Shown: positions 1 through 64,000, counted from the first letter of the stretch. The stretch is DNA of 64,000 bases from an uncultured Bacteroidota bacterium (GCA_913060705.1 CAJXTX010000002.1:1-64000); one strand, 5' to 3'. A program made the numbers and translations. Notes: generated by a model from the letters alone, not told the origin.

Positions 1-1
1 G

Positions 2-1228
2 CAGGATAAAAAAAGAGCTGTGTTTTACCTTGTTTTTGGCGTTTTTTATTTGTTTCTAGTGATCTACGGATACGGAGCGGTACGGGTTTTACTCACTTCA
101 GTGGTAAAGAAAAGGCTTTACTGGTTTCTTACGCTTATTCCTTTTGTTTTCGGAACACCCCTTCGTTATTTAGGGCTTTCTCTAGGGCCGAAATGGGACG
201 CTTATTTGACAGGACTGTTGTTCGCGATTACCATAGGTCTTTTGCTGGTAAGCGCGCTTTTATTTCTTGAAGATCTCTATCGCTTAGGGCTATTGGTAAA
301 GAAGAAGATTCAGCAACTTCTGGGTAAAGATCAGCCTATGAAGATTGACCGCCGCCGCTTTTTGAGTGCAACAGCGGTAGGGGTAGGGGCTCTTCCCTTT
401 TCGTCTCTTCTCATTGGAATGGGCGCGCGAAATAAGTATACGCTACATACCTATGAACTCAGCTTTGATCGTTTGCCCAAAGCTTTCGACGGTTACACTA
501 TTATTCAGATCTCAGACCTTCACCTCGGAAGCTTCTCTTCACTCGAAGAGTTTCAGCCAGGGCTTGATCTTGTAAATGAACAAGAGGCCGATCTCTTGTT
601 GTTCACAGGAGACATGGTAAACAATCAATCTGCAGAGGCCTTACCTTACATCAACGCCTTAGCGGGGCTAAAGGCGAAGGACGGTAAATATGCGGTATTA
701 GGAAACCACGATTATGGCACCTACAACCGCGATTTCAGCGATGAAATGGCAGATGAAGACGTTCGGCAACTCTTAGCTATTCAAGAAAAAATGGGTTTTA
801 AGACCCTCAATAACGAGAGCGTTTTTATTCAGAGAGAGGACTCCTATTTTAACTTGGTGGGCGTAGAAAATTGGGGCACAGGTAGATTTTTAAAAGCGGG
901 AGATCTGACCAAAGCCACGGCATCTATAGACACTGATGTGTTTACCTTGCTGATGTCTCACGATCCTTCTCATTGGGAAGCCGAAGTAGTCGGATTTGAG
1001 AAGAAAATTGATCTGTGTCTTAGCGGACACACCCATGGATTTCAATTCGGGGTAGAGATTGCAGGCTACAAGTGGAGTCCTTCACAATACAGATATCCTC
1101 AATGGGCCGGAATGTACGAACAGAACGATCGATTAATTAATGTGAATAGGGGCTTTGGATATTTAGGGTATCCGGGTCGCTTTGGAATTTGGCCTGAGAT
1201 CACTAGAATACGGTTAAAATCAAGCTGA
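2..1228 (+). CDS. metallophosphoesterase with N-terminal membrane segments (5' end truncated by window)
   Basis: Motifs ISDLHLG, FTGDMVN, GNHDYG, SGHTHGFQ; reading frame is open to the window start; internal RRRFLSATAVG twin-Arg-like motif. Confidence 0.9.
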   Translation, partial: QDKKRAVFYLVFGVFYLFLVIYGYGAVRVLLTSVVKKRLYWFLTLIPFVFGTPLRYLGLSLGPKWDAYLTGLLFAITIGLLLVSALLFLEDLYRLGLLVKKKIQQLLGKDQPMKIDRRRFLSATAVGVGALPFSSLLIGMGARNKYTLHTYELSFDRLPKAFDGYTIIQISDLHLGSFSSLEEFQPGLDLVNEQEADLLLFTGDMVNNQSAEALPYINALAGLKAKDGKYAVLGNHDYGTYNRDFSDEMADEDVRQLLAIQEKMGFKTLNNESVFIQREDSYFNLVGVENWGTGRFLKAGDLTKATASIDTDVFTLLMSHDPSHWEAEVVGFEKKIDLCLSGHTHGFQFGVEIAGYKWSPSQYRYPQWAGMYEQNDRLINVNRGFGYLGYPGRFGIWPEITRIRLKSS

Positions 1229-1282
1229 TTGAATTCAGTTCAATGTCAATTTTACTAACTTGCAGCACCAATTGAACAAGAC

Positions 1283-1579
1283 ATGTCAAAATTTGGTGAA
1301 TTAATTGACCTAGAGGTTCCGGTACTCTTCAATTTTTATGCGGAGTGGAATGACGCTTCACTAGCTATGTCTCCGGTCTTAAGAGATGTGGCAGCCGCCC
1401 TTGGTGATAAGGGTAAGGTAATCAAGATTGATGTTGACAAAAACCAAGAGCTTTCTCAGGCACTTCGAATCAAAGGTCTCCCTACCCTCATTATTTATAA
1501 AAAAGGTGAGATGATGTGGCGTCAAAGCGGTGAGCTTGATGCAAATACTTTGCTAGGTATTATTAGCGAATACGTTTAG
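1283..1579 (+). CDS. thioredoxin-like protein
   Basis: 98 aa thioredoxin fold (VPVLFNFYAEWND...IKIDVDKNQELSQALRIKGLPTLIIYKKGE); canonical CGPC replaced (WNDAS). Confidence 0.8.
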   Translation: MSKFGELIDLEVPVLFNFYAEWNDASLAMSPVLRDVAAALGDKGKVIKIDVDKNQELSQALRIKGLPTLIIYKKGEMMWRQSGELDANTLLGIISEYV

Positions 1580-1583
1580 CCTC

Positions 1584-4500
1584 TTAATCTTCTAACTGAG
1601 CTTGTGCTCCTTCAAGGATGTATACAAGATCATTGATATATCCGTTGTAGCGCTCGGTGAAGGGCGCTATAAATTCTTCGTCATCAGCGTCGGTAGATAA
1701 ATCGAGGACTCTTCTTGCGGCCTCAAGATCACTGTAAATTTCTTCAATACGTCGATAGCTCTCATCTGCATTAAGAGTGGTGTAATACTCCAAGTGATCG
1801 AGGTAAAGCGTGAGCAATTCAGTTGAAAGTGATTGCGCCTTTTCAACTGCTCCGATCGCGTAATAACCTTGTATAAAAGGCTCTACAAAGGCGTAAAACC
1901 TAAAGGCTTTAAGGGGCATCTTGGAAACGGCCAGATCAATGATGTTTTCTGCCTTATCGAATTTCTCTTCAGCGATCAATTGCTCTACTAGCCGCGCCAT
2001 ATTGCTTCTAAAAGAAATACCTTGAGCACGCGTTTGCGGATCGATATAGACAGAGGGGTCATCTGAATTTCCCCAATCCCATTTCATCACGATATCGTAC
2101 ATAAGATCGGTATCGATTCTTCCCATATCGAAAGCACCCTTGTCTTCGGTGAAAATAGGTACAAGCTTGAATACCAATCCGTCTAGTTGTAGATAGTCTT
2201 TCATGTAGAGGTACTCTCCACTGTCAAGGCTACCCCCTGAGAAATAAATTGGGCGTTTCCACTGATTGGTATGAAGAATGTCTAGCATCAAGAGGCGGTT
2301 TTTTGGGAGCGCACTTTGAGGTAAGTCAATATCGATATATGGAACAATGAGAGCGCTGTCTTTTGCGGCTACCAGCCCTGAGGCGAGTACGGCTTCTTTG
2401 TCTACAGGAACCCTAATCTTATGCGTCGGATAATAGACAATGTCGAGTTGATCATCTGTAAAATCGGACATATCTACACCGCGTTGCCTCATGAGATAAC
2501 TGATTTTGGTCTCGGGTTTTCCGCTGCTGACCCAATCCATAAACTTCCCGATGTCCCAACGCTCTTCGGAAACTTCTGGAACTGGCTGATAATAGATTAC
2601 ATCCCGTGTTCCGAAGCGGTATTGGTTGTGAGAGAGTTGGGAGGGTATAGGGTCGCTCTCATACGCCTTACGCTTCATTTGATCGATGTACCAGTCAGTG
2701 GCGAGCAGACTTGAATTGATGATGCGCACATCTGTCCTGTATCCTTCGATTTCTTGAACGTACCAAAGCGGAAAGGTGTCGTTGTCTCCAATAGTAAAAA
2801 GAAGGGAGCCTTGGTCTTCAGCGGTAGAGTCTAGATAAGCCATAGCTGTTGAACGCGCCGTCTTGCGATCGGAGCGATCGTGGTCGTCCCAATTTTCAAA
2901 GGCCATGAGTCCTGGGACGGCTAAAACGCAAACTGCCACCGAGGCCAAGGAAATTGAAGGCTTCAATACTGGGGTTGCACGGCGCAAGGCTTCTATAAGG
3001 CCAAGCACTCCTAGGCCCACCCAAATGCTGAATATAAAAAAGGATCCAACCAAAGAATAGTCGCGCTCTCTTGGTTGAAAAATGGTAGGATTCGTATAGA
3101 ATTGAATGGCGAGTCCGGTAAAAAGGAAGAAGACCAAAAGGGTATAAAACGATTTCCAGTCGCGCTTGGCATTGAAGTAAAGGCCAATTAAACCTAGGAT
3201 AAAGGGTAGAAAGTAATAGGTGTTTCTGGCCTTATTGTTCTCTAGATCCTCAGGAAGATTAGATTGGTTTCCTAGGCGCAAGCTATCTACGAAAGAGATG
3301 CCACTTAGCCACTCTCCGTTTGCGTTAAACCGGCCTTGCTCGTCATTTTGGCGTCCAATAAAGTTCCAAAAGAAGTAACGCCAATACATATAGTTGAATT
3401 GAAAATCGAGGAGGTACGTTAAATTCTGCCCAAAACTTGGAGGACGCACCTCTATATATTCTGCAAAGCTTTTTAAGAAATCAATGTATTGCGCTGTATC
3501 AATATCGCCTTCAGCACTCATTTGTCTGAATTGAGCAATTGCTGAGCGGAGTTCGCTATCTCCTTGGTAGCGCGGATTGATTGAAAAATCGAGACGGCCG
3601 TAATAGCGCATGTAATTTTCTGCAGATGAGGCGCTCCACATCCGTGGCAAAAACCCAACGTGATCCGGATTTGGCCCTTGAATAGCGCCTTTGTAGGCGT
3701 TTACGATTTCGTATCGCTGTAATTTTTGATTCTTCTCGTACTTCGGAGTTCCGTCTTGATCAGGCCCAGCCGGAGCAAAGTAATCTGAATAAAAAGATCC
3801 GTAAAAGGGGCTCTCAGGTGCCGGATACTGTTCGCGATTGTAGTAGGCCAGCAGGGCGCGTGCATCCTCAGGATTGTTCTCATTGACCACAGTTTGAGCG
3901 TTTGCCCTGATGGGCAACATCAGCCAAGTAGAGAATCCGATGATAAAAAATAAGACCATGTGGGCAACCACATGAACCTTTTGCCACTTCATTTGCTTGC
4001 TCTTTCGGATTGCATATACTATAAGTGCGGCTAAGGCAATTCCGGTTATTATAGAACCTGAATTAAAGGGTAGGCCAATTTGGTTGACAAAAAACACCTC
4101 GGCAGCTCCAAATAATTTCAAGACATAAGTGAGAGAAAAGCGATACACTAAAAAGAGTAAACCCACCACACTAAGGTTGGCGATAATGAAATTTTTAGGA
4201 GTGATTTTTTCGGTGGTCTTAAAGTAATAGAGTAGCCCGATTGAGGGTATGGCTAAAAACCCCATAAACTGAATTCCGAATACCAGACCCACAACAAAGG
4301 CAATCAAAACGAGGTAACGATCTCCGTTTGGGTGATGCAGACGATCGGTCCATACTAGACCAAGCCAAAGCAAAAGAGCCATCACAAGACTAGCCATGGC
4401 ATAGACCTCTGTTTCTACCGCATTAAACCAGAAACTGTCAGAGAAACCAAGAGTCAATGCCCCGACAACTCCCGCACCCAATACGCCAACAATAGAGGTA

Positions 4501-4865
4501 GTATCAGTAATGGGTTCATCGGTATTTAAGTTATTGCGTTTGCGCAGCAACTTTTCTCCGAGATTCACGATAATCTTAAAGGTGAAAAAGAGGGTAAAGG
4601 CACTAGAAACTACAGAAACCCAATTCACCATTAAGGCGATCTTTTCAACATTCGAAAAGGCGAAAGTGGCAAAGAAGGCCCCTATCAATTGAAAAAGGGG
4701 TGCTCCCGGAGGATGTCCGATTTGTAATTTTGCTGAGGTTGAGATGTATTCTCCGGCATCCCAAAAGCTTCCGGTGGGCTCGACGGTCAATCCGTAAACT
4801 GCGAGTCCGATAACAAAGATGATCCAAGAAACTATGCGGCGATCGCGCTGTAATTCAAACTGCAT
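1584..4865 (-). CDS. DUF2723 multi-pass membrane protein (TMEM260/protein O-mannosyltransferase-like)
   Basis: 1093 aa, N-terminal EPTGSFWDAGEYISTSAKLQIGHPPGAPLFQL typical of DUF2723 of Bacteroidota. Confidence 0.85.
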   Translation of the reverse strand: MQFELQRDRRIVSWIIFVIGLAVYGLTVEPTGSFWDAGEYISTSAKLQIGHPPGAPLFQLIGAFFATFAFSNVEKIALMVNWVSVVSSAFTLFFTFKIIVNLGEKLLRKRNNLNTDEPITDTTSIVGVLGAGVVGALTLGFSDSFWFNAVETEVYAMASLVMALLLWLGLVWTDRLHHPNGDRYLVLIAFVVGLVFGIQFMGFLAIPSIGLLYYFKTTEKITPKNFIIANLSVVGLLFLVYRFSLTYVLKLFGAAEVFFVNQIGLPFNSGSIITGIALAALIVYAIRKSKQMKWQKVHVVAHMVLFFIIGFSTWLMLPIRANAQTVVNENNPEDARALLAYYNREQYPAPESPFYGSFYSDYFAPAGPDQDGTPKYEKNQKLQRYEIVNAYKGAIQGPNPDHVGFLPRMWSASSAENYMRYYGRLDFSINPRYQGDSELRSAIAQFRQMSAEGDIDTAQYIDFLKSFAEYIEVRPPSFGQNLTYLLDFQFNYMYWRYFFWNFIGRQNDEQGRFNANGEWLSGISFVDSLRLGNQSNLPEDLENNKARNTYYFLPFILGLIGLYFNAKRDWKSFYTLLVFFLFTGLAIQFYTNPTIFQPRERDYSLVGSFFIFSIWVGLGVLGLIEALRRATPVLKPSISLASVAVCVLAVPGLMAFENWDDHDRSDRKTARSTAMAYLDSTAEDQGSLLFTIGDNDTFPLWYVQEIEGYRTDVRIINSSLLATDWYIDQMKRKAYESDPIPSQLSHNQYRFGTRDVIYYQPVPEVSEERWDIGKFMDWVSSGKPETKISYLMRQRGVDMSDFTDDQLDIVYYPTHKIRVPVDKEAVLASGLVAAKDSALIVPYIDIDLPQSALPKNRLLMLDILHTNQWKRPIYFSGGSLDSGEYLYMKDYLQLDGLVFKLVPIFTEDKGAFDMGRIDTDLMYDIVMKWDWGNSDDPSVYIDPQTRAQGISFRSNMARLVEQLIAEEKFDKAENIIDLAVSKMPLKAFRFYAFVEPFIQGYYAIGAVEKAQSLSTELLTLYLDHLEYYTTLNADESYRRIEEIYSDLEAARRVLDLSTDADDEEFIAPFTERYNGYINDLVYILEGAQAQLED

Positions 4866-4915
4866 TTGTACCCGTTTTTGAGCCTAATTAAGGCCTACGA
4901 AATTAGCGTTTTTAA

Positions 4916-4947
4916 TTTTTGCAGATTCTAAGAATAGTTTAAATTTG
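4916..4947 (+). promoter_or_regulatory. Bacteroidota-type promoter (-33 TTTTTG, -7 TAAATTTG) for tRNA-Gln
   Basis: TTTTTG at 4916-4921 and TAAATTTG at 4940-4947, 18 nt spacer, 17 nt before the tRNA 5' end. Confidence 0.6.
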
Positions 4948-4964
4948 CACCCTCGATTGAGTAG

Positions 4965-5036
4965 TGGCCTATGGTGTAATTGGTAACACAGCTGATTTTG
5001 GTTCAGTCGTTCAAGGTTCGAGTCCTTGTAGGCCAA
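4965..5036 (+). tRNA. tRNA-Gln (anticodon TTG)
   Basis: Acceptor TGGCCTA/TAGGCCA, anticodon arm CTGATTTTGGTTCAG, T-arm GGTTCGAGTCC. Confidence 0.93.
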
Positions 5037-5078
5037 CATCTTTTTCAAGAGTGCCGTTTAGTGCATTCTAAAAGCTTA

Positions 5079-5106
5079 AAAGAGGGGACAGTAGTCCCCT
5101 CTTTTG
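5079..5106 (+). terminator. intrinsic terminator between tRNA-Gln and rimP
   Basis: AAAAGAGGGGAC-AGTA-GTCCCCTCTTTT perfect hairpin with T-rich tail. Confidence 0.65.
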
Positions 5107-5111
5107 TTACT

Positions 5112-5588
5112 ATGGCAGAAGAATTTAAAAATAAGGTTAACGATTTGTTGGAGGCTTTTTTACAGAAGCGACCTGACCTTTTTTTAATTGATTTTACGAT
5201 TTCTTCTGATCACAGTATCAAAGTAGTCCTCGATGGGGACAATGGCGTAAGTGTAAACGACTGCATTGAGGCTTCACGGGCTATAGAACATCAATTAGAT
5301 CGTGAAGTGCATGATTTTTCACTAGAGGTCTTCTCAGCAGGGGCCACCGCTCCATTGCAGCTACCCAGACAATACAAACAACACATTGGAAGGGTGCTCA
5401 AGGTTGAGACCGCAGGAGCCAAATACAAGGGAGTTCTGACCGAAGTCAATGACCAGATGATTGGTTTATCATGGAAAGAGCGCCAACCTAAACCGGTGGG
5501 TAAAGGTAAAGTGACCGTAGAATGTTCACAGCAGATTAATTTTAACGAGATTACAAAAGCACAAATAGAAATAACGTTCAAGCCCTGA
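5112..5588 (+). CDS. rimP: ribosome maturation factor RimP
   Basis: MAEEFKNKVNDLLEAFLQKRPDLFLIDF...; first of rimP-nusA-infB; the tracked start at 4980 lies inside the tRNA, so ATG at 5112 is preferred. Confidence 0.9.
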   Translation: MAEEFKNKVNDLLEAFLQKRPDLFLIDFTISSDHSIKVVLDGDNGVSVNDCIEASRAIEHQLDREVHDFSLEVFSAGATAPLQLPRQYKQHIGRVLKVETAGAKYKGVLTEVNDQMIGLSWKERQPKPVGKGKVTVECSQQINFNEITKAQIEITFKP

Positions 5589-5590
5589 TC

Positions 5591-6823
5591 ATGGAAAATT
5601 TAGCATTAATCGAATCTTTTTCTGAGTTCAAAGACGACAAGTTTATTGACAGAGTGACGCTTATGGCCATTCTAGAAGAAGTGTTTAGAAACACACTGAA
5701 GAAGAAATTTGGTTCTGACGATAACTTCGATATCATCATTAACCCAGACAAGGGAGATCTTGAGATTTGGAGAAATAGGGTCGTGGTAGATGACGGAATG
5801 GTTGAAGACGAGAACGAAGAGATCTCACTCTCTGAGGCCCGAAAAATTGAACCTGACTTTGAAGTAGGTGAAGATGTTTCAGAAGAGGTAAAGCTCGTGG
5901 ATCTTGGCCGACGTTCAATCTTGGCGTTGAGACAGAATCTAGTGGCTCGAATTCAAGAACACGATAACACTACCATTTACAAGCAATTTAAGGATCTTGA
6001 GGGCGAGTTGTTCACTGCTGAGGTGCATCATATTCGTCATAAAGCGATCATATTACTTGACGATGAAGGAAACGAGATCATTTTACCTAAAGATCGTCAG
6101 ATCCCTTCAGACTTTTTTAGAAAAGGTGACAACGTGAGAGGTGTAATTGAAAGCGTTGAATTGAAAGGAACAAAGCCTACCATCATTTTATCACGAACTT
6201 CACCTAAGTTCTTAGAGCAACTCTTCTTCCAAGAAATCCCAGAGGTTTTTGACGGATTAATCACCATAAAAAAGGCGGTTAGGATTCCTGGAGAAAAGGC
6301 GAAGGTCGCTGTTGACTCATATGACGACCGTATCGACCCGGTTGGAGCGTGTGTCGGAATGAAGGGTTCTAGAATTCACGGAATTGTTCGCGAGTTGGGG
6401 AATGAAAATATAGATGTCATTAACTGGACCAATAACAAGCAACTACTAGTAACACGCGCGCTGAGCCCTGCAAAAGTAAGTTCGGTGAAGCTTAACGATG
6501 AGAATATGACCGCTCAGGTATACCTAAAGCCTGAGGAGGTTTCAAAAGCCATTGGACGAAGCGGGCATAACATACGTCTTGCCGGACAGCTTACGGGATA
6601 TGAAATTGACGTCTTCAGAGAAGGAGTTGAAGAAGATGTTGAATTGACAGAATTCTCGGATGAGATCGATGCATGGATCATTCAGGAATTCAAGAAAATT
6701 GGGTTGGATACGGCACGCAGTGTGCTCGAGGTAGATATTGAGGACCTTATTAAACGTACAGACCTAGAAGAAGAGACGGTACGTGAGGTTGTCCGCATAC
6801 TCAAATCTGAGTTTGAAGACTAA
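5591..6823 (+). CDS. nusA: transcription termination/antitermination factor NusA
   Basis: 410 aa; S1/KH region DPVGACVGMKGSRIHGIVRELGNENIDVINW. Confidence 0.97.
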   Translation: MENLALIESFSEFKDDKFIDRVTLMAILEEVFRNTLKKKFGSDDNFDIIINPDKGDLEIWRNRVVVDDGMVEDENEEISLSEARKIEPDFEVGEDVSEEVKLVDLGRRSILALRQNLVARIQEHDNTTIYKQFKDLEGELFTAEVHHIRHKAIILLDDEGNEIILPKDRQIPSDFFRKGDNVRGVIESVELKGTKPTIILSRTSPKFLEQLFFQEIPEVFDGLITIKKAVRIPGEKAKVAVDSYDDRIDPVGACVGMKGSRIHGIVRELGNENIDVINWTNNKQLLVTRALSPAKVSSVKLNDENMTAQVYLKPEEVSKAIGRSGHNIRLAGQLTGYEIDVFREGVEEDVELTEFSDEIDAWIIQEFKKIGLDTARSVLEVDIEDLIKRTDLEEETVREVVRILKSEFED

Positions 6824-6880
6824 CTTTTATATTTGCACTAAGCCGCCTTCCATAAGTAAATAATAGACGAAAACGATTGT

Positions 6881-9526
6881 ATGTCTGATTTAGAAACGAT
6901 AAGATTAAATAAAGTACTTCGAGAATTGAATATCTCGCTTGACCGTGCTGTAGAGCATCTGAAAGAGAAAGGTCATGAGATAGAGGCTCGTCCTACGACA
7001 AAAATTAGCGGAGAGGTCTATCAGGTTCTTTTAGATGAGTTTCAAACAGATATGTCTAAGAAAGCCGCCTCGCAAGAGGTGAGCGAAGAGAAGCGCAAAG
7101 AAAAAGAAGCGCTTTTGCAGCAAATTGAAAAGGAGCAAGAAGAAAAGCGTCAGGCAAAAGAAAAGAAAGAAACGGAGGTCATAAAGGCCAAAAGCAACAT
7201 CGTACAGCCTAAGACTGTAGGTAAGATTGATCTAGAGCCTAAAAAGCCAGCTAAAGAAGAACAGGAAGCGCCAAAACCAGAGGTTGTTGAAGCCCCGGTA
7301 GAGGAGACTCCTAAGGATGCGCCCAAGGCTGAAGTTATTACACCTGAAGCTCCAGCTCAGGAAGCTGAAACTCCAAAAGAAGAAGAGGGTTCAGATCAAA
7401 TCAAGACCCAGTATCAAAAGTTGTCAGGTCCGAAGTTAACCGGTACCACTATTGATTTAACGCAGTTCGAAAAGAAGAAGAAAGAAACTTCTTCTGGCGG
7501 TAATGCACAGAACGCAGATCGCAAACGCAAGCGCAAGCGCATTGTTAACGAAAAAGGTGATGGTGGACAACGCGGGCAGTCTGGAAAAGGCAGAGCGTCT
7601 CAAGCGGTGCGTGCTGAGCCTAGTGATGAAGAGGTACAGCGTCAAGTACGAGAAACGCTCGAAAAACTTCAAGGAAAGAGCTCGAAAGGTAAAGGAGCAA
7701 AATACCGTCGCGAAAAGAGAGACCTGCACAAGCAGCAGACCGAAAAAGAGTTAGAACAACAAGAGCTCGAAAGTAAGATCCTCAAGGTTACCGAATACGT
7801 AACTGTAAATGAGGTGGCGACAATGATGGATGTATCAACCACCCAGATTATCTCTGCCTGTATGTCTTTAGGGATAATGGTGACGTTGAACCAACGCCTT
7901 GATGCAGAGACTTTGTCTATTGTTGCTGAAGAATTTGGATACGAAGTTGAGTTTGTTCAGACTGAACTCGAAGAAAATATTGAAACGGATACTCAAGATC
8001 CAGAGGAGTCTTTAAAACCGAGGGCTCCGATTGTGACTGTTATGGGTCATGTCGATCACGGTAAGACCTCGCTATTGGACTATATCCGTAAAGAAAATGT
8101 AATTGCCGGTGAGAGCGGTGGAATCACACAGCATATTGGGGCGTATTCAGTGACGCTTGAAGACGGTCAGCGTATGACTTTCTTAGATACCCCAGGTCAC
8201 GAGGCCTTTACCGCCATGCGTGCCAGAGGTACACAGGTTACAGATATTGCAATTATAGTTATTGCTGCTGATGACAACATCATGCCCCAAACAAAAGAAG
8301 CTATTGCCCATGCTCAGGCTGCAGGTGTGCCGATCATTTTTGCGATTAATAAGGTAGACCGCCCTGAAGCGAATCCAGATAAGATTAAGGAGGGACTTGC
8401 AGGTATGAATTTACTTGTTGAAGACTGGGGTGGAAAGATTCAATCTCAAGATATTTCAGCAAAGACCGGTCAAGGAGTTAAAGAGCTTTTAGAGAAGGTG
8501 CTTTTAGAGGCAGAATTGCTAGAACTCAAAGCAAATCCTGAACGTAAAGCTTCGGGAACAGTGGTTGAAGCTTTCTTAGATAAAGGTAGAGGATATGTAT
8601 CTACCGTATTGGTTCAGAACGGATCACTCGCTATTGGAGATTTTGTACTTGCGGGTACCTCTAGTGGTAAAGTGAAAGCCATGCAAGATGAACGTGGAAA
8701 CGCAGTTAAGACGGCAAGTCCTGCAACGCCTATATCGATCCTAGGATTGGACGGTGCTCCTCAAGCAGGAGATAAATTTGTGGTGCTAGAGGACGAAAAA
8801 GAAGCGAAGCAAATTGCACTGAAGCGCATGCAGTTGCAGCGTGAGCAAAGTGTGCGAGCACAGCGACAACTTACCCTTGACGAAATTGGAAGACGAATCG
8901 CTATAGGTGATTTCCAAGAATTGAATATTATCTTAAAAGGTGATGTAGACGGTTCAGTCGAGGCTTTAAGTGATTCGTTCCAGAAGTTGTCTACCGAAGA
9001 AATTCAGGTGAAGATTATTCACAAGGGTGTAGGAGCTATCACTGAATCAGATGTGCTTCTTGCTAGTGCATCCTCAGCGGTTGTCATCGGATTCAATGTG
9101 AGGCCAATGGGTAATGCCAGAACAGTGGCCGAAAAAGAAGAAGTGGATGTTCGTACCTACTCGATTATCTATGATGCCATTGATGATATCAAAAAGGCCA
9201 TGGAGGGCATGCTTAGCCCAGAAATGAAAGAAGAAGTCAGTGGAACGGCTGAGATTCGAGAAACCTTTAAGATCTCTAAAGTTGGTACCATCGCTGGGTG
9301 TATGGTATTGACCGGTAAGATCTTTAGGAACTCAAAAATCCGAGTCATCCGTGACGGTGTTGTAATTCACGACGGAGAATTAAGCTCTCTTAAGCGATTC
9401 AAAGACGATGCCAAAGAAGTGGCAAAAGGATATGATTGTGGACTTCAGATCAAGAACTTCAATGATATCCAGATCAACGATCAATTAGAGGCCTACAGCG
9501 AAGTAGCTGTTCAGAAGAAGCTCTAA
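6881..9526 (+). CDS. infB: translation initiation factor IF-2
   Basis: GTPase motifs [37 protein letters not shown]. Confidence 0.98.
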
Positions 9527-9963
9527 TTAATAGTTCGACTTCCTGGTTTTAAGAGTATAGAGGATGGAAAAAGCGTTCGCAGATCAGCGAACGCTTTTTC
9601 TGCTTCAATGCGGTCTGCAAAAAACTGTAATCGCACCCTGTAGGTGGGCGACTCAAAGGTCAATTTTAATTCTTTTGTTGGGTAGAAAAGAGAGTCTGAT
9701 TCACGAATCGCCTGAAACTGACTTATAATTTCATTGGCTTGTTCAAGTGTTCCGAATCCCAATTGAATTTGGTAATCGGGTAGTGCCTTGAGGTGCGCAG
9801 CATAAATTTCGGCCATCACTTCATACGATTTCTCCTTAGAAACCATAGGGGTGACTTGTTGGCTTGTTGACACAACAGTCTGATCTTGAGCATTTAATCC
9901 TATTACGGTAAAGAATAGGGCTCCTGCGGTGCCTGTGATCTTAAGTCTTAGTGCATGTCTCAT
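9523..9963 (-). CDS. SPOR-domain-like secreted protein
   Basis: 146 aa, signal-like N-terminus, C-terminal [20 protein letters not shown]...[21 protein letters not shown]; convergent 4-nt overlap with infB. Confidence 0.7.
9567..9600. terminator. bidirectional intrinsic terminator embedded in the 3' coding region of the SPOR protein
   Basis: GAAAAAGCGTTCGC-AGATCA-GCGAACGCTTTTTC: 14-bp perfect inverted repeat flanked by A/T tracts, just downstream of infB. Confidence 0.65.
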
Positions 9964-10151
9964 ATCCTTGCGTCAAAGATACATGAGTCGCCAGAAAGGG
10001 TGGTTAAACAACTTCTTTATTTAGAATTAAAAAAAATTAATTAATGCTCCTTGGGGGCTTTTTTTTAACCCCCCTTGGTCTTATTTTTGTGCCAATTTGG
10101 ATGGGGACATTATGCCTTGTCGAAAATGACGATTTGTCTAATTGAGATTTT

Positions 10152-11465
10152 ATGAAAGTTATACCTAGCCGCCTTTCTTCAATATTCTCGGCTCTTTTAT
10201 TCGCGCTGTTTGTTATTCCTGCAATGGCACAAGATGCAGAAGCTTCAGGAGACCCTGCTAAGGGTAAACAGTTGTTTAACCAAAATTGTGCTGCATGTCA
10301 CGCACTGAATCGTAAAATGACTGGTCCGGCTTTGGCCAATGTTGAGCAGCGTTTGTACGATGATGAAGGCCTTGAAAAAGAATGGCTTTACGCTTGGATC
10401 AAGAACAGTGCAGGAATGATTGCTTCGGGTGATGCTTACGCTAACCGCATCTACAACGAATACAATCAAGCGGCGATGACGGCCTTCCCGACATTGTCAA
10501 ATGAAGATATCGATAACATTTTAGCGTATACGGCAGCACCTCCGCCCGCTGCTCCAGTTGCAGCTCCTGCGGCACAGGTTGCAGTAAGTGCAGAAGGGGC
10601 ATCGAGCACCAATGATATCGTCTTAGCGGTTCTTTCTTTTGTATTGATCGTCCTTATCGTGATGTTGTATCTCGTCAATAAGACGTTAAGACAAATCGCA
10701 GCAGCCAACGGAATTGAGGTACAAGAGCGTGCCGAACGCACCCCAATTTGGAAGGCTTTTGTTCAGAATCAGTTTTTAGTTTTTGTGTCAGCTGTAGTAC
10801 TACTTTTGGCTAGTGCGTACTTCGCTTATGCCTACATGATGCAGGTCGGAATTGATCAAGGATATGCTCCCGTTCAACCGATTCATTACTCGCATAAAAT
10901 TCACGCCGGAGATAACCAAATTGAATGTACGTATTGTCATAGCTCTGCTCGTGTTTCTAAGCATTCAGGTATCCCTTCATTGAATGTGTGTATGAATTGT
11001 CACAAATCGATTTACGAATACAAAGGAAATCCAGAGGGTCCATCTGCTGAAGATTTGGCAAACGGATACACTAACGAGTTCTATACTGGTGAGATCAAAA
11101 AACTCTACAAGGCTGTTGGTTGGGACGAAGAGACCCAGTCGTATACTGGAGAGGCTCAACCCGTTGAGTGGGTGCGAATTCACAACCTACCAGACTTTGT
11201 TTATTTCAACCATTCGCAGCACTACAGTGTGGCTGGAGTAGAATGTCAGACGTGTCATGGCCCGGTTGAAGAAATGGAGGTAATGTATCAGCATGCACCA
11301 TTGACAATGGGTTGGTGTATCAACTGCCACCGTGAGACGAATGTGCAGTTGACCTCGAATCCGTATTACGAGAAAATTCACGAAGAATTGTCTCAGAAAT
11401 ACGGAGTTAAAGAACTAACAGCGGCCCAAATGGGTGGACTTGAATGTGGTAAGTGCCACTATTAA
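10152..11465 (+). CDS. actA: alternative complex III subunit ActA (multiheme c) with fused N-terminal monoheme cytochrome c domain
   Basis: Six CxxCH motifs (CAACH, CTYCH, CMNCH, CQTCH, CINCH, CGKCH), signal peptide, central TM helices. Confidence 0.9.
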   Translation: MKVIPSRLSSIFSALLFALFVIPAMAQDAEASGDPAKGKQLFNQNCAACHALNRKMTGPALANVEQRLYDDEGLEKEWLYAWIKNSAGMIASGDAYANRIYNEYNQAAMTAFPTLSNEDIDNILAYTAAPPPAAPVAAPAAQVAVSAEGASSTNDIVLAVLSFVLIVLIVMLYLVNKTLRQIAAANGIEVQERAERTPIWKAFVQNQFLVFVSAVVLLLASAYFAYAYMMQVGIDQGYAPVQPIHYSHKIHAGDNQIECTYCHSSARVSKHSGIPSLNVCMNCHKSIYEYKGNPEGPSAEDLANGYTNEFYTGEIKKLYKAVGWDEETQSYTGEAQPVEWVRIHNLPDFVYFNHSQHYSVAGVECQTCHGPVEEMEVMYQHAPLTMGWCINCHRETNVQLTSNPYYEKIHEELSQKYGVKELTAAQMGGLECGKCHY

Positions 11466-11487
11466 TTATTCGGAATCCTAACTGATT

Positions 11488-14400
11488 ATGGCATCACATA
11501 AGACTTATTGGAAAAGCGAAGCAGAACTCTCTGAAAAAGATCAGGCAGTTTCGCATCTCAAGCACAATGAATTTGCTGAGACCCTTCCGGTCAATGATTT
11601 TCTAGAAGACGAAGCGAGCCTTCAGTCGTCTGAAACCTCTCGAAGAGATTTTTTAAAGTATGTTGGTTTTAGTACAGCTGCGGTAACCCTAGCGGCTTGC
11701 GAAGGACCGGTTAAAAAATCGATTCCATACGTTATTCAGCCCGATGAGATCGTTCCTGGCGTGGCGAATTATTACGCTACAACTATATCAGATGGATTTG
11801 ACTTTGCGTCAATCTTGGTAAAGACACGCGAAGGACGTCCTATTAAAATTGAAAACAACGACAGAGCTAGATTGTTTGGTGGTGCGAATGCTAGAGTTCA
11901 AGCCTCTGTACTCAACCTTTACGATAAGTTCCGTTTACAAGGTCCGCTTGCTGCGGGCGCGGACGTTTCTTGGGACACTTTAGATAACGCTGTTAAAGCG
12001 CGTCTTGATGCGCTTTCGTCGACAGGACAGAAAGCTGTTATACTTTCGGCTTCTACCTCGAGTCATTCCTACAAGGCCTTAGTTGCTGAGTTAAAAGAAA
12101 GCTATCCTTTTGTCGAGCATGTAAGTTACGATGCGGTCTCTTCTGGAGCGGCTATTGAAGCCTACAGCAAGGTTTACGGAGAAAATGGGCTAGCAGATTA
12201 CGATTTTTCTAAGGCAGATGTAATCCTCTCTTTTGATGCTGATTTCTTAGGAGATTGGCAAGGAGGATCTTACGCGAAATCATATGTTGCGAACCGTGTA
12301 CCTAAACACGGTCATATGTCGCATCACGTTCAGCTTGAATCAAACATGACCCTATCGGGTGCCAACGCAGATAAGCGCATTCCTCTCAGCACTGCTGAGA
12401 TTAAAAGAGCGCTTGCAGCGCTTTACAAGGCATTAAACAGTGGAAGTGTTACCGAGTCTGACTCTTCAATTGCTGGTCATGTGAATGCTATGGCAGAAAA
12501 GCTTCGTGCTGTAGGTTCGAAAGCTGTTGTGGTTTGTGGTGTTGAGGATGTAAACGCACAATTACTGACTTTAGCCATCAATGAGCTGCTCAATAGCGAG
12601 GCATTTGATCCTGCCGCTCCTAGATACATCAGAAGCTCAACCGCTTCGTCTATGGACCAGTTGATAGCAGATATGAATAGCGGTGCTGTCGGTGCATTAT
12701 TTATTGATAAGGTAAATCCGGTCTATAGTCTAGCCAATGGTGCTGCATTTGCAGAAGCAATGCAGAAAGTTGGTTTCACTGTTTGCAGTACCTTCTCAAT
12801 GAACGAGACTGCCGAACTTGCCTCTTTTGTTGCGGCCAACTCACATTATTTAGAGTCTTGGGCAGACGCCCAACCTAAGAAAGGGTACTACACCCTAACG
12901 CAACCGGTCATTCGAAATCTTTTTGATACGCGTCAATTTGAAGAATGCCTATTGAAGTGGTCAGGTAATGACGGAACCTATCACGATTTTGTAAAGGCAC
13001 AATGGACCGAAAACGTACTTGGAGGATATGCATGGAATAAGGCTGTTCAAGACGGTGTGTTTGAAGCTGCTGCTCCTGAATCAGTTGATGCTCGTTTTGA
13101 CGAGACCCTTCTTCAAACAGCACAGCGCTCACTAGCGGCTGCGCAGAGTGAAGGTATGGAGCTTGTACTCTATACTAAAACCGGAATGGGAGACGGTCAA
13201 ATGGCGAATAACCCATGGCTACAAGAATTCCCCGATCCGATTTCACGCGCCTCTTGGGATAACTACCTTACTATCTCAAAGGCAGACGCAGAGAGCTATG
13301 GGCTTAAAAATGTAAACGTTGCGAATGGTGGACTTGACGGAAGCTACGTGAAAGTTACTGTAAACGGAACGACCATTTCAAATGTCCCTGTAATGATTCA
13401 GCCAGGTCAGGCGAAAGGTACGGTTGGTTTAGCACTAGGTTACGGAAGAAAAGTAGGTTTGCAATCAGAAATGCAAACCGGAGTTAATGCCTACTCGGTT
13501 TACTTCGGCGGCTCAAAGGTTCAAGAAGTAACGATTGAAAAGCAATCGGGTATGCACGAATTCGCATGCGTTCAGTTGCATAAAACCCTAATGGGTAGAG
13601 GAGATATTATCAAGGAGACGACCTTAGAAGATTTTATCAATAAGCCTGCTTCAGAGTGGAATGAGGTTCCTGTGGTTTCTTTAGATCACCAAGAGGTTCC
13701 TGCCTCTACAGTAGATCTTTGGGAGTCTTTCGATCGTTCGGTAGGACACCACTTTAATTTATCGATTGACCTTAATGCCTGTACAGGATGTGGGGCATGT
13801 GTGATTGCATGTCATGCAGAAAACAACGTTCCTGTGGTAGGAAAGAAAGAAATCCGCGTTTCTCGCGATATGCATTGGTTGCGCATTGACCGTTATTATT
13901 CTTCTGAAGAGTCTTTCGCGGCCGACGATGCCAAGAAAGAGAGTTTCGATGGATTATTCGGGGATACGGGTAGCCTTGGAGGTTTCGGAACGTTAGAAGA
14001 TCCTTCTGCGAATCCTCAAGTGGCGTTCCAACCTGTAATGTGTCAGCACTGTAACCACGCTCCATGTGAAACGGTTTGTCCGGTCGCTGCGACTTCGCAC
14101 TCTCGTCAAGGTCACAACCATATGGCATATAACCGTTGTATTGGAACGCGTTATTGTGCCAATAACTGTCCTTATAAGGTGCGTCGCTTTAACTGGTTCA
14201 GATACAACCAGAACGATGAGTTTGACTTCCACATGAACAACGATCTAGGTCGTATGGTACTCAATCCAGATGTAAACGTTCGTTCAAGAGGGGTAATGGA
14301 GAAGTGTTCTTTCTGTATCCAGAGAACTCAGAAAGCGATCCTAGATGCGAAAGCAGAAGGACGTGCTGTGAAAGACGCAGAATTCCAAACCGCTTGTTCG

Positions 14401-14565
14401 GCTGCTTGTGATACAGGTGCCTTGGTGTTCGGAGATGTCAATGATAAAGAAAGTGAAGTGGCTCAACTCAAAGAAAGTGAGCGCATGTATCACCTTCTAG
14501 AACATGTAGGAACACAACCTAACGTGTTCTATCATGTCAAAGTTAGAAATACAGAAAAAGCCTAA
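11488..14565 (+). CDS. actB: alternative complex III subunit ActB (molybdopterin-oxidoreductase-like plus Fe-S domains)
   Basis: 1025 aa; SRRDFLKYVGFSTAAVTLAACEG twin-Arg signal; ferredoxin cysteine clusters CTGCGACVIACHAENN, CQHCNHAPCETVCPV, CANNCPYKV. Confidence 0.92.
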   Translation: MASHKTYWKSEAELSEKDQAVSHLKHNEFAETLPVNDFLEDEASLQSSETSRRDFLKYVGFSTAAVTLAACEGPVKKSIPYVIQPDEIVPGVANYYATTISDGFDFASILVKTREGRPIKIENNDRARLFGGANARVQASVLNLYDKFRLQGPLAAGADVSWDTLDNAVKARLDALSSTGQKAVILSASTSSHSYKALVAELKESYPFVEHVSYDAVSSGAAIEAYSKVYGENGLADYDFSKADVILSFDADFLGDWQGGSYAKSYVANRVPKHGHMSHHVQLESNMTLSGANADKRIPLSTAEIKRALAALYKALNSGSVTESDSSIAGHVNAMAEKLRAVGSKAVVVCGVEDVNAQLLTLAINELLNSEAFDPAAPRYIRSSTASSMDQLIADMNSGAVGALFIDKVNPVYSLANGAAFAEAMQKVGFTVCSTFSMNETAELASFVAANSHYLESWADAQPKKGYYTLTQPVIRNLFDTRQFEECLLKWSGNDGTYHDFVKAQWTENVLGGYAWNKAVQDGVFEAAAPESVDARFDETLLQTAQRSLAAAQSEGMELVLYTKTGMGDGQMANNPWLQEFPDPISRASWDNYLTISKADAESYGLKNVNVANGGLDGSYVKVTVNGTTISNVPVMIQPGQAKGTVGLALGYGRKVGLQSEMQTGVNAYSVYFGGSKVQEVTIEKQSGMHEFACVQLHKTLMGRGDIIKETTLEDFINKPASEWNEVPVVSLDHQEVPASTVDLWESFDRSVGHHFNLSIDLNACTGCGACVIACHAENNVPVVGKKEIRVSRDMHWLRIDRYYSSEESFAADDAKKESFDGLFGDTGSLGGFGTLEDPSANPQVAFQPVMCQHCNHAPCETVCPVAATSHSRQGHNHMAYNRCIGTRYCANNCPYKVRRFNWFRYNQNDEFDFHMNNDLGRMVLNPDVNVRSRGVMEKCSFCIQRTQKAILDAKAEGRAVKDAEFQTACSAACDTGALVFGDVNDKESEVAQLKESERMYHLLEHVGTQPNVFYHVKVRNTEKA

Positions 14566-14588
14566 TTAATACTAAACAAAACCATTTT

Positions 14589-16058
14589 ATGGCGTCGCAT
14601 TATGAAGCTTCGATACGTAAACCACTTGTAACCGGTTCAAAGAGTTACAGTGACGTATCTAATGATATCGCTAGACCTGTAGAAGGAAGAGCGAATAAGC
14701 AATGGTGGATTGTCTTCGGTATTGCTCTAGTAGCCTTCTTGTGGGGTCTTGGAGCAATTATTTATACCATTTCTACCGGTATTGGCGTTTGGGGACTTAA
14801 TAAAACAGTCAACTGGGCCTGGGATATTACCAACTTTGTTTGGTGGGTAGGTATTGGTCACGCGGGTACCTTGATTTCTGCGGTGCTTCTGCTCTTTAGA
14901 CAGAAATGGCGTATGGCTATTAACCGCTCTGCAGAGGCGATGACCATCTTCTCAGTGGTACAAGCAGGGTTGTTCCCAATCATTCACATGGGTAGACCAT
15001 GGCTGGCCTTTTGGGTACTTCCGATTCCTAATCAATACGGTTCGCTATGGGTGAACTTTAATTCGCCTCTCTTGTGGGATGTATTTGCGATTTCAACCTA
15101 TTTATCAGTTTCACTGGTGTTTTGGTGGACAGGTCTATTGCCTGATTTTGCAATGATTCGTGATCGCGCCGTTAAACCTTTCCAGAAAAAAATCTACAGT
15201 TTGATCAGTTTTGGGTGGACTGGTCGTGCCAAAGATTGGCAGCGTTTTGAAGAGGTTTCCTTAGTGCTTGCCGGATTGGCAACACCACTCGTATTATCGG
15301 TTCACACCATTGTATCCTTTGACTTCGCAACCTCTGTGATTCCGGGATGGCATACCACGATCTTCCCTCCTTACTTCGTTGCGGGGGCAATTTTCTCTGG
15401 TTTTGCTATGGTAAATACGCTTTTGATCATCATGAGAAAGGTGGTAGGGTTAGAAGACTATATTACAGTGCAGCATATAGAGTTGATGAATATTGTGATA
15501 ATGATTACAGGGTCGATTGTAGGATGTGCCTACATTACAGAGCTCTTCATTGCATGGTATTCAGGGGTGGAATACGAACAATACGCGTTTTTAAATCGTG
15601 CTACGGGTCCTTACGCTTGGGCTTATTGGGCGATGATGTCGTGTAACGTATTCTCTCCGCAATTTATGTGGTTCAAACGATTAAGAACTAGCATTATGTT
15701 CTCGTTCTTTATCTCGATCGTGGTAAACATTGGGATGTGGTTTGAGCGTTTCGTGATCATTGTGACATCACTTCATAGAGATTACTTACCGTCTTCATGG
15801 ACGATGTTCTCTCCAACCTTTGTTGATATTGGAATCTTTATCGGAACGATCGGATTCTTCTTTGTACTCTTCTTATTGTATTCGAGAACCTTCCCAGTAA
15901 TTGCTCAGGCAGAGGTGAAGTCTATTCTAAAGTCTTCTGGTGACCAATACAAGGCGCTTAGAGAAGAAGGAAAACCATTATATACAATGCCTAAGAGAGG
16001 AAAGGTGACCACTTACTCTGTTGAGGCAGATCAAACCACTAACCAAACTCATTCGTAA
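14589..16058 (+). CDS. actC: alternative complex III subunit ActC (NrfD/PsrC-like)
   Basis: 489 aa polytopic NrfD-family protein in actB-C-D order. Confidence 0.92.
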   Translation: MASHYEASIRKPLVTGSKSYSDVSNDIARPVEGRANKQWWIVFGIALVAFLWGLGAIIYTISTGIGVWGLNKTVNWAWDITNFVWWVGIGHAGTLISAVLLLFRQKWRMAINRSAEAMTIFSVVQAGLFPIIHMGRPWLAFWVLPIPNQYGSLWVNFNSPLLWDVFAISTYLSVSLVFWWTGLLPDFAMIRDRAVKPFQKKIYSLISFGWTGRAKDWQRFEEVSLVLAGLATPLVLSVHTIVSFDFATSVIPGWHTTIFPPYFVAGAIFSGFAMVNTLLIIMRKVVGLEDYITVQHIELMNIVIMITGSIVGCAYITELFIAWYSGVEYEQYAFLNRATGPYAWAYWAMMSCNVFSPQFMWFKRLRTSIMFSFFISIVVNIGMWFERFVIIVTSLHRDYLPSSWTMFSPTFVDIGIFIGTIGFFFVLFLLYSRTFPVIAQAEVKSILKSSGDQYKALREEGKPLYTMPKRGKVTTYSVEADQTTNQTHS

Positions 16059-16063
16059 AGGCT

Positions 16064-16588
16064 ATGGCATCAAAGATATTTAGAGCGCTTTACAACGATG
16101 ACGACATTTTGATGAATGCCGTCAAAAAGGTACGCGAAGAAAAGCATCACATCGAAGAGGTATATACTCCTTTTCCAGTCCACGGCCTCGATAAGGCATT
16201 GGGTCTAGATGAGACGCGTATCTCAATGGCCGCTTTCATCTACGGATGTTTAGGTCTTACTGTAGCAACGGTGATGATGAATTACATCATGATTGAAGAT
16301 TGGCCTCAAGACATTGGAGGTAAGCCAAGCTTTTCATTTGTTCAAAACATGCCAGCCTTTGTTCCGGTGATGTTCGAGATGACCGTATTTTTTGCGGCTC
16401 ACCTTATGGTAATTACTTTTTACTTAAGAAGTAAGATGTGGCCATTTAAAAAGGCTGAAAATCCTCTACCCAGCACGACCAGCGATGTGTTTTTAATGGA
16501 AGTCGCGGTTAAAGAAGGTGAAGAAAAGGCCTTGACAGAACTATTGTTAGACACAGGAGCCATTGAGGTTCAACAACCAAAAGCATAA
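16064..16588 (+). CDS. actD: alternative complex III subunit ActD (DUF3341)
   Basis: Two TM helices, GGKPSFSFVQNMPAFVPVMFEMTVFFAA signature, operon position. Confidence 0.9.
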   Translation: MASKIFRALYNDDDILMNAVKKVREEKHHIEEVYTPFPVHGLDKALGLDETRISMAAFIYGCLGLTVATVMMNYIMIEDWPQDIGGKPSFSFVQNMPAFVPVMFEMTVFFAAHLMVITFYLRSKMWPFKKAENPLPSTTSDVFLMEVAVKEGEEKALTELLLDTGAIEVQQPKA

Positions 16589-16591
16589 GCT

Positions 16592-17155
16592 ATGAAATTG
16601 ATGAAGTTATTTTCTATTACGCTAGTTGTCGCTTTGTTGACCACCTCATGCTTCAACAAGAACAAACCCAATTATCAGTATTTTCCTGACATGTATGAAG
16701 CGGTTGGATACGAAACCTATGCCGAGGTGAGTTTCTTGCCAGAAAACACTTCTGCATTAACTCCCGCTGAAGGTAGTATTCCAAGAGGGTGGTTGCCTTA
16801 TGCTTTTGAGAATACCCCAGCAGGTAAAGAGATGGCTCGCGAAGATGTTAGTCCATTGGCTGAAGAGAACAAAGAGGCTGATCTTGCCAAGGGTAAAGAG
16901 CTATATGATGTGTACTGTGCAATTTGTCACGGTGCCAAAGGCGATGGTCAAGGTACCCTTGTGAAGCGCGAGAAGATTTTAGGAGTTCCAAGCTATGCAG
17001 ATCAAGGAAGAAATATCAATATCGGAAGTACCTATCATACGATTTATTACGGACTTAATTCTATGGGTTCTTATGCTTCTCAGTTGAGCAGTGAAGAAGA
17101 GATATGGCAAATTGCCACTTATGTGATGGAATTAAAGAACGACCTAACTAAATAA
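16592..17155 (+). CDS. actE: alternative complex III subunit ActE (monoheme cytochrome c lipoprotein)
   Basis: Lipobox LLTTSC, CAICH heme motif. Confidence 0.9.
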   Translation: MKLMKLFSITLVVALLTTSCFNKNKPNYQYFPDMYEAVGYETYAEVSFLPENTSALTPAEGSIPRGWLPYAFENTPAGKEMAREDVSPLAEENKEADLAKGKELYDVYCAICHGAKGDGQGTLVKREKILGVPSYADQGRNINIGSTYHTIYYGLNSMGSYASQLSSEEEIWQIATYVMELKNDLTK

Positions 17156-17160
17156 CCGAA

Positions 17161-18573
17161 GTGAACATGTATCAGTTTTCGCAACGTTTTAAAATAACAA
17201 CATTTGTGCTCATGGGGCTTGGCCTTCTTGGGCTTGCTTACGGTTTTTTGTCTGCCCCTAGTACAGTCGAAGAAGCCAAAGCGATTGTCGCTGCGCATGC
17301 CGCTGACGGACACGGTGATGCCCATGGCGCTACTTCAGACCATGGGAATACAACTCACGAATCGGTAGCGCACGATGAGCACGGTACTGCAGAACATCAG
17401 TCCGATGACGCACACGCAACTGAAGAATCGCATCACGAAGCTGCAACAGTAGCTGAAGATCATCACGCTGAGCACGACCAGCACGTGTTCGATCAAATGC
17501 GCAATAGACCGTGGTCTGCCTTTTATGTAAGTGCATTATTTGCCTTTCTTATCGCACTTGGTGTCTTGGCCTTCTATGCCGTAAATCGAGCCGCTCAGGC
17601 TGGATGGTCTCCGCTTCTTTTCAGAGTGATGGAGGGAATTACCTCATATCTTATTCCAGGAGGTATTATTCTATTCGTATTCTTTGTACTCTCTGCACTA
17701 CACATGAATCATCTGTTTGTTTGGATGGATCCAGAAGTAGTAGCGCACGACGAATTGATTCAGAACAAGAGCGGTTACTTAAACTCGACCTTCTTTTTGA
17801 TTAGAGCGGCGATATTTATTGGCGGATGGATTTTCTATCAGCAATTTTCGAGAAAATTATCGCTTGCTGAAGAGACAGCCACAGATACTAAAAGCTTCGT
17901 TCTGAATTTCAGAGTTTCGGCTGGGTTCTTGGTGTTTTTCTTGGTGACTGAATCCATTATGTCATGGGATTGGATCATGAGTGTTGACCCACACTGGTTC
18001 AGTACACTATTCGGATGGTATGTATTTGCGAGCTTCTTTGTGTCAGGGATTACCACTATCGCCTTGTTTACGCTTTATTTGAAGTCTAAAGGATTATTAG
18101 AAGAAGTAAATAATTCACATATTCATGATCTCGCGAAGTTCATGTTTGGTATTAGCATTTTCTGGACGTACCTATGGTTCAGTCAGTTCATGCTAATTTG
18201 GTATGCGGACATCCCTGAAGAGGTAACCTATTACGCTATGCGTTTTGAATCGTACAAGGTTCCATTCTTGGGTATGCTCGTGTTAAACTTCTTATTCCCT
18301 TTATTGGTTATCATGAGAAGCGATTACAAGCGTATTCCTTGGTTTGTTCAGACTGTGGGTATTATCATTTTGACGGGGCACTACTTAGACTTTTATAATA
18401 TGATTATGCCGGGTACGGTAGGTGCGCATTGGTCCATCGGTATCCCTGAGATTGGAGGTATCTTATTCTTTGCAGGACTTTTCTTGTTTGTGGTAGCCAC
18501 AGCGCTCACCAAGGTTCCAGTAACCCCTAAGGGTAGCCCACTTTTAGGAGAGAGTAAACATTTTCACTATTAA
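17161..18573 (+). CDS. actF: alternative complex III subunit ActF (quinol:cytochrome c oxidoreductase membrane subunit)
   Basis: 470 aa polytopic, operon position; long His-rich loop after TM1. Confidence 0.9.
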   Translation: MNMYQFSQRFKITTFVLMGLGLLGLAYGFLSAPSTVEEAKAIVAAHAADGHGDAHGATSDHGNTTHESVAHDEHGTAEHQSDDAHATEESHHEAATVAEDHHAEHDQHVFDQMRNRPWSAFYVSALFAFLIALGVLAFYAVNRAAQAGWSPLLFRVMEGITSYLIPGGIILFVFFVLSALHMNHLFVWMDPEVVAHDELIQNKSGYLNSTFFLIRAAIFIGGWIFYQQFSRKLSLAEETATDTKSFVLNFRVSAGFLVFFLVTESIMSWDWIMSVDPHWFSTLFGWYVFASFFVSGITTIALFTLYLKSKGLLEEVNNSHIHDLAKFMFGISIFWTYLWFSQFMLIWYADIPEEVTYYAMRFESYKVPFLGMLVLNFLFPLLVIMRSDYKRIPWFVQTVGIIILTGHYLDFYNMIMPGTVGAHWSIGIPEIGGILFFAGLFLFVVATALTKVPVTPKGSPLLGESKHFHY

Positions 18574-18596
18574 TCGAAACGACTTAGTTTATTACT

Positions 18597-19661
18597 ATGA
18601 CTACACCCTTGATTCTTGCCGTTCTTGTTTTAGTTGCGATTGCCATTTGGCAGTTGGCTAAGATTTTCGAACTTTCTCAGATGGGTGCTGATCGTGCAAA
18701 CGATCAGATAGCCAATGATTCAGACAATAAATACAATGGGTATTTGCTTTTTGCATTTCTTGTATTCATCTATGGGATTACCATTTTCAGCTTTGCCAAG
18801 TACGGTAAAATGCTTTTACCAATGCCGGCCTCAGAACATGGCGTTGATTATGATCGTTTGATGTGGATTTCGTTTGCCATTATCTTCTTTGTGCAAACGG
18901 TTACGCAGTTTTTACTGCACTATTTCGGGTATAAATACCGTGGTGAAAAGGGAAAGAAGGCATTATTCTATGCGGATAACGATAAACTCGAATTCATTTG
19001 GACTATCATCCCTGTGATTGTTTTGGCCAGTTTGATTCTATACGGATTGTATTCTTGGGTGAATATCATGGATATTAATGATGAGGACGATCCTCTTGTG
19101 GTAGAGCTTTATGCCCAACAATTTAACTGGACAGCCCGTTACGGAGGAGATGACAATGTTTTAGGTGACGCTAGCGTCCGCTTAATTGACATCAATAGCG
19201 CAAATGTTTTAGGATTAGATTCAGGTGATCCTAACGGTGCTGATGACGTGATTGTGAAAGAACTTCACTTACCAGTAGGGCGCAAGGTGAATTTCTTCAT
19301 GAGATCACAAGACGTATTACATTCAGCTTATATGCCTCACTTTAGAGCACAGATGAATTGCGTGCCCGGAATGGTTACTCAATTTTCATTCACGCCTACG
19401 GTGACTACTGAAGAAATGCGACTTCAACCGGAAATAGTTGACAAGGTGAAACGTACCAATGTTCTTCGTGCGGCACGTGCCGCTGAAGGAGATCCGAATA
19501 GTGATCCATGGGAATTCGATTACGTATTGCTTTGTAACAAGATTTGCGGAAAATCACATTACAACATGCAGATGAAGATCATTGTTGAGTCAGAAGAAGA
19601 CTTTAATAAATGGTTAAAGGAGCAGAAGACGTTTGGAGAAACTGTAACTGCTCTTCCTTAA
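18597..19661 (+). CDS. coxB: cytochrome c oxidase subunit II
   Basis: CuA motif CNKICGKSHYNM; N-terminal TM helices. Confidence 0.95.
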   Translation: MTTPLILAVLVLVAIAIWQLAKIFELSQMGADRANDQIANDSDNKYNGYLLFAFLVFIYGITIFSFAKYGKMLLPMPASEHGVDYDRLMWISFAIIFFVQTVTQFLLHYFGYKYRGEKGKKALFYADNDKLEFIWTIIPVIVLASLILYGLYSWVNIMDINDEDDPLVVELYAQQFNWTARYGGDDNVLGDASVRLIDINSANVLGLDSGDPNGADDVIVKELHLPVGRKVNFFMRSQDVLHSAYMPHFRAQMNCVPGMVTQFSFTPTVTTEEMRLQPEIVDKVKRTNVLRAARAAEGDPNSDPWEFDYVLLCNKICGKSHYNMQMKIIVESEEDFNKWLKEQKTFGETVTALP

Positions 19662-19702
19662 ATTTGTAACTGAAAAAGAGAACAAAAAATTGTAAAGCTA
19701 TT

Positions 19703-21493
19703 ATGGCCCACGCAGCAGAACATCATCACAAAGAAACCTTTATTACAAAGTACATCTTTAGCCAAGATCACAAAATGATCGCTAAACAGTACTTGATTAC
19801 AGGTCTTATCATGGGAGCTATAGGTATTGCTATGTCTCTCCTCTTTAGAATGCAATTGGCATGGCCCGGTGAATCATCGGCAGTCTTTTCGGCCCTTTTG
19901 GGTAAATGGGCGCCCGACGGTGTTATGGATGCAGATATTTACCTCGCGCTGGTAACCATACACGGTACCATCATGGTATTCTTTGTACTTACGGCTGGAT
20001 TGAGTGGTACGTTCTCTAACCTTTTGATTCCGTTGCAAATCGGTGCGCGTGATATGGCCTCTGGCTTCTTAAATATGCTTTCGTACTGGCTATTCTTCAT
20101 TTCTTGTGCCATAATGCTAGGTTCTTTATTCGCTGAGGCAGGTCCTGCCGCCGCCGGATGGACGGTGTATCCGCCACTATCTGCATTACCACAGGCTCAG
20201 CCTGGTTCAGGAATGGGTATGACCCTTTGGTTGGTTTCAATGGCCATCTTCATCGCTTCATCGCTACTAGGTTCATTGAACTACATCGTTACCGTACTCA
20301 ACTTAAGAACAAAAGGGATGACCATGACGCGCATGCCGCTTACCATTTGGGCATTCTTTGTGACTGCTATCATTGGTGTGGTATCGTTTCCAGTCCTTCT
20401 TTCTGCGGCACTATTACTCCTTATGGACAGAAGCTTTGGAACCTCTTTCTTCTTATCGGATATCTTTATTCAGGGAGAGGTCTTGCACTATCAAGGAGGT
20501 TCTCCTGTATTGTACGAGCACCTTTTCTGGTTCTTAGGTCACCCTGAGGTATACATCGTGCTACTTCCGGCCTTAGGGATCACTTCTGAGGTAATGTCGA
20601 CGAACGCGCGTAAGCCTATTTTCGGATACCGCGCCATGATCGCTTCAATTTTAGGTATTGCTTTCTTGTCAACTATTGTATGGGGTCACCACATGTTCGT
20701 ATCGGGTATGAATCCTTTCTTAGGTTCAGTATTTACCTTTACAACGCTTCTGATTGCGATTCCATCAGCGGTTAAAGCCTTTAACTATATAACTACCTTA
20801 TGGAAGGGTAATTTGCAGTTGAATCCGGCTATGCTGTTTTCAATTGGATTAGTTTCTACTTTCATCACAGGAGGATTGACAGGTATCATCTTAGGGGATA
20901 GTACACTTGACATCAACGTTCACGATACCTACTTTGTTGTGGCTCACTTCCACTTAGTAATGGGTATCTCTGCACTCTATGGTCTTTTTGCTGGGGTATA
21001 TCACTGGTTCCCCAAGCTTTTCCAAGGAAGATTGATGAACAAAAATCTAGGATACATTCACTTTTGGGTGACTGCGGTTGCTTCATACGGAGTTTTCTTT
21101 CCAATGCACTTTGTAGGTATGGCGGGTGTTCCAAGACGTTACTACGAAAACACGGCCTTCCCTATGTTTGATGAGTTAGCAGATGTTCAAGTACTGATGA
21201 CCGTATTTGCACTTATTGCAGCGGCCGCCCAATTAGTTTTCGTTTACAATTTTATCCATTCTATTTTCTACGGTAAGCGTGGAGAGCAGAACCCATGGAA
21301 GTCGAACACCCTTGAATGGACAACTCCAACAGAGCACATTCACGGTAACTGGCCAGGTGAAATCCCTGAGGTTCATCGCTGGTCATACGATTACAGTAAG
21401 ACGTATGAAGACGGATCGTACATCATAGAGGGGCAAGATTTTGTGCCGCAAACGGTTCCACTTCAACCAAACGAAGAAGAATTGAATCATTAA
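19703..21493 (+). CDS. coxA: cytochrome c oxidase subunit I
   Basis: HLFWFLGHPEVYIVLLPALGITSEV, WGHHMFVSGM, HDTYFVVAHFHLVM. Confidence 0.97.
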   Translation: MAHAAEHHHKETFITKYIFSQDHKMIAKQYLITGLIMGAIGIAMSLLFRMQLAWPGESSAVFSALLGKWAPDGVMDADIYLALVTIHGTIMVFFVLTAGLSGTFSNLLIPLQIGARDMASGFLNMLSYWLFFISCAIMLGSLFAEAGPAAAGWTVYPPLSALPQAQPGSGMGMTLWLVSMAIFIASSLLGSLNYIVTVLNLRTKGMTMTRMPLTIWAFFVTAIIGVVSFPVLLSAALLLLMDRSFGTSFFLSDIFIQGEVLHYQGGSPVLYEHLFWFLGHPEVYIVLLPALGITSEVMSTNARKPIFGYRAMIASILGIAFLSTIVWGHHMFVSGMNPFLGSVFTFTTLLIAIPSAVKAFNYITTLWKGNLQLNPAMLFSIGLVSTFITGGLTGIILGDSTLDINVHDTYFVVAHFHLVMGISALYGLFAGVYHWFPKLFQGRLMNKNLGYIHFWVTAVASYGVFFPMHFVGMAGVPRRYYENTAFPMFDELADVQVLMTVFALIAAAAQLVFVYNFIHSIFYGKRGEQNPWKSNTLEWTTPTEHIHGNWPGEIPEVHRWSYDYSKTYEDGSYIIEGQDFVPQTVPLQPNEEELNH

Positions 21494-21518
21494 GATGCTG
21501 TATTCAAATTAAATAGAA

Positions 21519-21547
21519 AGCCCCACCTAGATGTGGGGCTTTTTTTG
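21519..21547 (+). terminator. intrinsic terminator of act-cox operon
   Basis: AGCCCCAC-CTAGAT-GTGGGGCT followed by TTTTTTT. Confidence 0.85.
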
Positions 21548-21585
21548 TTGAAACCATTACCTTTAAGAAGATTAGCATACATACG

Positions 21586-22608
21586 ATGAATGAACATCTT
21601 GATCCATCAGGAGCCCACTACGGCAAAGAGGACTTTGACATAGAGCGTGTTTTGCGTCCTCAAGGTTTTGATGACTTCGCTGGGCAAGATTCGGTGCTTG
21701 AAAACCTCAAGATATTTGTAGAGGCTGCCAACCAGAGAGACGAGGCTTTAGACCACACTTTACTTCATGGTCCTCCGGGTCTGGGTAAAACTACCTTGGC
21801 TCACATCTTGGCCAATGAGTTGGATGTTGCCATCCGCGTTACTTCTGGTCCTGTTCTAGATAAGCCAGGAGACTTGGCCGGACTACTTACAAATCTTGAG
21901 GAACGAGATGTACTCTTTATTGATGAGATTCATCGATTAAGTCCGGTCGTAGAGGAATATTTGTACTCTGCCATGGAAGATTTCAAGATTGACATCATGA
22001 TTGAAACTGGTCCCAACGCACGTTCGGTTCAGATTCACCTTAAACCCTTTACCCTAATAGGGGCCACCACGCGCTCTGGACTACTTACCGCGCCCATGCG
22101 TGCTCGTTTTGGAATTCAGTCAAGACTCTCTTATTACAGCACCGAACTTCTATCTACGATCGCGACCCGCAGTGCTGAAATCCTAAAGGTAGAGATCAAA
22201 GAAGATGCAGCCATTGAAATTGCGCGCAGGAGCCGAGGTACGCCAAGGATTTGTAATGCGCTCCTTAGACGGATTAGAGATTTTGCTCAAATCAAAGGAA
22301 ACGGAATTATTGACCTTGAAATTGCGCGCTACGGACTTAAGGCCTTGAACGTCGATGCTTATGGTTTAGACGAGATGGACAATAAGATTCTTTCGACTTT
22401 AATCGACAAGTTCCAGGGAGGTCCGGTTGGAATCAACACTTTAGCGACGGCTGTTTCTGAAAATGCAGAAACGCTGGAGGAGGTCTACGAACCCTTTTTA
22501 ATTCAAGAGGGATTCTTGGTCCGTACTCCAAGAGGCCGTGAGGCTACAGCGCTCGCTTACAAACATCTCGGAAAAGACAAGGGAGCCACCCAAACCGGCT
22601 TATTTTAA
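21586..22608 (+). CDS. ruvB: Holliday junction helicase RuvB
   Basis: [48 protein letters not shown]. Confidence 0.97.
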
Positions 22609-22624
22609 TAATTAAGTCAATCCC

Positions 22625-23566
22625 ATGCAGAAAGACGAACAGCTTGCTAAGCGATCGAGATTGATTAAACAAGCGGCTGAACGTCATGGATTTATGGCTT
22701 GTGGAATTGCTAAGGCAGAGTTTTTACACGACCATGCACCGAGATTAGAGCAGTGGCTAAAAGATCAGCGTCAAGCTACAATGTCTTACATGGAGCGAAA
22801 TTTTGACAAAAGACTTGATCCGCGTAAACTGGTAGAAGGTTCAAAGTCAGTTGTTTCGCTGCTTTTTAATTACTATCCTCCTGAGTCGGCCCGTTTGGGC
22901 CAAAGTCACTTTAAGATTTCAAAGTATGCCTATGGTGAAGACTATCACCGGGTGATCAAAGACAAACTCAAAGAAATGCTCAGTGAGCTCCGTGATGAAA
23001 TAGGACAAATCGAGGGTAGGGCTTTTGTAGATTCAGCTCCTATCCTAGAAAAGGCATGGGCAGAGCGCTCGGGTTTAGGATGGATCGCTAAGAATAGCAA
23101 TCTTATTAATAAACGTCAGGGCTCCTTTTTCTTTTTAGCTGAATTGATTATCGATCTTGAATGCGCCTATGATACTCCTATTACTACCGATCATTGTGGC
23201 AGTTGCACGGCCTGCATAGAGGCCTGTCCGACCGAAGCGATCGTCAGCCCAATGGTGGTAGATGCAGGGAAGTGTATTTCGTATTTTACCATCGAGTTAA
23301 AAGAGGCCATCCCTTCTTCTTTCAAAGGCTCTTTTGATGATTGGGCCTTCGGCTGTGATACCTGTCAAGACGTGTGTCCGTGGAATCGTTTTTCTTCTCC
23401 TCACAATGAACCTCGATTATTACCTACACCGGCTTTTCAAGAATTAGATGCGGCAGCTATGATTGAACTCACTGAAGAAACCTTTAAACAGGTATTTTCG
23501 AAGTCCGCCTTAAAGCGCACTAAGTTCAGTGGCTTAAAGCGTAATATCGATTTTTTGAGGCAGTAA
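22625..23566 (+). CDS. queG: epoxyqueuosine reductase
   Basis: [44 protein letters not shown] and [11 protein letters not shown] clusters. Confidence 0.95.
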
Positions 23567-23616
23567 GGCTACCAAATTAAATTATCTTTGATTACTCAAT
23601 TATAACTGCATTCGAT

Positions 23617-25893
23617 ATGAGCAAAGCGCGATTAAGGCGCGAAGCTTTGGTCTACCACGCCAAACCTCAGCCAGGTAAAATCAAGATTGTTCCGACTAAG
23701 CCATACCAAACACAAAGAGACTTGGCGTTGGCCTACTCTCCTGGAGTTGCTGAGCCTTGTTTAGAGATAGAGAAGAATCCCAACGATGTGTACAAGTACA
23801 CCGCTAAAGGGAATGTGGTTGCGGTGATCTCTAATGGAACAGCCGTACTAGGTTTGGGTGACATTGGCCCTTTGGCTTCAAAGCCCGTAATGGAGGGTAA
23901 AAGCTTATTGTTCAAGATTTTTGCCGATATCGATGGTATTGATATTGAGGTCGACACCAAAGATGTAGACGCTTTTGTAGAGACAGTTAAACGCATAGCT
24001 CCAACTTTCGGAGGCATTAATCTAGAAGATATTAAGGCCCCTGAAGCCTTTGAGATTGAACGAAGGCTCAAAGAAGAGCTCGATATACCGGTGATGCATG
24101 ACGATCAACACGGAACCGCCATTATTTCTGCAGCGGCCTTGTTGAATGCCTTGGAACTCGCCGAAAAGAAAATAGAAGACGTACGTATAGTAGTCAGTGG
24201 GGCTGGAGCGGCTGCTATTTCATGTACTAAGTTGTACAAGGCTTTTGGTGCGCGCAGTGAAAACATTGTGATGCTTGACAGCAAAGGAGTGATTCAGAAG
24301 ACTAGAGAAAATCTAGATCCTTCAAAACTCGAATTTGCCACCTCTCGCACCATTGAGACATTAGAAGAGGCAATGGTAGATGCAGATGTATTTATCGGGC
24401 TTTCTATTGCAGACATTGTTTCTGAGAAAATGCTGTTAAGCATGGCAAAGAATCCCATAGTTTTTGCCATGGCGAATCCTAACCCAGAGATTGACTATAA
24501 CCTGGCCTTACGCACACGCGAAGACGTCATTATGGCCACGGGTAGGTCTGACCATCCGAATCAGGTCAATAATGTTCTAGGATTTCCATTCATCTTCAGA
24601 GGGGCGCTTGACGTTCGTGCCACTAAGATTAATGAAGAAATGAAGATGGCCGCTGTACGCGCATTAGCTGAATTGACGAAAGAGCCCGTCCCAGAACAGG
24701 TCAATATTACCTATGATATTACTAAGTTGAGTTTCGGACGCGAGTACATCATTCCAAAACCATTTGATCCGAGGTTGATTACGAAGATTCCTGCTGCCGT
24801 GGCGAAAGCGGCGATGGACTCGGGTGTCGCCCAAGAAGAAATTACAGATTGGGAACGTTATGAAGATGAGCTTATGGCCCGGTCTGGGACAGATAATAAA
24901 TTCATCCGTTCGCTTCACGATAAGGCCCGCTCAAATCCTAAGAAGGTTGTGTTTGCAGAAGCCGATCAGATCGATGTGCTCAAGGCAGCTCAATTTGTCT
25001 ATGACGAAGGCATTGCCATTCCTATTTTGCTAGGAGACAAAGAAGTAATCACAAGTCTAAAAGAAGAGTTAGAGTTCGATGCTGATCTACTTGTATTAGA
25101 TCCGGGTGAGGATGAAGAGCAAGAAAGACGTGATGCTTTCGCTGATCTTTTGTGGAAGAGAGGCGAGCGTAATGGGGTTCAGAAATACAGTGCAAGTGTA
25201 CGCATGGAGCACCGCAATTATTACGGTCCTATGATGGTGTTAGGCGGAGAGGCCGATGCGATGATTTCAGGTTATTCGCGTTCGTTCCCTAAAGTACTAC
25301 TTCCTGTGCTTGAAACCGTTGGTAGAGGGCCTGGCGTGAAACGGGCCTCTACAATGAATATCATGATTACGCCAAGAGGACCCATGTTTTTGGCAGACAC
25401 TGCGATCAATATCAATCCCTCAGCCGAAGAGTTGGCAGAGATCGCGGTTATGACAGCCAAAGAAGTAAAGGCCTTCGGATTTGAACCTGTTGTTGCCATG
25501 CTTTCTTTCTCGAATTACGGTTCGTCTAAACATCCAGAAGCCAAGAAGGTGAAAGAGGCTGTTCGACTGCTGCATCAAAATCATCCTGATCTCGTCGTGG
25601 ATGGAGAGATTCAGGCAGATTTCGCGCTCAATCAAGAAATGGGAGCGAAGACCTTTCCTTTCTCAAAATTGGCCAATCGACGCGTGAATACCCTTGTGTT
25701 TCCAAACCTAGATGCCGCTAACATTACCTATAAACTACTTAAAGAACTGCACGGAGTAAAATCTGTAGGTCCTGTCATGCTTGGGCTCGAAAAACCCATT
25801 CACATTTTGCAGCTGGGTGCCAGTGTTGAAGAAATAATCAATATGACGGCTATTGCAGTAATCGACGCGCAACTCAGAGAAAAATCTAAATAA
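23617..25893 (+). CDS. maeB: NADP-dependent malic enzyme with C-terminal phosphotransacetylase-like domain
   Basis: 758 aa; malic enzyme motifs ([12 protein letters not shown]) plus PTA-like C-terminal domain. Confidence 0.95.
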
Positions 25894-25902
25894 GACCCAC
25901 TC

Positions 25903-26493
25903 ATGATCACGCATTTATCAGGTAAACTCGTTGAGAAAAGTCCAACCCATGTGGTCATAGAATGCGTTGGAGTAGGATATCACCTTGATATTTCGCTCTA
26001 TACCTTTCAGCAGATTAAGGACGAAGAACAGATCCGTTTGTTTACCCACCTCCAAATTAGAGAAGACGCTCACACTTTATTTGGGTTTACTACAGCTTTT
26101 GAACGGAGTGTATTTCGGTTGCTTCTTTCTGTGAGTGGTATAGGAGCAAATACGGCTAGAACAATGCTTTCTTCGTTGGCCCCAGAAGAGATTCTTGAAG
26201 CGATTGTCAATGAGCAGGTACAGAAGATACAGTCTGTAAAGGGTATTGGGCAGAAAACGGCACAACGCGTATTACTAGACCTTCGTGATAAGGCCGTCCT
26301 GCTTATGCACGATCAACCGAATGTCGTTATGGCAAATACCTCTCAACTAGCGCATGCCGAAGAGGCAATGGCAGCTTTAGAGGTCTTAGGCTTTTCTAGA
26401 AAGGCCGTCTTCAAGGTCGTTGAACGCTTTGCAAAAGAAAACCCATCGGCAACGGTTGAAGAATTGATCAAAAACACTTTAAACGCACTTTGA
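25903..26493 (+). CDS. ruvA: Holliday junction branch migration protein RuvA
   Basis: 196 aa; MITHLSGKLVEKSPTHVVIECVGVGYHLDIS, helix-hairpin-helix GIGQKTAQRVLLDL. Confidence 0.96.
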   Translation: MITHLSGKLVEKSPTHVVIECVGVGYHLDISLYTFQQIKDEEQIRLFTHLQIREDAHTLFGFTTAFERSVFRLLLSVSGIGANTARTMLSSLAPEEILEAIVNEQVQKIQSVKGIGQKTAQRVLLDLRDKAVLLMHDQPNVVMANTSQLAHAEEAMAALEVLGFSRKAVFKVVERFAKENPSATVEELIKNTLNAL

Positions 26494-29400
26494 TTGGTAA
26501 GAGAATCCATGCTGTTATTACTGTAATTTATGTTGCCTTAGCAGCCTATTCTCAGTATACCTATAGCCAAGAACTCCCAGTTCTATCTCCTTACCCTATT
26601 CAAGAGATTTACGAGTACGATCCTGTAAATACTAGGTTTGTGAAACGCCCGGTAGTGGTTGAACAAACTTCGGGTTATCCGATGTATTTGTCGGTCACTG
26701 CATTTTATGAAGCGGTAAGAAGACAAACCATTGCCTCTAATTATCGTGACAAGACCGACGCGCTGTCTAAAGTGAATGATTCGCTTAACGCCTCTAAGAA
26801 AGACTTATTACCCACCTATTATGTGAATTCTGATTTTTTTGAGTCCGTCTTCGGGGGCAATACCATAACGGTCGCTACTAGTGGAGGGTTCAATTTTGAT
26901 ACAGGTGCTCTGGTTCAGCGGACAGAGAATCCCGGATTGGCATTGCGTAATCAGCGTTCAACCTTGCTTGATATCGACCAGCAATTTGATTTCAATCTCG
27001 ACGCACAAATTGGAGAGCGTTTAACCGTTAGCGCAGCCATCGATAGCAGGTCGGCCTTTAGCTTCGAAAATCTTTTTAAGCTCACCTATACTCCTCAAGA
27101 AGACGATTGGTTGCGCTCTATTGAATTTGGAAATGTAAGTCTGCCAATTCAAAGCACCCTGATGTCGGGTGCTCAAAATGTATTTGGGGTAAAGACAGAG
27201 TTTCAATTCGGAAGGACCCGACTTGCAGCAATTTACGGAGAACAACGGGCGCAGCGCACCAGCGTCCGGTCAGAAAATGGTAACGTAGTAAACCGTTTTG
27301 AGTTGAGCGCTATTGACTATGAAGAAAACACCCATTTCTTTCTCGCGCATTACTTTAGGGATCAATACGATGTAGCCTTAGAAAACTACCCTTTCATTGC
27401 CAGTAATGTTCAGATTACCCGAATGGAGGTTTGGGTAACCAACCGCCAACAGCAAACCGATAACGTTCGAAGTATCGTAGCCTTTCAAGATTTAGGAGAA
27501 TCCTTGCCTGAAAACGTTTCATTTGAAGCGCCAGAATCTTTTTACGCTTCGACGGGCACACTCCCAGATAACCGAGTAAACGCCTTAGATCCTGCCTTAA
27601 TTGGAGGGACTGGACTTTCTGCAGCGATTCGTGCACCGCGCTCTAATTTGGCTGAGTTAGACCTCTTGGGTCAGCGGCTTACCAATGGCGTACATTTCAC
27701 AAATTTAAATAACGCTAGAAAGCTAGAGGCTGGAGTGCACTACAGTTTCAATGCTCAACTCGGATATCTGTCTTTAAATCAACCCTTGAGCACCGATGAG
27801 GTACTTGCGGTTGCCTTTCAGTACACCTACAACGGTCAGGTGTATACCGTAGGAGAATTTTCTAATGACAACAGGCTCGGATCTGAAGAAAGTCTCGTTT
27901 TAAAACTCCTGAAAAGTACTATTACACGGGTAGAAGACCCGATATGGGATCTGATGATGAAGAATATCTACGCCATCGGTGCTTTTGGATTATCGGCTGC
28001 TGATTTTCAGCTCCAACTGCTCTATAAAGATCCTAGCCCTCGAAATTTTTTATCGCCCGCCGATGAGAATCTGCCTTGGCCAGATTCTTTTAAAGATCAA
28101 AGTCTTTTGCGCATTTTCAATTTCGATCGCCTTGATGCTTATGACAATGTCTCAGTAGAGGGAGATGGGTTTTTCGATTTTGTCGATGGTGTAACTGTAG
28201 ATGCCGAAAACGGTAGGATCATTTTTACAAAAACAGAACCTTTCGGATCCTTTCTCTTTTCAGCACTTAGGAGTTCGAGTGAAGAGATCTATGAAGACCT
28301 GGCTTCTTATAATGCCAACCAGCAGAAATTTGTATACCAAAGCCTTTACGGATTGACAAAAGCTGCAGCACTCCAAGATGCGAGCGCAAATCGATTTGCC
28401 ATTAAGGGTTCGTATGCAGGTGCTCAATTGAACGATCAAAGTAGTATCCCGCTTGGGGTGCTCTATGCCGTGCCCGGATCTGTTCAGGTGAGGGCAGGAG
28501 GTCGACTTCTCACTGAGGGTATTGATTATGAGGTGGATTACACCACTTCTTCGGTCATCCTTCTAGATCCCAGTATTGCGGCTTCTGGAGTTCCTATTGA
28601 CGTGACCGCTGAAGATGCCGGACAGCTTGGGCAATTGACCAGGCGATTTTTTGGCTTAACGGTAGATCATGAGTTTTCAGATAACTTCCAAGTTGGTGGC
28701 GCCTTGATGAATTTAAGGGAGCGGCCATTGACTCAAAAAGCGGCGTATGGGGTAGAACCCATCAATAACACTATGATAGGGGCTACCTTAAAGTACCACA
28801 AAGAAGTTCCCTTTTTAACACGACTGATCAATCAGTGGCCGACGATCGACACTGAGGCTCCCTCTGAGATCGCTATTCAAGCGGAGGTTGCAGCGCTGAT
28901 TCCTAGCGCCCCTGCAAATACATCATTCAATCAAGAAATCACAAGTTATATTGACGATTTTGAAGACACTCAACAATTCATAGATCTGACCGATCCTAAA
29001 GAATGGGTGCTTTCAAGTCATCCTGATGGCTTGACGGGTCTCGAGGCGATGCGTGATCGTGCGCGTCTTGCTTGGTATACTATCGATCCGCTTTTTTACG
29101 GCAGATCTAGGCCTGCTGGAATTACGGAGGCTATGCTTGGTGACAATCGAATGCGGAGGGTCTTCATTAATGAGGTTTACCCTGAAACGGATGTCATTCA
29201 GGGTCAAACCGCCGTTCAGCGGACCCTGGATGTAGCCTATTTTCCGAATGAAGCCGGACCGTACAATACAGCCTTTGATTTTAATCCAAATGCTACTTCT
29301 GGTCGCTGGGGAGGAACGATGCGGGCTTTCTCGAATACCAATTTTGAGCAGAGTAATATCGAGTATCTGCAGTTTTGGATGATGCATCCGGTTGAACCGG

Positions 29401-32400
29401 GGTCTAACGTCTCTGGAAAGCTCGTGATTGACCTTGGAAACCTATCAGAGGATATACTCCCTGATCAGGCGGCTCAGTTCGAGAATGGTCTCGATGCACA
29501 GGCAACATCGGTACCCTTCGGAAGGGTTCCATTAAGAAACGCCTTAATCTACAATTTTGATAATGATCCTGCATTGAGAGCATCACAGGATTTAGGATTA
29601 GACGGTATAGATGATGCACAGGAAGCTTTGATCTATCCAGGACCGAGTGAAGACCCCGCCAGAGACAATTATCAAAATTATCTAGAAGCGGATGGGTCTA
29701 TCGTCGATCGCTATAAACGCTTCAATAACACTCAAGGAAATTCTCCGGTTGAGGCTTCAGACATAGACAGAGGGTCAAGTGTACTGCCCGATGTTGAGGA
29801 CGTTGACCGTGACTTCGCAACCAATACGGTCGAGAGTTATTTTCAATATGAGATACCCCTTCAAGCAATAGTAAATGAAGACTCGCCTTATGTTGCTACG
29901 GTAAGAACTATTGAGAACCCTTCGAAAACGGTTTGGGTGCAGTATAAAATTCCGCTTCGAGAATTTACTAAGGCGGTTGGAGGAATTCAAGACTTCAGAT
30001 CGATTCCATTTATGCGTATGGTATTGAAGGACTTTGACACCCCAGTGGTGTTGAGGTTTGCCGGGATTGATCTGGTGCAAGGTAGTTGGAGGATTTACGA
30101 TAAACCGCTAGAAGTAGATGCGCCTCCCCCCAGTGGCGCTGGGGCTCAACTTGAAATAGGAGCGGTCAACATTGAAGAAAACAGCAATAGAAGCCCTATA
30201 CCTTATGTGCTTCCTCCTGGAGTAGTACGCGAGCGTTTGAACAATACAAACACTATTGTTCGAGAAAACGAACAGTCGTTAAGAGTTTATATTGAAAACC
30301 TGAAGCCCCAAGAGGCTAAGGCGGTATTCAGAAGGGTTCAGTTTGATATGAGAAGGCACGATCGCTTAAAGCTTTTTGTTCATGCAGAGTCACCAGAGAA
30401 TAGCCTCCAAGAGGAGGTCATAAATGCGTTCATACGCATGGGTACCGATTATTCAGAGAACTTTTATGAAATTGAATGGCCCATTAGGTTTACGCCTCAT
30501 GGAGCTGTTGATCCAGAACAAATATGGCCTGACAATAATGCGCTGGATTTAGACTTGAAAGACCTCAGTCGAGCTAAGTCCCTTCAGCTGTCAAGTGGTT
30601 CTCTAGATCACACCGTAGAGTTTGAAGGCTACACCATTCGCGTTAAAGGGAACCCTTCTATTGGAAGTATAAGCTCGGCCATGCTTGGCGTAAAAAATAT
30701 GCGGTCACCTACCGCGGTTAATGCCGAGTTATGGTTCAATGAATTTCGTTTGAGCGGAATCAATCACAGAGGGGGATGGGCCATGAATGCGAGTGCGCAA
30801 CTGAGTCTTTCTGATGTGGTACGAGTGGGATCAGGATATTCAAAGTCGACGGTAGGTTTTGGGGCTATCGACGATAATCCTAACCTGAGAAGTTTAGATA
30901 ATACTCAGAGCTTTGATCTCAATCTCCAATCAGATTTAGGTAGATTTCTTCCTCAAGGATTGCGATTAAGGGCACCTATTAGTTTTTCATGGGTTGATGC
31001 GCGAAGCACACCAGAATACGATCCGGTCTATGAAGACCTCACTCTGGTGGATCGAATGAATGCAGCCTCTACTTCACAAGAAGCCGCTGCGATTAAAGAA
31101 CAAGCTGAGCAGCGAAATGAGATCAAAAGTTTTGCGCTCCAAGGATTAAGTATCGAGCGTAAGCCCGATAGCAAAGAAGATTTCTTTGATCTTGAAAATT
31201 TCTCAGCCTCTGTCACTAGTTCTAAAACCTTTCAAAGTGATTTTGAAACGGCCTTTTCAGAGCGATCTTCGGCAAACGCGAATTTATCCTATGCCTATGC
31301 CGGAAGTGTAGTTGGCGCTTCTCTGCAGACAGCAATTAACCGCTTGTACAGTCAGCAGCAATACCGACAGCTTTATGATCCATCCGTAGAGTTTATTGCA
31401 CCTCCTATGCTCATACAGCAAAATTTCAGAACCAATTGGCAGGGATCGCTTTCGGCAAATCCGTTAGAAGGTCTTTCTGTAGTACTGAATGCCACGCAAA
31501 ACAATATAGTGCCTGTGCCCTCAGAGGAAACGAATTCAACGGCTACCGTTTGGAGTTCGTTTTTAGATTGGGGCCAGCCCAACACCTACAATCAAACCAT
31601 AAGGGCCTCTTATACATTGCCCTTTAATGCCATCTCATGGACCGATTTCTTATCGGCACAGTTAGATTACACAGGTAGCTTTAATGCACAACGCGGATCT
31701 GATGCACTCCTTCAATTGGCAGGTGAACCTGTCAATACCATACAAACGGCGAGCACGATAAATGCTTCGGGAGCCCTTAATGTCAGCGGTTTTTTTGAAA
31801 AAATAGGACTGAAATGGGAAGGCTTTTCGGCAAATGTGAGATCTAATTGGACCCAAAATGAAGGGCTTGCTTTGCCCGGATATAATCGTATAGTAAACGA
31901 TAGAGGATTTTTTGAATTGGATCCCATGCTCACTTTCGGTAGACCTAGTTCAGACCTTAGATTTGAGGCTGCCCAGCGGGGTTATCTGACACAATTCGGA
32001 CAATTCAATAGCCCTTTTATTTTCGACGCGAATACTACCATAAATACAGACGCTGCAATAAATTTTGGAAGTAAGGTTTCGCTGAATTTGAATTACCAGC
32101 AACGCCAAAGCGATCGAATTCAAGAGCAGTTTAGGGTGCTAAACGGTAGCCAAGGGCTAAGCTTTGAATCGCTTCTTGCCAATGAACAAGGGAGTTACAG
32201 TACTACGGCGGTACTACTGAGTTCGATTTTTAAGGCTACGTCTTCTTCAGCAGAATCAGCGGTGTTCGAAGACTTTAAGACCTTACGCCTGGCTGCGGCA
32301 AGAAGACTTGCAGTTGCGAACGGATTAGACAACGGAAAGGTAGACGCCGAAGGCTTCCCTGAAGCCTATAGTTCTCTTCATCCAGAGGTATTGCTGACTG

Positions 32401-33134
32401 CTTTAGTCTCTGCTTATTCAGGTAAAGACATCAATACGACATCGCTTTCACCTTTTCATCGCTTTGGACTTCCGAATTGGACGCTTTCTGTGAATCAAAT
32501 TCTACCTGAGGTATTTTCACGATTTACACTAAACCACGGGTATCGCTCTGCGTATTCGGTGAATCAATACCAGAACAACTTAGCTAAGAATGACGGCTTA
32601 TTTAACCCTGAAAATTTAGATGTTAAACCTGATTATATTATTGGATCAGTTGTTCTGAATGATCAATTTAATCCTTTGATTGGGGTGGATTTTGAAACCA
32701 AAGGATTGTGGCAGTTTCAATCTAGTATACTCTTAGATCGAATGCTCAATTTTAGTTTTTCAAACAATCTTCTCACAGAAATAAGGGGGCAAGAATTTGT
32801 GCTAGGTATGGGTAAGCGTTTTTCGCAATTAAAATGGAGTATGATGCTCGGTGGAACCAGACAGTATTTTACAGGTGACCTAGTGCTTAAAGGAGATATT
32901 TCGTATCGTACAAACGAAACCATTTTGAGGGCTCTTGATGAGGCCTTGGCTCCTCAAGTTACTGCAGGCCAGGAGCGTTTCTCGGGTCGTCTTACTGCAG
33001 ATTATGCCTTCACCAATCAATTGAACATTATGGCCTATTACGATCATACTTTTTCTCGATTTAAGGTTTCTACGGCCTTTCCTCAGATGACGCTTCGTGC
33101 GGGATTAAGCCTTCGATACCGTTTTGGCAATTAG
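26490..33134 (+). CDS. sprA: SprA, T9SS outer-membrane translocon/gliding motility protein
   Basis: 2214 aa with signal peptide, directly downstream of ruvA and upstream of gcvH as in many Flavobacteriia; SprA-like repeats; TTG start overlapping ruvA stop. Confidence 0.93.
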   Translation: MIGKRIHAVITVIYVALAAYSQYTYSQELPVLSPYPIQEIYEYDPVNTRFVKRPVVVEQTSGYPMYLSVTAFYEAVRRQTIASNYRDKTDALSKVNDSLNASKKDLLPTYYVNSDFFESVFGGNTITVATSGGFNFDTGALVQRTENPGLALRNQRSTLLDIDQQFDFNLDAQIGERLTVSAAIDSRSAFSFENLFKLTYTPQEDDWLRSIEFGNVSLPIQSTLMSGAQNVFGVKTEFQFGRTRLAAIYGEQRAQRTSVRSENGNVVNRFELSAIDYEENTHFFLAHYFRDQYDVALENYPFIASNVQITRMEVWVTNRQQQTDNVRSIVAFQDLGESLPENVSFEAPESFYASTGTLPDNRVNALDPALIGGTGLSAAIRAPRSNLAELDLLGQRLTNGVHFTNLNNARKLEAGVHYSFNAQLGYLSLNQPLSTDEVLAVAFQYTYNGQVYTVGEFSNDNRLGSEESLVLKLLKSTITRVEDPIWDLMMKNIYAIGAFGLSAADFQLQLLYKDPSPRNFLSPADENLPWPDSFKDQSLLRIFNFDRLDAYDNVSVEGDGFFDFVDGVTVDAENGRIIFTKTEPFGSFLFSALRSSSEEIYEDLASYNANQQKFVYQSLYGLTKAAALQDASANRFAIKGSYAGAQLNDQSSIPLGVLYAVPGSVQVRAGGRLLTEGIDYEVDYTTSSVILLDPSIAASGVPIDVTAEDAGQLGQLTRRFFGLTVDHEFSDNFQVGGALMNLRERPLTQKAAYGVEPINNTMIGATLKYHKEVPFLTRLINQWPTIDTEAPSEIAIQAEVAALIPSAPANTSFNQEITSYIDDFEDTQQFIDLTDPKEWVLSSHPDGLTGLEAMRDRARLAWYTIDPLFYGRSRPAGITEAMLGDNRMRRVFINEVYPETDVIQGQTAVQRTLDVAYFPNEAGPYNTAFDFNPNATSGRWGGTMRAFSNTNFEQSNIEYLQFWMMHPVEPGSNVSGKLVIDLGNLSEDILPDQAAQFENGLDAQATSVPFGRVPLRNALIYNFDNDPALRASQDLGLDGIDDAQEALIYPGPSEDPARDNYQNYLEADGSIVDRYKRFNNTQGNSPVEASDIDRGSSVLPDVEDVDRDFATNTVESYFQYEIPLQAIVNEDSPYVATVRTIENPSKTVWVQYKIPLREFTKAVGGIQDFRSIPFMRMVLKDFDTPVVLRFAGIDLVQGSWRIYDKPLEVDAPPPSGAGAQLEIGAVNIEENSNRSPIPYVLPPGVVRERLNNTNTIVRENEQSLRVYIENLKPQEAKAVFRRVQFDMRRHDRLKLFVHAESPENSLQEEVINAFIRMGTDYSENFYEIEWPIRFTPHGAVDPEQIWPDNNALDLDLKDLSRAKSLQLSSGSLDHTVEFEGYTIRVKGNPSIGSISSAMLGVKNMRSPTAVNAELWFNEFRLSGINHRGGWAMNASAQLSLSDVVRVGSGYSKSTVGFGAIDDNPNLRSLDNTQSFDLNLQSDLGRFLPQGLRLRAPISFSWVDARSTPEYDPVYEDLTLVDRMNAASTSQEAAAIKEQAEQRNEIKSFALQGLSIERKPDSKEDFFDLENFSASVTSSKTFQSDFETAFSERSSANANLSYAYAGSVVGASLQTAINRLYSQQQYRQLYDPSVEFIAPPMLIQQNFRTNWQGSLSANPLEGLSVVLNATQNNIVPVPSEETNSTATVWSSFLDWGQPNTYNQTIRASYTLPFNAISWTDFLSAQLDYTGSFNAQRGSDALLQLAGEPVNTIQTASTINASGALNVSGFFEKIGLKWEGFSANVRSNWTQNEGLALPGYNRIVNDRGFFELDPMLTFGRPSSDLRFEAAQRGYLTQFGQFNSPFIFDANTTINTDAAINFGSKVSLNLNYQQRQSDRIQEQFRVLNGSQGLSFESLLANEQGSYSTTAVLLSSIFKATSSSAESAVFEDFKTLRLAAARRLAVANGLDNGKVDAEGFPEAYSSLHPEVLLTALVSAYSGKDINTTSLSPFHRFGLPNWTLSVNQILPEVFSRFTLNHGYRSAYSVNQYQNNLAKNDGLFNPENLDVKPDYIIGSVVLNDQFNPLIGVDFETKGLWQFQSSILLDRMLNFSFSNNLLTEIRGQEFVLGMGKRFSQLKWSMMLGGTRQYFTGDLVLKGDISYRTNETILRALDEALAPQVTAGQERFSGRLTADYAFTNQLNIMAYYDHTFSRFKVSTAFPQMTLRAGLSLRYRFGN

Positions 33135-33184
33135 CATAGAATAAGTCACCTAAAACCTTACATTTGTCGAAAAGAAAAAGAGAC

Positions 33185-33565
33185 ATGAATATTCCAGCAG
33201 ATTTGAAATACACTAAAGATCACGAGTGGGTTAAGTTAGAAGGGTCTATCGCGATTATTGGCATTACTGATTTCGCTCAATCAGAGCTAGGTGATATTGT
33301 TTATGTAGAGGTAGAAACTCTCGATGAGTCGCTTGATCAAGATGAGGTGTTTGGTACTGTTGAGGCTGTTAAAACCGTTTCAGATCTCTTTTTGCCTATG
33401 AGTGGTAAAATCATCGAATTGAATGAGGCCTTAGATCAAGAACCTGAACTTGTGAACAGCGATCCTTATGGTAAGGGCTGGATGATAAAAGTTGAGGTGA
33501 GTGATCCTTCACAATACGATGGGCTCTTAGATGCTGGAGCCTACGAAGAACTTGTTTCTGCATAA
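33185..33565 (+). CDS. gcvH: glycine cleavage system H protein
   Basis: [21 protein letters not shown]...[16 protein letters not shown] lipoyl-Lys motif; ATG 33185 preferred to TTG 33164. Confidence 0.96.
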
Positions 33566-33973
33566 ATGAAAAGGCTCGGCACCTATTTGTATCGAATAGG
33601 TTTTGTGCTCTATGCTACCCTCATTGCGGCCTTAAGCCTCATTAATTTTGAGAGTGCTTCCTCTTCTCAATTGTTTTTCGAAGGATTCGACAAGGTGGTA
33701 CACTTTTGTTTCTACTTAGGATTTAGTCTATTGCTTGCCCAAGCCTTTATCGAAGGCTTTGAAGATGTTAAAAAAGGTACCCTTCGCTTTTGGGTGATCG
33801 TTTACAGTCTATTTTATGGCGGTATGATTGAATTCGCTCAAATGTGGCTAACTACCTACAGGCAAGCAGATTGGAATGACTTTTATGCCAACGCGCTCGG
33901 TGTAGCAGTTGGTGTTGTATTACATCCTTATTTATCAAGGGTTTTGTTAAATGCAAAAAGCCGAAATAATTAG
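33566..33973 (+). CDS. VanZ-like membrane protein
   Basis: FDKVVHFCFYLGFSLLLA...GGMIEFAQMWLTTYRQADWNDFYANALGVAVG. Confidence 0.8.
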   Translation: MKRLGTYLYRIGFVLYATLIAALSLINFESASSSQLFFEGFDKVVHFCFYLGFSLLLAQAFIEGFEDVKKGTLRFWVIVYSLFYGGMIEFAQMWLTTYRQADWNDFYANALGVAVGVVLHPYLSRVLLNAKSRNN

Positions 33974-34022
33974 TTCCTTTTTCGAATTAATATTTAAATT
34001 AGCGAACATCAAAATGTAGTCT

Positions 34023-34727
34023 ATGGAACCAAAAAAGAATCCAAAAGCCGATATAAACCGTAATAGTGGATTGTATTTCGCAATAGGATTGGCTTTTACT
34101 ATGTTCGTCGTTTGGCGTGCCCTCGAATGGAAAAAATACGATGAGGTGGTCAACTACGACATTGCTTTAAATGTTGAAGATCAATTAGATGAGGAAGTTC
34201 CTTTGACAGAACAGATTAAGACTCCACCGCCTCCACCGCCACCGGCTGCGCCCGAGGTAATCGAGGTTGTTGAGGATGAAGAAGAAGTTGAAGAAACTGT
34301 AATTGAATCTACAGAAACCTCTCAAGAAGAGGAGGTGATCGAAATTGAAGAGGTCGAAGTTGAGGAAATTGACGAAGACATTTCGGTTCCTTTTGCTGTT
34401 ATTGAGGATGTGCCTGTGTTTCCGGGTTGTGAAGGAGCTAGTGATAAGAAAGCTTGTTTCCAACAGCAAATGCAAAAACACATTCGTAAACACTTTAGAT
34501 ACCCGGAAATCGCTCAAGAAATGGGTGTGCAAGGTCGTGTAAACGTGATGTTTGTTATTCAAAAAGATGGAAGTATCGGAGGAATCCGAATGAGAGGTCC
34601 GGATAAAAACCTTGAAGCAGAAGCTTTGAGAATTATTGAACTCCTTCCAAATATGACCCCTGGTAAGCAGCGTGGTAGACCGGTGAAGGTGCCGTTTAGT
34701 ATTCCAATTACTTTTAGGTTACAATAA
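34023..34727 (+). CDS. energy transducer TonB
   Basis: N-terminal TM, proline/glutamate-rich linker, C-terminal YPEIAQEMGVQGRVNVMFVIQKDGSI. Confidence 0.88.
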   Translation: MEPKKNPKADINRNSGLYFAIGLAFTMFVVWRALEWKKYDEVVNYDIALNVEDQLDEEVPLTEQIKTPPPPPPPAAPEVIEVVEDEEEVEETVIESTETSQEEEVIEIEEVEVEEIDEDISVPFAVIEDVPVFPGCEGASDKKACFQQQMQKHIRKHFRYPEIAQEMGVQGRVNVMFVIQKDGSIGGIRMRGPDKNLEAEALRIIELLPNMTPGKQRGRPVKVPFSIPITFRLQ

Positions 34728-34750
34728 GGTTAAACGCTTTTATAAATTTA

Positions 34751-34776
34751 AATCCGGACCAACGTCCGGATTTTTG
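34751..34776 (+). terminator. intrinsic terminator after tonB
   Basis: AATCCGGAC-CAAC-GTCCGGATT + TTTTG. Confidence 0.75.
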
Positions 34777-34813
34777 TTTTATGGCTTTTATAGGGCTTAT
34801 CTTTGCGCTTTGA

Positions 34814-35716
34814 ATGATAACAGTGGATCGATTTGCGTTTACTTCTTTGAGCGAATTCTTGGCCGAATTAAAGGTCTTGATTAAGGTCCGCTTATCTATT
34901 AGCGTAGTCTTTTCTGCGGTTGCTGGATACCTGTTAGCAGCTGACCCTATTGACCTAAAGAACTTACTCTTTTTAGGTTTTGGGGGTATGTCATTGGTTT
35001 CGGCTTCAAATGCGTTTAATCAGGTAATTGAAAGAAGGCTAGATGCCCTAATGAAGCGCACTCAAACAAGGCCTTTGGTTACTGAAAGGATGACTGTTTC
35101 ATTTGCTTTGGTGGTGGCCTTTAGTTTGACCTTTTTGGGAGCAGCGATGCTCTTTGTCCTCAACCTAAAGACGGCCTTGTTCGGACTGTTATCGGTCTTA
35201 CTTTATGTTGCCCTTTACACACCGCTTAAAACGAGAACTCCTCTCTCGGTATTTGTAGGGGCTTTTCCGGGAGCCATCCCATTTATGCTAGGATGGGTAG
35301 GTGCTACTAATCAGTTTGGTATCGAGGCAGGGACGCTTTTTATGATTCAGTTCTTTTGGCAGTTTCCTCATTTTTGGGCCTTGGGATGGATCCTGCACGA
35401 AGACTACACAAAAGGGGGGTTCAAAATGCTACCCACAGGATCTAGAGATAAGAAAACAGCCTTTCAAATTGTGGTATATACTATTTGGACTTTGGTCACT
35501 GCTGTAATTCCGGTCTTCGGATTTACCGGAAGACTGCACTTGTCAATAGTTGCTGCTGGATTCATTTTCTTACTTGGAATCTACATGTTGATTCCTGCTT
35601 TGAAATTGTTTCAAACCCTAGACGAGCGACACGCCAAAGCACTCATGCTTAGGAGTGTCATTTATTTAACGCTCATTCAAATTACGTTCGTTGTAGATCG
35701 TTTTTTAACCATATAA
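34814..35716 (+). CDS. ctaB: protoheme IX farnesyltransferase
   Basis: UbiA-type N-rich motif SASNAFNQVIERRLDALMKRTQTRPL. Confidence 0.95.
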   Translation: MITVDRFAFTSLSEFLAELKVLIKVRLSISVVFSAVAGYLLAADPIDLKNLLFLGFGGMSLVSASNAFNQVIERRLDALMKRTQTRPLVTERMTVSFALVVAFSLTFLGAAMLFVLNLKTALFGLLSVLLYVALYTPLKTRTPLSVFVGAFPGAIPFMLGWVGATNQFGIEAGTLFMIQFFWQFPHFWALGWILHEDYTKGGFKMLPTGSRDKKTAFQIVVYTIWTLVTAVIPVFGFTGRLHLSIVAAGFIFLLGIYMLIPALKLFQTLDERHAKALMLRSVIYLTLIQITFVVDRFLTI

Positions 35717-35725
35717 TAATTTAAA

Positions 35726-36301
35726 ATGGAAGTTTCCGAAGAAATCAAAAGACAGAGACGCGCGAAGAAAATGATGTTATGGTTTTCTTTGATCAGTCTG
35801 GTAATGGGATTTGCTGGATGGACAAGTGCCTATATCGTGAGCAGTAAACGCAAAGACTGGATTGCTGAAATCGACCTTCCTTTTTCTTTTTGGATTTCAA
35901 CTGCAGTAATTCTGATCAGTAGTATCACTTTCTACATCGCTCGAAGAAGACTGCAACGGGAAGATTATAAGGCTGCGGCAAGTCTATTAGGACTTACAGC
36001 CTTACTGGGTCTCACCTTTGTCTATCTTCAATTCACAGGATTTAGCGCTATGATCGCCAACGGATATTATTTTACCGGTCCTACCAGTAGTATTAAAATT
36101 TCGTACATCTTTCTAATCGCCTTCGTGCACCTTATTCACTTGTTTGCCGGACTTATTGTACTTGCTGTGGTGTTTTATAAAACCTTCAAACAGCGCTATG
36201 CACCGACTGCTATTTTAGGGTTCGAATTGGGTGAAACTTTTTGGCACTTTCTAGGATTACTATGGCTTTATTTGGTTCTATTTATGCATTTCGTAAAGTA
36301 A
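35726..36301 (+). CDS. cytochrome c oxidase subunit III (first paralog)
   Basis: 191 aa, five TM helices, HLIHLFAGLIVL...GETFWHFLGLLWLYLVLFMHF. Confidence 0.88.
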   Translation: MEVSEEIKRQRRAKKMMLWFSLISLVMGFAGWTSAYIVSSKRKDWIAEIDLPFSFWISTAVILISSITFYIARRRLQREDYKAAASLLGLTALLGLTFVYLQFTGFSAMIANGYYFTGPTSSIKISYIFLIAFVHLIHLFAGLIVLAVVFYKTFKQRYAPTAILGFELGETFWHFLGLLWLYLVLFMHFVK

Positions 36302-36314
36302 TTCTTTCAACCTA

Positions 36315-36345
36315 TTTTTGAAAATCAAGCAAACCGTTACCTTTG
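36315..36345 (+). promoter_or_regulatory. Bacteroidota-type promoter (-33 TTTTTG, -7 TACCTTTG)
   Basis: TTTTTG 36315-36320, 17 nt spacer, TACCTTTG 36338-36345. Confidence 0.55.
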
Positions 36346-36363
36346 CGCAGTTAACACCTAATT

Positions 36364-37344
36364 ATGGATAGTTCAATCTCACAACACGCTGACGAAAACC
36401 TCTGGGGAGGGGGAGACCAGAAACCACTAAATGCGAGTTATGGAAAACTCATGATGTGGTTTTTCATCGTTTCTGATGCCTTGACTTTCTCTGCTTTTCT
36501 AGCCGCCTACGGGTTTTCAAGATTTAAGTTTATTGAAACTTGGCCAATAGCCGATGAGGTTTTTACCCACGTACCTTTCTTTCACGGAAACTTCCCAATG
36601 TACTATGTGGCCTTCATGACTTTTGTGCTTATCATGTCTTCGGTAACTATGGTACTTGCAGTTGACGCAGGACATTCAATGGATAAAAAGAAGGTGGTAT
36701 TATATATGCTTTTAACCATCATTGGTGGAGCGATATTCGTTGGTTCTCAGGCCTGGGAATGGGCAACTTTCATCAAGGGAGATTATGGTGCTCTTGAAAC
36801 AAAGGGTGGTCGTATCCTTCAGTTTGTTGATATTAATACAGGAGAACGTGTCGCTCTGGCAGATTTAGCTGTTGAAGATCCTTCAGAAACAGCCGTGTAT
36901 CATTCTTCATCACAAGGGGTGTGGTTTGAGAGCGGAGAAAAGCCTACCACCTATAGTTTAGAAGAGGTGACTAATGGCTTTATGGCAAATGAGGCAGTTA
37001 CCATTAGAACTGAAAGGTTAAATGAAGAAGGAGAAAAAACTGTTCTGTCACGCGATGAAGCTATCGCTAAGCTTAGTGATGCCGTTCGCGTCGTAGAAGG
37101 AGCTAATCTGATCAGAAACGAATACGGAAGTAGGCTTTTTGCAGATTTCTTTTTCTTTATTACTGGCTTCCACGGTTTCCACGTTTTCTCAGGGGTCATG
37201 ATCAACATCATTATCTTTTTCAATGTACTCATTGGGACATACGAGAAACGCGGACATTACGAAATGGTTGAGAAGGTTGGTCTTTACTGGCACTTTGTAG
37301 ACCTTGTTTGGGTATTTGTATTCACCTTTTTCTATCTTGTTTAA
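36364..37344 (+). CDS. cytochrome c oxidase subunit III (second paralog, with soluble insertion)
   Basis: Subunit III motifs TGFHGFHVFSGVM...VGLYWHFVDLVWVFVFTFFYL; ~100-aa polar insertion between TMs. Confidence 0.9.
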   Translation: MDSSISQHADENLWGGGDQKPLNASYGKLMMWFFIVSDALTFSAFLAAYGFSRFKFIETWPIADEVFTHVPFFHGNFPMYYVAFMTFVLIMSSVTMVLAVDAGHSMDKKKVVLYMLLTIIGGAIFVGSQAWEWATFIKGDYGALETKGGRILQFVDINTGERVALADLAVEDPSETAVYHSSSQGVWFESGEKPTTYSLEEVTNGFMANEAVTIRTERLNEEGEKTVLSRDEAIAKLSDAVRVVEGANLIRNEYGSRLFADFFFFITGFHGFHVFSGVMINIIIFFNVLIGTYEKRGHYEMVEKVGLYWHFVDLVWVFVFTFFYLV

Positions 37345-37346
37345 AC

Positions 37347-37730
37347 ATGGCACACGAACACAAACTCACAATATTTAGAGGCTTAGTAACCTTTAAAAAC
37401 AATCAACAAAAGATTTGGGGTGTTTTACTTTTTCTCTCTGTAGTTACCGCTATTGAGGTAGGACTAGGTATTGTAAAACCAGAGTTCTTAACGAAAAGTA
37501 GCTTGTTAGGTACTAAATTGTTGAACTGGATCTTTATCATTTTAACATTGGTAAAGGCCTATTACATTGCTTGGGATTTCATGCACCTTAGAGACGAACG
37601 CGCATCACTGAGAAGGGTAGTAGTATGGACACCTGTTTTCTTGATTGTGTATCTAATTACGCTTTTATTGACAGAAGGAAACTATGTCTATGAGATTTTC
37701 AATACAACATTTATGACTTGGGACTTTTAA
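37347..37730 (+). CDS. caa3-type cytochrome c oxidase subunit IV
   Basis: ~127 aa, MAHEHKLTIFRGLVTFKNNQQKIWGVLLFLSVVTAIEVGLG; ATG 37347 preferred. Confidence 0.85.
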   Translation: MAHEHKLTIFRGLVTFKNNQQKIWGVLLFLSVVTAIEVGLGIVKPEFLTKSSLLGTKLLNWIFIILTLVKAYYIAWDFMHLRDERASLRRVVVWTPVFLIVYLITLLLTEGNYVYEIFNTTFMTWDF

Positions 37731-37760
37731 TCGAAGTCTTTCGAGTGAAGGATTCATTGA

Positions 37761-37798
37761 AAAGGCGACCAGACTATGGCCGCCTTTTTTTATTTTTG
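37761..37798 (+). terminator. intrinsic terminator of cox cluster
   Basis: AAAGGCGACC-AGACTAT-GGCCGCCTTTTTTT, G:C-rich stem plus T-run. Confidence 0.65.
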
Positions 37799-37813
37799 CA
37801 AAGCTAAAGCGCT

Positions 37814-38449
37814 ATGAAAAAACCTGTTGTCTTAGGTGTTCTATTTATACTGCCCCTAGTAGTATACCTCTTTTTCGCTTCAGGGGTTACAAACTTCGGC
37901 AGACTCCCAGTACTTAAGGAAAATATCAGCTGGTCTATTGAGGAGACCTTTCCTCCGCTTAAGGGTAAAATTAGTCTGTTAATCTTCTTGGGTAATGCTG
38001 CCAATGCGAACAAGGGTTATCTCTTTAATTTCAACCAAAAGATTTACAAAAGATTCTCAGAATTCACCGATTTTCAGACCATTTTGGTAAGTAGTGAAGG
38101 TCAGAAAGAAGTGGTTGAATCAATACTCTCAGAGCTTGCCCAAATTAGTGATACCTCGAGATACATTAATTATACTACCACAGATACTCAAATTGAAGCG
38201 CTTTTTAACGGCATAGGAACTCATCTTAGCCTTGATAGCAACGTTTCGAGTCCGTATGTTTTTATTATAGATAAGAATGCTGCATTGAGAGGGCGTGTAA
38301 ACGATGAAGATGAGGGGATCAAATACGGATACGATATGAGATCGGTAGCAGAGCTCAATAATAAGATGGAAGACGACATGAAGGTTATTTTGGCTGAATA
38401 CCGTCTTGCCCTAAAGAAAAACAATGCCTACAGCACAGAAGCAAAATAA
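37814..38449 (+). CDS. membrane-anchored protein of unknown function in cytochrome oxidase assembly cluster
   Basis: 211 aa, N-terminal TM, thioredoxin-like-length periplasmic domain; adjacent to SCO1. Confidence 0.7.
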   Translation: MKKPVVLGVLFILPLVVYLFFASGVTNFGRLPVLKENISWSIEETFPPLKGKISLLIFLGNAANANKGYLFNFNQKIYKRFSEFTDFQTILVSSEGQKEVVESILSELAQISDTSRYINYTTTDTQIEALFNGIGTHLSLDSNVSSPYVFIIDKNAALRGRVNDEDEGIKYGYDMRSVAELNNKMEDDMKVILAEYRLALKKNNAYSTEAK

Positions 38450-39179
38450 AAAAATGACCCTTATATGGATTTCGGCGATCGTATTGATCTTCGGATTCTT
38501 GGTTATTCCTTCAATCCTAAAGCGACTTAAAGAAGATAAGGTGGTCGATGCAAATCGCATCACTATGAGCCAAGACGCTATGTATGGGGCTGCCAAATTG
38601 AGCTATGTCATGGGTGAGAATGGCCCAAGAGCTATTCCTGATTTTGAGTTTGTAGATCATAATGGAGATGTTTTTTCTCAAGAGAATCTCAAAGGAAAGA
38701 TCACCGTATTAGACTTCTTCTTTACTACCTGCCCTACCATCTGCCCTATCATGAGTAAGAACATGAGCCATTTGGCCTCTGTTTTTGAAGGTAATGATCG
38801 TGTTCAGTTCGTATCCATTAGTATCAACCCGCGCTACGATACGGTAGAGCGACTCTCAAAATATAAAGAGAAGTATAATGCCTCTACCGCCCAATGGCAC
38901 TTGTTAAACGGTCCGGTTGATGAGGTTTATGCACTAGCAAGAGAAGGATTCTTCATGATTGCTCAAGAAGACAAACAGGCACCAGGAGGATTTGAGCATT
39001 CTGGCTTATTTGCCCTTATAGACGAGGAAGGTTTTCTTAGGTCGAGTTTAGATGGCTTTGGAAATCCGATCATTTATTACAGAGCTACTATCTCTATTGA
39101 TGAAGGTGCAGATGAGAACGGAGAAGAGGAGCAAATTAGCTTACTTGTAGAGGATATTAATCGCTTAATTGAAGAATAA
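38424..39179 (+). CDS. SCO1/SenC family copper chaperone
   Basis: FFFTTCPTICPIMSKNM and distal His (FEHSGLFALIDEEG); start could instead be ATG at 38454. Confidence 0.92.
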   Translation: MPTAQKQNKKMTLIWISAIVLIFGFLVIPSILKRLKEDKVVDANRITMSQDAMYGAAKLSYVMGENGPRAIPDFEFVDHNGDVFSQENLKGKITVLDFFFTTCPTICPIMSKNMSHLASVFEGNDRVQFVSISINPRYDTVERLSKYKEKYNASTAQWHLLNGPVDEVYALAREGFFMIAQEDKQAPGGFEHSGLFALIDEEGFLRSSLDGFGNPIIYYRATISIDEGADENGEEEQISLLVEDINRLIEE

Positions 39180-39180
39180 C

Positions 39181-39708
39181 ATGGCAAGCATTAACGCAAA
39201 GAAGGCAAAACGCGCAATAAATAGTGTTTCAGTACTTATACCGATTGTAGTGGCCGTTTTGTTTGGAGTTCGTATTCCAGATGTTGAACCACTAAGTTTT
39301 CTACCACCGATTTATGCTACGATCAATGGGGTTACTGCAGTGCTTCTAATTGCTGCGCTTTGGGCGATTAAAAATGGAAAGCGTTCGCTTCACAATACAT
39401 TGATGAATGTCGCCATCGCATGTTCGTTGGCTTTTCTTGTAATGTATGTGGCCTACCATATGACCTCTGATTCTACACCATACGGTGGCGAGGGGATAAT
39501 GCGTGGGGTATATTTCTTCATATTGATCTCGCACATTGTTCTTTCTATCGTGGTGATACCTTTTGTCCTTCACACCTATTTGAGGGGTTTTTTAGGGGCG
39601 TATCAAGAACACAAAAAGTTAGCCCGATATACCTTTCCTATTTGGTTATACGTCGCCGTTACAGGAGTCGTCGTTTACCTCATGATTTCACCTTACTATG
39701 CGCATTAA
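39181..39708 (+). CDS. DUF420 membrane protein
   Basis: Four TM helices, AYHMTSDSTPYGGEGIMRGVYFFILISHIVLSIVVIP typical of DUF420 in oxidase clusters. Confidence 0.85.
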   Translation: MASINAKKAKRAINSVSVLIPIVVAVLFGVRIPDVEPLSFLPPIYATINGVTAVLLIAALWAIKNGKRSLHNTLMNVAIACSLAFLVMYVAYHMTSDSTPYGGEGIMRGVYFFILISHIVLSIVVIPFVLHTYLRGFLGAYQEHKKLARYTFPIWLYVAVTGVVVYLMISPYYAH

Positions 39709-39919
39709 GCTCGTTCTATTCTTACTTCTTATCAGCAGTGCTTCTAGCTATGGTCAATGTGCCATGTGCAGGGCAGTATTAGAGAGTGGAGCCGACACCT
39801 CAGTGGCTGAAGGTATCAATAACGGTATTGTGTATTTAATGGCGTTACCCTATGTGCTTGTGGCTGGCGTTTTTTATGCCGTCTACCGAAAAATGCGTTC
39901 TGATAGGGTAAAAGAATAG
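39698..39919 (+). CDS. small membrane protein with CxxC motif
   Basis: 73 aa: signal/TM, QCAMCRAVLESG, second TM; 11 nt overlap with DUF420 gene. Confidence 0.7.
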   Translation: MRIKLVLFLLLISSASSYGQCAMCRAVLESGADTSVAEGINNGIVYLMALPYVLVAGVFYAVYRKMRSDRVKE

Positions 39920-40021
39920 GCCCATTTAAAATCGGCTTAGGATTTTATAAATCCCCCTAAACATTCTTTTTTAAATAACTGACAGTGAGATAGTTTCGAA
40001 AGAAATCAAGAATATCTCATT

Positions 40022-40291
40022 ATGAACAGTATTAAAAATTTGAAGCGCCTAGAGCGCCTTCATGGACTCATTGTGTCAGAGTGTACAGGGTCTCCGTATG
40101 AGCTCTCTCAACGATTAGGAATCAGTGAACGACTCGTGTACCATTTGGTAGAACAATTAAAAGATTTTGACGCTAAAATCTCTTACGATCGTTCTAGAAG
40201 AACTTACTGCTATGACGACAACTTTGATTTAGAGGTTGATGTTTCAATTAAAGTATTCAGCAATAATCAATACACCGAGGTCTTTCATTAG
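40022..40291 (+). CDS. small HTH-domain protein (putative regulator of peptide locus)
   Basis: 89 aa; SPYELSQRLGISERLVYHLVEQLKDFDAKISYDRSRRTYCY looks like an HTH_11-type winged helix. Confidence 0.75.
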   Translation: MNSIKNLKRLERLHGLIVSECTGSPYELSQRLGISERLVYHLVEQLKDFDAKISYDRSRRTYCYDDNFDLEVDVSIKVFSNNQYTEVFH

Positions 40292-40343
40292 CTGCAAGGG
40301 TTTTGCGGACAACTCATTTAGGTTTGTCCTCAAATCAATTCTT

Positions 40344-40484
40344 ATGACAGTAAAATCAACACCGCAACTTCAGATTACCCCTCTAGAGCGAAGATTCGAG
40401 ATGGGTTGGTTCAAGAGTGGAGAAATCGGAGCGACTGTAGAGTCCGATGGAGAGTTTAGGGTTACAGGAAAATTGAGATTCTGA
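40344..40484 (+). CDS. 46-aa peptide of unknown function
   Basis: MTVKSTPQLQITPLERRFEMGWFKSGEIGATVESDGEFRVTGKLRF; TGATG stop/start overlap with the next gene; the tracked 82-aa ORF start lies inside the HTH gene and is less likely. Confidence 0.55.
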   Translation: MTVKSTPQLQITPLERRFEMGWFKSGEIGATVESDGEFRVTGKLRF

Positions 40485-41302
40485 TGAGCGCTCCGATGAA
40501 AGCCCTCCTTCTTATAGGAGGGCTTAGTTTTTATGGAATAGCGTCCTCTCAGCAATCCAATACGATTGAACTTGAAGGAGTGGAGCTCAAAGTTTTTGAC
40601 CTGTCTGCCGCATTTGAGGCAAGCATAAGAGCAAGGGATCAATGGTTTGAAGCGCAAAGTCTTTTTCATTACAACTACTTTCAAGAGACTACTTACGTGC
40701 AGCACAACTCTTCTCTGGTTAGAGAGATTTCATTGGATTATGCAGGACTTATCTCAGGTCGGGGAGTCTCGGCTATTAGATGGCAGGCTTACCCTATAGG
40801 AAAGGATGAATGCCTTTCTGTCAATTTACCTTATCCTGACTTGGCCTTTTTAAATCAGACGCTTCACCTCGAGTTCTATCAACATCTTTTTAATGAATTT
40901 TTAGAGCGCTTGGTGATCACGCAAGAAGAGGATGAACACCTTACAAGAATAGAGGTGCGTTCAAAATTTTTAGGCGCTATTGATCGCCTGTTTGCAGTGC
41001 TCCTAGTCGATACTCAAAGTTTGCACATTGAAAGTTTACAACTCAGTTTGCTCATCGATCCACTTTACGAGCCTCATAAACAGAAATGGAAGACGCAATC
41101 CTTGACTATTGAGTTGGACTTTGAGGACGGTATTTCAACGGCGTATAGTGCTCATACGAGTTTACTTTCTAGAGACCGCCGATTTAAGGAGCCGTTAAGA
41201 TTTACACAACGGCTAAAAAGATTGCCATTAGGGTTGAGGCCCAAGTCATCGCAATCAACAATTGACTTGAATAATGCCCTTAAACCTTTTTGCTCAGAAT
41301 GA
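40484..41302 (+). CDS. exported protein of unknown function
   Basis: 272 aa; signal-peptide-like MKALLLIGGLSFYGIASSQ; ATGA overlap with the next gene. Confidence 0.7.
   Translation: MSAPMKALLLIGGLSFYGIASSQQSNTIELEGVELKVFDLSAAFEASIRARDQWFEAQSLFHYNYFQETTYVQHNSSLVREISLDYAGLISGRGVSAIRWQAYPIGKDECLSVNLPYPDLAFLNQTLHLEFYQHLFNEFLERLVITQEEDEHLTRIEVRSKFLGAIDRLFAVLLVDTQSLHIESLQLSLLIDPLYEPHKQKWKTQSLTIELDFEDGISTAYSAHTSLLSRDRRFKEPLRFTQRLKRLPLGLRPKSSQSTIDLNNALKPFCSE
40500..40530 (+). terminator. terminator/attenuator-like hairpin inside signal-peptide codons
   Basis: AAGCCCTCCT-TCTTAT-AGGAGGGCTT (10-bp perfect inverted repeat) followed by AGTTTTT. Confidence 0.5.
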
Positions 41303-42048
41303 ATCAAACGCAATTAGATCAGTTGCTGATCGAAGATGTATCTCCCCATTTTTACCGACACTACGCGAGTCTTTTTCAGCATTATTTTAATCTGGAAAAT
41401 CAAGGAATATATAGAACATTAGACAAGGCTGGGCATTGCTTGTTTCAGCTTGTTATGCATATCGATCGTCAAGAAGATAATTTTGAAGATAACACGGCGT
41501 TGTGCCTGGATCTTCAGTTAGAATCCATCTTGCTTCTCAGTGAACTATTCAGTACCGACCATGCTTTTTGGCAAGATTTTAGGTACGCCCAAAGTCTATT
41601 TGGGAAACGTCAGCTATTAGAAAAACGATGCCAGTCGTATCCTTCTATAAAGAATTATCGCCATCTCGCTCAATCTAAAGCAGCTCTTGCATCTGTGGCG
41701 TTACACGCCTTGAAACATCTAGATGCTTCGACATCGGCACTTAAGGGGTTAGAACGCAGCCATGCCCTTTTCACGGAGGCTTTTCAACTGTATGACGATT
41801 GTTGTGATTTTAGAGAGGACTCCATCAACGGGCAATTCAATTGGGCAATCTATCGCTATCGCTTACACTACGAGCATGAGTTAGATCCCGCTCATTTTTT
41901 CTCTTCGGTATTATTCAATGAGCTTATGCTTCAGGTAATTGAAACAATAAAGAATGCACAGTCTCTTGTTCACGCTATGGGGGATTCACATTACTCAACA
42001 ATGCTTGAGGAGTTTAAAGCCTCGGTAAAACGTACACTAGCTAATTAA
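41299..42048 (+). CDS. putative class I isoprenoid-synthase-fold protein
   Basis: All-alpha 249 aa; HIDRQEDNFEDN and AFQLYDDCCDFREDSINGQFNWA resemble Asp-rich motifs of class I polyprenyl/squalene/phytoene synthases. Confidence 0.45.
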   Translation: MNQTQLDQLLIEDVSPHFYRHYASLFQHYFNLENQGIYRTLDKAGHCLFQLVMHIDRQEDNFEDNTALCLDLQLESILLLSELFSTDHAFWQDFRYAQSLFGKRQLLEKRCQSYPSIKNYRHLAQSKAALASVALHALKHLDASTSALKGLERSHALFTEAFQLYDDCCDFREDSINGQFNWAIYRYRLHYEHELDPAHFFSSVLFNELMLQVIETIKNAQSLVHAMGDSHYSTMLEEFKASVKRTLAN

Positions 42049-42054
42049 TCCTTT

Positions 42055-43158
42055 ATGCCGTATGATTTTGTAAATCACTTAACGCTGGCAAAGGTTGGCG
42101 ATGAATATCTTGTTTATTGTTCTAGTTCTAAGGTGGGTTATCGCATTTGCAATCACAGTTTTGAATTACTGACCAAGCTACGGGCGAAAGATCAAAATCT
42201 AAAAGAGGACGACTTTCAAAGGCTAGAAACATTGAAGGCTATCTTCGGCACAAAAGGAGCCACAAAAAAACGTAAGCGTTATGAGTTTATTCGGCAGCAT
42301 GGGCTTGTAGGCTGGCAAATTAACGGTTGTTATGTTCCACTGTCCTTGAGAATACTGTTTAAAAAGTGGAGGCCGCTACTCGTTTTTAGCCTCTTCGTGT
42401 TTCTTGCTGTTTTGACTTATTACCAGGGTACTGGGGGCGGGTCACTTTTTGTTCCTTTAAGTTCTGCGCTTAGTTGGTCTTTTTCGATTCTTGCCTTTAG
42501 TACAATCGTTCATGAATTAGGACACATTCAGGCCGCCGTCTATTATGGTGTAAAGGACTACGCTATAGGGGTGGGGTTTTATTATGGCTTTCCGGTATTG
42601 TTTACTGATGTGTCGTCGTCTTACCTATTGAAGCACTCTGAACGCATGGCCATTGCTCTTGCCGGCGTCTATTTTGAGCTACTGTACAGCACCCTATTGC
42701 TGTTGTTGTATTTAGTTGGAATTCATTCGCTTCTATTGCCGTTGGGAGTGTTGATATTTTTAAAGAGTCTCTATAACCTAAATCCGTTTTTTAAGACGGA
42801 TGGTTATTGGATACTTAGCGATTACCTGGGGGTTTATCATCTTAAGCAAAAAGCACTTGACACGATCATTAGCACACTAAAGCTTAAGACTAAAAAATCC
42901 CCTTTGCATTGGGGTTTATTACTTTATGGAGTGAGTCATTATGTATTTTATGTTTTATTTCTCTTTCTCGTGATTCATCAACTCACTCAGCGATGGGAGA
43001 GCCTAAAAGGACTCCAATGGTCAGGATTTGATTGGGAGGTACTTCAGACGATGGGACTTATGCTTTTGAGTGCAGTTGCACTCTATCAATTAATGAATGC
43101 AGCACTGCAAGCTTTTTACGGTATGCGCAACTACTTTTCGATTTCAAATCTTAAATAG
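42055..43158 (+). CDS. M50-family membrane metallopeptidase with possible PqqD-like N-terminal domain
   Basis: HELGH zinc motif in a TM segment and NPFFKTDGYW motif, as in peptide-maturation M50 proteins (YydH-like). Confidence 0.75.
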   Translation: MPYDFVNHLTLAKVGDEYLVYCSSSKVGYRICNHSFELLTKLRAKDQNLKEDDFQRLETLKAIFGTKGATKKRKRYEFIRQHGLVGWQINGCYVPLSLRILFKKWRPLLVFSLFVFLAVLTYYQGTGGGSLFVPLSSALSWSFSILAFSTIVHELGHIQAAVYYGVKDYAIGVGFYYGFPVLFTDVSSSYLLKHSERMAIALAGVYFELLYSTLLLLLYLVGIHSLLLPLGVLIFLKSLYNLNPFFKTDGYWILSDYLGVYHLKQKALDTIISTLKLKTKKSPLHWGLLLYGVSHYVFYVLFLFLVIHQLTQRWESLKGLQWSGFDWEVLQTMGLMLLSAVALYQLMNAALQAFYGMRNYFSISNLK

Positions 43159-43164
43159 AGAACA

Positions 43165-43308
43165 ATGCAAGTACTTGAATTAAATCACAAAGAAGTTCAA
43201 ACTTCTAGGGCAGGCTTTTTACCCTTCTTAGTTGTTTTGGCAGTCGATGCCGTTTTATTAGGTTTCATGGGAGGCTACATTTACGAATCCTATACGAGTG
43301 ATCATTAA
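43165..43308 (+). CDS. candidate precursor peptide with double-glycine-type leader
   Basis: MQVLELNHKEVQTSRAG|FLPFLVVLAVDAVLLGFMGGYIYESYTSDH; L-12/N-11/E-8/V-7/A-2/G-1 matches C39-processed leader spacing; 6 nt after the M50 gene; absent from the ORF track because it is short. Confidence 0.65.
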   Translation: MQVLELNHKEVQTSRAGFLPFLVVLAVDAVLLGFMGGYIYESYTSDH

Positions 43309-43424
43309 TGATGATTTTAAGGGCACTAGGTAAGCGATCGTGGGAGGCGGGGCTTTTAGAGTTATTCGCGAAATCATTTGTAGAAGGGCAAAATTATTAC
43401 CACAGAAATTGTAGTCATGAATAG
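43308..43424 (+). CDS. candidate small peptide (38 aa)
   Basis: MMILRALGKRSWEAGLLELFAKSFVEGQNYYHRNCSHE; TAATG coupling to the preceding ORF. Confidence 0.4.
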   Translation: MMILRALGKRSWEAGLLELFAKSFVEGQNYYHRNCSHE

Positions 43425-43503
43425 AGATTTAAAAGTAAGTATTGCTTTTTTGGCTTTGTTTGTGATTGCCTTTTGTCTTGGTGTATGGATGCATCCAAAT
43501 TGA
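43417..43503 (+). CDS. candidate single-TM micropeptide (28 aa)
   Basis: MNRDLKVSIAFLALFVIAFCLGVWMHPN; overlaps neighbouring small ORF and C39 gene. Confidence 0.45.
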   Translation: MNRDLKVSIAFLALFVIAFCLGVWMHPN

Positions 43504-43904
43504 GTTATGAAGTGGTTAGGCAAAAGGGGCTGTTCGATTGTGGAGCAGCCTGCCTTACCGCCTTGTTGCGCTATCACGGGCTTTCTATTTATTCAAAGCA
43601 ACTAAACCTGTATTCCAAGGGCTTCGGAGTTACGCTCTACGAGCTACTTCAAGGAGCGCAACGATTTGGATTTAAGGGAAGTGTATACCAGGCTTCGGAT
43701 TTGAAATCACTGTTGTTTCCGTGCATTGTACCCATGCGCTTTTTAGGATTTAGGCATTACTGGTTGGTCTATGAGTCAAGGGGAGAAACTCTTCTAGTGA
43801 TGGATCCGGCACTTGGAAAAATAGCCGTTGTTCGAAAGAAAATGTTTGTTGCTTTGTGGTCAGGAATCTTCATGATTGTCAGACAGGAGGAGGCCCACGC
43901 ATGA
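43485..43904 (+). CDS. stand-alone C39-family (bacteriocin-processing) peptidase
   Basis: QKGLFDCGAACLTALLRYHG, downstream His (FRHYWLVY) and Asp (DPALGK): complete Q/C/H/D set; no fused ABC domain. Confidence 0.85.
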   Translation: MDASKLSYEVVRQKGLFDCGAACLTALLRYHGLSIYSKQLNLYSKGFGVTLYELLQGAQRFGFKGSVYQASDLKSLLFPCIVPMRFLGFRHYWLVYESRGETLLVMDPALGKIAVVRKKMFVALWSGIFMIVRQEEAHA

Positions 43905-43985
43905 TTTAACATAACTTTTTCCTCCACTACTGTAACAAATTCGCATCTTTGTCGTCTCTTAAAAGAGCCTAACCGACGACTCTAA

Positions 43986-44690
43986 ATGATTGAAATAAAG
44001 GAACTTCACAAATCGTATAAAATGGGAAGCAATTCGCTTCACGTTTTAAAGGGTATAAACTTTTCTGTTAAAAAGGGCGAGCTTGTTGCTATTATGGGTT
44101 CTTCTGGATCAGGAAAGTCAACGCTTCTCAATATACTTGGAATGTTAGATGAGGCAGACGAAGGCACCTATACCCTCGACGGTGTGCCCATTGAAGACCT
44201 TAACGAAACCAAGGCGGCAGAATACCGTAATAAGTTTTTGGGATTCATTTTTCAATCGTTCAACCTTATCAATTACAAATCCGCAAAGGATAATGTTGCC
44301 TTGCCACTCTTTTATCAAGGCATGCCCCGAAAGGAGCGCAATACCATGGCACTGGATTATCTTGAACGTGTGGGCCTAAAACCTTGGGCAGAACACTTGC
44401 CTAGCGAACTTTCAGGAGGTCAAAAGCAACGTGTTGCCATTGCAAGAGCGATGGCCTCTCAGCCTAAAGTGTTGTTAGCGGATGAGCCTACGGGAGCACT
44501 TGACAGTAAGACCTCATATGAGGTAATGGACTTGATTCAAAAAATCAATGATGAGGGCAATACCATTTTGGTGGTTACTCATGAAGAGGATATTGCTCAT
44601 ATGTGTAAGCGTATTGTGTATCTCAAGGATGGAGTGATTGTAGAGGATAAAAAAGTAGACCAGGTGCGCGCCTCAAGTTATGTTCAATAG
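43986..44690 (+). CDS. ABC transporter ATP-binding protein (MacB/LolD type)
   Basis: Walker A GSSGSGKST, signature LSGGQKQRVAIARAMA, Walker B VLLADEPTGALD. Confidence 0.95.
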   Translation: MIEIKELHKSYKMGSNSLHVLKGINFSVKKGELVAIMGSSGSGKSTLLNILGMLDEADEGTYTLDGVPIEDLNETKAAEYRNKFLGFIFQSFNLINYKSAKDNVALPLFYQGMPRKERNTMALDYLERVGLKPWAEHLPSELSGGQKQRVAIARAMASQPKVLLADEPTGALDSKTSYEVMDLIQKINDEGNTILVVTHEEDIAHMCKRIVYLKDGVIVEDKKVDQVRASSYVQ

Positions 44691-45909
44691 AGATACCTGG
44701 AAAGAGATATTTGATACGATCCGCAAGAACAAGCTGCGGACATTCCTTACGGGCTTTACTATGGCCATCGGGATTTTTATCGTGGTTATTTTGGTAGGTT
44801 TTACCAACGGCCTGCAAAATACCTTTGAGGAATTCTTTGGTGACGATGCCACGAACACCTTTTTCATTTTCCCTGGTCGTACTTCGATGCCTTACAAAGG
44901 TTATAAATCGAATCGTTCGATTCGTTTCGACAACTCAGACCTAACTGATATCAAGGAGAACTTTGAACCTCTACTGCAATATATTACTCCTCGTATCACA
45001 AGATCAAATTTGGTGCGTTACAAGGGTGAGTCAAATAACTATACCAATAGAGCAGTCGCTCCTGCGCATCAGTTTAGTGAAAAGACGGTCATGATGAAGG
45101 GGCGCTTTATCAATGAGAACGATCTTAAGATAAAGGGTAAGTATGCGGTTATCGGAAGATTGGTAGAGCAAGATCTCTTCAATGGAGAAGACCCGATCGG
45201 AAAATATATCACCCTAGGGGATAGCGCCTTTAAAGTAATTGGAGTTTTTCAAGACGATGGTGGGGATAACGAAGAGCGTTTTATATATATCCCATACACT
45301 ACTAGGCAGCTCATCGAAAAAGGAACTGATCGTATTGAACAGATTATTGTAGGATTCAATCCGGCCATCGGTTATGCAGGTGCTATGGCACTAGAGAAGA
45401 ATATTTTAAAATTATTAAAGGATAAAAAGGTAATTGCGCGTGAAGATCGAAGCGGCATCTTTATTCGAAATATTGCCGATGAGCTGAAGCAAAATCAGCA
45501 GTTCGCGCAGGTTTTAGGTTTTATAGCGCTGTTTTTCGCTATAGGTACGATTATTGCGGGAATCATCGGTGTGAGTAATATCATGATTTTTGTGGTTAAA
45601 GAACGCACCAAAGAGATTGGCGTTCGTAAAGCCCTTGGGGCAACCCCTAGGGTTGTTATTAGTGGCATTCTCCTAGAGGCTACAACCATAACGACTTTAT
45701 CAGGATTCTCTGGGATGCTGGCGGGAGTCGCCATCCTCCAAAATCTGGGGGATCGACTCGAGGACTATTTCATCACGAATCCTTATATAGACATGGGTTT
45801 TGCTATTGGAGCAACTCTTGTATTAATTGTTTTCGGAACCGTCGCGGGCTATGTTCCTGCGAAGCGCGCAGCACGTATTAAACCGATTGTTGCTTTAAGA
45901 GACGAATAA
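44680..45909 (+). CDS. MacB-type ABC transporter permease (first)
   Basis: MacB_PCD and FtsX-like domains, VKERTKEIGVRKALGATPRVV. Confidence 0.93.
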   Translation: MFNRDTWKEIFDTIRKNKLRTFLTGFTMAIGIFIVVILVGFTNGLQNTFEEFFGDDATNTFFIFPGRTSMPYKGYKSNRSIRFDNSDLTDIKENFEPLLQYITPRITRSNLVRYKGESNNYTNRAVAPAHQFSEKTVMMKGRFINENDLKIKGKYAVIGRLVEQDLFNGEDPIGKYITLGDSAFKVIGVFQDDGGDNEERFIYIPYTTRQLIEKGTDRIEQIIVGFNPAIGYAGAMALEKNILKLLKDKKVIAREDRSGIFIRNIADELKQNQQFAQVLGFIALFFAIGTIIAGIIGVSNIMIFVVKERTKEIGVRKALGATPRVVISGILLEATTITTLSGFSGMLAGVAILQNLGDRLEDYFITNPYIDMGFAIGATLVLIVFGTVAGYVPAKRAARIKPIVALRDE

Positions 45910-47171
45910 TGAAGCTATTATTTAAAGCAGATACCTGGGAGGAAATTTTTAGCTCGATTAATAAGAATCGCGTGCGTACTATACTTACGGTAATAGGGGT
46001 GCTGTGGGGAATCTTTGTATATATCGCGATGTCTGGTGCAGCCAAGGGTCTTGATAACGGATTCGAGCGTCAATTTGAGTCGGTTGCTATGAATTCACTC
46101 TTTGCCTGGTCTCAATCCACGAGTAAACCTTACAAGGGATTCCGAACCGGAAGACGTATTCAACTAAAGTTGTCGGATATCGATGTACTTAAAAAGCGCA
46201 TACCAGAGATTCAATATATCGCTCCAAGAAATGCTACGGGGGTATTTGGTGGTTCACCGGCACTTACTGTTCGAGGGCAAAAGTCAGGAAGCTATAATGT
46301 GTACGGGGATTTTCCGGTTTATACCCAAATTGCAACTAAGAAAATTTACGATGAAGGTCGCTTCATCAATCAGTCTGATATCGACTACAACCGTCGGGTG
46401 TGTATTATTGGAGAGCGCACGAAGACCGAATTGTTTGAAGATGATGAAGAGGCTGTAGGATCTTTCGTCAGAATAAATGGTATCTACTTCAGAGTAGTGG
46501 GTGTCCACAAGTTTGTTCCTGGCGGAGGATTTGAATCAGACAGTGATATTTTTATTCCGTTTACCACTTTTAACAGACTCTACAACAAGGGTGATGAGGT
46601 CGATTTCATGAGTATCGCAGCTTTTGATGATGCCGATATTATCCAGGTTGAAAAAGACGTCAAGACTGTACTTAAGTCGATTCATCAAGTTGATCCTACC
46701 GATGAGAGAGCTTTTGGTTCGTTCAACCTTGGTGAGGTTTTTGGGCGGATTAAAGGATTTGCAAACGGTCTTACCTTCTTGTCACTGGTAATTGGTGTAG
46801 CTACTATTCTTGCTGGGGTAATCGGAATCGGAAACATTCTTTTAATCTCCGTGAAAGAACGTACTAAAGAGCTTGGAGTAAGGCGAGCGTTAGGTGCTAC
46901 ACCTGCTGAAGTACGTAATTTAATTTTAGTTGAATCTGTCTTTTTGACGGTGATCTCAGGGGTGATGGGTATCATTCTGGGGGCCGCAACGCTTAGTTTG
47001 GTCAATAGCTTGACCGAAGGAAGCGACTTCCCTTACACCAATCCTACTGTTCCTATTCCTTACGTTATAGGAGCCCTTGCACTCATGGTGATATTGGGAA
47101 CCCTGATTGGATTAATACCTGCACAGCGCGCAGTAAGTATAAGACCTATAGAAGCATTAAGAGAAGAATAA
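45909..47171 (+). CDS. MacB-type ABC transporter permease (second)
   Basis: SVKERTKELGVRRALGATPAEVRNLILVESV; paralogous to preceding ORF. Confidence 0.93.
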   Translation: MKLLFKADTWEEIFSSINKNRVRTILTVIGVLWGIFVYIAMSGAAKGLDNGFERQFESVAMNSLFAWSQSTSKPYKGFRTGRRIQLKLSDIDVLKKRIPEIQYIAPRNATGVFGGSPALTVRGQKSGSYNVYGDFPVYTQIATKKIYDEGRFINQSDIDYNRRVCIIGERTKTELFEDDEEAVGSFVRINGIYFRVVGVHKFVPGGGFESDSDIFIPFTTFNRLYNKGDEVDFMSIAAFDDADIIQVEKDVKTVLKSIHQVDPTDERAFGSFNLGEVFGRIKGFANGLTFLSLVIGVATILAGVIGIGNILLISVKERTKELGVRRALGATPAEVRNLILVESVFLTVISGVMGIILGAATLSLVNSLTEGSDFPYTNPTVPIPYVIGALALMVILGTLIGLIPAQRAVSIRPIEALREE

Positions 47172-47208
47172 CAACCTAAACTAGACCTATTATTTAATAC
47201 CTATTATT

Positions 47209-48342
47209 ATGAAAAAAGCCGTTCGGTATAGTATCATCGCAGTGATCGCACTTGGGGCCCTTTGGGCTGCCGCTTTCTTTGTGAAATCAAACAGCAAAGC
47301 TTCGATTACCTATGAGACGCTTAGTCCATTTTATGGTACTATAGAAGAAAAGACTGTTGCTACAGGAACTGTGGTTCCTGAAGATGAAGTTGAAATTAAG
47401 CCTCAGATACAGGGTATTATTGACCGTATTGTAAAGTACGAAGGGGACTATGTAAATCAAGGTGATCTCATCGCAGTGATCAAGGTAGTACCGAATGAAC
47501 AATCACTGAATTCAGCCATGGGTAGAGTGAAAAACGCAGAATTGCGTTTGAACAATGCCGAGCTAGAATTCAATCGTAACGAAGAGCTTTTCGAAAGAGG
47601 AGTCATTTCAAATCAAGATTACAATAACTTGAAATTGACCTATGAGCAGGCAGCACAAGAGTTGCGCAATGCTCAGGCCGACTATCAAATTATTAAGGAG
47701 GGTTCTGTCGGAGGATCGTCATCTGCAAATACCAATATCCGCGCGACTACCTCAGGAACCATATTGGAGATACCTGTTGAGATTGGTGACCAGGTCATTC
47801 AGTCGAATTCATTTAACGCGGGAACAACTATTGCAACGGTTGCCGATTTGACCAAGATGGTGTTTGAAGGAAAGGTAGATGAAGGTGAGGTGGGTAAACT
47901 TAAAGTTGGAATGCCTCTTGTAGTGAGTCTTGGAGCCATCAGTGATAAAGAATTTGATGCGCGTTTACGCTTTATTGCTCCTAAAGGAGTTGAAGAATCC
48001 GGTGCCGTTAAATTCAAGATCGAAGGAGATGTTACCGTTGAGGATGATTTTACAATTAGAGCCGGATACAGTGCGAACGCATCGTTAATCTTAGATCGTA
48101 AAGAAGACATTTTGGTGATGCCAGAGGCTTTACTGCAGTTCGATAAGGTAACCGATGAGCCTTATGTAGAGGTTGAGGTGGGTGAGCAGAAGTTTGAGCG
48201 TCGCGATATTCAAATTGGAATCTCTGATGGAATTAATGTTGAGATCCTTGAAGGATTAACAGAATCTGATAAGGTGAAGCAATGGAATAAAACAGAGCCG
48301 ATTAAGGTCGAATCAGAAGAGTCTCCTAACCGAGGCGTATAA
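47209..48342 (+). CDS. HlyD/MacA-type periplasmic adaptor
   Basis: N-terminal TM, lipoyl/coiled-coil layout ATGTVVPEDEVEIKPQIQGIIDRIVKYEGDYVNQGDLIAVI. Confidence 0.93.
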   Translation: MKKAVRYSIIAVIALGALWAAAFFVKSNSKASITYETLSPFYGTIEEKTVATGTVVPEDEVEIKPQIQGIIDRIVKYEGDYVNQGDLIAVIKVVPNEQSLNSAMGRVKNAELRLNNAELEFNRNEELFERGVISNQDYNNLKLTYEQAAQELRNAQADYQIIKEGSVGGSSSANTNIRATTSGTILEIPVEIGDQVIQSNSFNAGTTIATVADLTKMVFEGKVDEGEVGKLKVGMPLVVSLGAISDKEFDARLRFIAPKGVEESGAVKFKIEGDVTVEDDFTIRAGYSANASLILDRKEDILVMPEALLQFDKVTDEPYVEVEVGEQKFERRDIQIGISDGINVEILEGLTESDKVKQWNKTEPIKVESEESPNRGV

Positions 48343-48373
48343 CTGAAGCCATAACCTAACACCAGCTGTAATA

Positions 48374-49723
48374 ATGAAGTTTAGATTACTTAGTTTACTT
48401 ACGCTTATTAGTGCAATTACTTTCGCTCAAACCAAGCGAATGACCTTGCAGGAGTGTGTAGAGTATGCGCTAGAGAATAACATCACCATTGAACAATTCG
48501 AGTTGGATCTTGAATCTGCAGAACTCGGTGAACTCGAAGGACTCGGGCAATTCTTGCCGAGATTTAACGGGTCGATGGGGCTCAATGAGAGTAAAGGTTT
48601 TGGTATTGATCCGAGAACCAATACGGCCAATCCATCCTTGGTAGTTTTGCAAGGAAATTTCAACTTATCTGTAGGGTATACCCTCTTCGATGGATTGCGT
48701 AATATCAGAAGAGCCCAGCGTGCTGAGATCAATACGATTTCGAACCAGTACCGTTTGGCGAATCTCAAGGACGACATTCGTCTGAGCGTCGCAAACGCCT
48801 ACCTCAATGTCATTTCTTCGAAGGAGTCTTTAAAAGTAGCTAAAGCTCAGTTCGCAGTTACCGAGCAAGACCTTAAGCGTACCAGAGAATTGGTAGAGTT
48901 AGGGGTGGTTCCGAATGGAGATCTTTTAGAGATTGAGGCTACTGCAGCAAATCAAGAGCAGTCTATCGTGAATGCAGAGGCACGCGTAATCCTTTCGCGC
49001 ATTAATCTAGCTCAGTTACTACAGATCACCGATTACGAAAATTTCGATATCGCAGATGAATCTTTTGATGTTCCGAGTTCTACGATTCTAGACAAGTCTC
49101 CGAAACAAATTTTTACCAAGGCGATGAGCTTTAGAAATGACATTAAGCTTGCAGAGACAAATGTTGTGCTTTCAGAGCAAGATTTAAAGATCGCAAAGGG
49201 AGCGGCTTTACCGACGCTTAACGCCTTCATGAATTACAACACGTTTGCGAGTGATCGTTTTCAATTAGATGACACGGGGAACCTTATTCGTCCTGACCTC
49301 ATTGCTCAACTGGAAGGTAACGATGGTATTTCCTACGGTTTGTCGCTAAATATTCCAATTTTCAATGCCTTCTCTACTTCGAATAGTATCAAACGTGCAG
49401 CATTGAATGTGAAACGTTCAGAATTGCAATACGAGCAAACAAAGTTGGATTTAGAAAATGCAGTGAATCAAGCCTATAATGACGTGAAGACTTTTGCTAA
49501 GGCATACGAGGCTGCTCAAAAGTCGCTTGATGCGAGAAGGTTGGCGTATCAATATGCCAAAGAACGATTTGAGGTGGGGTTAATGAACTCATTTGATTTT
49601 AGTCAAGCACAGGCGCGTTTAGATAATGCAGAGGCAACGGTGATCCGCACGAAGTACGACTATATCTTTAGGTTGAAGATTCTAGAATTCTATTTTGGAA
49701 TCCCTATGGGAGTTTTAGATTAA
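48374..49723 (+). CDS. TolC family outer membrane efflux protein
   Basis: Signal peptide, MTLQECVEYALENNITIEQ, duplicated OEP architecture. Confidence 0.93.
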   Translation: MKFRLLSLLTLISAITFAQTKRMTLQECVEYALENNITIEQFELDLESAELGELEGLGQFLPRFNGSMGLNESKGFGIDPRTNTANPSLVVLQGNFNLSVGYTLFDGLRNIRRAQRAEINTISNQYRLANLKDDIRLSVANAYLNVISSKESLKVAKAQFAVTEQDLKRTRELVELGVVPNGDLLEIEATAANQEQSIVNAEARVILSRINLAQLLQITDYENFDIADESFDVPSSTILDKSPKQIFTKAMSFRNDIKLAETNVVLSEQDLKIAKGAALPTLNAFMNYNTFASDRFQLDDTGNLIRPDLIAQLEGNDGISYGLSLNIPIFNAFSTSNSIKRAALNVKRSELQYEQTKLDLENAVNQAYNDVKTFAKAYEAAQKSLDARRLAYQYAKERFEVGLMNSFDFSQAQARLDNAEATVIRTKYDYIFRLKILEFYFGIPMGVLD

Positions 49724-49751
49724 AGCTCCTTTAAAAAATCAAGGCTTATCT

Positions 49752-50471
49752 TTGAATATGCCAATTGTATTAGCTTTAGATACATCTACCAAGGGCTGCT
49801 CTGCAGCCCTTTTTGATGGACAAGATTGTCTTGTTCACCGCCAGGTAATTGAAGACGGTTTTGTGCATGCAGAACAATTGCATCTAATAGTAGATGGGCT
49901 GTTTGATGAGGTTCCTTATGGCTTGAAAGACCTTGAGGCCGTAGCCGTAGGGTCAGGGCCGGGCTCGTATACTGGTCTTAGAATTGGGGTTTCAGCGGCA
50001 AAGGGATACGCCTTCGCATTGGACAAGGAGTTGATAGGTGTAGATAGTTTAGCCCTGTTAGTACAACAAGGTAAAAGTGAAGTAAAGACCAAAATGTTAG
50101 GGGCTGAGGTCATTCTTTCAGTGATAGATTCAAGAAGACAAGAGGTTTATGCTAGAATTCAGCGTATATCAGGAGAGGTACTCCTAGAAACATCTTCTAT
50201 TGACTTAGAAGAATTTTCATTTGAACCCTATATAACAGCCTCTTCGGGTCTCATGATAGTTGGAGATGCGATTGAAAAGATGCGCACCTATTTAAATAAA
50301 CATGAAGCCCATTATTCCGTTACGTACTTAGAGGCTTATCCCAATGCTCGATTCATGGGCAATTTTGTCCAACACGCATTCGACAATCAGGCCTTTGAAT
50401 CACTTGTCTCTTTCGAGCCGAATTACATCAAGCCTGTATACATCACTCCACCAAAATCAGCAACTCCTTAG
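49752..50471 (+). CDS. tsaB: tRNA threonylcarbamoyladenosine biosynthesis protein TsaB
   Basis: LALDTSTKGCSAAL, VGSGPGSYTGLRIGVSAAKGYAFA. Confidence 0.94.
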   Translation: MNMPIVLALDTSTKGCSAALFDGQDCLVHRQVIEDGFVHAEQLHLIVDGLFDEVPYGLKDLEAVAVGSGPGSYTGLRIGVSAAKGYAFALDKELIGVDSLALLVQQGKSEVKTKMLGAEVILSVIDSRRQEVYARIQRISGEVLLETSSIDLEEFSFEPYITASSGLMIVGDAIEKMRTYLNKHEAHYSVTYLEAYPNARFMGNFVQHAFDNQAFESLVSFEPNYIKPVYITPPKSATP

Positions 50472-51304
50472 TCGGCCGCGTTTACGAGTACGCGGTGAGG
50501 GAATGGAATTTCGATTCCTTCTTCGTCAAATCTTCTTTTGATATTTTCAACCATCTCGAAGCGCGTTGGCCAGAACTCGTCTGTATTGGTCCAATAGCGG
50601 ATGGCCAAATCGACAGAGCTTTCTGCAAGTTCGTTTACAAGAACTGCAGGCATTTTCTCTTCTTCTTTGATGATGCGCGAATCATTCATGCACAATTCCA
50701 AAACCACTTCTCTAGCTTTTTGGATATTGCTAGAGTAGCTTATGCCAATAATGAGGTTTTCTCTTCGAATCGGTTCTGAAGAGTAATTGATGATTTTGTC
50801 GTTCGACAGGTTTCCGTTCGGAATCACCACAGCCTGATTGCTAAAGGTGGTCAGTTTAGTGTTGAATACGGTGATTTGTTTAACCGTTCCTTCAACCCCT
50901 TGAGCGGAGATAAAGTCTCCTACCTTAAAGGGTTTGAAAATTAAAATCAATATTCCTCCCGCAAAGTTAGATAGCGATCCTTGTAGGGCCAGACCCAGGG
51001 CCAAACCTGCAGCACCTAACATGGCAATGAGTGAAGAGGTTTCAACGCCCAACTGGGTGATCACCATAACAAGGAGAATCACTTTTAATGCGATGCTGAT
51101 AAAGTCCTCTAGAAACTGTTCTAGTGTACGATCGTAATCCTTCTTGTCAAAGAACTTGGCCACCCCTATATCGACCAGTCGAATAACCCACCATCCTACA
51201 AAAGCAGTTATAAAGGCAGTTATAATATTTGGTAGAACATCCCACAATAGCGCGATCAATTGTTCAAGATGCTGTTCGTAATCTCTAAAAGTTTGTTCGA
51301 TCAT
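50468..51304 (-). CDS. small-conductance mechanosensitive channel (MscS)
   Basis: AAGLALGLALQGSLSNFAGGILILIFKPFKVGDFI. Confidence 0.95.
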   Translation of the reverse strand: MIEQTFRDYEQHLEQLIALLWDVLPNIITAFITAFVGWWVIRLVDIGVAKFFDKKDYDRTLEQFLEDFISIALKVILLVMVITQLGVETSSLIAMLGAAGLALGLALQGSLSNFAGGILILIFKPFKVGDFISAQGVEGTVKQITVFNTKLTTFSNQAVVIPNGNLSNDKIINYSSEPIRRENLIIGISYSSNIQKAREVVLELCMNDSRIIKEEEKMPAVLVNELAESSVDLAIRYWTNTDEFWPTRFEMVENIKRRFDEEGIEIPFPHRVLVNAAD

Positions 51305-51308
51305 AACC

Positions 51309-53360
51309 TCAAGTGTATTTGAGCTGAGTAAAGAGTGCTTCGCTACTGTGAACGGGTAACGAACAGCTCCCCTTTATACAGGCAAAGATAGTTGTTTGGT
51401 CTAAATGCAGCTCTTGATTTAGGAGTCCAGAATCGGAGGGTTTTGTGGCGGCCGCTAGTGCACTATTGGGAAGGTAGCGAGCCGCTATTTGGGCGACCTC
51501 CAATTCATAATTTGGGCCTATCACGGCGATTTCATGAAAGTCAAAGATGTGATTTAAACTGGCTTGCATCCAATGGCTGTAGCTTCTAGGATGAGCCTTT
51601 AATTGCTCTTTTATGTTCTTGCACATTTGTGCCGAGTGAGCGCGAAAGGTTTCGTTTCTCAAAAGCACAGCCAGTCTTAAGAGATTTCGGGCCATGATCG
51701 CGTTTGAACTGCTAATCACATTGTCTTCGAGTTCTACGGTTCTTCGAACAAGCTTTCGCTGATGCTCTGAAGTGAAATAGAAAAACCCCTGTGGCTCCTT
51801 GAAATGATCTAAACAGTAACGGGTCAATTGGTCGGCCTTATCGATCATTTCACTGCGGTGTGTCACCTCGCCATAATCTAAAAAGCCTTGGATGGTCAAA
51901 GCGTAGTCTTCTAAAAATCCTTCTATGTTATTCTCATCGGACTGACGAATGCGGATAAGACAATTGTCCTCTTGTATCCGTTCACTTAGCAACGAATAGA
52001 GGCCATCAGCTCGAGTGATTAGTTTGTTCTTTAGGTCTGATTCGAGATCTAGATAGCGCAAGCAATGTGCGAATCCACTTAACACCAAAGCATTCCATGA
52101 GGTGATAATTTTGGTATCGCATGAGGGTTTTGCCCGGCGAAGCTGAAAGGCTTTAAGTTTTTGGAGTCCCTTGTCAATTTCGCTAATAACCTGATCTTCG
52201 CTAAGACTTAATGTTTTGGCGAGAGTTGCGAATGAGGCTGTTCTATAGAGTAGGTAATTGCCGTTTTCCCAATGCCCTATCTCATTGATCGAGTATACTT
52301 TTTCGAAGAGTGGAAATTGAGCACCTAAGGTCTCTTGCAATTCTTCACGGGTAAAGGTGTAATAAGCGCCTTCTTCTGGTTCTTGATGTCGGTTGAGCGA
52401 GTCTGCGTCTAGGGCTGAGTAATAACCTCCAGATGCTGAATCGAATAGCCACTCTTCAAAAAAGACTAAGGTTTGCTCGCAAACCTTTTGATACCATTTG
52501 TCTTTAGTAACGGCATAGGCTTTTGCATAAAGACTTAGTAGTTGAGCGTTGTCGTAGGCCATCTTTTCAAAATGAACGACGTGCCATTTAGCGTCAACAC
52601 TATATCTCGCAAATCCACCGTTGATCGGGTCGAAAAGGGACCCGTAGGACATGCAATCAAGAGTAGTGCGAAGGTGTTGAAGAAGGCGGTCATCCGGTGT
52701 CAGGTAGTTGAGGTGTAGCGCTAGCTCAAGCGTGTTGGGCATCATGAACTTTGGCGCTCCTCTGAACCCACCATTTACGGGATCGATTTGTGACAGAAAG
52801 TTTTCTTTTACCTCCTCTAGCTCTTTGTTTGTCCAGTGAAATTCTTCCTGAGAAACACTCGGAGTTTCGGCCATAGCTTTAAGCCCATTCGATAATTGGG
52901 TGGCGTACTCGAGTACGCGTTCAGGGTCTTCGGTATGAAGATGATGAAGATCTCTTAAAGCGCTCATCCAGCGCTCTTTTGGGAGGTAGGTCGCCCCCCA
53001 AAAAGGTCTTCCGTCTGAGAGGGTGACCACATTCAAGGGCCATCCGCCTGATCCGGTCATGAGTTGCAGTGCATCCATATAAAGGTGATCAATGTCTGGC
53101 CGTTCTTCACGATCGACCTTTACACAGATATAATGCGTATTCATGAGCTGCGCGACTTCTTCATCCTCGAAACATTCGTGCTCCATGACGTGGCACCAAT
53201 GGCAGGCAGCATACCCTATGCTGAAAAGCAACAGTTTTTGCTCGTTTCTTGCGCGTTCAAAAATGGCATCTGAGTACTCGATCCAATCAACAGGGTTGTG
53301 TTGGTGCTGTTTGAGGTAAAGCGATGAGGCTTTAGAAAGTGCATTGGATCTTGGCCTCAT
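51309..53360 (-). CDS. DUF255 / YyaL-like thioredoxin domain-containing protein
   Basis: NPVDWIEYSDAIFERARNEQKLLLFSIGYAACHWCHVMEHECFEDEEVA; 683 aa. Confidence 0.93.
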   Translation of the reverse strand: MRPRSNALSKASSLYLKQHQHNPVDWIEYSDAIFERARNEQKLLLFSIGYAACHWCHVMEHECFEDEEVAQLMNTHYICVKVDREERPDIDHLYMDALQLMTGSGGWPLNVVTLSDGRPFWGATYLPKERWMSALRDLHHLHTEDPERVLEYATQLSNGLKAMAETPSVSQEEFHWTNKELEEVKENFLSQIDPVNGGFRGAPKFMMPNTLELALHLNYLTPDDRLLQHLRTTLDCMSYGSLFDPINGGFARYSVDAKWHVVHFEKMAYDNAQLLSLYAKAYAVTKDKWYQKVCEQTLVFFEEWLFDSASGGYYSALDADSLNRHQEPEEGAYYTFTREELQETLGAQFPLFEKVYSINEIGHWENGNYLLYRTASFATLAKTLSLSEDQVISEIDKGLQKLKAFQLRRAKPSCDTKIITSWNALVLSGFAHCLRYLDLESDLKNKLITRADGLYSLLSERIQEDNCLIRIRQSDENNIEGFLEDYALTIQGFLDYGEVTHRSEMIDKADQLTRYCLDHFKEPQGFFYFTSEHQRKLVRRTVELEDNVISSSNAIMARNLLRLAVLLRNETFRAHSAQMCKNIKEQLKAHPRSYSHWMQASLNHIFDFHEIAVIGPNYELEVAQIAARYLPNSALAAATKPSDSGLLNQELHLDQTTIFACIKGSCSLPVHSSEALFTQLKYT

Positions 53361-53363
53361 GTG

Positions 53364-54284
53364 CTAACCGTTTATGGCCACCACTTCAGCAACGGTATCA
53401 CCCATCATGTTTTTAAGCATGGTTTCAATCCCGTTTTTGAGGGTATAGGTAGAAGAAGGACATCCACTGCACGCTCCTTGCAATAAGACATGAACTTTTT
53501 TGGTCTCAGGATCGTATTTCTCAAACTGAATATTTCCGCCATCACTGGCTACTGCTGGTTTGACGTACTCATCTAGTATGGCCACAATCTGTTCACTAAT
53601 AGGATCATCGGCATTGATAGTTACAGTAGGGGTTTCTAATTCTTCAGACGATACACTCGTAGTGCTTTTGGCACCCCCTTGCGCCTTATGTGAATCCACC
53701 GCGAGGGCTCCAGTCGCTAAGAAGTTACTGATCAAATCACGCAGTTCAACCGTTATTTCGTCCCAGTTTCCGATGTCGTATTTAGTGACCGAGATGTAGT
53801 TCTCATCCATAAATACCTGTTTGACGTAGGGCTTCTTAAAGAGTTCGGTCGCTAATTGCGAGTGCTTAGCTTCGTCTATATTCTTGAACTCATAGAGTGC
53901 GGGTACAATGAGTTTGTTCGCCACAAACTTCATTACTGAAGGGTTTGGAGTCGCCTCTGCGTAGACGGTAACCGCAGCGGGTTGGTCTTTTGCCATCTCG
54001 TGTACCACGGGTTCTCCGGCATTTAAATATTCTACCAACTGTTGTGCGATAGCATCTTTGACCTCATTCCATTCAACGATATCGTATTTTTCTAGGGCTA
54101 CAAAATTGCTAGCGATATATACTTTCTTGACAAACGGAAGTTGAAACAACTCATAGGCCAAAGGAGCGTTTTTTGCTTCCTCAATCGAGTCAAATTCGTG
54201 AGCCTCTTCTACCAAAAAATGATTGGATTGAAACTTTAAGATGGCCGGATTAGAGGTTTCTATAGTGGTGATGTTGTATTCCAT
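53364..54284 (-). CDS. NifU/Nfu-family Fe-S scaffold with tandem Nfu_N domains
   Basis: C-terminal VLLQGACSGCPSSTYTLKNGIETML; two Nfu_N repeats; start at MEYNITTIE preferred. Confidence 0.9.
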   Translation of the reverse strand: MEYNITTIETSNPAILKFQSNHFLVEEAHEFDSIEEAKNAPLAYELFQLPFVKKVYIASNFVALEKYDIVEWNEVKDAIAQQLVEYLNAGEPVVHEMAKDQPAAVTVYAEATPNPSVMKFVANKLIVPALYEFKNIDEAKHSQLATELFKKPYVKQVFMDENYISVTKYDIGNWDEITVELRDLISNFLATGALAVDSHKAQGGAKSTTSVSSEELETPTVTINADDPISEQIVAILDEYVKPAVASDGGNIQFEKYDPETKKVHVLLQGACSGCPSSTYTLKNGIETMLKNMMGDTVAEVVAING

Positions 54285-54366
54285 GGCAATGATTTTATGC
54301 AAAGTTACGAAGTAGCGCAATTCATATGCTTCCCGTAAGTTTGTGGTTTCTAAAAAATGATGGAAT

Positions 54367-55248
54367 ATGAAGGCTTATGTTTTTCCTGGTCAGGGTTCAC
54401 AATTTGTTGAAATGGGCAAATCTCTTTATGAATCTAATAAAGAGGCGCAAGAGCTCTTTGAGCGTGCGAATGAGCAGCTCGGATTCAGAATTACGGATAT
54501 CATGTTTGAAGGCGACGCTGAAGCCTTGAAGCAGACCGAGGTGACGCAACCGGCCATTTTTATCCATTCAGTCATTACTGCACAGGTGTTACAGGATGCA
54601 TTCGATGCCAAAGCGGTGGCGGGTCATTCGCTAGGTGAATTTTCAGCCTTGGTTGCTGCTGGAGTGCTAAGTTTTGAAGACGGATTGTCTTTGGTGTCAA
54701 AGCGTGCCATGGCCATGCAACGTGCTTGCGGAATTGAACGCGGTACGATGGCAGCGGTTTTAGGTTTAGAAGATAAGATCGTCGAAGAGGTTTGTGCCTC
54801 GGCTGATGGGGTGGTTGTCGCAGCCAATTACAATTGCCCGGGTCAACTCGTGATATCTGGGGCCTTCGAAGCGGTTGAACGTGCGTGTGTAACCCTAAAA
54901 GAGGCTGGTGCACGTCGTGCATTACTGCTTCCCGTTGGTGGAGCGTTTCATTCACCGCTTATGGAACCTGCTCGAGAAGAACTGGCTTCTGCCATCGAAA
55001 GTACCCCATTTAATGCCCCAAAGGTTCCGATCTATCAAAATGTAACCGCTACAGCGGTAACTGAACTTGAGACGCTAAAAGAGAATTTGGTAGCTCAACT
55101 TACTGCGCCCGTGAAGTGGACGCAAAGTGTACAAAAGATGTGGAGCGATGGTTTTGACCAGTATGTAGAATGCGGTCCAGGTAATGTCCTGCAAGGATTG
55201 GTCAAAAAGATCGAACGAGAGGCAGAGGTGTCATCCGTACAATTGTAG
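54367..55248 (+). CDS. fabD: malonyl-CoA-ACP transacylase
   Basis: MKAYVFPGQGSQFVEMGKSL, AVAGHSLGEFSALVAAGVL. Confidence 0.96.
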   Translation: MKAYVFPGQGSQFVEMGKSLYESNKEAQELFERANEQLGFRITDIMFEGDAEALKQTEVTQPAIFIHSVITAQVLQDAFDAKAVAGHSLGEFSALVAAGVLSFEDGLSLVSKRAMAMQRACGIERGTMAAVLGLEDKIVEEVCASADGVVVAANYNCPGQLVISGAFEAVERACVTLKEAGARRALLLPVGGAFHSPLMEPAREELASAIESTPFNAPKVPIYQNVTATAVTELETLKENLVAQLTAPVKWTQSVQKMWSDGFDQYVECGPGNVLQGLVKKIEREAEVSSVQL

Positions 55249-55249
55249 T

Positions 55250-56527
55250 CTACGGTTTTACCACCAAATAAAGGTAGTAGAGCGCAAAGGCACTTAAAAA
55301 TACGATTCCGCTCCAACTTAAGATCTTCATAAGGGCTGAGGGTTGATGTATTTTGGGTGTCTGTGATGAAAAGATGAGTGCGTGATTCATGTAGCCTAAT
55401 AGGGGTGCAAATACAAATGAAGCAAAGGTTGCAATTGCAATAAGTCCTCCCATAGAACTAGAAAAGAACAAGATCACCACGAGATTTAGCGCAGCGAGAA
55501 GTAATACCGCTAAACCGTAAGGATTTTTCTTTGTTATTTCTAAACGATTGGCAAGATCTACTAACACCCTGGCCAAAGCGTCATGAGCGCTCAGACAGCT
55601 GCTAAACATGGCAGCAAGAGCCGCAATTGAGATGAAAATACGTGCCCAGTTTCCGAGTTGTAGGGTAAAAATGTCAGTGAGTTCTGCAGCAAACTTTACA
55701 CTACTGTCGCTAAGTACGGTACCTGAAGCATACAGCCCCATATACCCAATGTAGAAAAACAATACGGCTAAAATAGCTGTAATGACATACCCTAGATTGA
55801 ATTCTTTCAGCGCGTTTTTTACGCTGATTTCTTCTTTGCTCTGTTTGATTTTTTCGAGATTCCATAGGCTCACCCATCCAGAGGCTTCAACGGCAGTAGG
55901 CATCCACCCCACAAGGCTTATAATGAAAAGTACCCCTGCCGTATCGAACCAGGCTGGAGCTTGAAAATCTGGGTTTGATTGCGGTTCGGCGTTGAAAGTG
56001 ACCAGAAAAACGGTAGCCACAAGGGCGATGATTAATATGAATACAATGTATTTCAATGATTCTTCAAGTAGTTTATAGCGGCCAATGATGAGTACGGCAC
56101 TGATTAAAGCGAATAGCCCGACGGCAGCAGCGCTCGGAGAGGGTACGAGAGTGGTAAAAACATTCACGGTCATACCTGAGGTTACGCTGTATAACGCCGC
56201 CAAGATGGTAAAGGCACTTACGAGGTTCACTAGGGCGTACAAATACAAGAACCATCGGCTATGCGCGGCATATCCTTCAGTTAGACTTCTTTCTGTAGCA
56301 TGGGTAAAGCGTACCCCGAATTCAAAAAACGGAAACTTTAGCAGGTTGGCTAAAAGGATAGGAAGGATCATCAGCGGTCCATAAATAGCTCCTGCTTTGG
56401 TGGATAAAACAAGGTGTGAGGTACCAATTGCCATTGAAGCAAACAAAAGGCCCGGCCCCAGTTGATTAAAAAAACGACGTATCTTCACTAACCAAGGTTT
56501 TGTATAATCAAAGCCAATATATTTCAT
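55250..56527 (-). CDS. Nramp-family (SLC11-like) transporter, divergent
   Basis: LGPGLLFASMAIGTSHLVLSTKAGAIYG; the usual DPGN metal-site motif is not present. Confidence 0.8.
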   Translation of the reverse strand: MKYIGFDYTKPWLVKIRRFFNQLGPGLLFASMAIGTSHLVLSTKAGAIYGPLMILPILLANLLKFPFFEFGVRFTHATERSLTEGYAAHSRWFLYLYALVNLVSAFTILAALYSVTSGMTVNVFTTLVPSPSAAAVGLFALISAVLIIGRYKLLEESLKYIVFILIIALVATVFLVTFNAEPQSNPDFQAPAWFDTAGVLFIISLVGWMPTAVEASGWVSLWNLEKIKQSKEEISVKNALKEFNLGYVITAILAVLFFYIGYMGLYASGTVLSDSSVKFAAELTDIFTLQLGNWARIFISIAALAAMFSSCLSAHDALARVLVDLANRLEITKKNPYGLAVLLLAALNLVVILFFSSSMGGLIAIATFASFVFAPLLGYMNHALIFSSQTPKIHQPSALMKILSWSGIVFLSAFALYYLYLVVKP

Positions 56528-56548
56528 TTCTCTATAGGAAGTGACACT

Positions 56549-57547
56549 ATGAAAGCAAGACGACTTTTTTTTGGATTTGTGATCGGCTTCGATCTTCTTT
56601 TTCTAATTTATGTTTTGGGCCCCAGGGTAGAAGGAGTGTCCATGGACGTTACCTTACCCGAATTGGATTTCACAATAGAAAATATTGATACGTATCTTAA
56701 GGAGAAAGAGGCTCAATTTCCGGTAAAGCCAAACAACGAGTCGCGCGTGGTGTGGGCCAGCACTCCAGGAGAAAAAACAGATTATGCGGTGGTATACCTT
56801 CACGGATGGTCAGCATCGTCTGAAGAAGGTAATCCAGTACACCGTAAAATCGCAGAAGATTTAGGAGCAAACCTTTATTTGCCGCGCCTAGCCAGTCACG
56901 GTCTGGATGTAGAAGATGCGATGCTAGAACTCACGGCAGACGCCCTCATTGACTCTGCTAAAGAAGCCCTGGCTATAGCCCAATTACTTGGTGAGCGGGT
57001 GGTGATCATCGCTACTTCTAATGGAGGGGCGCTCGCCTTGCATTTGGCACGGGCAGTGAACAACCTTGATGCATTAGTACTGTATTCTCCGAACATCGAG
57101 ATTTATGATTGGACCGCTAAGTTATTGGACGATCCGTGGGGCTTACAGTTGGCCCGATTGATCAAGGGGTCTGACTTCAATGAGATTGAAATGCCCGAAA
57201 CCCGTAAAGCGTATTGGTATGACAAGTACAGGCTAGAGAGCCTACCGCATTTACAAGCCTTTGTTCATTACACTATGCGACCCGGTACATTCAGGGCAGT
57301 CAAGGCGCCTGTTTTTTTAGGTTACTATTACAAGAACGAAGAGGAGCAAGACAAGGTGGTATCGGTAGAAGCCATGCTTGAAATGTATCAATACCTAGGG
57401 ACCCCCGATAGTTTAAAGCAAAAAGTGGCATTTCCAAACGCGGGGGACCACATCTTAGCCAGTCCGCTCGCCTCTAAAGATGCAGAGGGTGTTTATCAAG
57501 CCTCTAAAACTTTCTTGAAAGAGGTCGCAAGATTACCTATTCGGTAA
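56549..57547 (+). CDS. alpha/beta hydrolase, membrane-anchored or secreted
   Basis: YLHGWSASSEEG, IIATSNGGALALHLA (nucleophile-elbow-like with Asn), late GDHI His. Confidence 0.8.
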   Translation: MKARRLFFGFVIGFDLLFLIYVLGPRVEGVSMDVTLPELDFTIENIDTYLKEKEAQFPVKPNNESRVVWASTPGEKTDYAVVYLHGWSASSEEGNPVHRKIAEDLGANLYLPRLASHGLDVEDAMLELTADALIDSAKEALAIAQLLGERVVIIATSNGGALALHLARAVNNLDALVLYSPNIEIYDWTAKLLDDPWGLQLARLIKGSDFNEIEMPETRKAYWYDKYRLESLPHLQAFVHYTMRPGTFRAVKAPVFLGYYYKNEEEQDKVVSVEAMLEMYQYLGTPDSLKQKVAFPNAGDHILASPLASKDAEGVYQASKTFLKEVARLPIR

Positions 57548-57665
57548 GATCTTAAACGTTTTAATATACTTCTGTGAATTGCTTTACGATTTACCTGAAA
57601 TCTAAGGCCTTTACTTTCAATTTTGCCTTGAAATACCTAAACTTGAGGATCATCAATCATCATCC

Positions 57666-60242
57666 ATGGCTCGAAAAATTCAAATAGAACGCTTTGACGA
57701 GGTCGTTCGATCTAAATATCAGGTGTACAACAGCCTGTTTTTAACCTTACCCTTTAAAACGATTAAAGACACTACGCTTATGCTCCCGCTTTTTGCGGAT
57801 GCTTGCGTCAAAGGGTTTGAAAAGCAGCAGTCGCCTGAACAAATTGTCGAAGCTTTTTTCAAAAGCTATCTACCAGAGCTCGATGAGGTGGCACAAAAGG
57901 ATGTGCTTTTCGCTTTTATCAAATACATCGAGCGTCAGGTGGTTTTATTTGATGCTATTGAGGATGCGGGGTATTCGTATGTCAATAACATGCACGGCCG
58001 TGGAACGCTTCGCTTTATTAAAGAAGAGGCTCAGAATAACAATAAGCTCGAAGCCTTAAAGGAATATCTAGAGCGTTTTAAGGTTCGCATTGTACTTACC
58101 GCGCACCCTACACAGTTTTACCCCAATACGGTGCTCACCATTATTCGCAATCTTGCTAAGGCTATCCGCCATAACGAACTCGATGAGATTAAGCAACTTC
58201 TTGATCAGTTAGGCTTGACGCGATTCTACAACAAAAAGAAACCGACACCGCTTGATGAGGCACATAGTCTTATTTGGTATCTCGAGAATGTATTCTACCA
58301 TTCTGCGGGGGCGATTTCTAGTTATTTGCGCAAAAACATTTTTGGTAACGAAAGCGTGGATAATCAAATTTTCGACTTTGGATTTTGGCCAGGAGGAGAT
58401 CGAGATGGTAACCCTTATGTAACTCCGGATATCACCAGAAAAACAGCTGAAACCCTGAACCATCATATCCTAAGAAATTACTACCGTGAATTGCGTCATT
58501 TAAAAACAAGACTCACATTCGACGGTGTGCTTCAACAGGTAGAGGCTTTAGAAATGGCGTTGTATCACACCTTGTTCTTTCCGAAGAAAAAGCCATTAAG
58601 CTTAACCGAGCTTAATGACGGGCTCCATGAAATATTGGAGGCATTACGGACGAATCATAACGGCTTTTATCAGGATCTCGTTCTAGATCTCATCGATAAA
58701 GTGAATCTATTTGGATACCACTTTGCTTCTTTAGATATCCGCCAAGATTCTAGGGTGCACGAGGCTGTATTTCAAGAAGTGATTGCGCATAAAGAGGTGC
58801 GCTCAAAGGTCAAGGAACTCAAAGGAGTGGAGTACGATGCGTTAAATTTAGAGCAACGCGTTGCCTTACTTACCTCTATCAAAGGAGATGTAGATCCGTC
58901 ATTATTTGATTCAGAATCTATTACTGCACAAACGCTTGAGAGCATTCGCGTAATGCAAGAGATTCAGATGAAGAACGGAGAGCGCGGTTCTAATCGATAC
59001 ATTATTAGTAATTGTCAATCACTCGAACACATTCTACAGCTCTATGCACTTATTCGTTTAAGTGGTTGGGAGCATCCCACAGCAGACATTATTCCGCTCT
59101 TTGAGACGGTTGATGATTTAAAAGCAGCTCCAGAGATCATGAAGGCGCTTTACGAGAACCAAACCTACCGACAGCATTTGGCCTCTCGAGGCAATAAACA
59201 GACCGTAATGCTCGGTTTTTCTGACGGAACGAAAGACGGCGGTTATTTTATGGCGAACTGGGGAATTTATGAAGCGAAAGAGGCACTTAGCTTACTTTCG
59301 ACCTCTTACAATGTTCGCGTAGCGTTCTTTGACGGTCGGGGAGGACCTCCTGCTAGGGGTGGGGGTAGAACCCATGAATTTTATGCTTCCTTAGGAGAAC
59401 AAATTCAAGCCGACGATATTCAACTCACCGTGCAGGGGCAAACCATTAGTTCAAACTTTGGAACCTTAGAATCGTCCCAATACAACCTCGAACAATTGCT
59501 GAGTTCAGGTATTAAGAATCAGCTTTTTGCTCGTGGTCAAAACAATCTTACCGAAGAAGATCGAAGTACTCTTGAGGAGTTGGCCGACCTTTCGTACAAT
59601 GCCTATGTGGACTTTAAAAATCACGAACTTTTCTTGCCTTATTTGCAAGAGATGACTACGCTTCCGTATTATGCCAAGACTAATATTGGTAGTCGTCCTG
59701 CTAAACGCGGACAAAAGAAAGAGTTTAGATTTGAAGACTTGCGAGCAATTCCTTTTGTAGGTAGCTGGAGTCAACTTCGCCAGAATGTCCCCGGATTTTA
59801 TGGGGTAGGATTCGCCTTGAATGCTTTCAAAGAGCGAGGTGAGTTTGATCGGGTGAAACGCCTGTATCAGAACAATGCATTTTTCAGGACCCTTATTGCC
59901 AATTCGATGATGAGTTTGACAAAGTCGCAATTTGATTTGACGTCTTACATGCAGCATCATGAGCGTTTTGGCCCGTTTTGGAGTTTGATTCATGAAGAAT
60001 ATCAGCGCTCAAAATCACTCGTTCTTGAGTTGAGTGGCTTTACCAGTTTGCTTGAAAACGAAGGCGCGAACAAGGCCTCCATTCAGCTCAGAGAAGGTAT
60101 TGTTCATCCCTTGCTAACCATTCAGCAATACGCCCTACAGCGGGTAAAGAAAACGATGGATACTGAACGGCGCGAATGGTACGAGAAAATGGTGACACGC
60201 TCTATGTTCGGTAATATTAATGCTAGTCGCAATTCAGCCTAA
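57666..60242 (+). CDS. ppc: phosphoenolpyruvate carboxylase
   Basis: VLTAHPTQFYPNT, FGFWPGGDRDGNPYV, FFDGRGGPPARGGGRTHEF. Confidence 0.96.
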   Translation: MARKIQIERFDEVVRSKYQVYNSLFLTLPFKTIKDTTLMLPLFADACVKGFEKQQSPEQIVEAFFKSYLPELDEVAQKDVLFAFIKYIERQVVLFDAIEDAGYSYVNNMHGRGTLRFIKEEAQNNNKLEALKEYLERFKVRIVLTAHPTQFYPNTVLTIIRNLAKAIRHNELDEIKQLLDQLGLTRFYNKKKPTPLDEAHSLIWYLENVFYHSAGAISSYLRKNIFGNESVDNQIFDFGFWPGGDRDGNPYVTPDITRKTAETLNHHILRNYYRELRHLKTRLTFDGVLQQVEALEMALYHTLFFPKKKPLSLTELNDGLHEILEALRTNHNGFYQDLVLDLIDKVNLFGYHFASLDIRQDSRVHEAVFQEVIAHKEVRSKVKELKGVEYDALNLEQRVALLTSIKGDVDPSLFDSESITAQTLESIRVMQEIQMKNGERGSNRYIISNCQSLEHILQLYALIRLSGWEHPTADIIPLFETVDDLKAAPEIMKALYENQTYRQHLASRGNKQTVMLGFSDGTKDGGYFMANWGIYEAKEALSLLSTSYNVRVAFFDGRGGPPARGGGRTHEFYASLGEQIQADDIQLTVQGQTISSNFGTLESSQYNLEQLLSSGIKNQLFARGQNNLTEEDRSTLEELADLSYNAYVDFKNHELFLPYLQEMTTLPYYAKTNIGSRPAKRGQKKEFRFEDLRAIPFVGSWSQLRQNVPGFYGVGFALNAFKERGEFDRVKRLYQNNAFFRTLIANSMMSLTKSQFDLTSYMQHHERFGPFWSLIHEEYQRSKSLVLELSGFTSLLENEGANKASIQLREGIVHPLLTIQQYALQRVKKTMDTERREWYEKMVTRSMFGNINASRNSA

Positions 60243-60320
60243 AACCAATTTTTTCACTTCCGATTTGGAAGTTGTAAAATTTGAAACCATCTTTGACCCG
60301 TTCATTCACATGATGTAATT

Positions 60321-60418
60321 GTTATCAAGAAAGGTGAAGGGAATAGACCCTATGAAGCCTTAGCAACCCTCGTTCTTACGAGAAGGTGCTACATTCTACC
60401 CCGCAAGGGAGAGATAAC
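60321..60418 (+). ncRNA. SAM-I (S-box) riboswitch
   Basis: P1 GTTATC (60321-60326)/GATAAC (60413-60418); core AAGAAAGGTGAAGGGAATAGACCCTATGAAGCCTTAGCAACC and AAGGTGCTACATTCTACC; upstream of Met biosynthesis genes. Confidence 0.9.
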
Positions 60419-60500
60419 GATGCTAGCCACTTTCGGCTGTCCATCTTTTCTTTTTAGCAGTTGCCTCATTTCAGTATTAACCTAAAAAAATTACATCGTA

Positions 60501-61775
60501 ATGAGTGCACAACACCAATTTTCAACGCTAGCCCTAACGGCTGGACACGACTTATCTCAGCATGGCAAAACAATTGCCGTGCCTATTTACCAAACAACGG
60601 CCTACCGCTTCGATTCAACCGATCACGCGGCAGCATTATTTAATCTCAGTGAAGCGGGTAATATTTATACCCGTCTAAACAATCCCACTAATGGAATTCT
60701 TGAAGAGCGTTTGGCTGCTTTAGAAGGAGGTATCGCCGCTGTAGCTACCTCGTCTGGTACGGCAGCCGTGGCGACTACGCTGCAGACCCTGCTCAAGAGT
60801 GGCGAGCATATTGTTTGCTCGAATAGTGTGTATGGGGGTACCTACAATATGCTTGGTGTCACCTTACCGCGCTTAGGTATCACCACCACCTTTGTAGATC
60901 CGAGTGAGCTCGAAAATTTTGAAGCTGCTATTGAGCCGCATACACGTGCTATTTTTCTCGAATCTATCGGAAATCCAAAACTAGATGTGCTTGACATAGA
61001 GGGCATCTCGAAAATTGCTCAAAAGCATAAGATTCCACTAATTGTTGATAATACGGTGGCCACGCCTGCCTTACTCAATCCGATCAAGTTTGGGGCGAAT
61101 ATTGTGATCCATTCGCTTACCAAGTACATCAATGGGAATGGAACCGCCCTAGGAGGGGTCATCATTGATGCCGGAACCTTTGACTGGTCGAGCGGAAAAT
61201 TTGAAGAATTTACTACTCCTTCACCCGGTTATCACGGCTTAGTCTATCACGAGGCATTGGGTGCAGCTGCCTTTATCGCTAAAGTGCGCATTGAGGGATT
61301 GCGTGATTTTGGCTCGGCCCTGAGTCCGCTGAATGCTTTTCAGATTATACAAGGTCTAGAGACACTTTCGCTACGCATTAAAAAGCACAGTGAGAATGCT
61401 TTGAAGGTTGCCAATTGGCTGGTACAACAAGAGGAGGTGGCTTGGGTTAACTTTGTAGGAGCGAAGGATGAGCGCCAACAACTGCTAAGAAAAAAGTACT
61501 TGCCGGAGGGTATAAGCGGGCTCATCACCTTTGGTTTAAAGGGCGGATTTGCAGCAGCTAAAAAACTGACCGATGCTACCCGTTTGTTTAAAATTGCCGC
61601 TAATTTTGGGGATTCAAAGTCTATCATTGTGCATCCGGCTTCAACCACTCATCAGCAGCTAGATGAAAGTCAGCAGTCAGAAACAGGGGTTACGGCCGAC
61701 TTGATTCGTCTTTCGGTTGGCTTAGAAGATCCTAACGATTTGATCAATGATTTAAAACAAGCGTTGAAGGCGTAG
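60501..61775 (+). CDS. metY: O-acetylhomoserine sulfhydrylase / cystathionine gamma-synthase family PLP enzyme
   Basis: YTRLNNPTNGILEERLAALEGG, IVIHSLTKYINGNGTALGG PLP lysine motif; riboswitch controlled. Confidence 0.92.
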   Translation: MSAQHQFSTLALTAGHDLSQHGKTIAVPIYQTTAYRFDSTDHAAALFNLSEAGNIYTRLNNPTNGILEERLAALEGGIAAVATSSGTAAVATTLQTLLKSGEHIVCSNSVYGGTYNMLGVTLPRLGITTTFVDPSELENFEAAIEPHTRAIFLESIGNPKLDVLDIEGISKIAQKHKIPLIVDNTVATPALLNPIKFGANIVIHSLTKYINGNGTALGGVIIDAGTFDWSSGKFEEFTTPSPGYHGLVYHEALGAAAFIAKVRIEGLRDFGSALSPLNAFQIIQGLETLSLRIKKHSENALKVANWLVQQEEVAWVNFVGAKDERQQLLRKKYLPEGISGLITFGLKGGFAAAKKLTDATRLFKIAANFGDSKSIIVHPASTTHQQLDESQQSETGVTADLIRLSVGLEDPNDLINDLKQALKA

Positions 61776-61781
61776 TTGCCT

Positions 61782-62762
61782 ATGTTAGAAACACTGACCA
61801 TATCAGCATTTACCACCTTATCAGGAGTGCAGCTCGAGCCTTTTCCGTTGAGTTTTGAATGCTTCGGAAAACCGCTCGGAGAAGCACCCCTGATTCTGGT
61901 AAATCACGCACTAACTGCAAATTCTACACTCACGGGTCAAAATGGATGGTGGAATGAAATCGTTGGTCCCGATAGAGCTGTCGATACCAATAGGGCCTCT
62001 GTTTTGTGTTTTAATATTCCAGGAAACGGCTACGATAATTTCTTTTTTGACGATGCTATTCAATTGACTTCTACCGATGTGGCACTGATTTTTCTTGAGG
62101 GCTTACGTCAGCTAAAAATTTCAACGGTCGATCTCTTTATTGGAGGGTCTGTGGGAGGTGGAGTTGCCTGGAGCATGCTCACTCAAAGCAAGGTGGAGTT
62201 CAAGCACTTTGTTCCGATTGCGACGGATTGGAAGTCGACAGATTGGATTATTGCGCACTGCCATATCCAGGAGCGATTACTTCAAGAAAATAGCGATTGG
62301 GGGTTGAAGTTGGCGCGTCAGCTCGCCATGCTGAGTTACCGGAGTCCACAGTCGTTCGATTCACGTTTTCAACGTGAGCGCAAAAGTGCCAAATACGCTG
62401 TGGAGTCGTGGTTGGATTATCACGGAGACGCCTTATCTGATCGTTTTCACGCTAAAGCGTACCGCCATTTGAATCAGATACTGCGACAAATCAACGCGGT
62501 GGGCGAGGGAGAGACCTTTGAAGAAAAGGTACAATCATTGAACACGTACTTTCACGTAGTCACCATCACCTCTGACCTTTTGTTTATTCCGGCTGAAGAC
62601 GAAAAAACAGTGGAGAAACTCAAGCAAATAGGTAAAAAAGTCGATCACTTTAAGATCTTTTCTGATCACGGACACGATGCCTTTTTAATTGAACACCAGC
62701 AGGTGTCTGCCATTATTAAAGGGGTGTGCAACCAGATTTCAGGGCTTATCCCCGGTACATAA
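61782..62762 (+). CDS. metX: homoserine O-acetyltransferase-like alpha/beta hydrolase
   Basis: LVNHALTANSTLTGQNGWWNEIVGPDRAVDTNRASVLCFNIPGNGYDNFF, GGSVGGGVAW. Confidence 0.88.
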   Translation: MLETLTISAFTTLSGVQLEPFPLSFECFGKPLGEAPLILVNHALTANSTLTGQNGWWNEIVGPDRAVDTNRASVLCFNIPGNGYDNFFFDDAIQLTSTDVALIFLEGLRQLKISTVDLFIGGSVGGGVAWSMLTQSKVEFKHFVPIATDWKSTDWIIAHCHIQERLLQENSDWGLKLARQLAMLSYRSPQSFDSRFQRERKSAKYAVESWLDYHGDALSDRFHAKAYRHLNQILRQINAVGEGETFEEKVQSLNTYFHVVTITSDLLFIPAEDEKTVEKLKQIGKKVDHFKIFSDHGHDAFLIEHQQVSAIIKGVCNQISGLIPGT

Positions 62763-62810
62763 TATATTCTTCGGCTTCGTGGGGTACAGGAAAATCAATG
62801 GGTTTAAAAC

Positions 62811-62847
62811 GCAAAAAACCCCGCACTAAAAATGCAGGGTTCTTTTG
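62811..62847 (-). terminator. intrinsic terminator of tRNA-Leu (minus strand)
   Basis: Minus strand: GAACCCTGCA-TTTTTAG-TGCGGGGTTTTTTG, one mismatch in the stem, T-run. Confidence 0.6.
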
Positions 62848-62932
62848 TACTCGAGGCGGGACTTGAACCCGCACGACCGCAATGGTCATTGGATTTTAAG
62901 TCCAACGTGTCTACCAATTCCACCACTCGAGC
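62848..62932 (-). tRNA. tRNA-Leu (anticodon TAA)
   Basis: 85 nt class II tRNA; minus strand GCTCGAGTGGTGGAATTGGTAGACACGTTGGACTTAAAATCC...GGTTCAAGTCCCGCCTCGAGTA. Confidence 0.93.
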
Positions 62933-62960
62933 CCGGACCTCATCATAAAGATGAGCTGTC

Positions 62961-62990
62961 AAAAAAAACGCTGCGACTGTCGCAGCGCTA
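62961..62990 (-). terminator. intrinsic terminator of tRNA-Gly (minus strand)
   Basis: Minus strand CGCTGCG-ACAGT-CGCAGCG followed by TTTTTTTT. Confidence 0.8.
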
Positions 62991-62993
62991 TGG

Positions 62994-63066
62994 AGCGAAA
63001 AACGGGGCTCGAACCCGCGACCTCAACCTTGGCAAGGTTGCGCTCTACCAGCTGAGCTATTTTCGC
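62994..63066 (-). tRNA. tRNA-Gly (anticodon GCC)
   Basis: Minus strand GCGAAAATAGCTCAGCTGGTAGAGCGCAACCTTGCCAAGGTTGAGGTCGCGGGTTCGAGCCCCGTTTTTCGCT. Confidence 0.95.
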
Positions 63067-63171
63067 ATTAATGTCAAAACTGCTCTAGAGTTCGAGGTTC
63101 TAGAGGATGGCAAATTTAAAACATTTAGCTGAAATTGAAAGAATGCATGCTAAATTTTACAAGGCTCTCGA

Positions 63172-64000
63172 TTAGAGTTTTGAAAGTCTGTTTTTGATTT
63201 CTTGCAGCTTCATAAGTGCCTCAATAGGAGTAAGATGGTCAATATCTAAGTCGGCTAATTCATCTTGTATTTCTAGTAAAACTGGATCTTCGAGTTGTAC
63301 AAAACTCAACTGTACATCGGTAGATGGAGCAGCCACACGCTTTGTTTGCTCTTCTCGTGTTTCACTTTGTTCTAATTTACTAAGCATGTTTTCGGCCTTT
63401 TGCACTACGGTTTGGGGCATTCCGGCTAGTTTGGCTACATGAATTCCGAAACTGTGCTCTGATCCGCCCGGGGCTAAGGTTCTTAGAAAAACAATTTTTC
63501 CGGCCTTCTCTTTTACTGAGACGTTAAAGTTCTTGATACGTTCATAGTGGTTGCTCATCCCATTGAGCTCATGGTAATGCGTTGCAAAAAGTGTTTTTGG
63601 GCGCATAGGATGATCGTGCAGGTATGCCGCAATGGCCCAGGCCAACGAGATTCCATCATAGGTACTCGTGCCGCGTCCGATCTCGTCCATGAGCACTAGA
63701 CTTCTTTCGCTTAAGTTATTTAAGATGGCTGCCGTTTCATTCATCTCTACCATAAAGGTCGAGGCCCCAGCACTAATATTATCGCTAGCCCCAACGCGTG
63801 TGAATAGCTTGTCTACGATTCCAATTTGACCTGCCTGAGCAGGAATAAATCCGCCAGCTTGTGCCAATATTACACAGAGGGCCGTTTGTCTTAGTAGCGC
63901 AGACTTTCCGCTCATGTTCGGGCCGGTGATCATCATGAGTTGTTGCTGATGCGTGTCTAATTGAACATCGTTCGGAATGTACGACTGTTGGCTATCAAGC
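63172..64000 (-). CDS. mutS: DNA mismatch repair protein MutS (C-terminal part; continues beyond window)
   Basis: [53 protein letters not shown]; frame remains open to 64000. Confidence 0.96.

What the first reader, a model, noticed from the sequence alone, without database searches (positions are those of the whole stretch)
40022..43904. Candidate undescribed peptide biosynthesis/processing operon (HTH, small peptides, isoprenoid-synthase-like protein, M50 protease, C39 protease)
Seen directly: eight consecutive same-strand ORFs from 40344 to 43904 are joined by stop/start overlaps or 6-nt gaps (TGATG at 40482, ATGA at 41299, 6 nt, 6 nt, TAATG at 43306, 8-nt overlap, 19-nt overlap), preceded by a small HTH gene. 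Established: C39 peptidases cleave double-glycine leaders, and M50 HELGH proteins with an NPFF-KTDGYW motif occur in peptide maturation loci such as yydFGHIJ. Inference: this is a bacteriocin/RiPP-like system with two dedicated proteases and a possible prenyl-transferase-fold enzyme. It has no radical SAM, LanM, YcaO or fused peptidase-ABC gene, so it does not match a class I know.
Basis: partly seen in the sequence, partly recalled or inferred. Interest (0 to 1): 0.88.

Follow-up and report, generated by a model that had tools for sequence, protein, structure and literature searches.

The report
Prenylated-peptide operon with two peptidases
An accessory operon of a flavobacterium most likely makes a small secreted peptide that carries a terpene-like tail on one tryptophan, together with a pair of bacteriocin-like peptides and two peptidases that trim them; prenylated peptides of this kind are known, but I found no description of this trimmed-down, combined version.

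Summary
In detail: eight tightly coupled genes (40344-43904) follow a small HTH gene, and the set recurs in sister genomes and in another genus.

It holds two peptide modules. Module 1 is a 46-aa precursor, a secreted protein, an isoprenoid-synthase-fold enzyme and an M50 peptidase. The last two pair up across Bacteroidota next to small peptides with the leader motif FxVEELExRxE, mostly followed at the third or fourth residue by Trp. The enzyme keeps the catalytic aspartates and forms a clade apart from housekeeping prenyl synthases. Most likely it prenylates Trp22 of the 46-mer, as ComQ, PalQ and the P domain of ChrPC do. Relatives carry a fused squalene-hopene-cyclase-like domain; it was not found in the window's enzyme or genome. 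Module 2 is a pair of GG-type peptides (class IIb-like in relatives), a short membrane peptide and a stand-alone C39 peptidase.

The operon sits between two clusters that are adjacent in most sampled Flavobacteriaceae; at least two sister genomes show block-deletion scars. Verdict: new variant of a known kind. Chemistry and function are untested.

The parts
40022..40291 (+). HTH: 89-aa helix-turn-helix regulator; family marks peptide-secretion loci in Flavobacteriaceae
   Evidence: Matches in 54 of 399 family genomes; about half of 42 examined loci carry GG peptides with C39-ABC and HlyD beside it
40344..40484 (+). P46: 46-aa RiPP precursor, leader motif ITPLERRFE then M-G-Trp22 and a conserved core
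   Evidence: Motif LExRxE plus Trp shared with small ORFs beside the same enzyme/peptidase pair across Bacteroidota; dN/dS 0.13
40500..40525 (+). Terminator-like hairpin (10-bp stem, then a T-rich run) inside the signal-peptide codons of the next gene; probable attenuator that keeps precursor in excess of enzymes
   Evidence: same hairpin in L006 and L007, shorter-looped version in L052 and L053; other hairpins right after the precursor in L054, L011, L093, L095, L097
40484..41302 (+). D272: secreted protein with signal-peptide-like N-terminus, probably beta-rich; occupies the place of CarboxypepD_reg-domain proteins in related loci
   Evidence: No family hit; a relative in the same place has CarbopepD_reg_2; homology to them weak; structure model uninformative
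41299..42048 (+). ISO: isoprenoid-synthase-fold enzyme, proposed Trp prenyltransferase (FARM D56xxxD60; SARM Q163xxDDxxDxxxD174); no cyclase domain
42055..43158 (+). M50: membrane metallopeptidase (H153 E154 xx H157, NPFFKTDGYW) with an N-terminal PqqD/RRE-like region (weak)
43165..43308 (+). P47: GG-type peptide with AG at the presumed cleavage site; canonical GG in sister genomes
   Evidence: relatives hit TIGR03949 class IIb, above cut-off in L083; dN/dS 0.02
43308..43424 (+). P38: partner peptide without a leader in this genus; conserved end GQxxYHRNCxH
   Evidence: relatives in L054 and L058 carry GG leaders
43417..43503 (+). P28: 28-aa single-span membrane peptide, possible immunity peptide (weakest member)
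43485..43904 (+). C39: stand-alone cysteine peptidase without ABC domain; Q, C, H and D of the family visible in the sequence
   Evidence: E 3.9e-20; only C39 found in the genome
43986..49723 (+). Neighbouring MacB-type ABC ATPase, two permeases, HlyD-type adaptor, TolC-like protein: candidate exporter, but ancestral at this place

Best explanation
One operon under a small HTH regulator makes two kinds of secreted peptide. Module 1: P46 is a RiPP precursor. Its leader (ITPLERRFE) is bound, perhaps through the PqqD/RRE-like N-terminus of the M50 protein. ISO, a class I isoprenoid-synthase-fold enzyme that resembles ComQ and the P domain of ChrPC, transfers a C10-C20 prenyl group to Trp22. Having no cyclase domain, it leaves a linear or indole-cyclised prenyl group rather than a polycyclic one. 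The M50 peptidase then removes the leader at the membrane. Module 2: C39 cleaves the leader of P47, which works with P38 as a two-peptide unit, with P28 as possible immunity. Export is probably through the adjacent MacB-HlyD-TolC complex, since no peptidase-exporter was found in the genome. Shown here: gene content, co-occurrence, conserved motifs, Trp position, absence of the cyclase domain, constraint on the peptides. Inferred: every reaction, the leader cut, export, and the biological role.
For: ISO and M50 lie together in every relative with enough flank. A small peptide with LExRxE lies beside them each time; 19 of 20 have Trp in the core, 16 within six residues of the motif, none in the leader (chance about 3e-7 on a rough count of 12 lineages). 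D56, D60, Q163, D166, D167, D170, D174 invariant in 14 sequences. Clade apart from the two housekeeping synthases per genome, 100/100. Model resembles polyprenyl synthases, Ord1 at rank 14. C-halves of relatives match squalene-hopene cyclase and MstE, as described for prenyltransferase-cyclase fusions (PMC13290415). P47 relatives reach the class IIb cut-off. Hairpin after the precursor.
Against: No ChrPC sequence was at hand, so direct membership is untested. Gln before the SARM is also present in housekeeping synthases, so it does not discriminate. Structure model is modest (pLDDT 65, residues 1-72 unreliable; best Foldseek E 0.011, TM below 0.4). L012, L013 and L096 precursors lack Trp near the motif. 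PqqD/RRE evidence is weak. Mac cluster adjacency is ancestral, so it is no evidence of an export role. P47 has AG, not GG.
Confidence: 0.62

Rival explanations
1. ISO makes a free small terpenoid or longer prenyl diphosphate, and P46 is a small regulatory or partner protein rather than a substrate.
For: The second aspartate-rich motif and its Gln are kept as in true synthases; P46 core is strongly conserved between genera, unusual for a natural product.
Against: FARM is DxxxD, not DDxxD. Precursor copies multiply and cores vary beside the same enzyme in L010 (six copies), typical of substrates. An M50 peptidase accompanies it. The genome already has two housekeeping synthases.
Confidence: 0.17
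2. The two modules are functionally unrelated and merely share a promoter; module 2 is a remnant of a class IIb-type bacteriocin locus and is decaying. (Compatible with the best explanation for module 1.)
For: C39-ABC and HlyD of related loci are absent from the operon; P38 leader lost, P47 site AG; C39 frame seems interrupted in L007; module 1 occurs without module 2 in most Bacteroidota.
Against: P47 is among the most constrained genes (dN/dS 0.02) and C39 has 0.085; the same order from HTH to C39 occurs in L054, another genus at another place.
Confidence: 0.35
3. A peptide pheromone system (ComX-like) rather than an antimicrobial: the HTH protein answers to the mature peptide. (A rival on role, not on chemistry.)
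For: P46 core and both GG-type peptides are under purifying selection and nearly identical between species, unlike diversifying bacteriocins; a regulator heads the operon.
Against: No receptor kinase in the operon; the HTH family also heads ordinary GG-peptide loci; repeated loss of the block shows it is dispensable.
Confidence: 0.25
4. Daptide- or epipeptide-like system recognised by its M50 peptidase.
For: Best NCBIfam hits of the M50 are daptide_HExxH (5e-28) and YydH/LiaK (1e-14).
Against: Both far below cut-off (98 of 300; 55 of 225 bits); no decarboxylase, aminotransferase or radical SAM in the operon.
Confidence: 0.03

Closest known systems
ChrPC-type bifunctional prenyltransferase-cyclase RiPPs (Hubrich et al. 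2024, Chem 10:3224; not held, read through review PMC13290415)
   Same: Trans-IDS-like P domain that prenylates an internal Trp of a ribosomal peptide; relatives of the window's enzyme (L010, L054, L057, L092, L093) have a fused cyclase-like half
   Different: No cyclase domain in the window's enzyme, none found in the genome; here the enzyme sits with a second, GG-type peptide module and a stand-alone C39. I could not read whether the M50 and leader motif were already described there
ComQ/ComX (Bacillus; PMC5331326) and PalQ/PalX (Paenibacillus; PMC10853753)
   Same: Cyclase-less isoprenoid-synthase-fold enzyme, dedicated short precursor with Trp; first and fifth Asp of FARM kept
   Different: ComX has no obvious leader motif and its Trp is near the C-terminus, PalX's is C-terminal; here Trp is 3-4 residues after a conserved leader motif and an M50 peptidase is encoded; no ComP/ComA; ComQ lacks the SARM, which is intact here
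Class IIb two-peptide bacteriocins, lactobin A/cerein 7B family (TIGR03949)
   Same: Paired short peptides with GG leaders in relatives, C39 peptidase, small membrane peptide
   Different: Gram-negative host, no C39-ABC exporter found in the genome, no leader on P38 and AG site on P47 in the window, very low divergence
Daptide and epipeptide M50 peptidases (NF041824, NF058609)
   Same: HExxH ... NPFFKxDGYW intramembrane peptidase type
   Different: Scores well below cut-off; none of the modifying enzymes of those classes

Membership tests
Trans-IDS-like peptide Trp prenyltransferase (ComQ/PalQ/ChrPC P domain) | Isoprenoid-synthase superfamily | tested here: met
   Profile A5 hits solved trans-prenyltransferase 8hdl at 1.6e-7; Foldseek top ten all polyprenyl synthases, TM modest
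Trans-IDS-like peptide Trp prenyltransferase (ComQ/PalQ/ChrPC P domain) | First and fifth Asp of FARM; Gln before SARM | tested here: met
   D56, D60, Q163 invariant in 14 sequences; Gln is also in housekeeping synthases, so not discriminating
Trans-IDS-like peptide Trp prenyltransferase (ComQ/PalQ/ChrPC P domain) | Dedicated adjacent precursor with a conserved Trp | tested here: met
Trans-IDS-like peptide Trp prenyltransferase (ComQ/PalQ/ChrPC P domain) | Distinct from the cell's own prenyl diphosphate synthases | tested here: met
   Two others in the genome; separate clade 100/100
Trans-IDS-like peptide Trp prenyltransferase (ComQ/PalQ/ChrPC P domain) | Prenylates Trp of a peptide | not testable with these tools
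   Needs an enzyme assay
Trans-IDS-like peptide Trp prenyltransferase (ComQ/PalQ/ChrPC P domain) | Direct sequence similarity to ComQ, PalQ or ChrPC | not tested
   Their sequences were not at hand
ChrPC-type bifunctional prenyltransferase-cyclase | Fused terpene-cyclase domain | tested here: not met
   249-aa enzyme; no SQHop_cyclase_C in the genome, which is 89.85% complete
Class IIb two-peptide bacteriocin | Two adjacent GG-leader peptides | tested here: inconclusive
   Met in L054 and L058; in the window P47 has AG and P38 no leader
Class IIb two-peptide bacteriocin | C39-ABC exporter | tested here: not met
   Only one C39 found in the genome, stand-alone
Class IIb two-peptide bacteriocin | Match to TIGR03949 | tested here: inconclusive
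   No hit for the window's peptide; L083 relative above cut-off, L053 and L058 below
Daptides | daptide_HExxH above cut-off, and decarboxylase/aminotransferase genes | tested here: not met
   98 of 300 bits; no such genes in the operon
Epipeptides (YydFGHIJ) | YydH/LiaK above cut-off and radical SAM epimerase | tested here: not met
   55 of 225 bits; no radical SAM gene in the operon

The most novel reading that the evidence does not exclude
A conserved lipid-modified peptide signal (a Gram-negative counterpart of ComX) whose prenylated product acts together with the two GG-type peptides as one three-peptide system, made by a prenyltransferase that evolved from a prenyltransferase-cyclase fusion by losing its cyclase domain.
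Probability: 0.18. Interest if true: 0.82.

Novelty: new variant of a known kind. Interest (0 to 1): 0.62.

Why it matters
Few peptide tryptophan prenyltransferases are known. This work ties a Bacteroidota-wide set of ISO-type enzymes to a recognisable leader motif (FxVEELExRxE, Trp 3-4 residues on), an adjacent M50 peptidase and often a terminator right after the precursor, so precursors and the likely leader peptidase can be found by eye. The protease that matures ComX is unknown (PMC10853753), so a dedicated M50 beside the enzyme is testable. The cyclase-less window enzyme among fused relatives offers a natural comparison of prenylation with prenylation plus cyclisation. The low divergence of three peptides, with loss of the whole block in sister genomes, makes the question signal or antimicrobial directly testable.

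Tried and rejected
Daptide and epipeptide membership (scores below cut-off, enzymes absent). MacB-HlyD-TolC cluster as a dedicated, co-inherited exporter: rejected as evidence, because most sampled Flavobacteriaceae have ABC/MacB genes directly after the cox/P73 genes without the operon. Structure of D272: model useless (pLDDT 37). First tree used wrong ORFs for some control synthases and a second script failed; repeated correctly, with the long-branch L013 left out. Profile search of the PDB with three close ISO sequences found nothing. RRE domain of M50: only weak hints. Sigma-70 promoter scan: no more than chance. The 2024 ChrPC paper is not held. Literature searches for this gene combination found no description of it in the held library, which lacks most subscription journals.

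Full report
Check of the observation. C39 is certain and M50 is clear from its motifs; the isoprenoid-synthase resemblance is weak for the single protein. The window lies in a 1.59-Mb assembly of 66 contigs, 89.85% complete; its relatives are labelled Flavobacteriaceae MAGs. The operon recurs in L006 (73% identity in M50), L007 (34%), L052 and L053, and L148, all at the same place between the cox/SCO/DUF420 genes and a MacB-type cluster. It also occurs in L054, another genus at another place, with the same order from HTH to C39. ISO is found in 6 of 11 genomes of the genus. Between the window and L006 the 46-, 47- and 38-mers and the enzymes evolve under purifying selection; the 28-mer is doubtful.

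Module 1. A search of 395 genomes of the phylum with ISO found eight with a match, the window's own included. Around these and the M50 relatives the neighbourhood is stable: a small peptide, usually a secreted protein (CarboxypepD_reg type where tested), ISO, and M50. The exceptions, L094 and L099, end before an M50 could be seen. Three loci (L092, L095, L097) also have a gene that looks like radical SAM/SPASM (by eye from the sequence). The small peptides share the motif FxVEELExRxE; in L010 there are six of them with different tails. Of 20 peptides, 19 have Trp after the motif, 16 within six residues, usually at residue 3 or 4, and none has Trp in the leader. P46 of the window carries the same: ITPLERRFE-M-G-W. 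Hence P46 is the likely precursor and Trp22 the likely site.

The enzyme. In 14 sequences D56, D60, Q163, D166, D167, D170 and D174 are invariant: the first and fifth Asp of the first aspartate-rich motif, and the second motif with its upstream Gln. The 14-sequence profile reaches solved prenyl synthases (8hdl at 1.6e-7). The AlphaFold model of the window protein (pLDDT 65, N-terminus unreliable) has polyprenyl synthases as its ten best PDB matches, with Ord1, a Trp prenyltransferase, at rank 14; the E-values are weak (best 0.011) and TM-scores below 0.4. The genome has two ordinary synthases, and the ISO family forms a separate clade from those of three genomes, support 100/100. Relatives of 570-670 aa have a longer C-terminal half; where tested it matches squalene-hopene cyclase, and in profile also MstE. 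The window enzyme lacks it, as do the other genus members, and no such domain was found in the genome. In the tree the cyclase-less genus members sit among fused enzymes, in an order with weak support, which suggests domain loss.

What it works like. ComQ prenylates Trp of ComX, PalQ the terminal Trp of PalX, and ChrPC an internal Trp with C10-C20 groups that its C domain then cyclises (PMC5331326, PMC10853753, PMC13290415). The founding ChrPC paper is not held, so I could not compare sequences or learn whether its clusters have an M50. The window's ISO therefore works most likely like a ChrPC P domain on its own. The M50 peptidase, of the type used in daptide and epipeptide maturation but below both cut-offs, is the best candidate to remove the leader. 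Its N-terminal region looks PqqD/RRE-like only weakly.

Regulation. A terminator-like hairpin follows the precursor directly at 40500-40525 and lies inside the signal-peptide codons of D272. It is kept in L006 and L007, with a shorter loop in L052 and L053. Different hairpins stand at the same point in L054, L011, L093, L095 and L097. Such read-through terminators are a common way to keep precursor in excess of enzymes (general knowledge). A promoter-like GATAGTTT box upstream of HTH is conserved in the genus.

Module 2. P47 is the relative of GG-leader peptides: MKRTLSIPEMKKVRGG-FLPF... in L053 and similar peptides beside C39-ABC and HlyD genes in L058, L082 and L083. The L083 relative passes the class IIb model TIGR03949 and its partner the bacteriocin signal model TIGR01847. 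P38 is the partner peptide, which has a GG leader in L054 and L058 but none in the window's genus. The window's P47 has AG at the site. C39 stands alone and is the only one found in the genome, so export must use something else. The adjacent MacB-HlyD-TolC genes are a candidate, but their position is ancestral.

History. In most of 28 other Flavobacteriaceae loci examined the P73 gene is followed directly by ABC/MacB genes, so the operon lies in a gap between two old clusters. Sister genome L146 (DUF420 95% identical) has the first codons of HTH joined near the last codons of C39; L147 has a longer HTH piece near a C39 piece; L149 keeps a C39-like remnant. The operon was therefore present in ancestors of these genomes and lost as a block at least twice, probably three times. 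L150 keeps HTH and a P46-type peptide before an unrelated gene and a contig end.

Verdict. The system is real, conserved and peptide-producing by all genomic signs. It is a new variant of a known kind (Trp-prenylated ribosomal peptides) combined with a class IIb-like pair. Chemistry, export and role remain inferred.

Noticed in passing
L092, L095 and L097 (oriented loci, first gene of the cluster): ISO/M50/precursor loci that also carry a gene that looks like a radical SAM/SPASM enzyme, suggesting doubly modified peptides.
   Followed up: no
L010:5319-6361: Six tandem precursor copies with one kind of leader and six different tails, an apparent peptide library served by one enzyme with prenyltransferase-like and cyclase-like halves.
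   Followed up: partly
L150:3937-6102: 721-aa protein on the minus strand, possibly of the DUF4157/eCIS-associated type (recalled, not tested), lies where the operon genes should follow HTH and a P46-type precursor.
   Followed up: no
window:39920-40021: Hairpin GGATTTTATAAATCC followed by a conserved GATAGTTT box upstream of HTH, resembling the Bacteroidota -7 element TAnnTTTG (from general knowledge).
   Followed up: partly
L065 and L073: HTH-headed loci with arrays of repeated, glycine-rich GG-leader peptides (LLGGLDGVL...) beside C39-ABC and HlyD.
   Followed up: no
L008:5962-8093 and L009:4064-6594: Related M50 peptidases stand next to a gene that looks like ATP-grasp (Chryseobacterium) and one that looks like radical SAM (Elusimicrobia), so this peptidase type probably serves several RiPP classes.
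   Followed up: no
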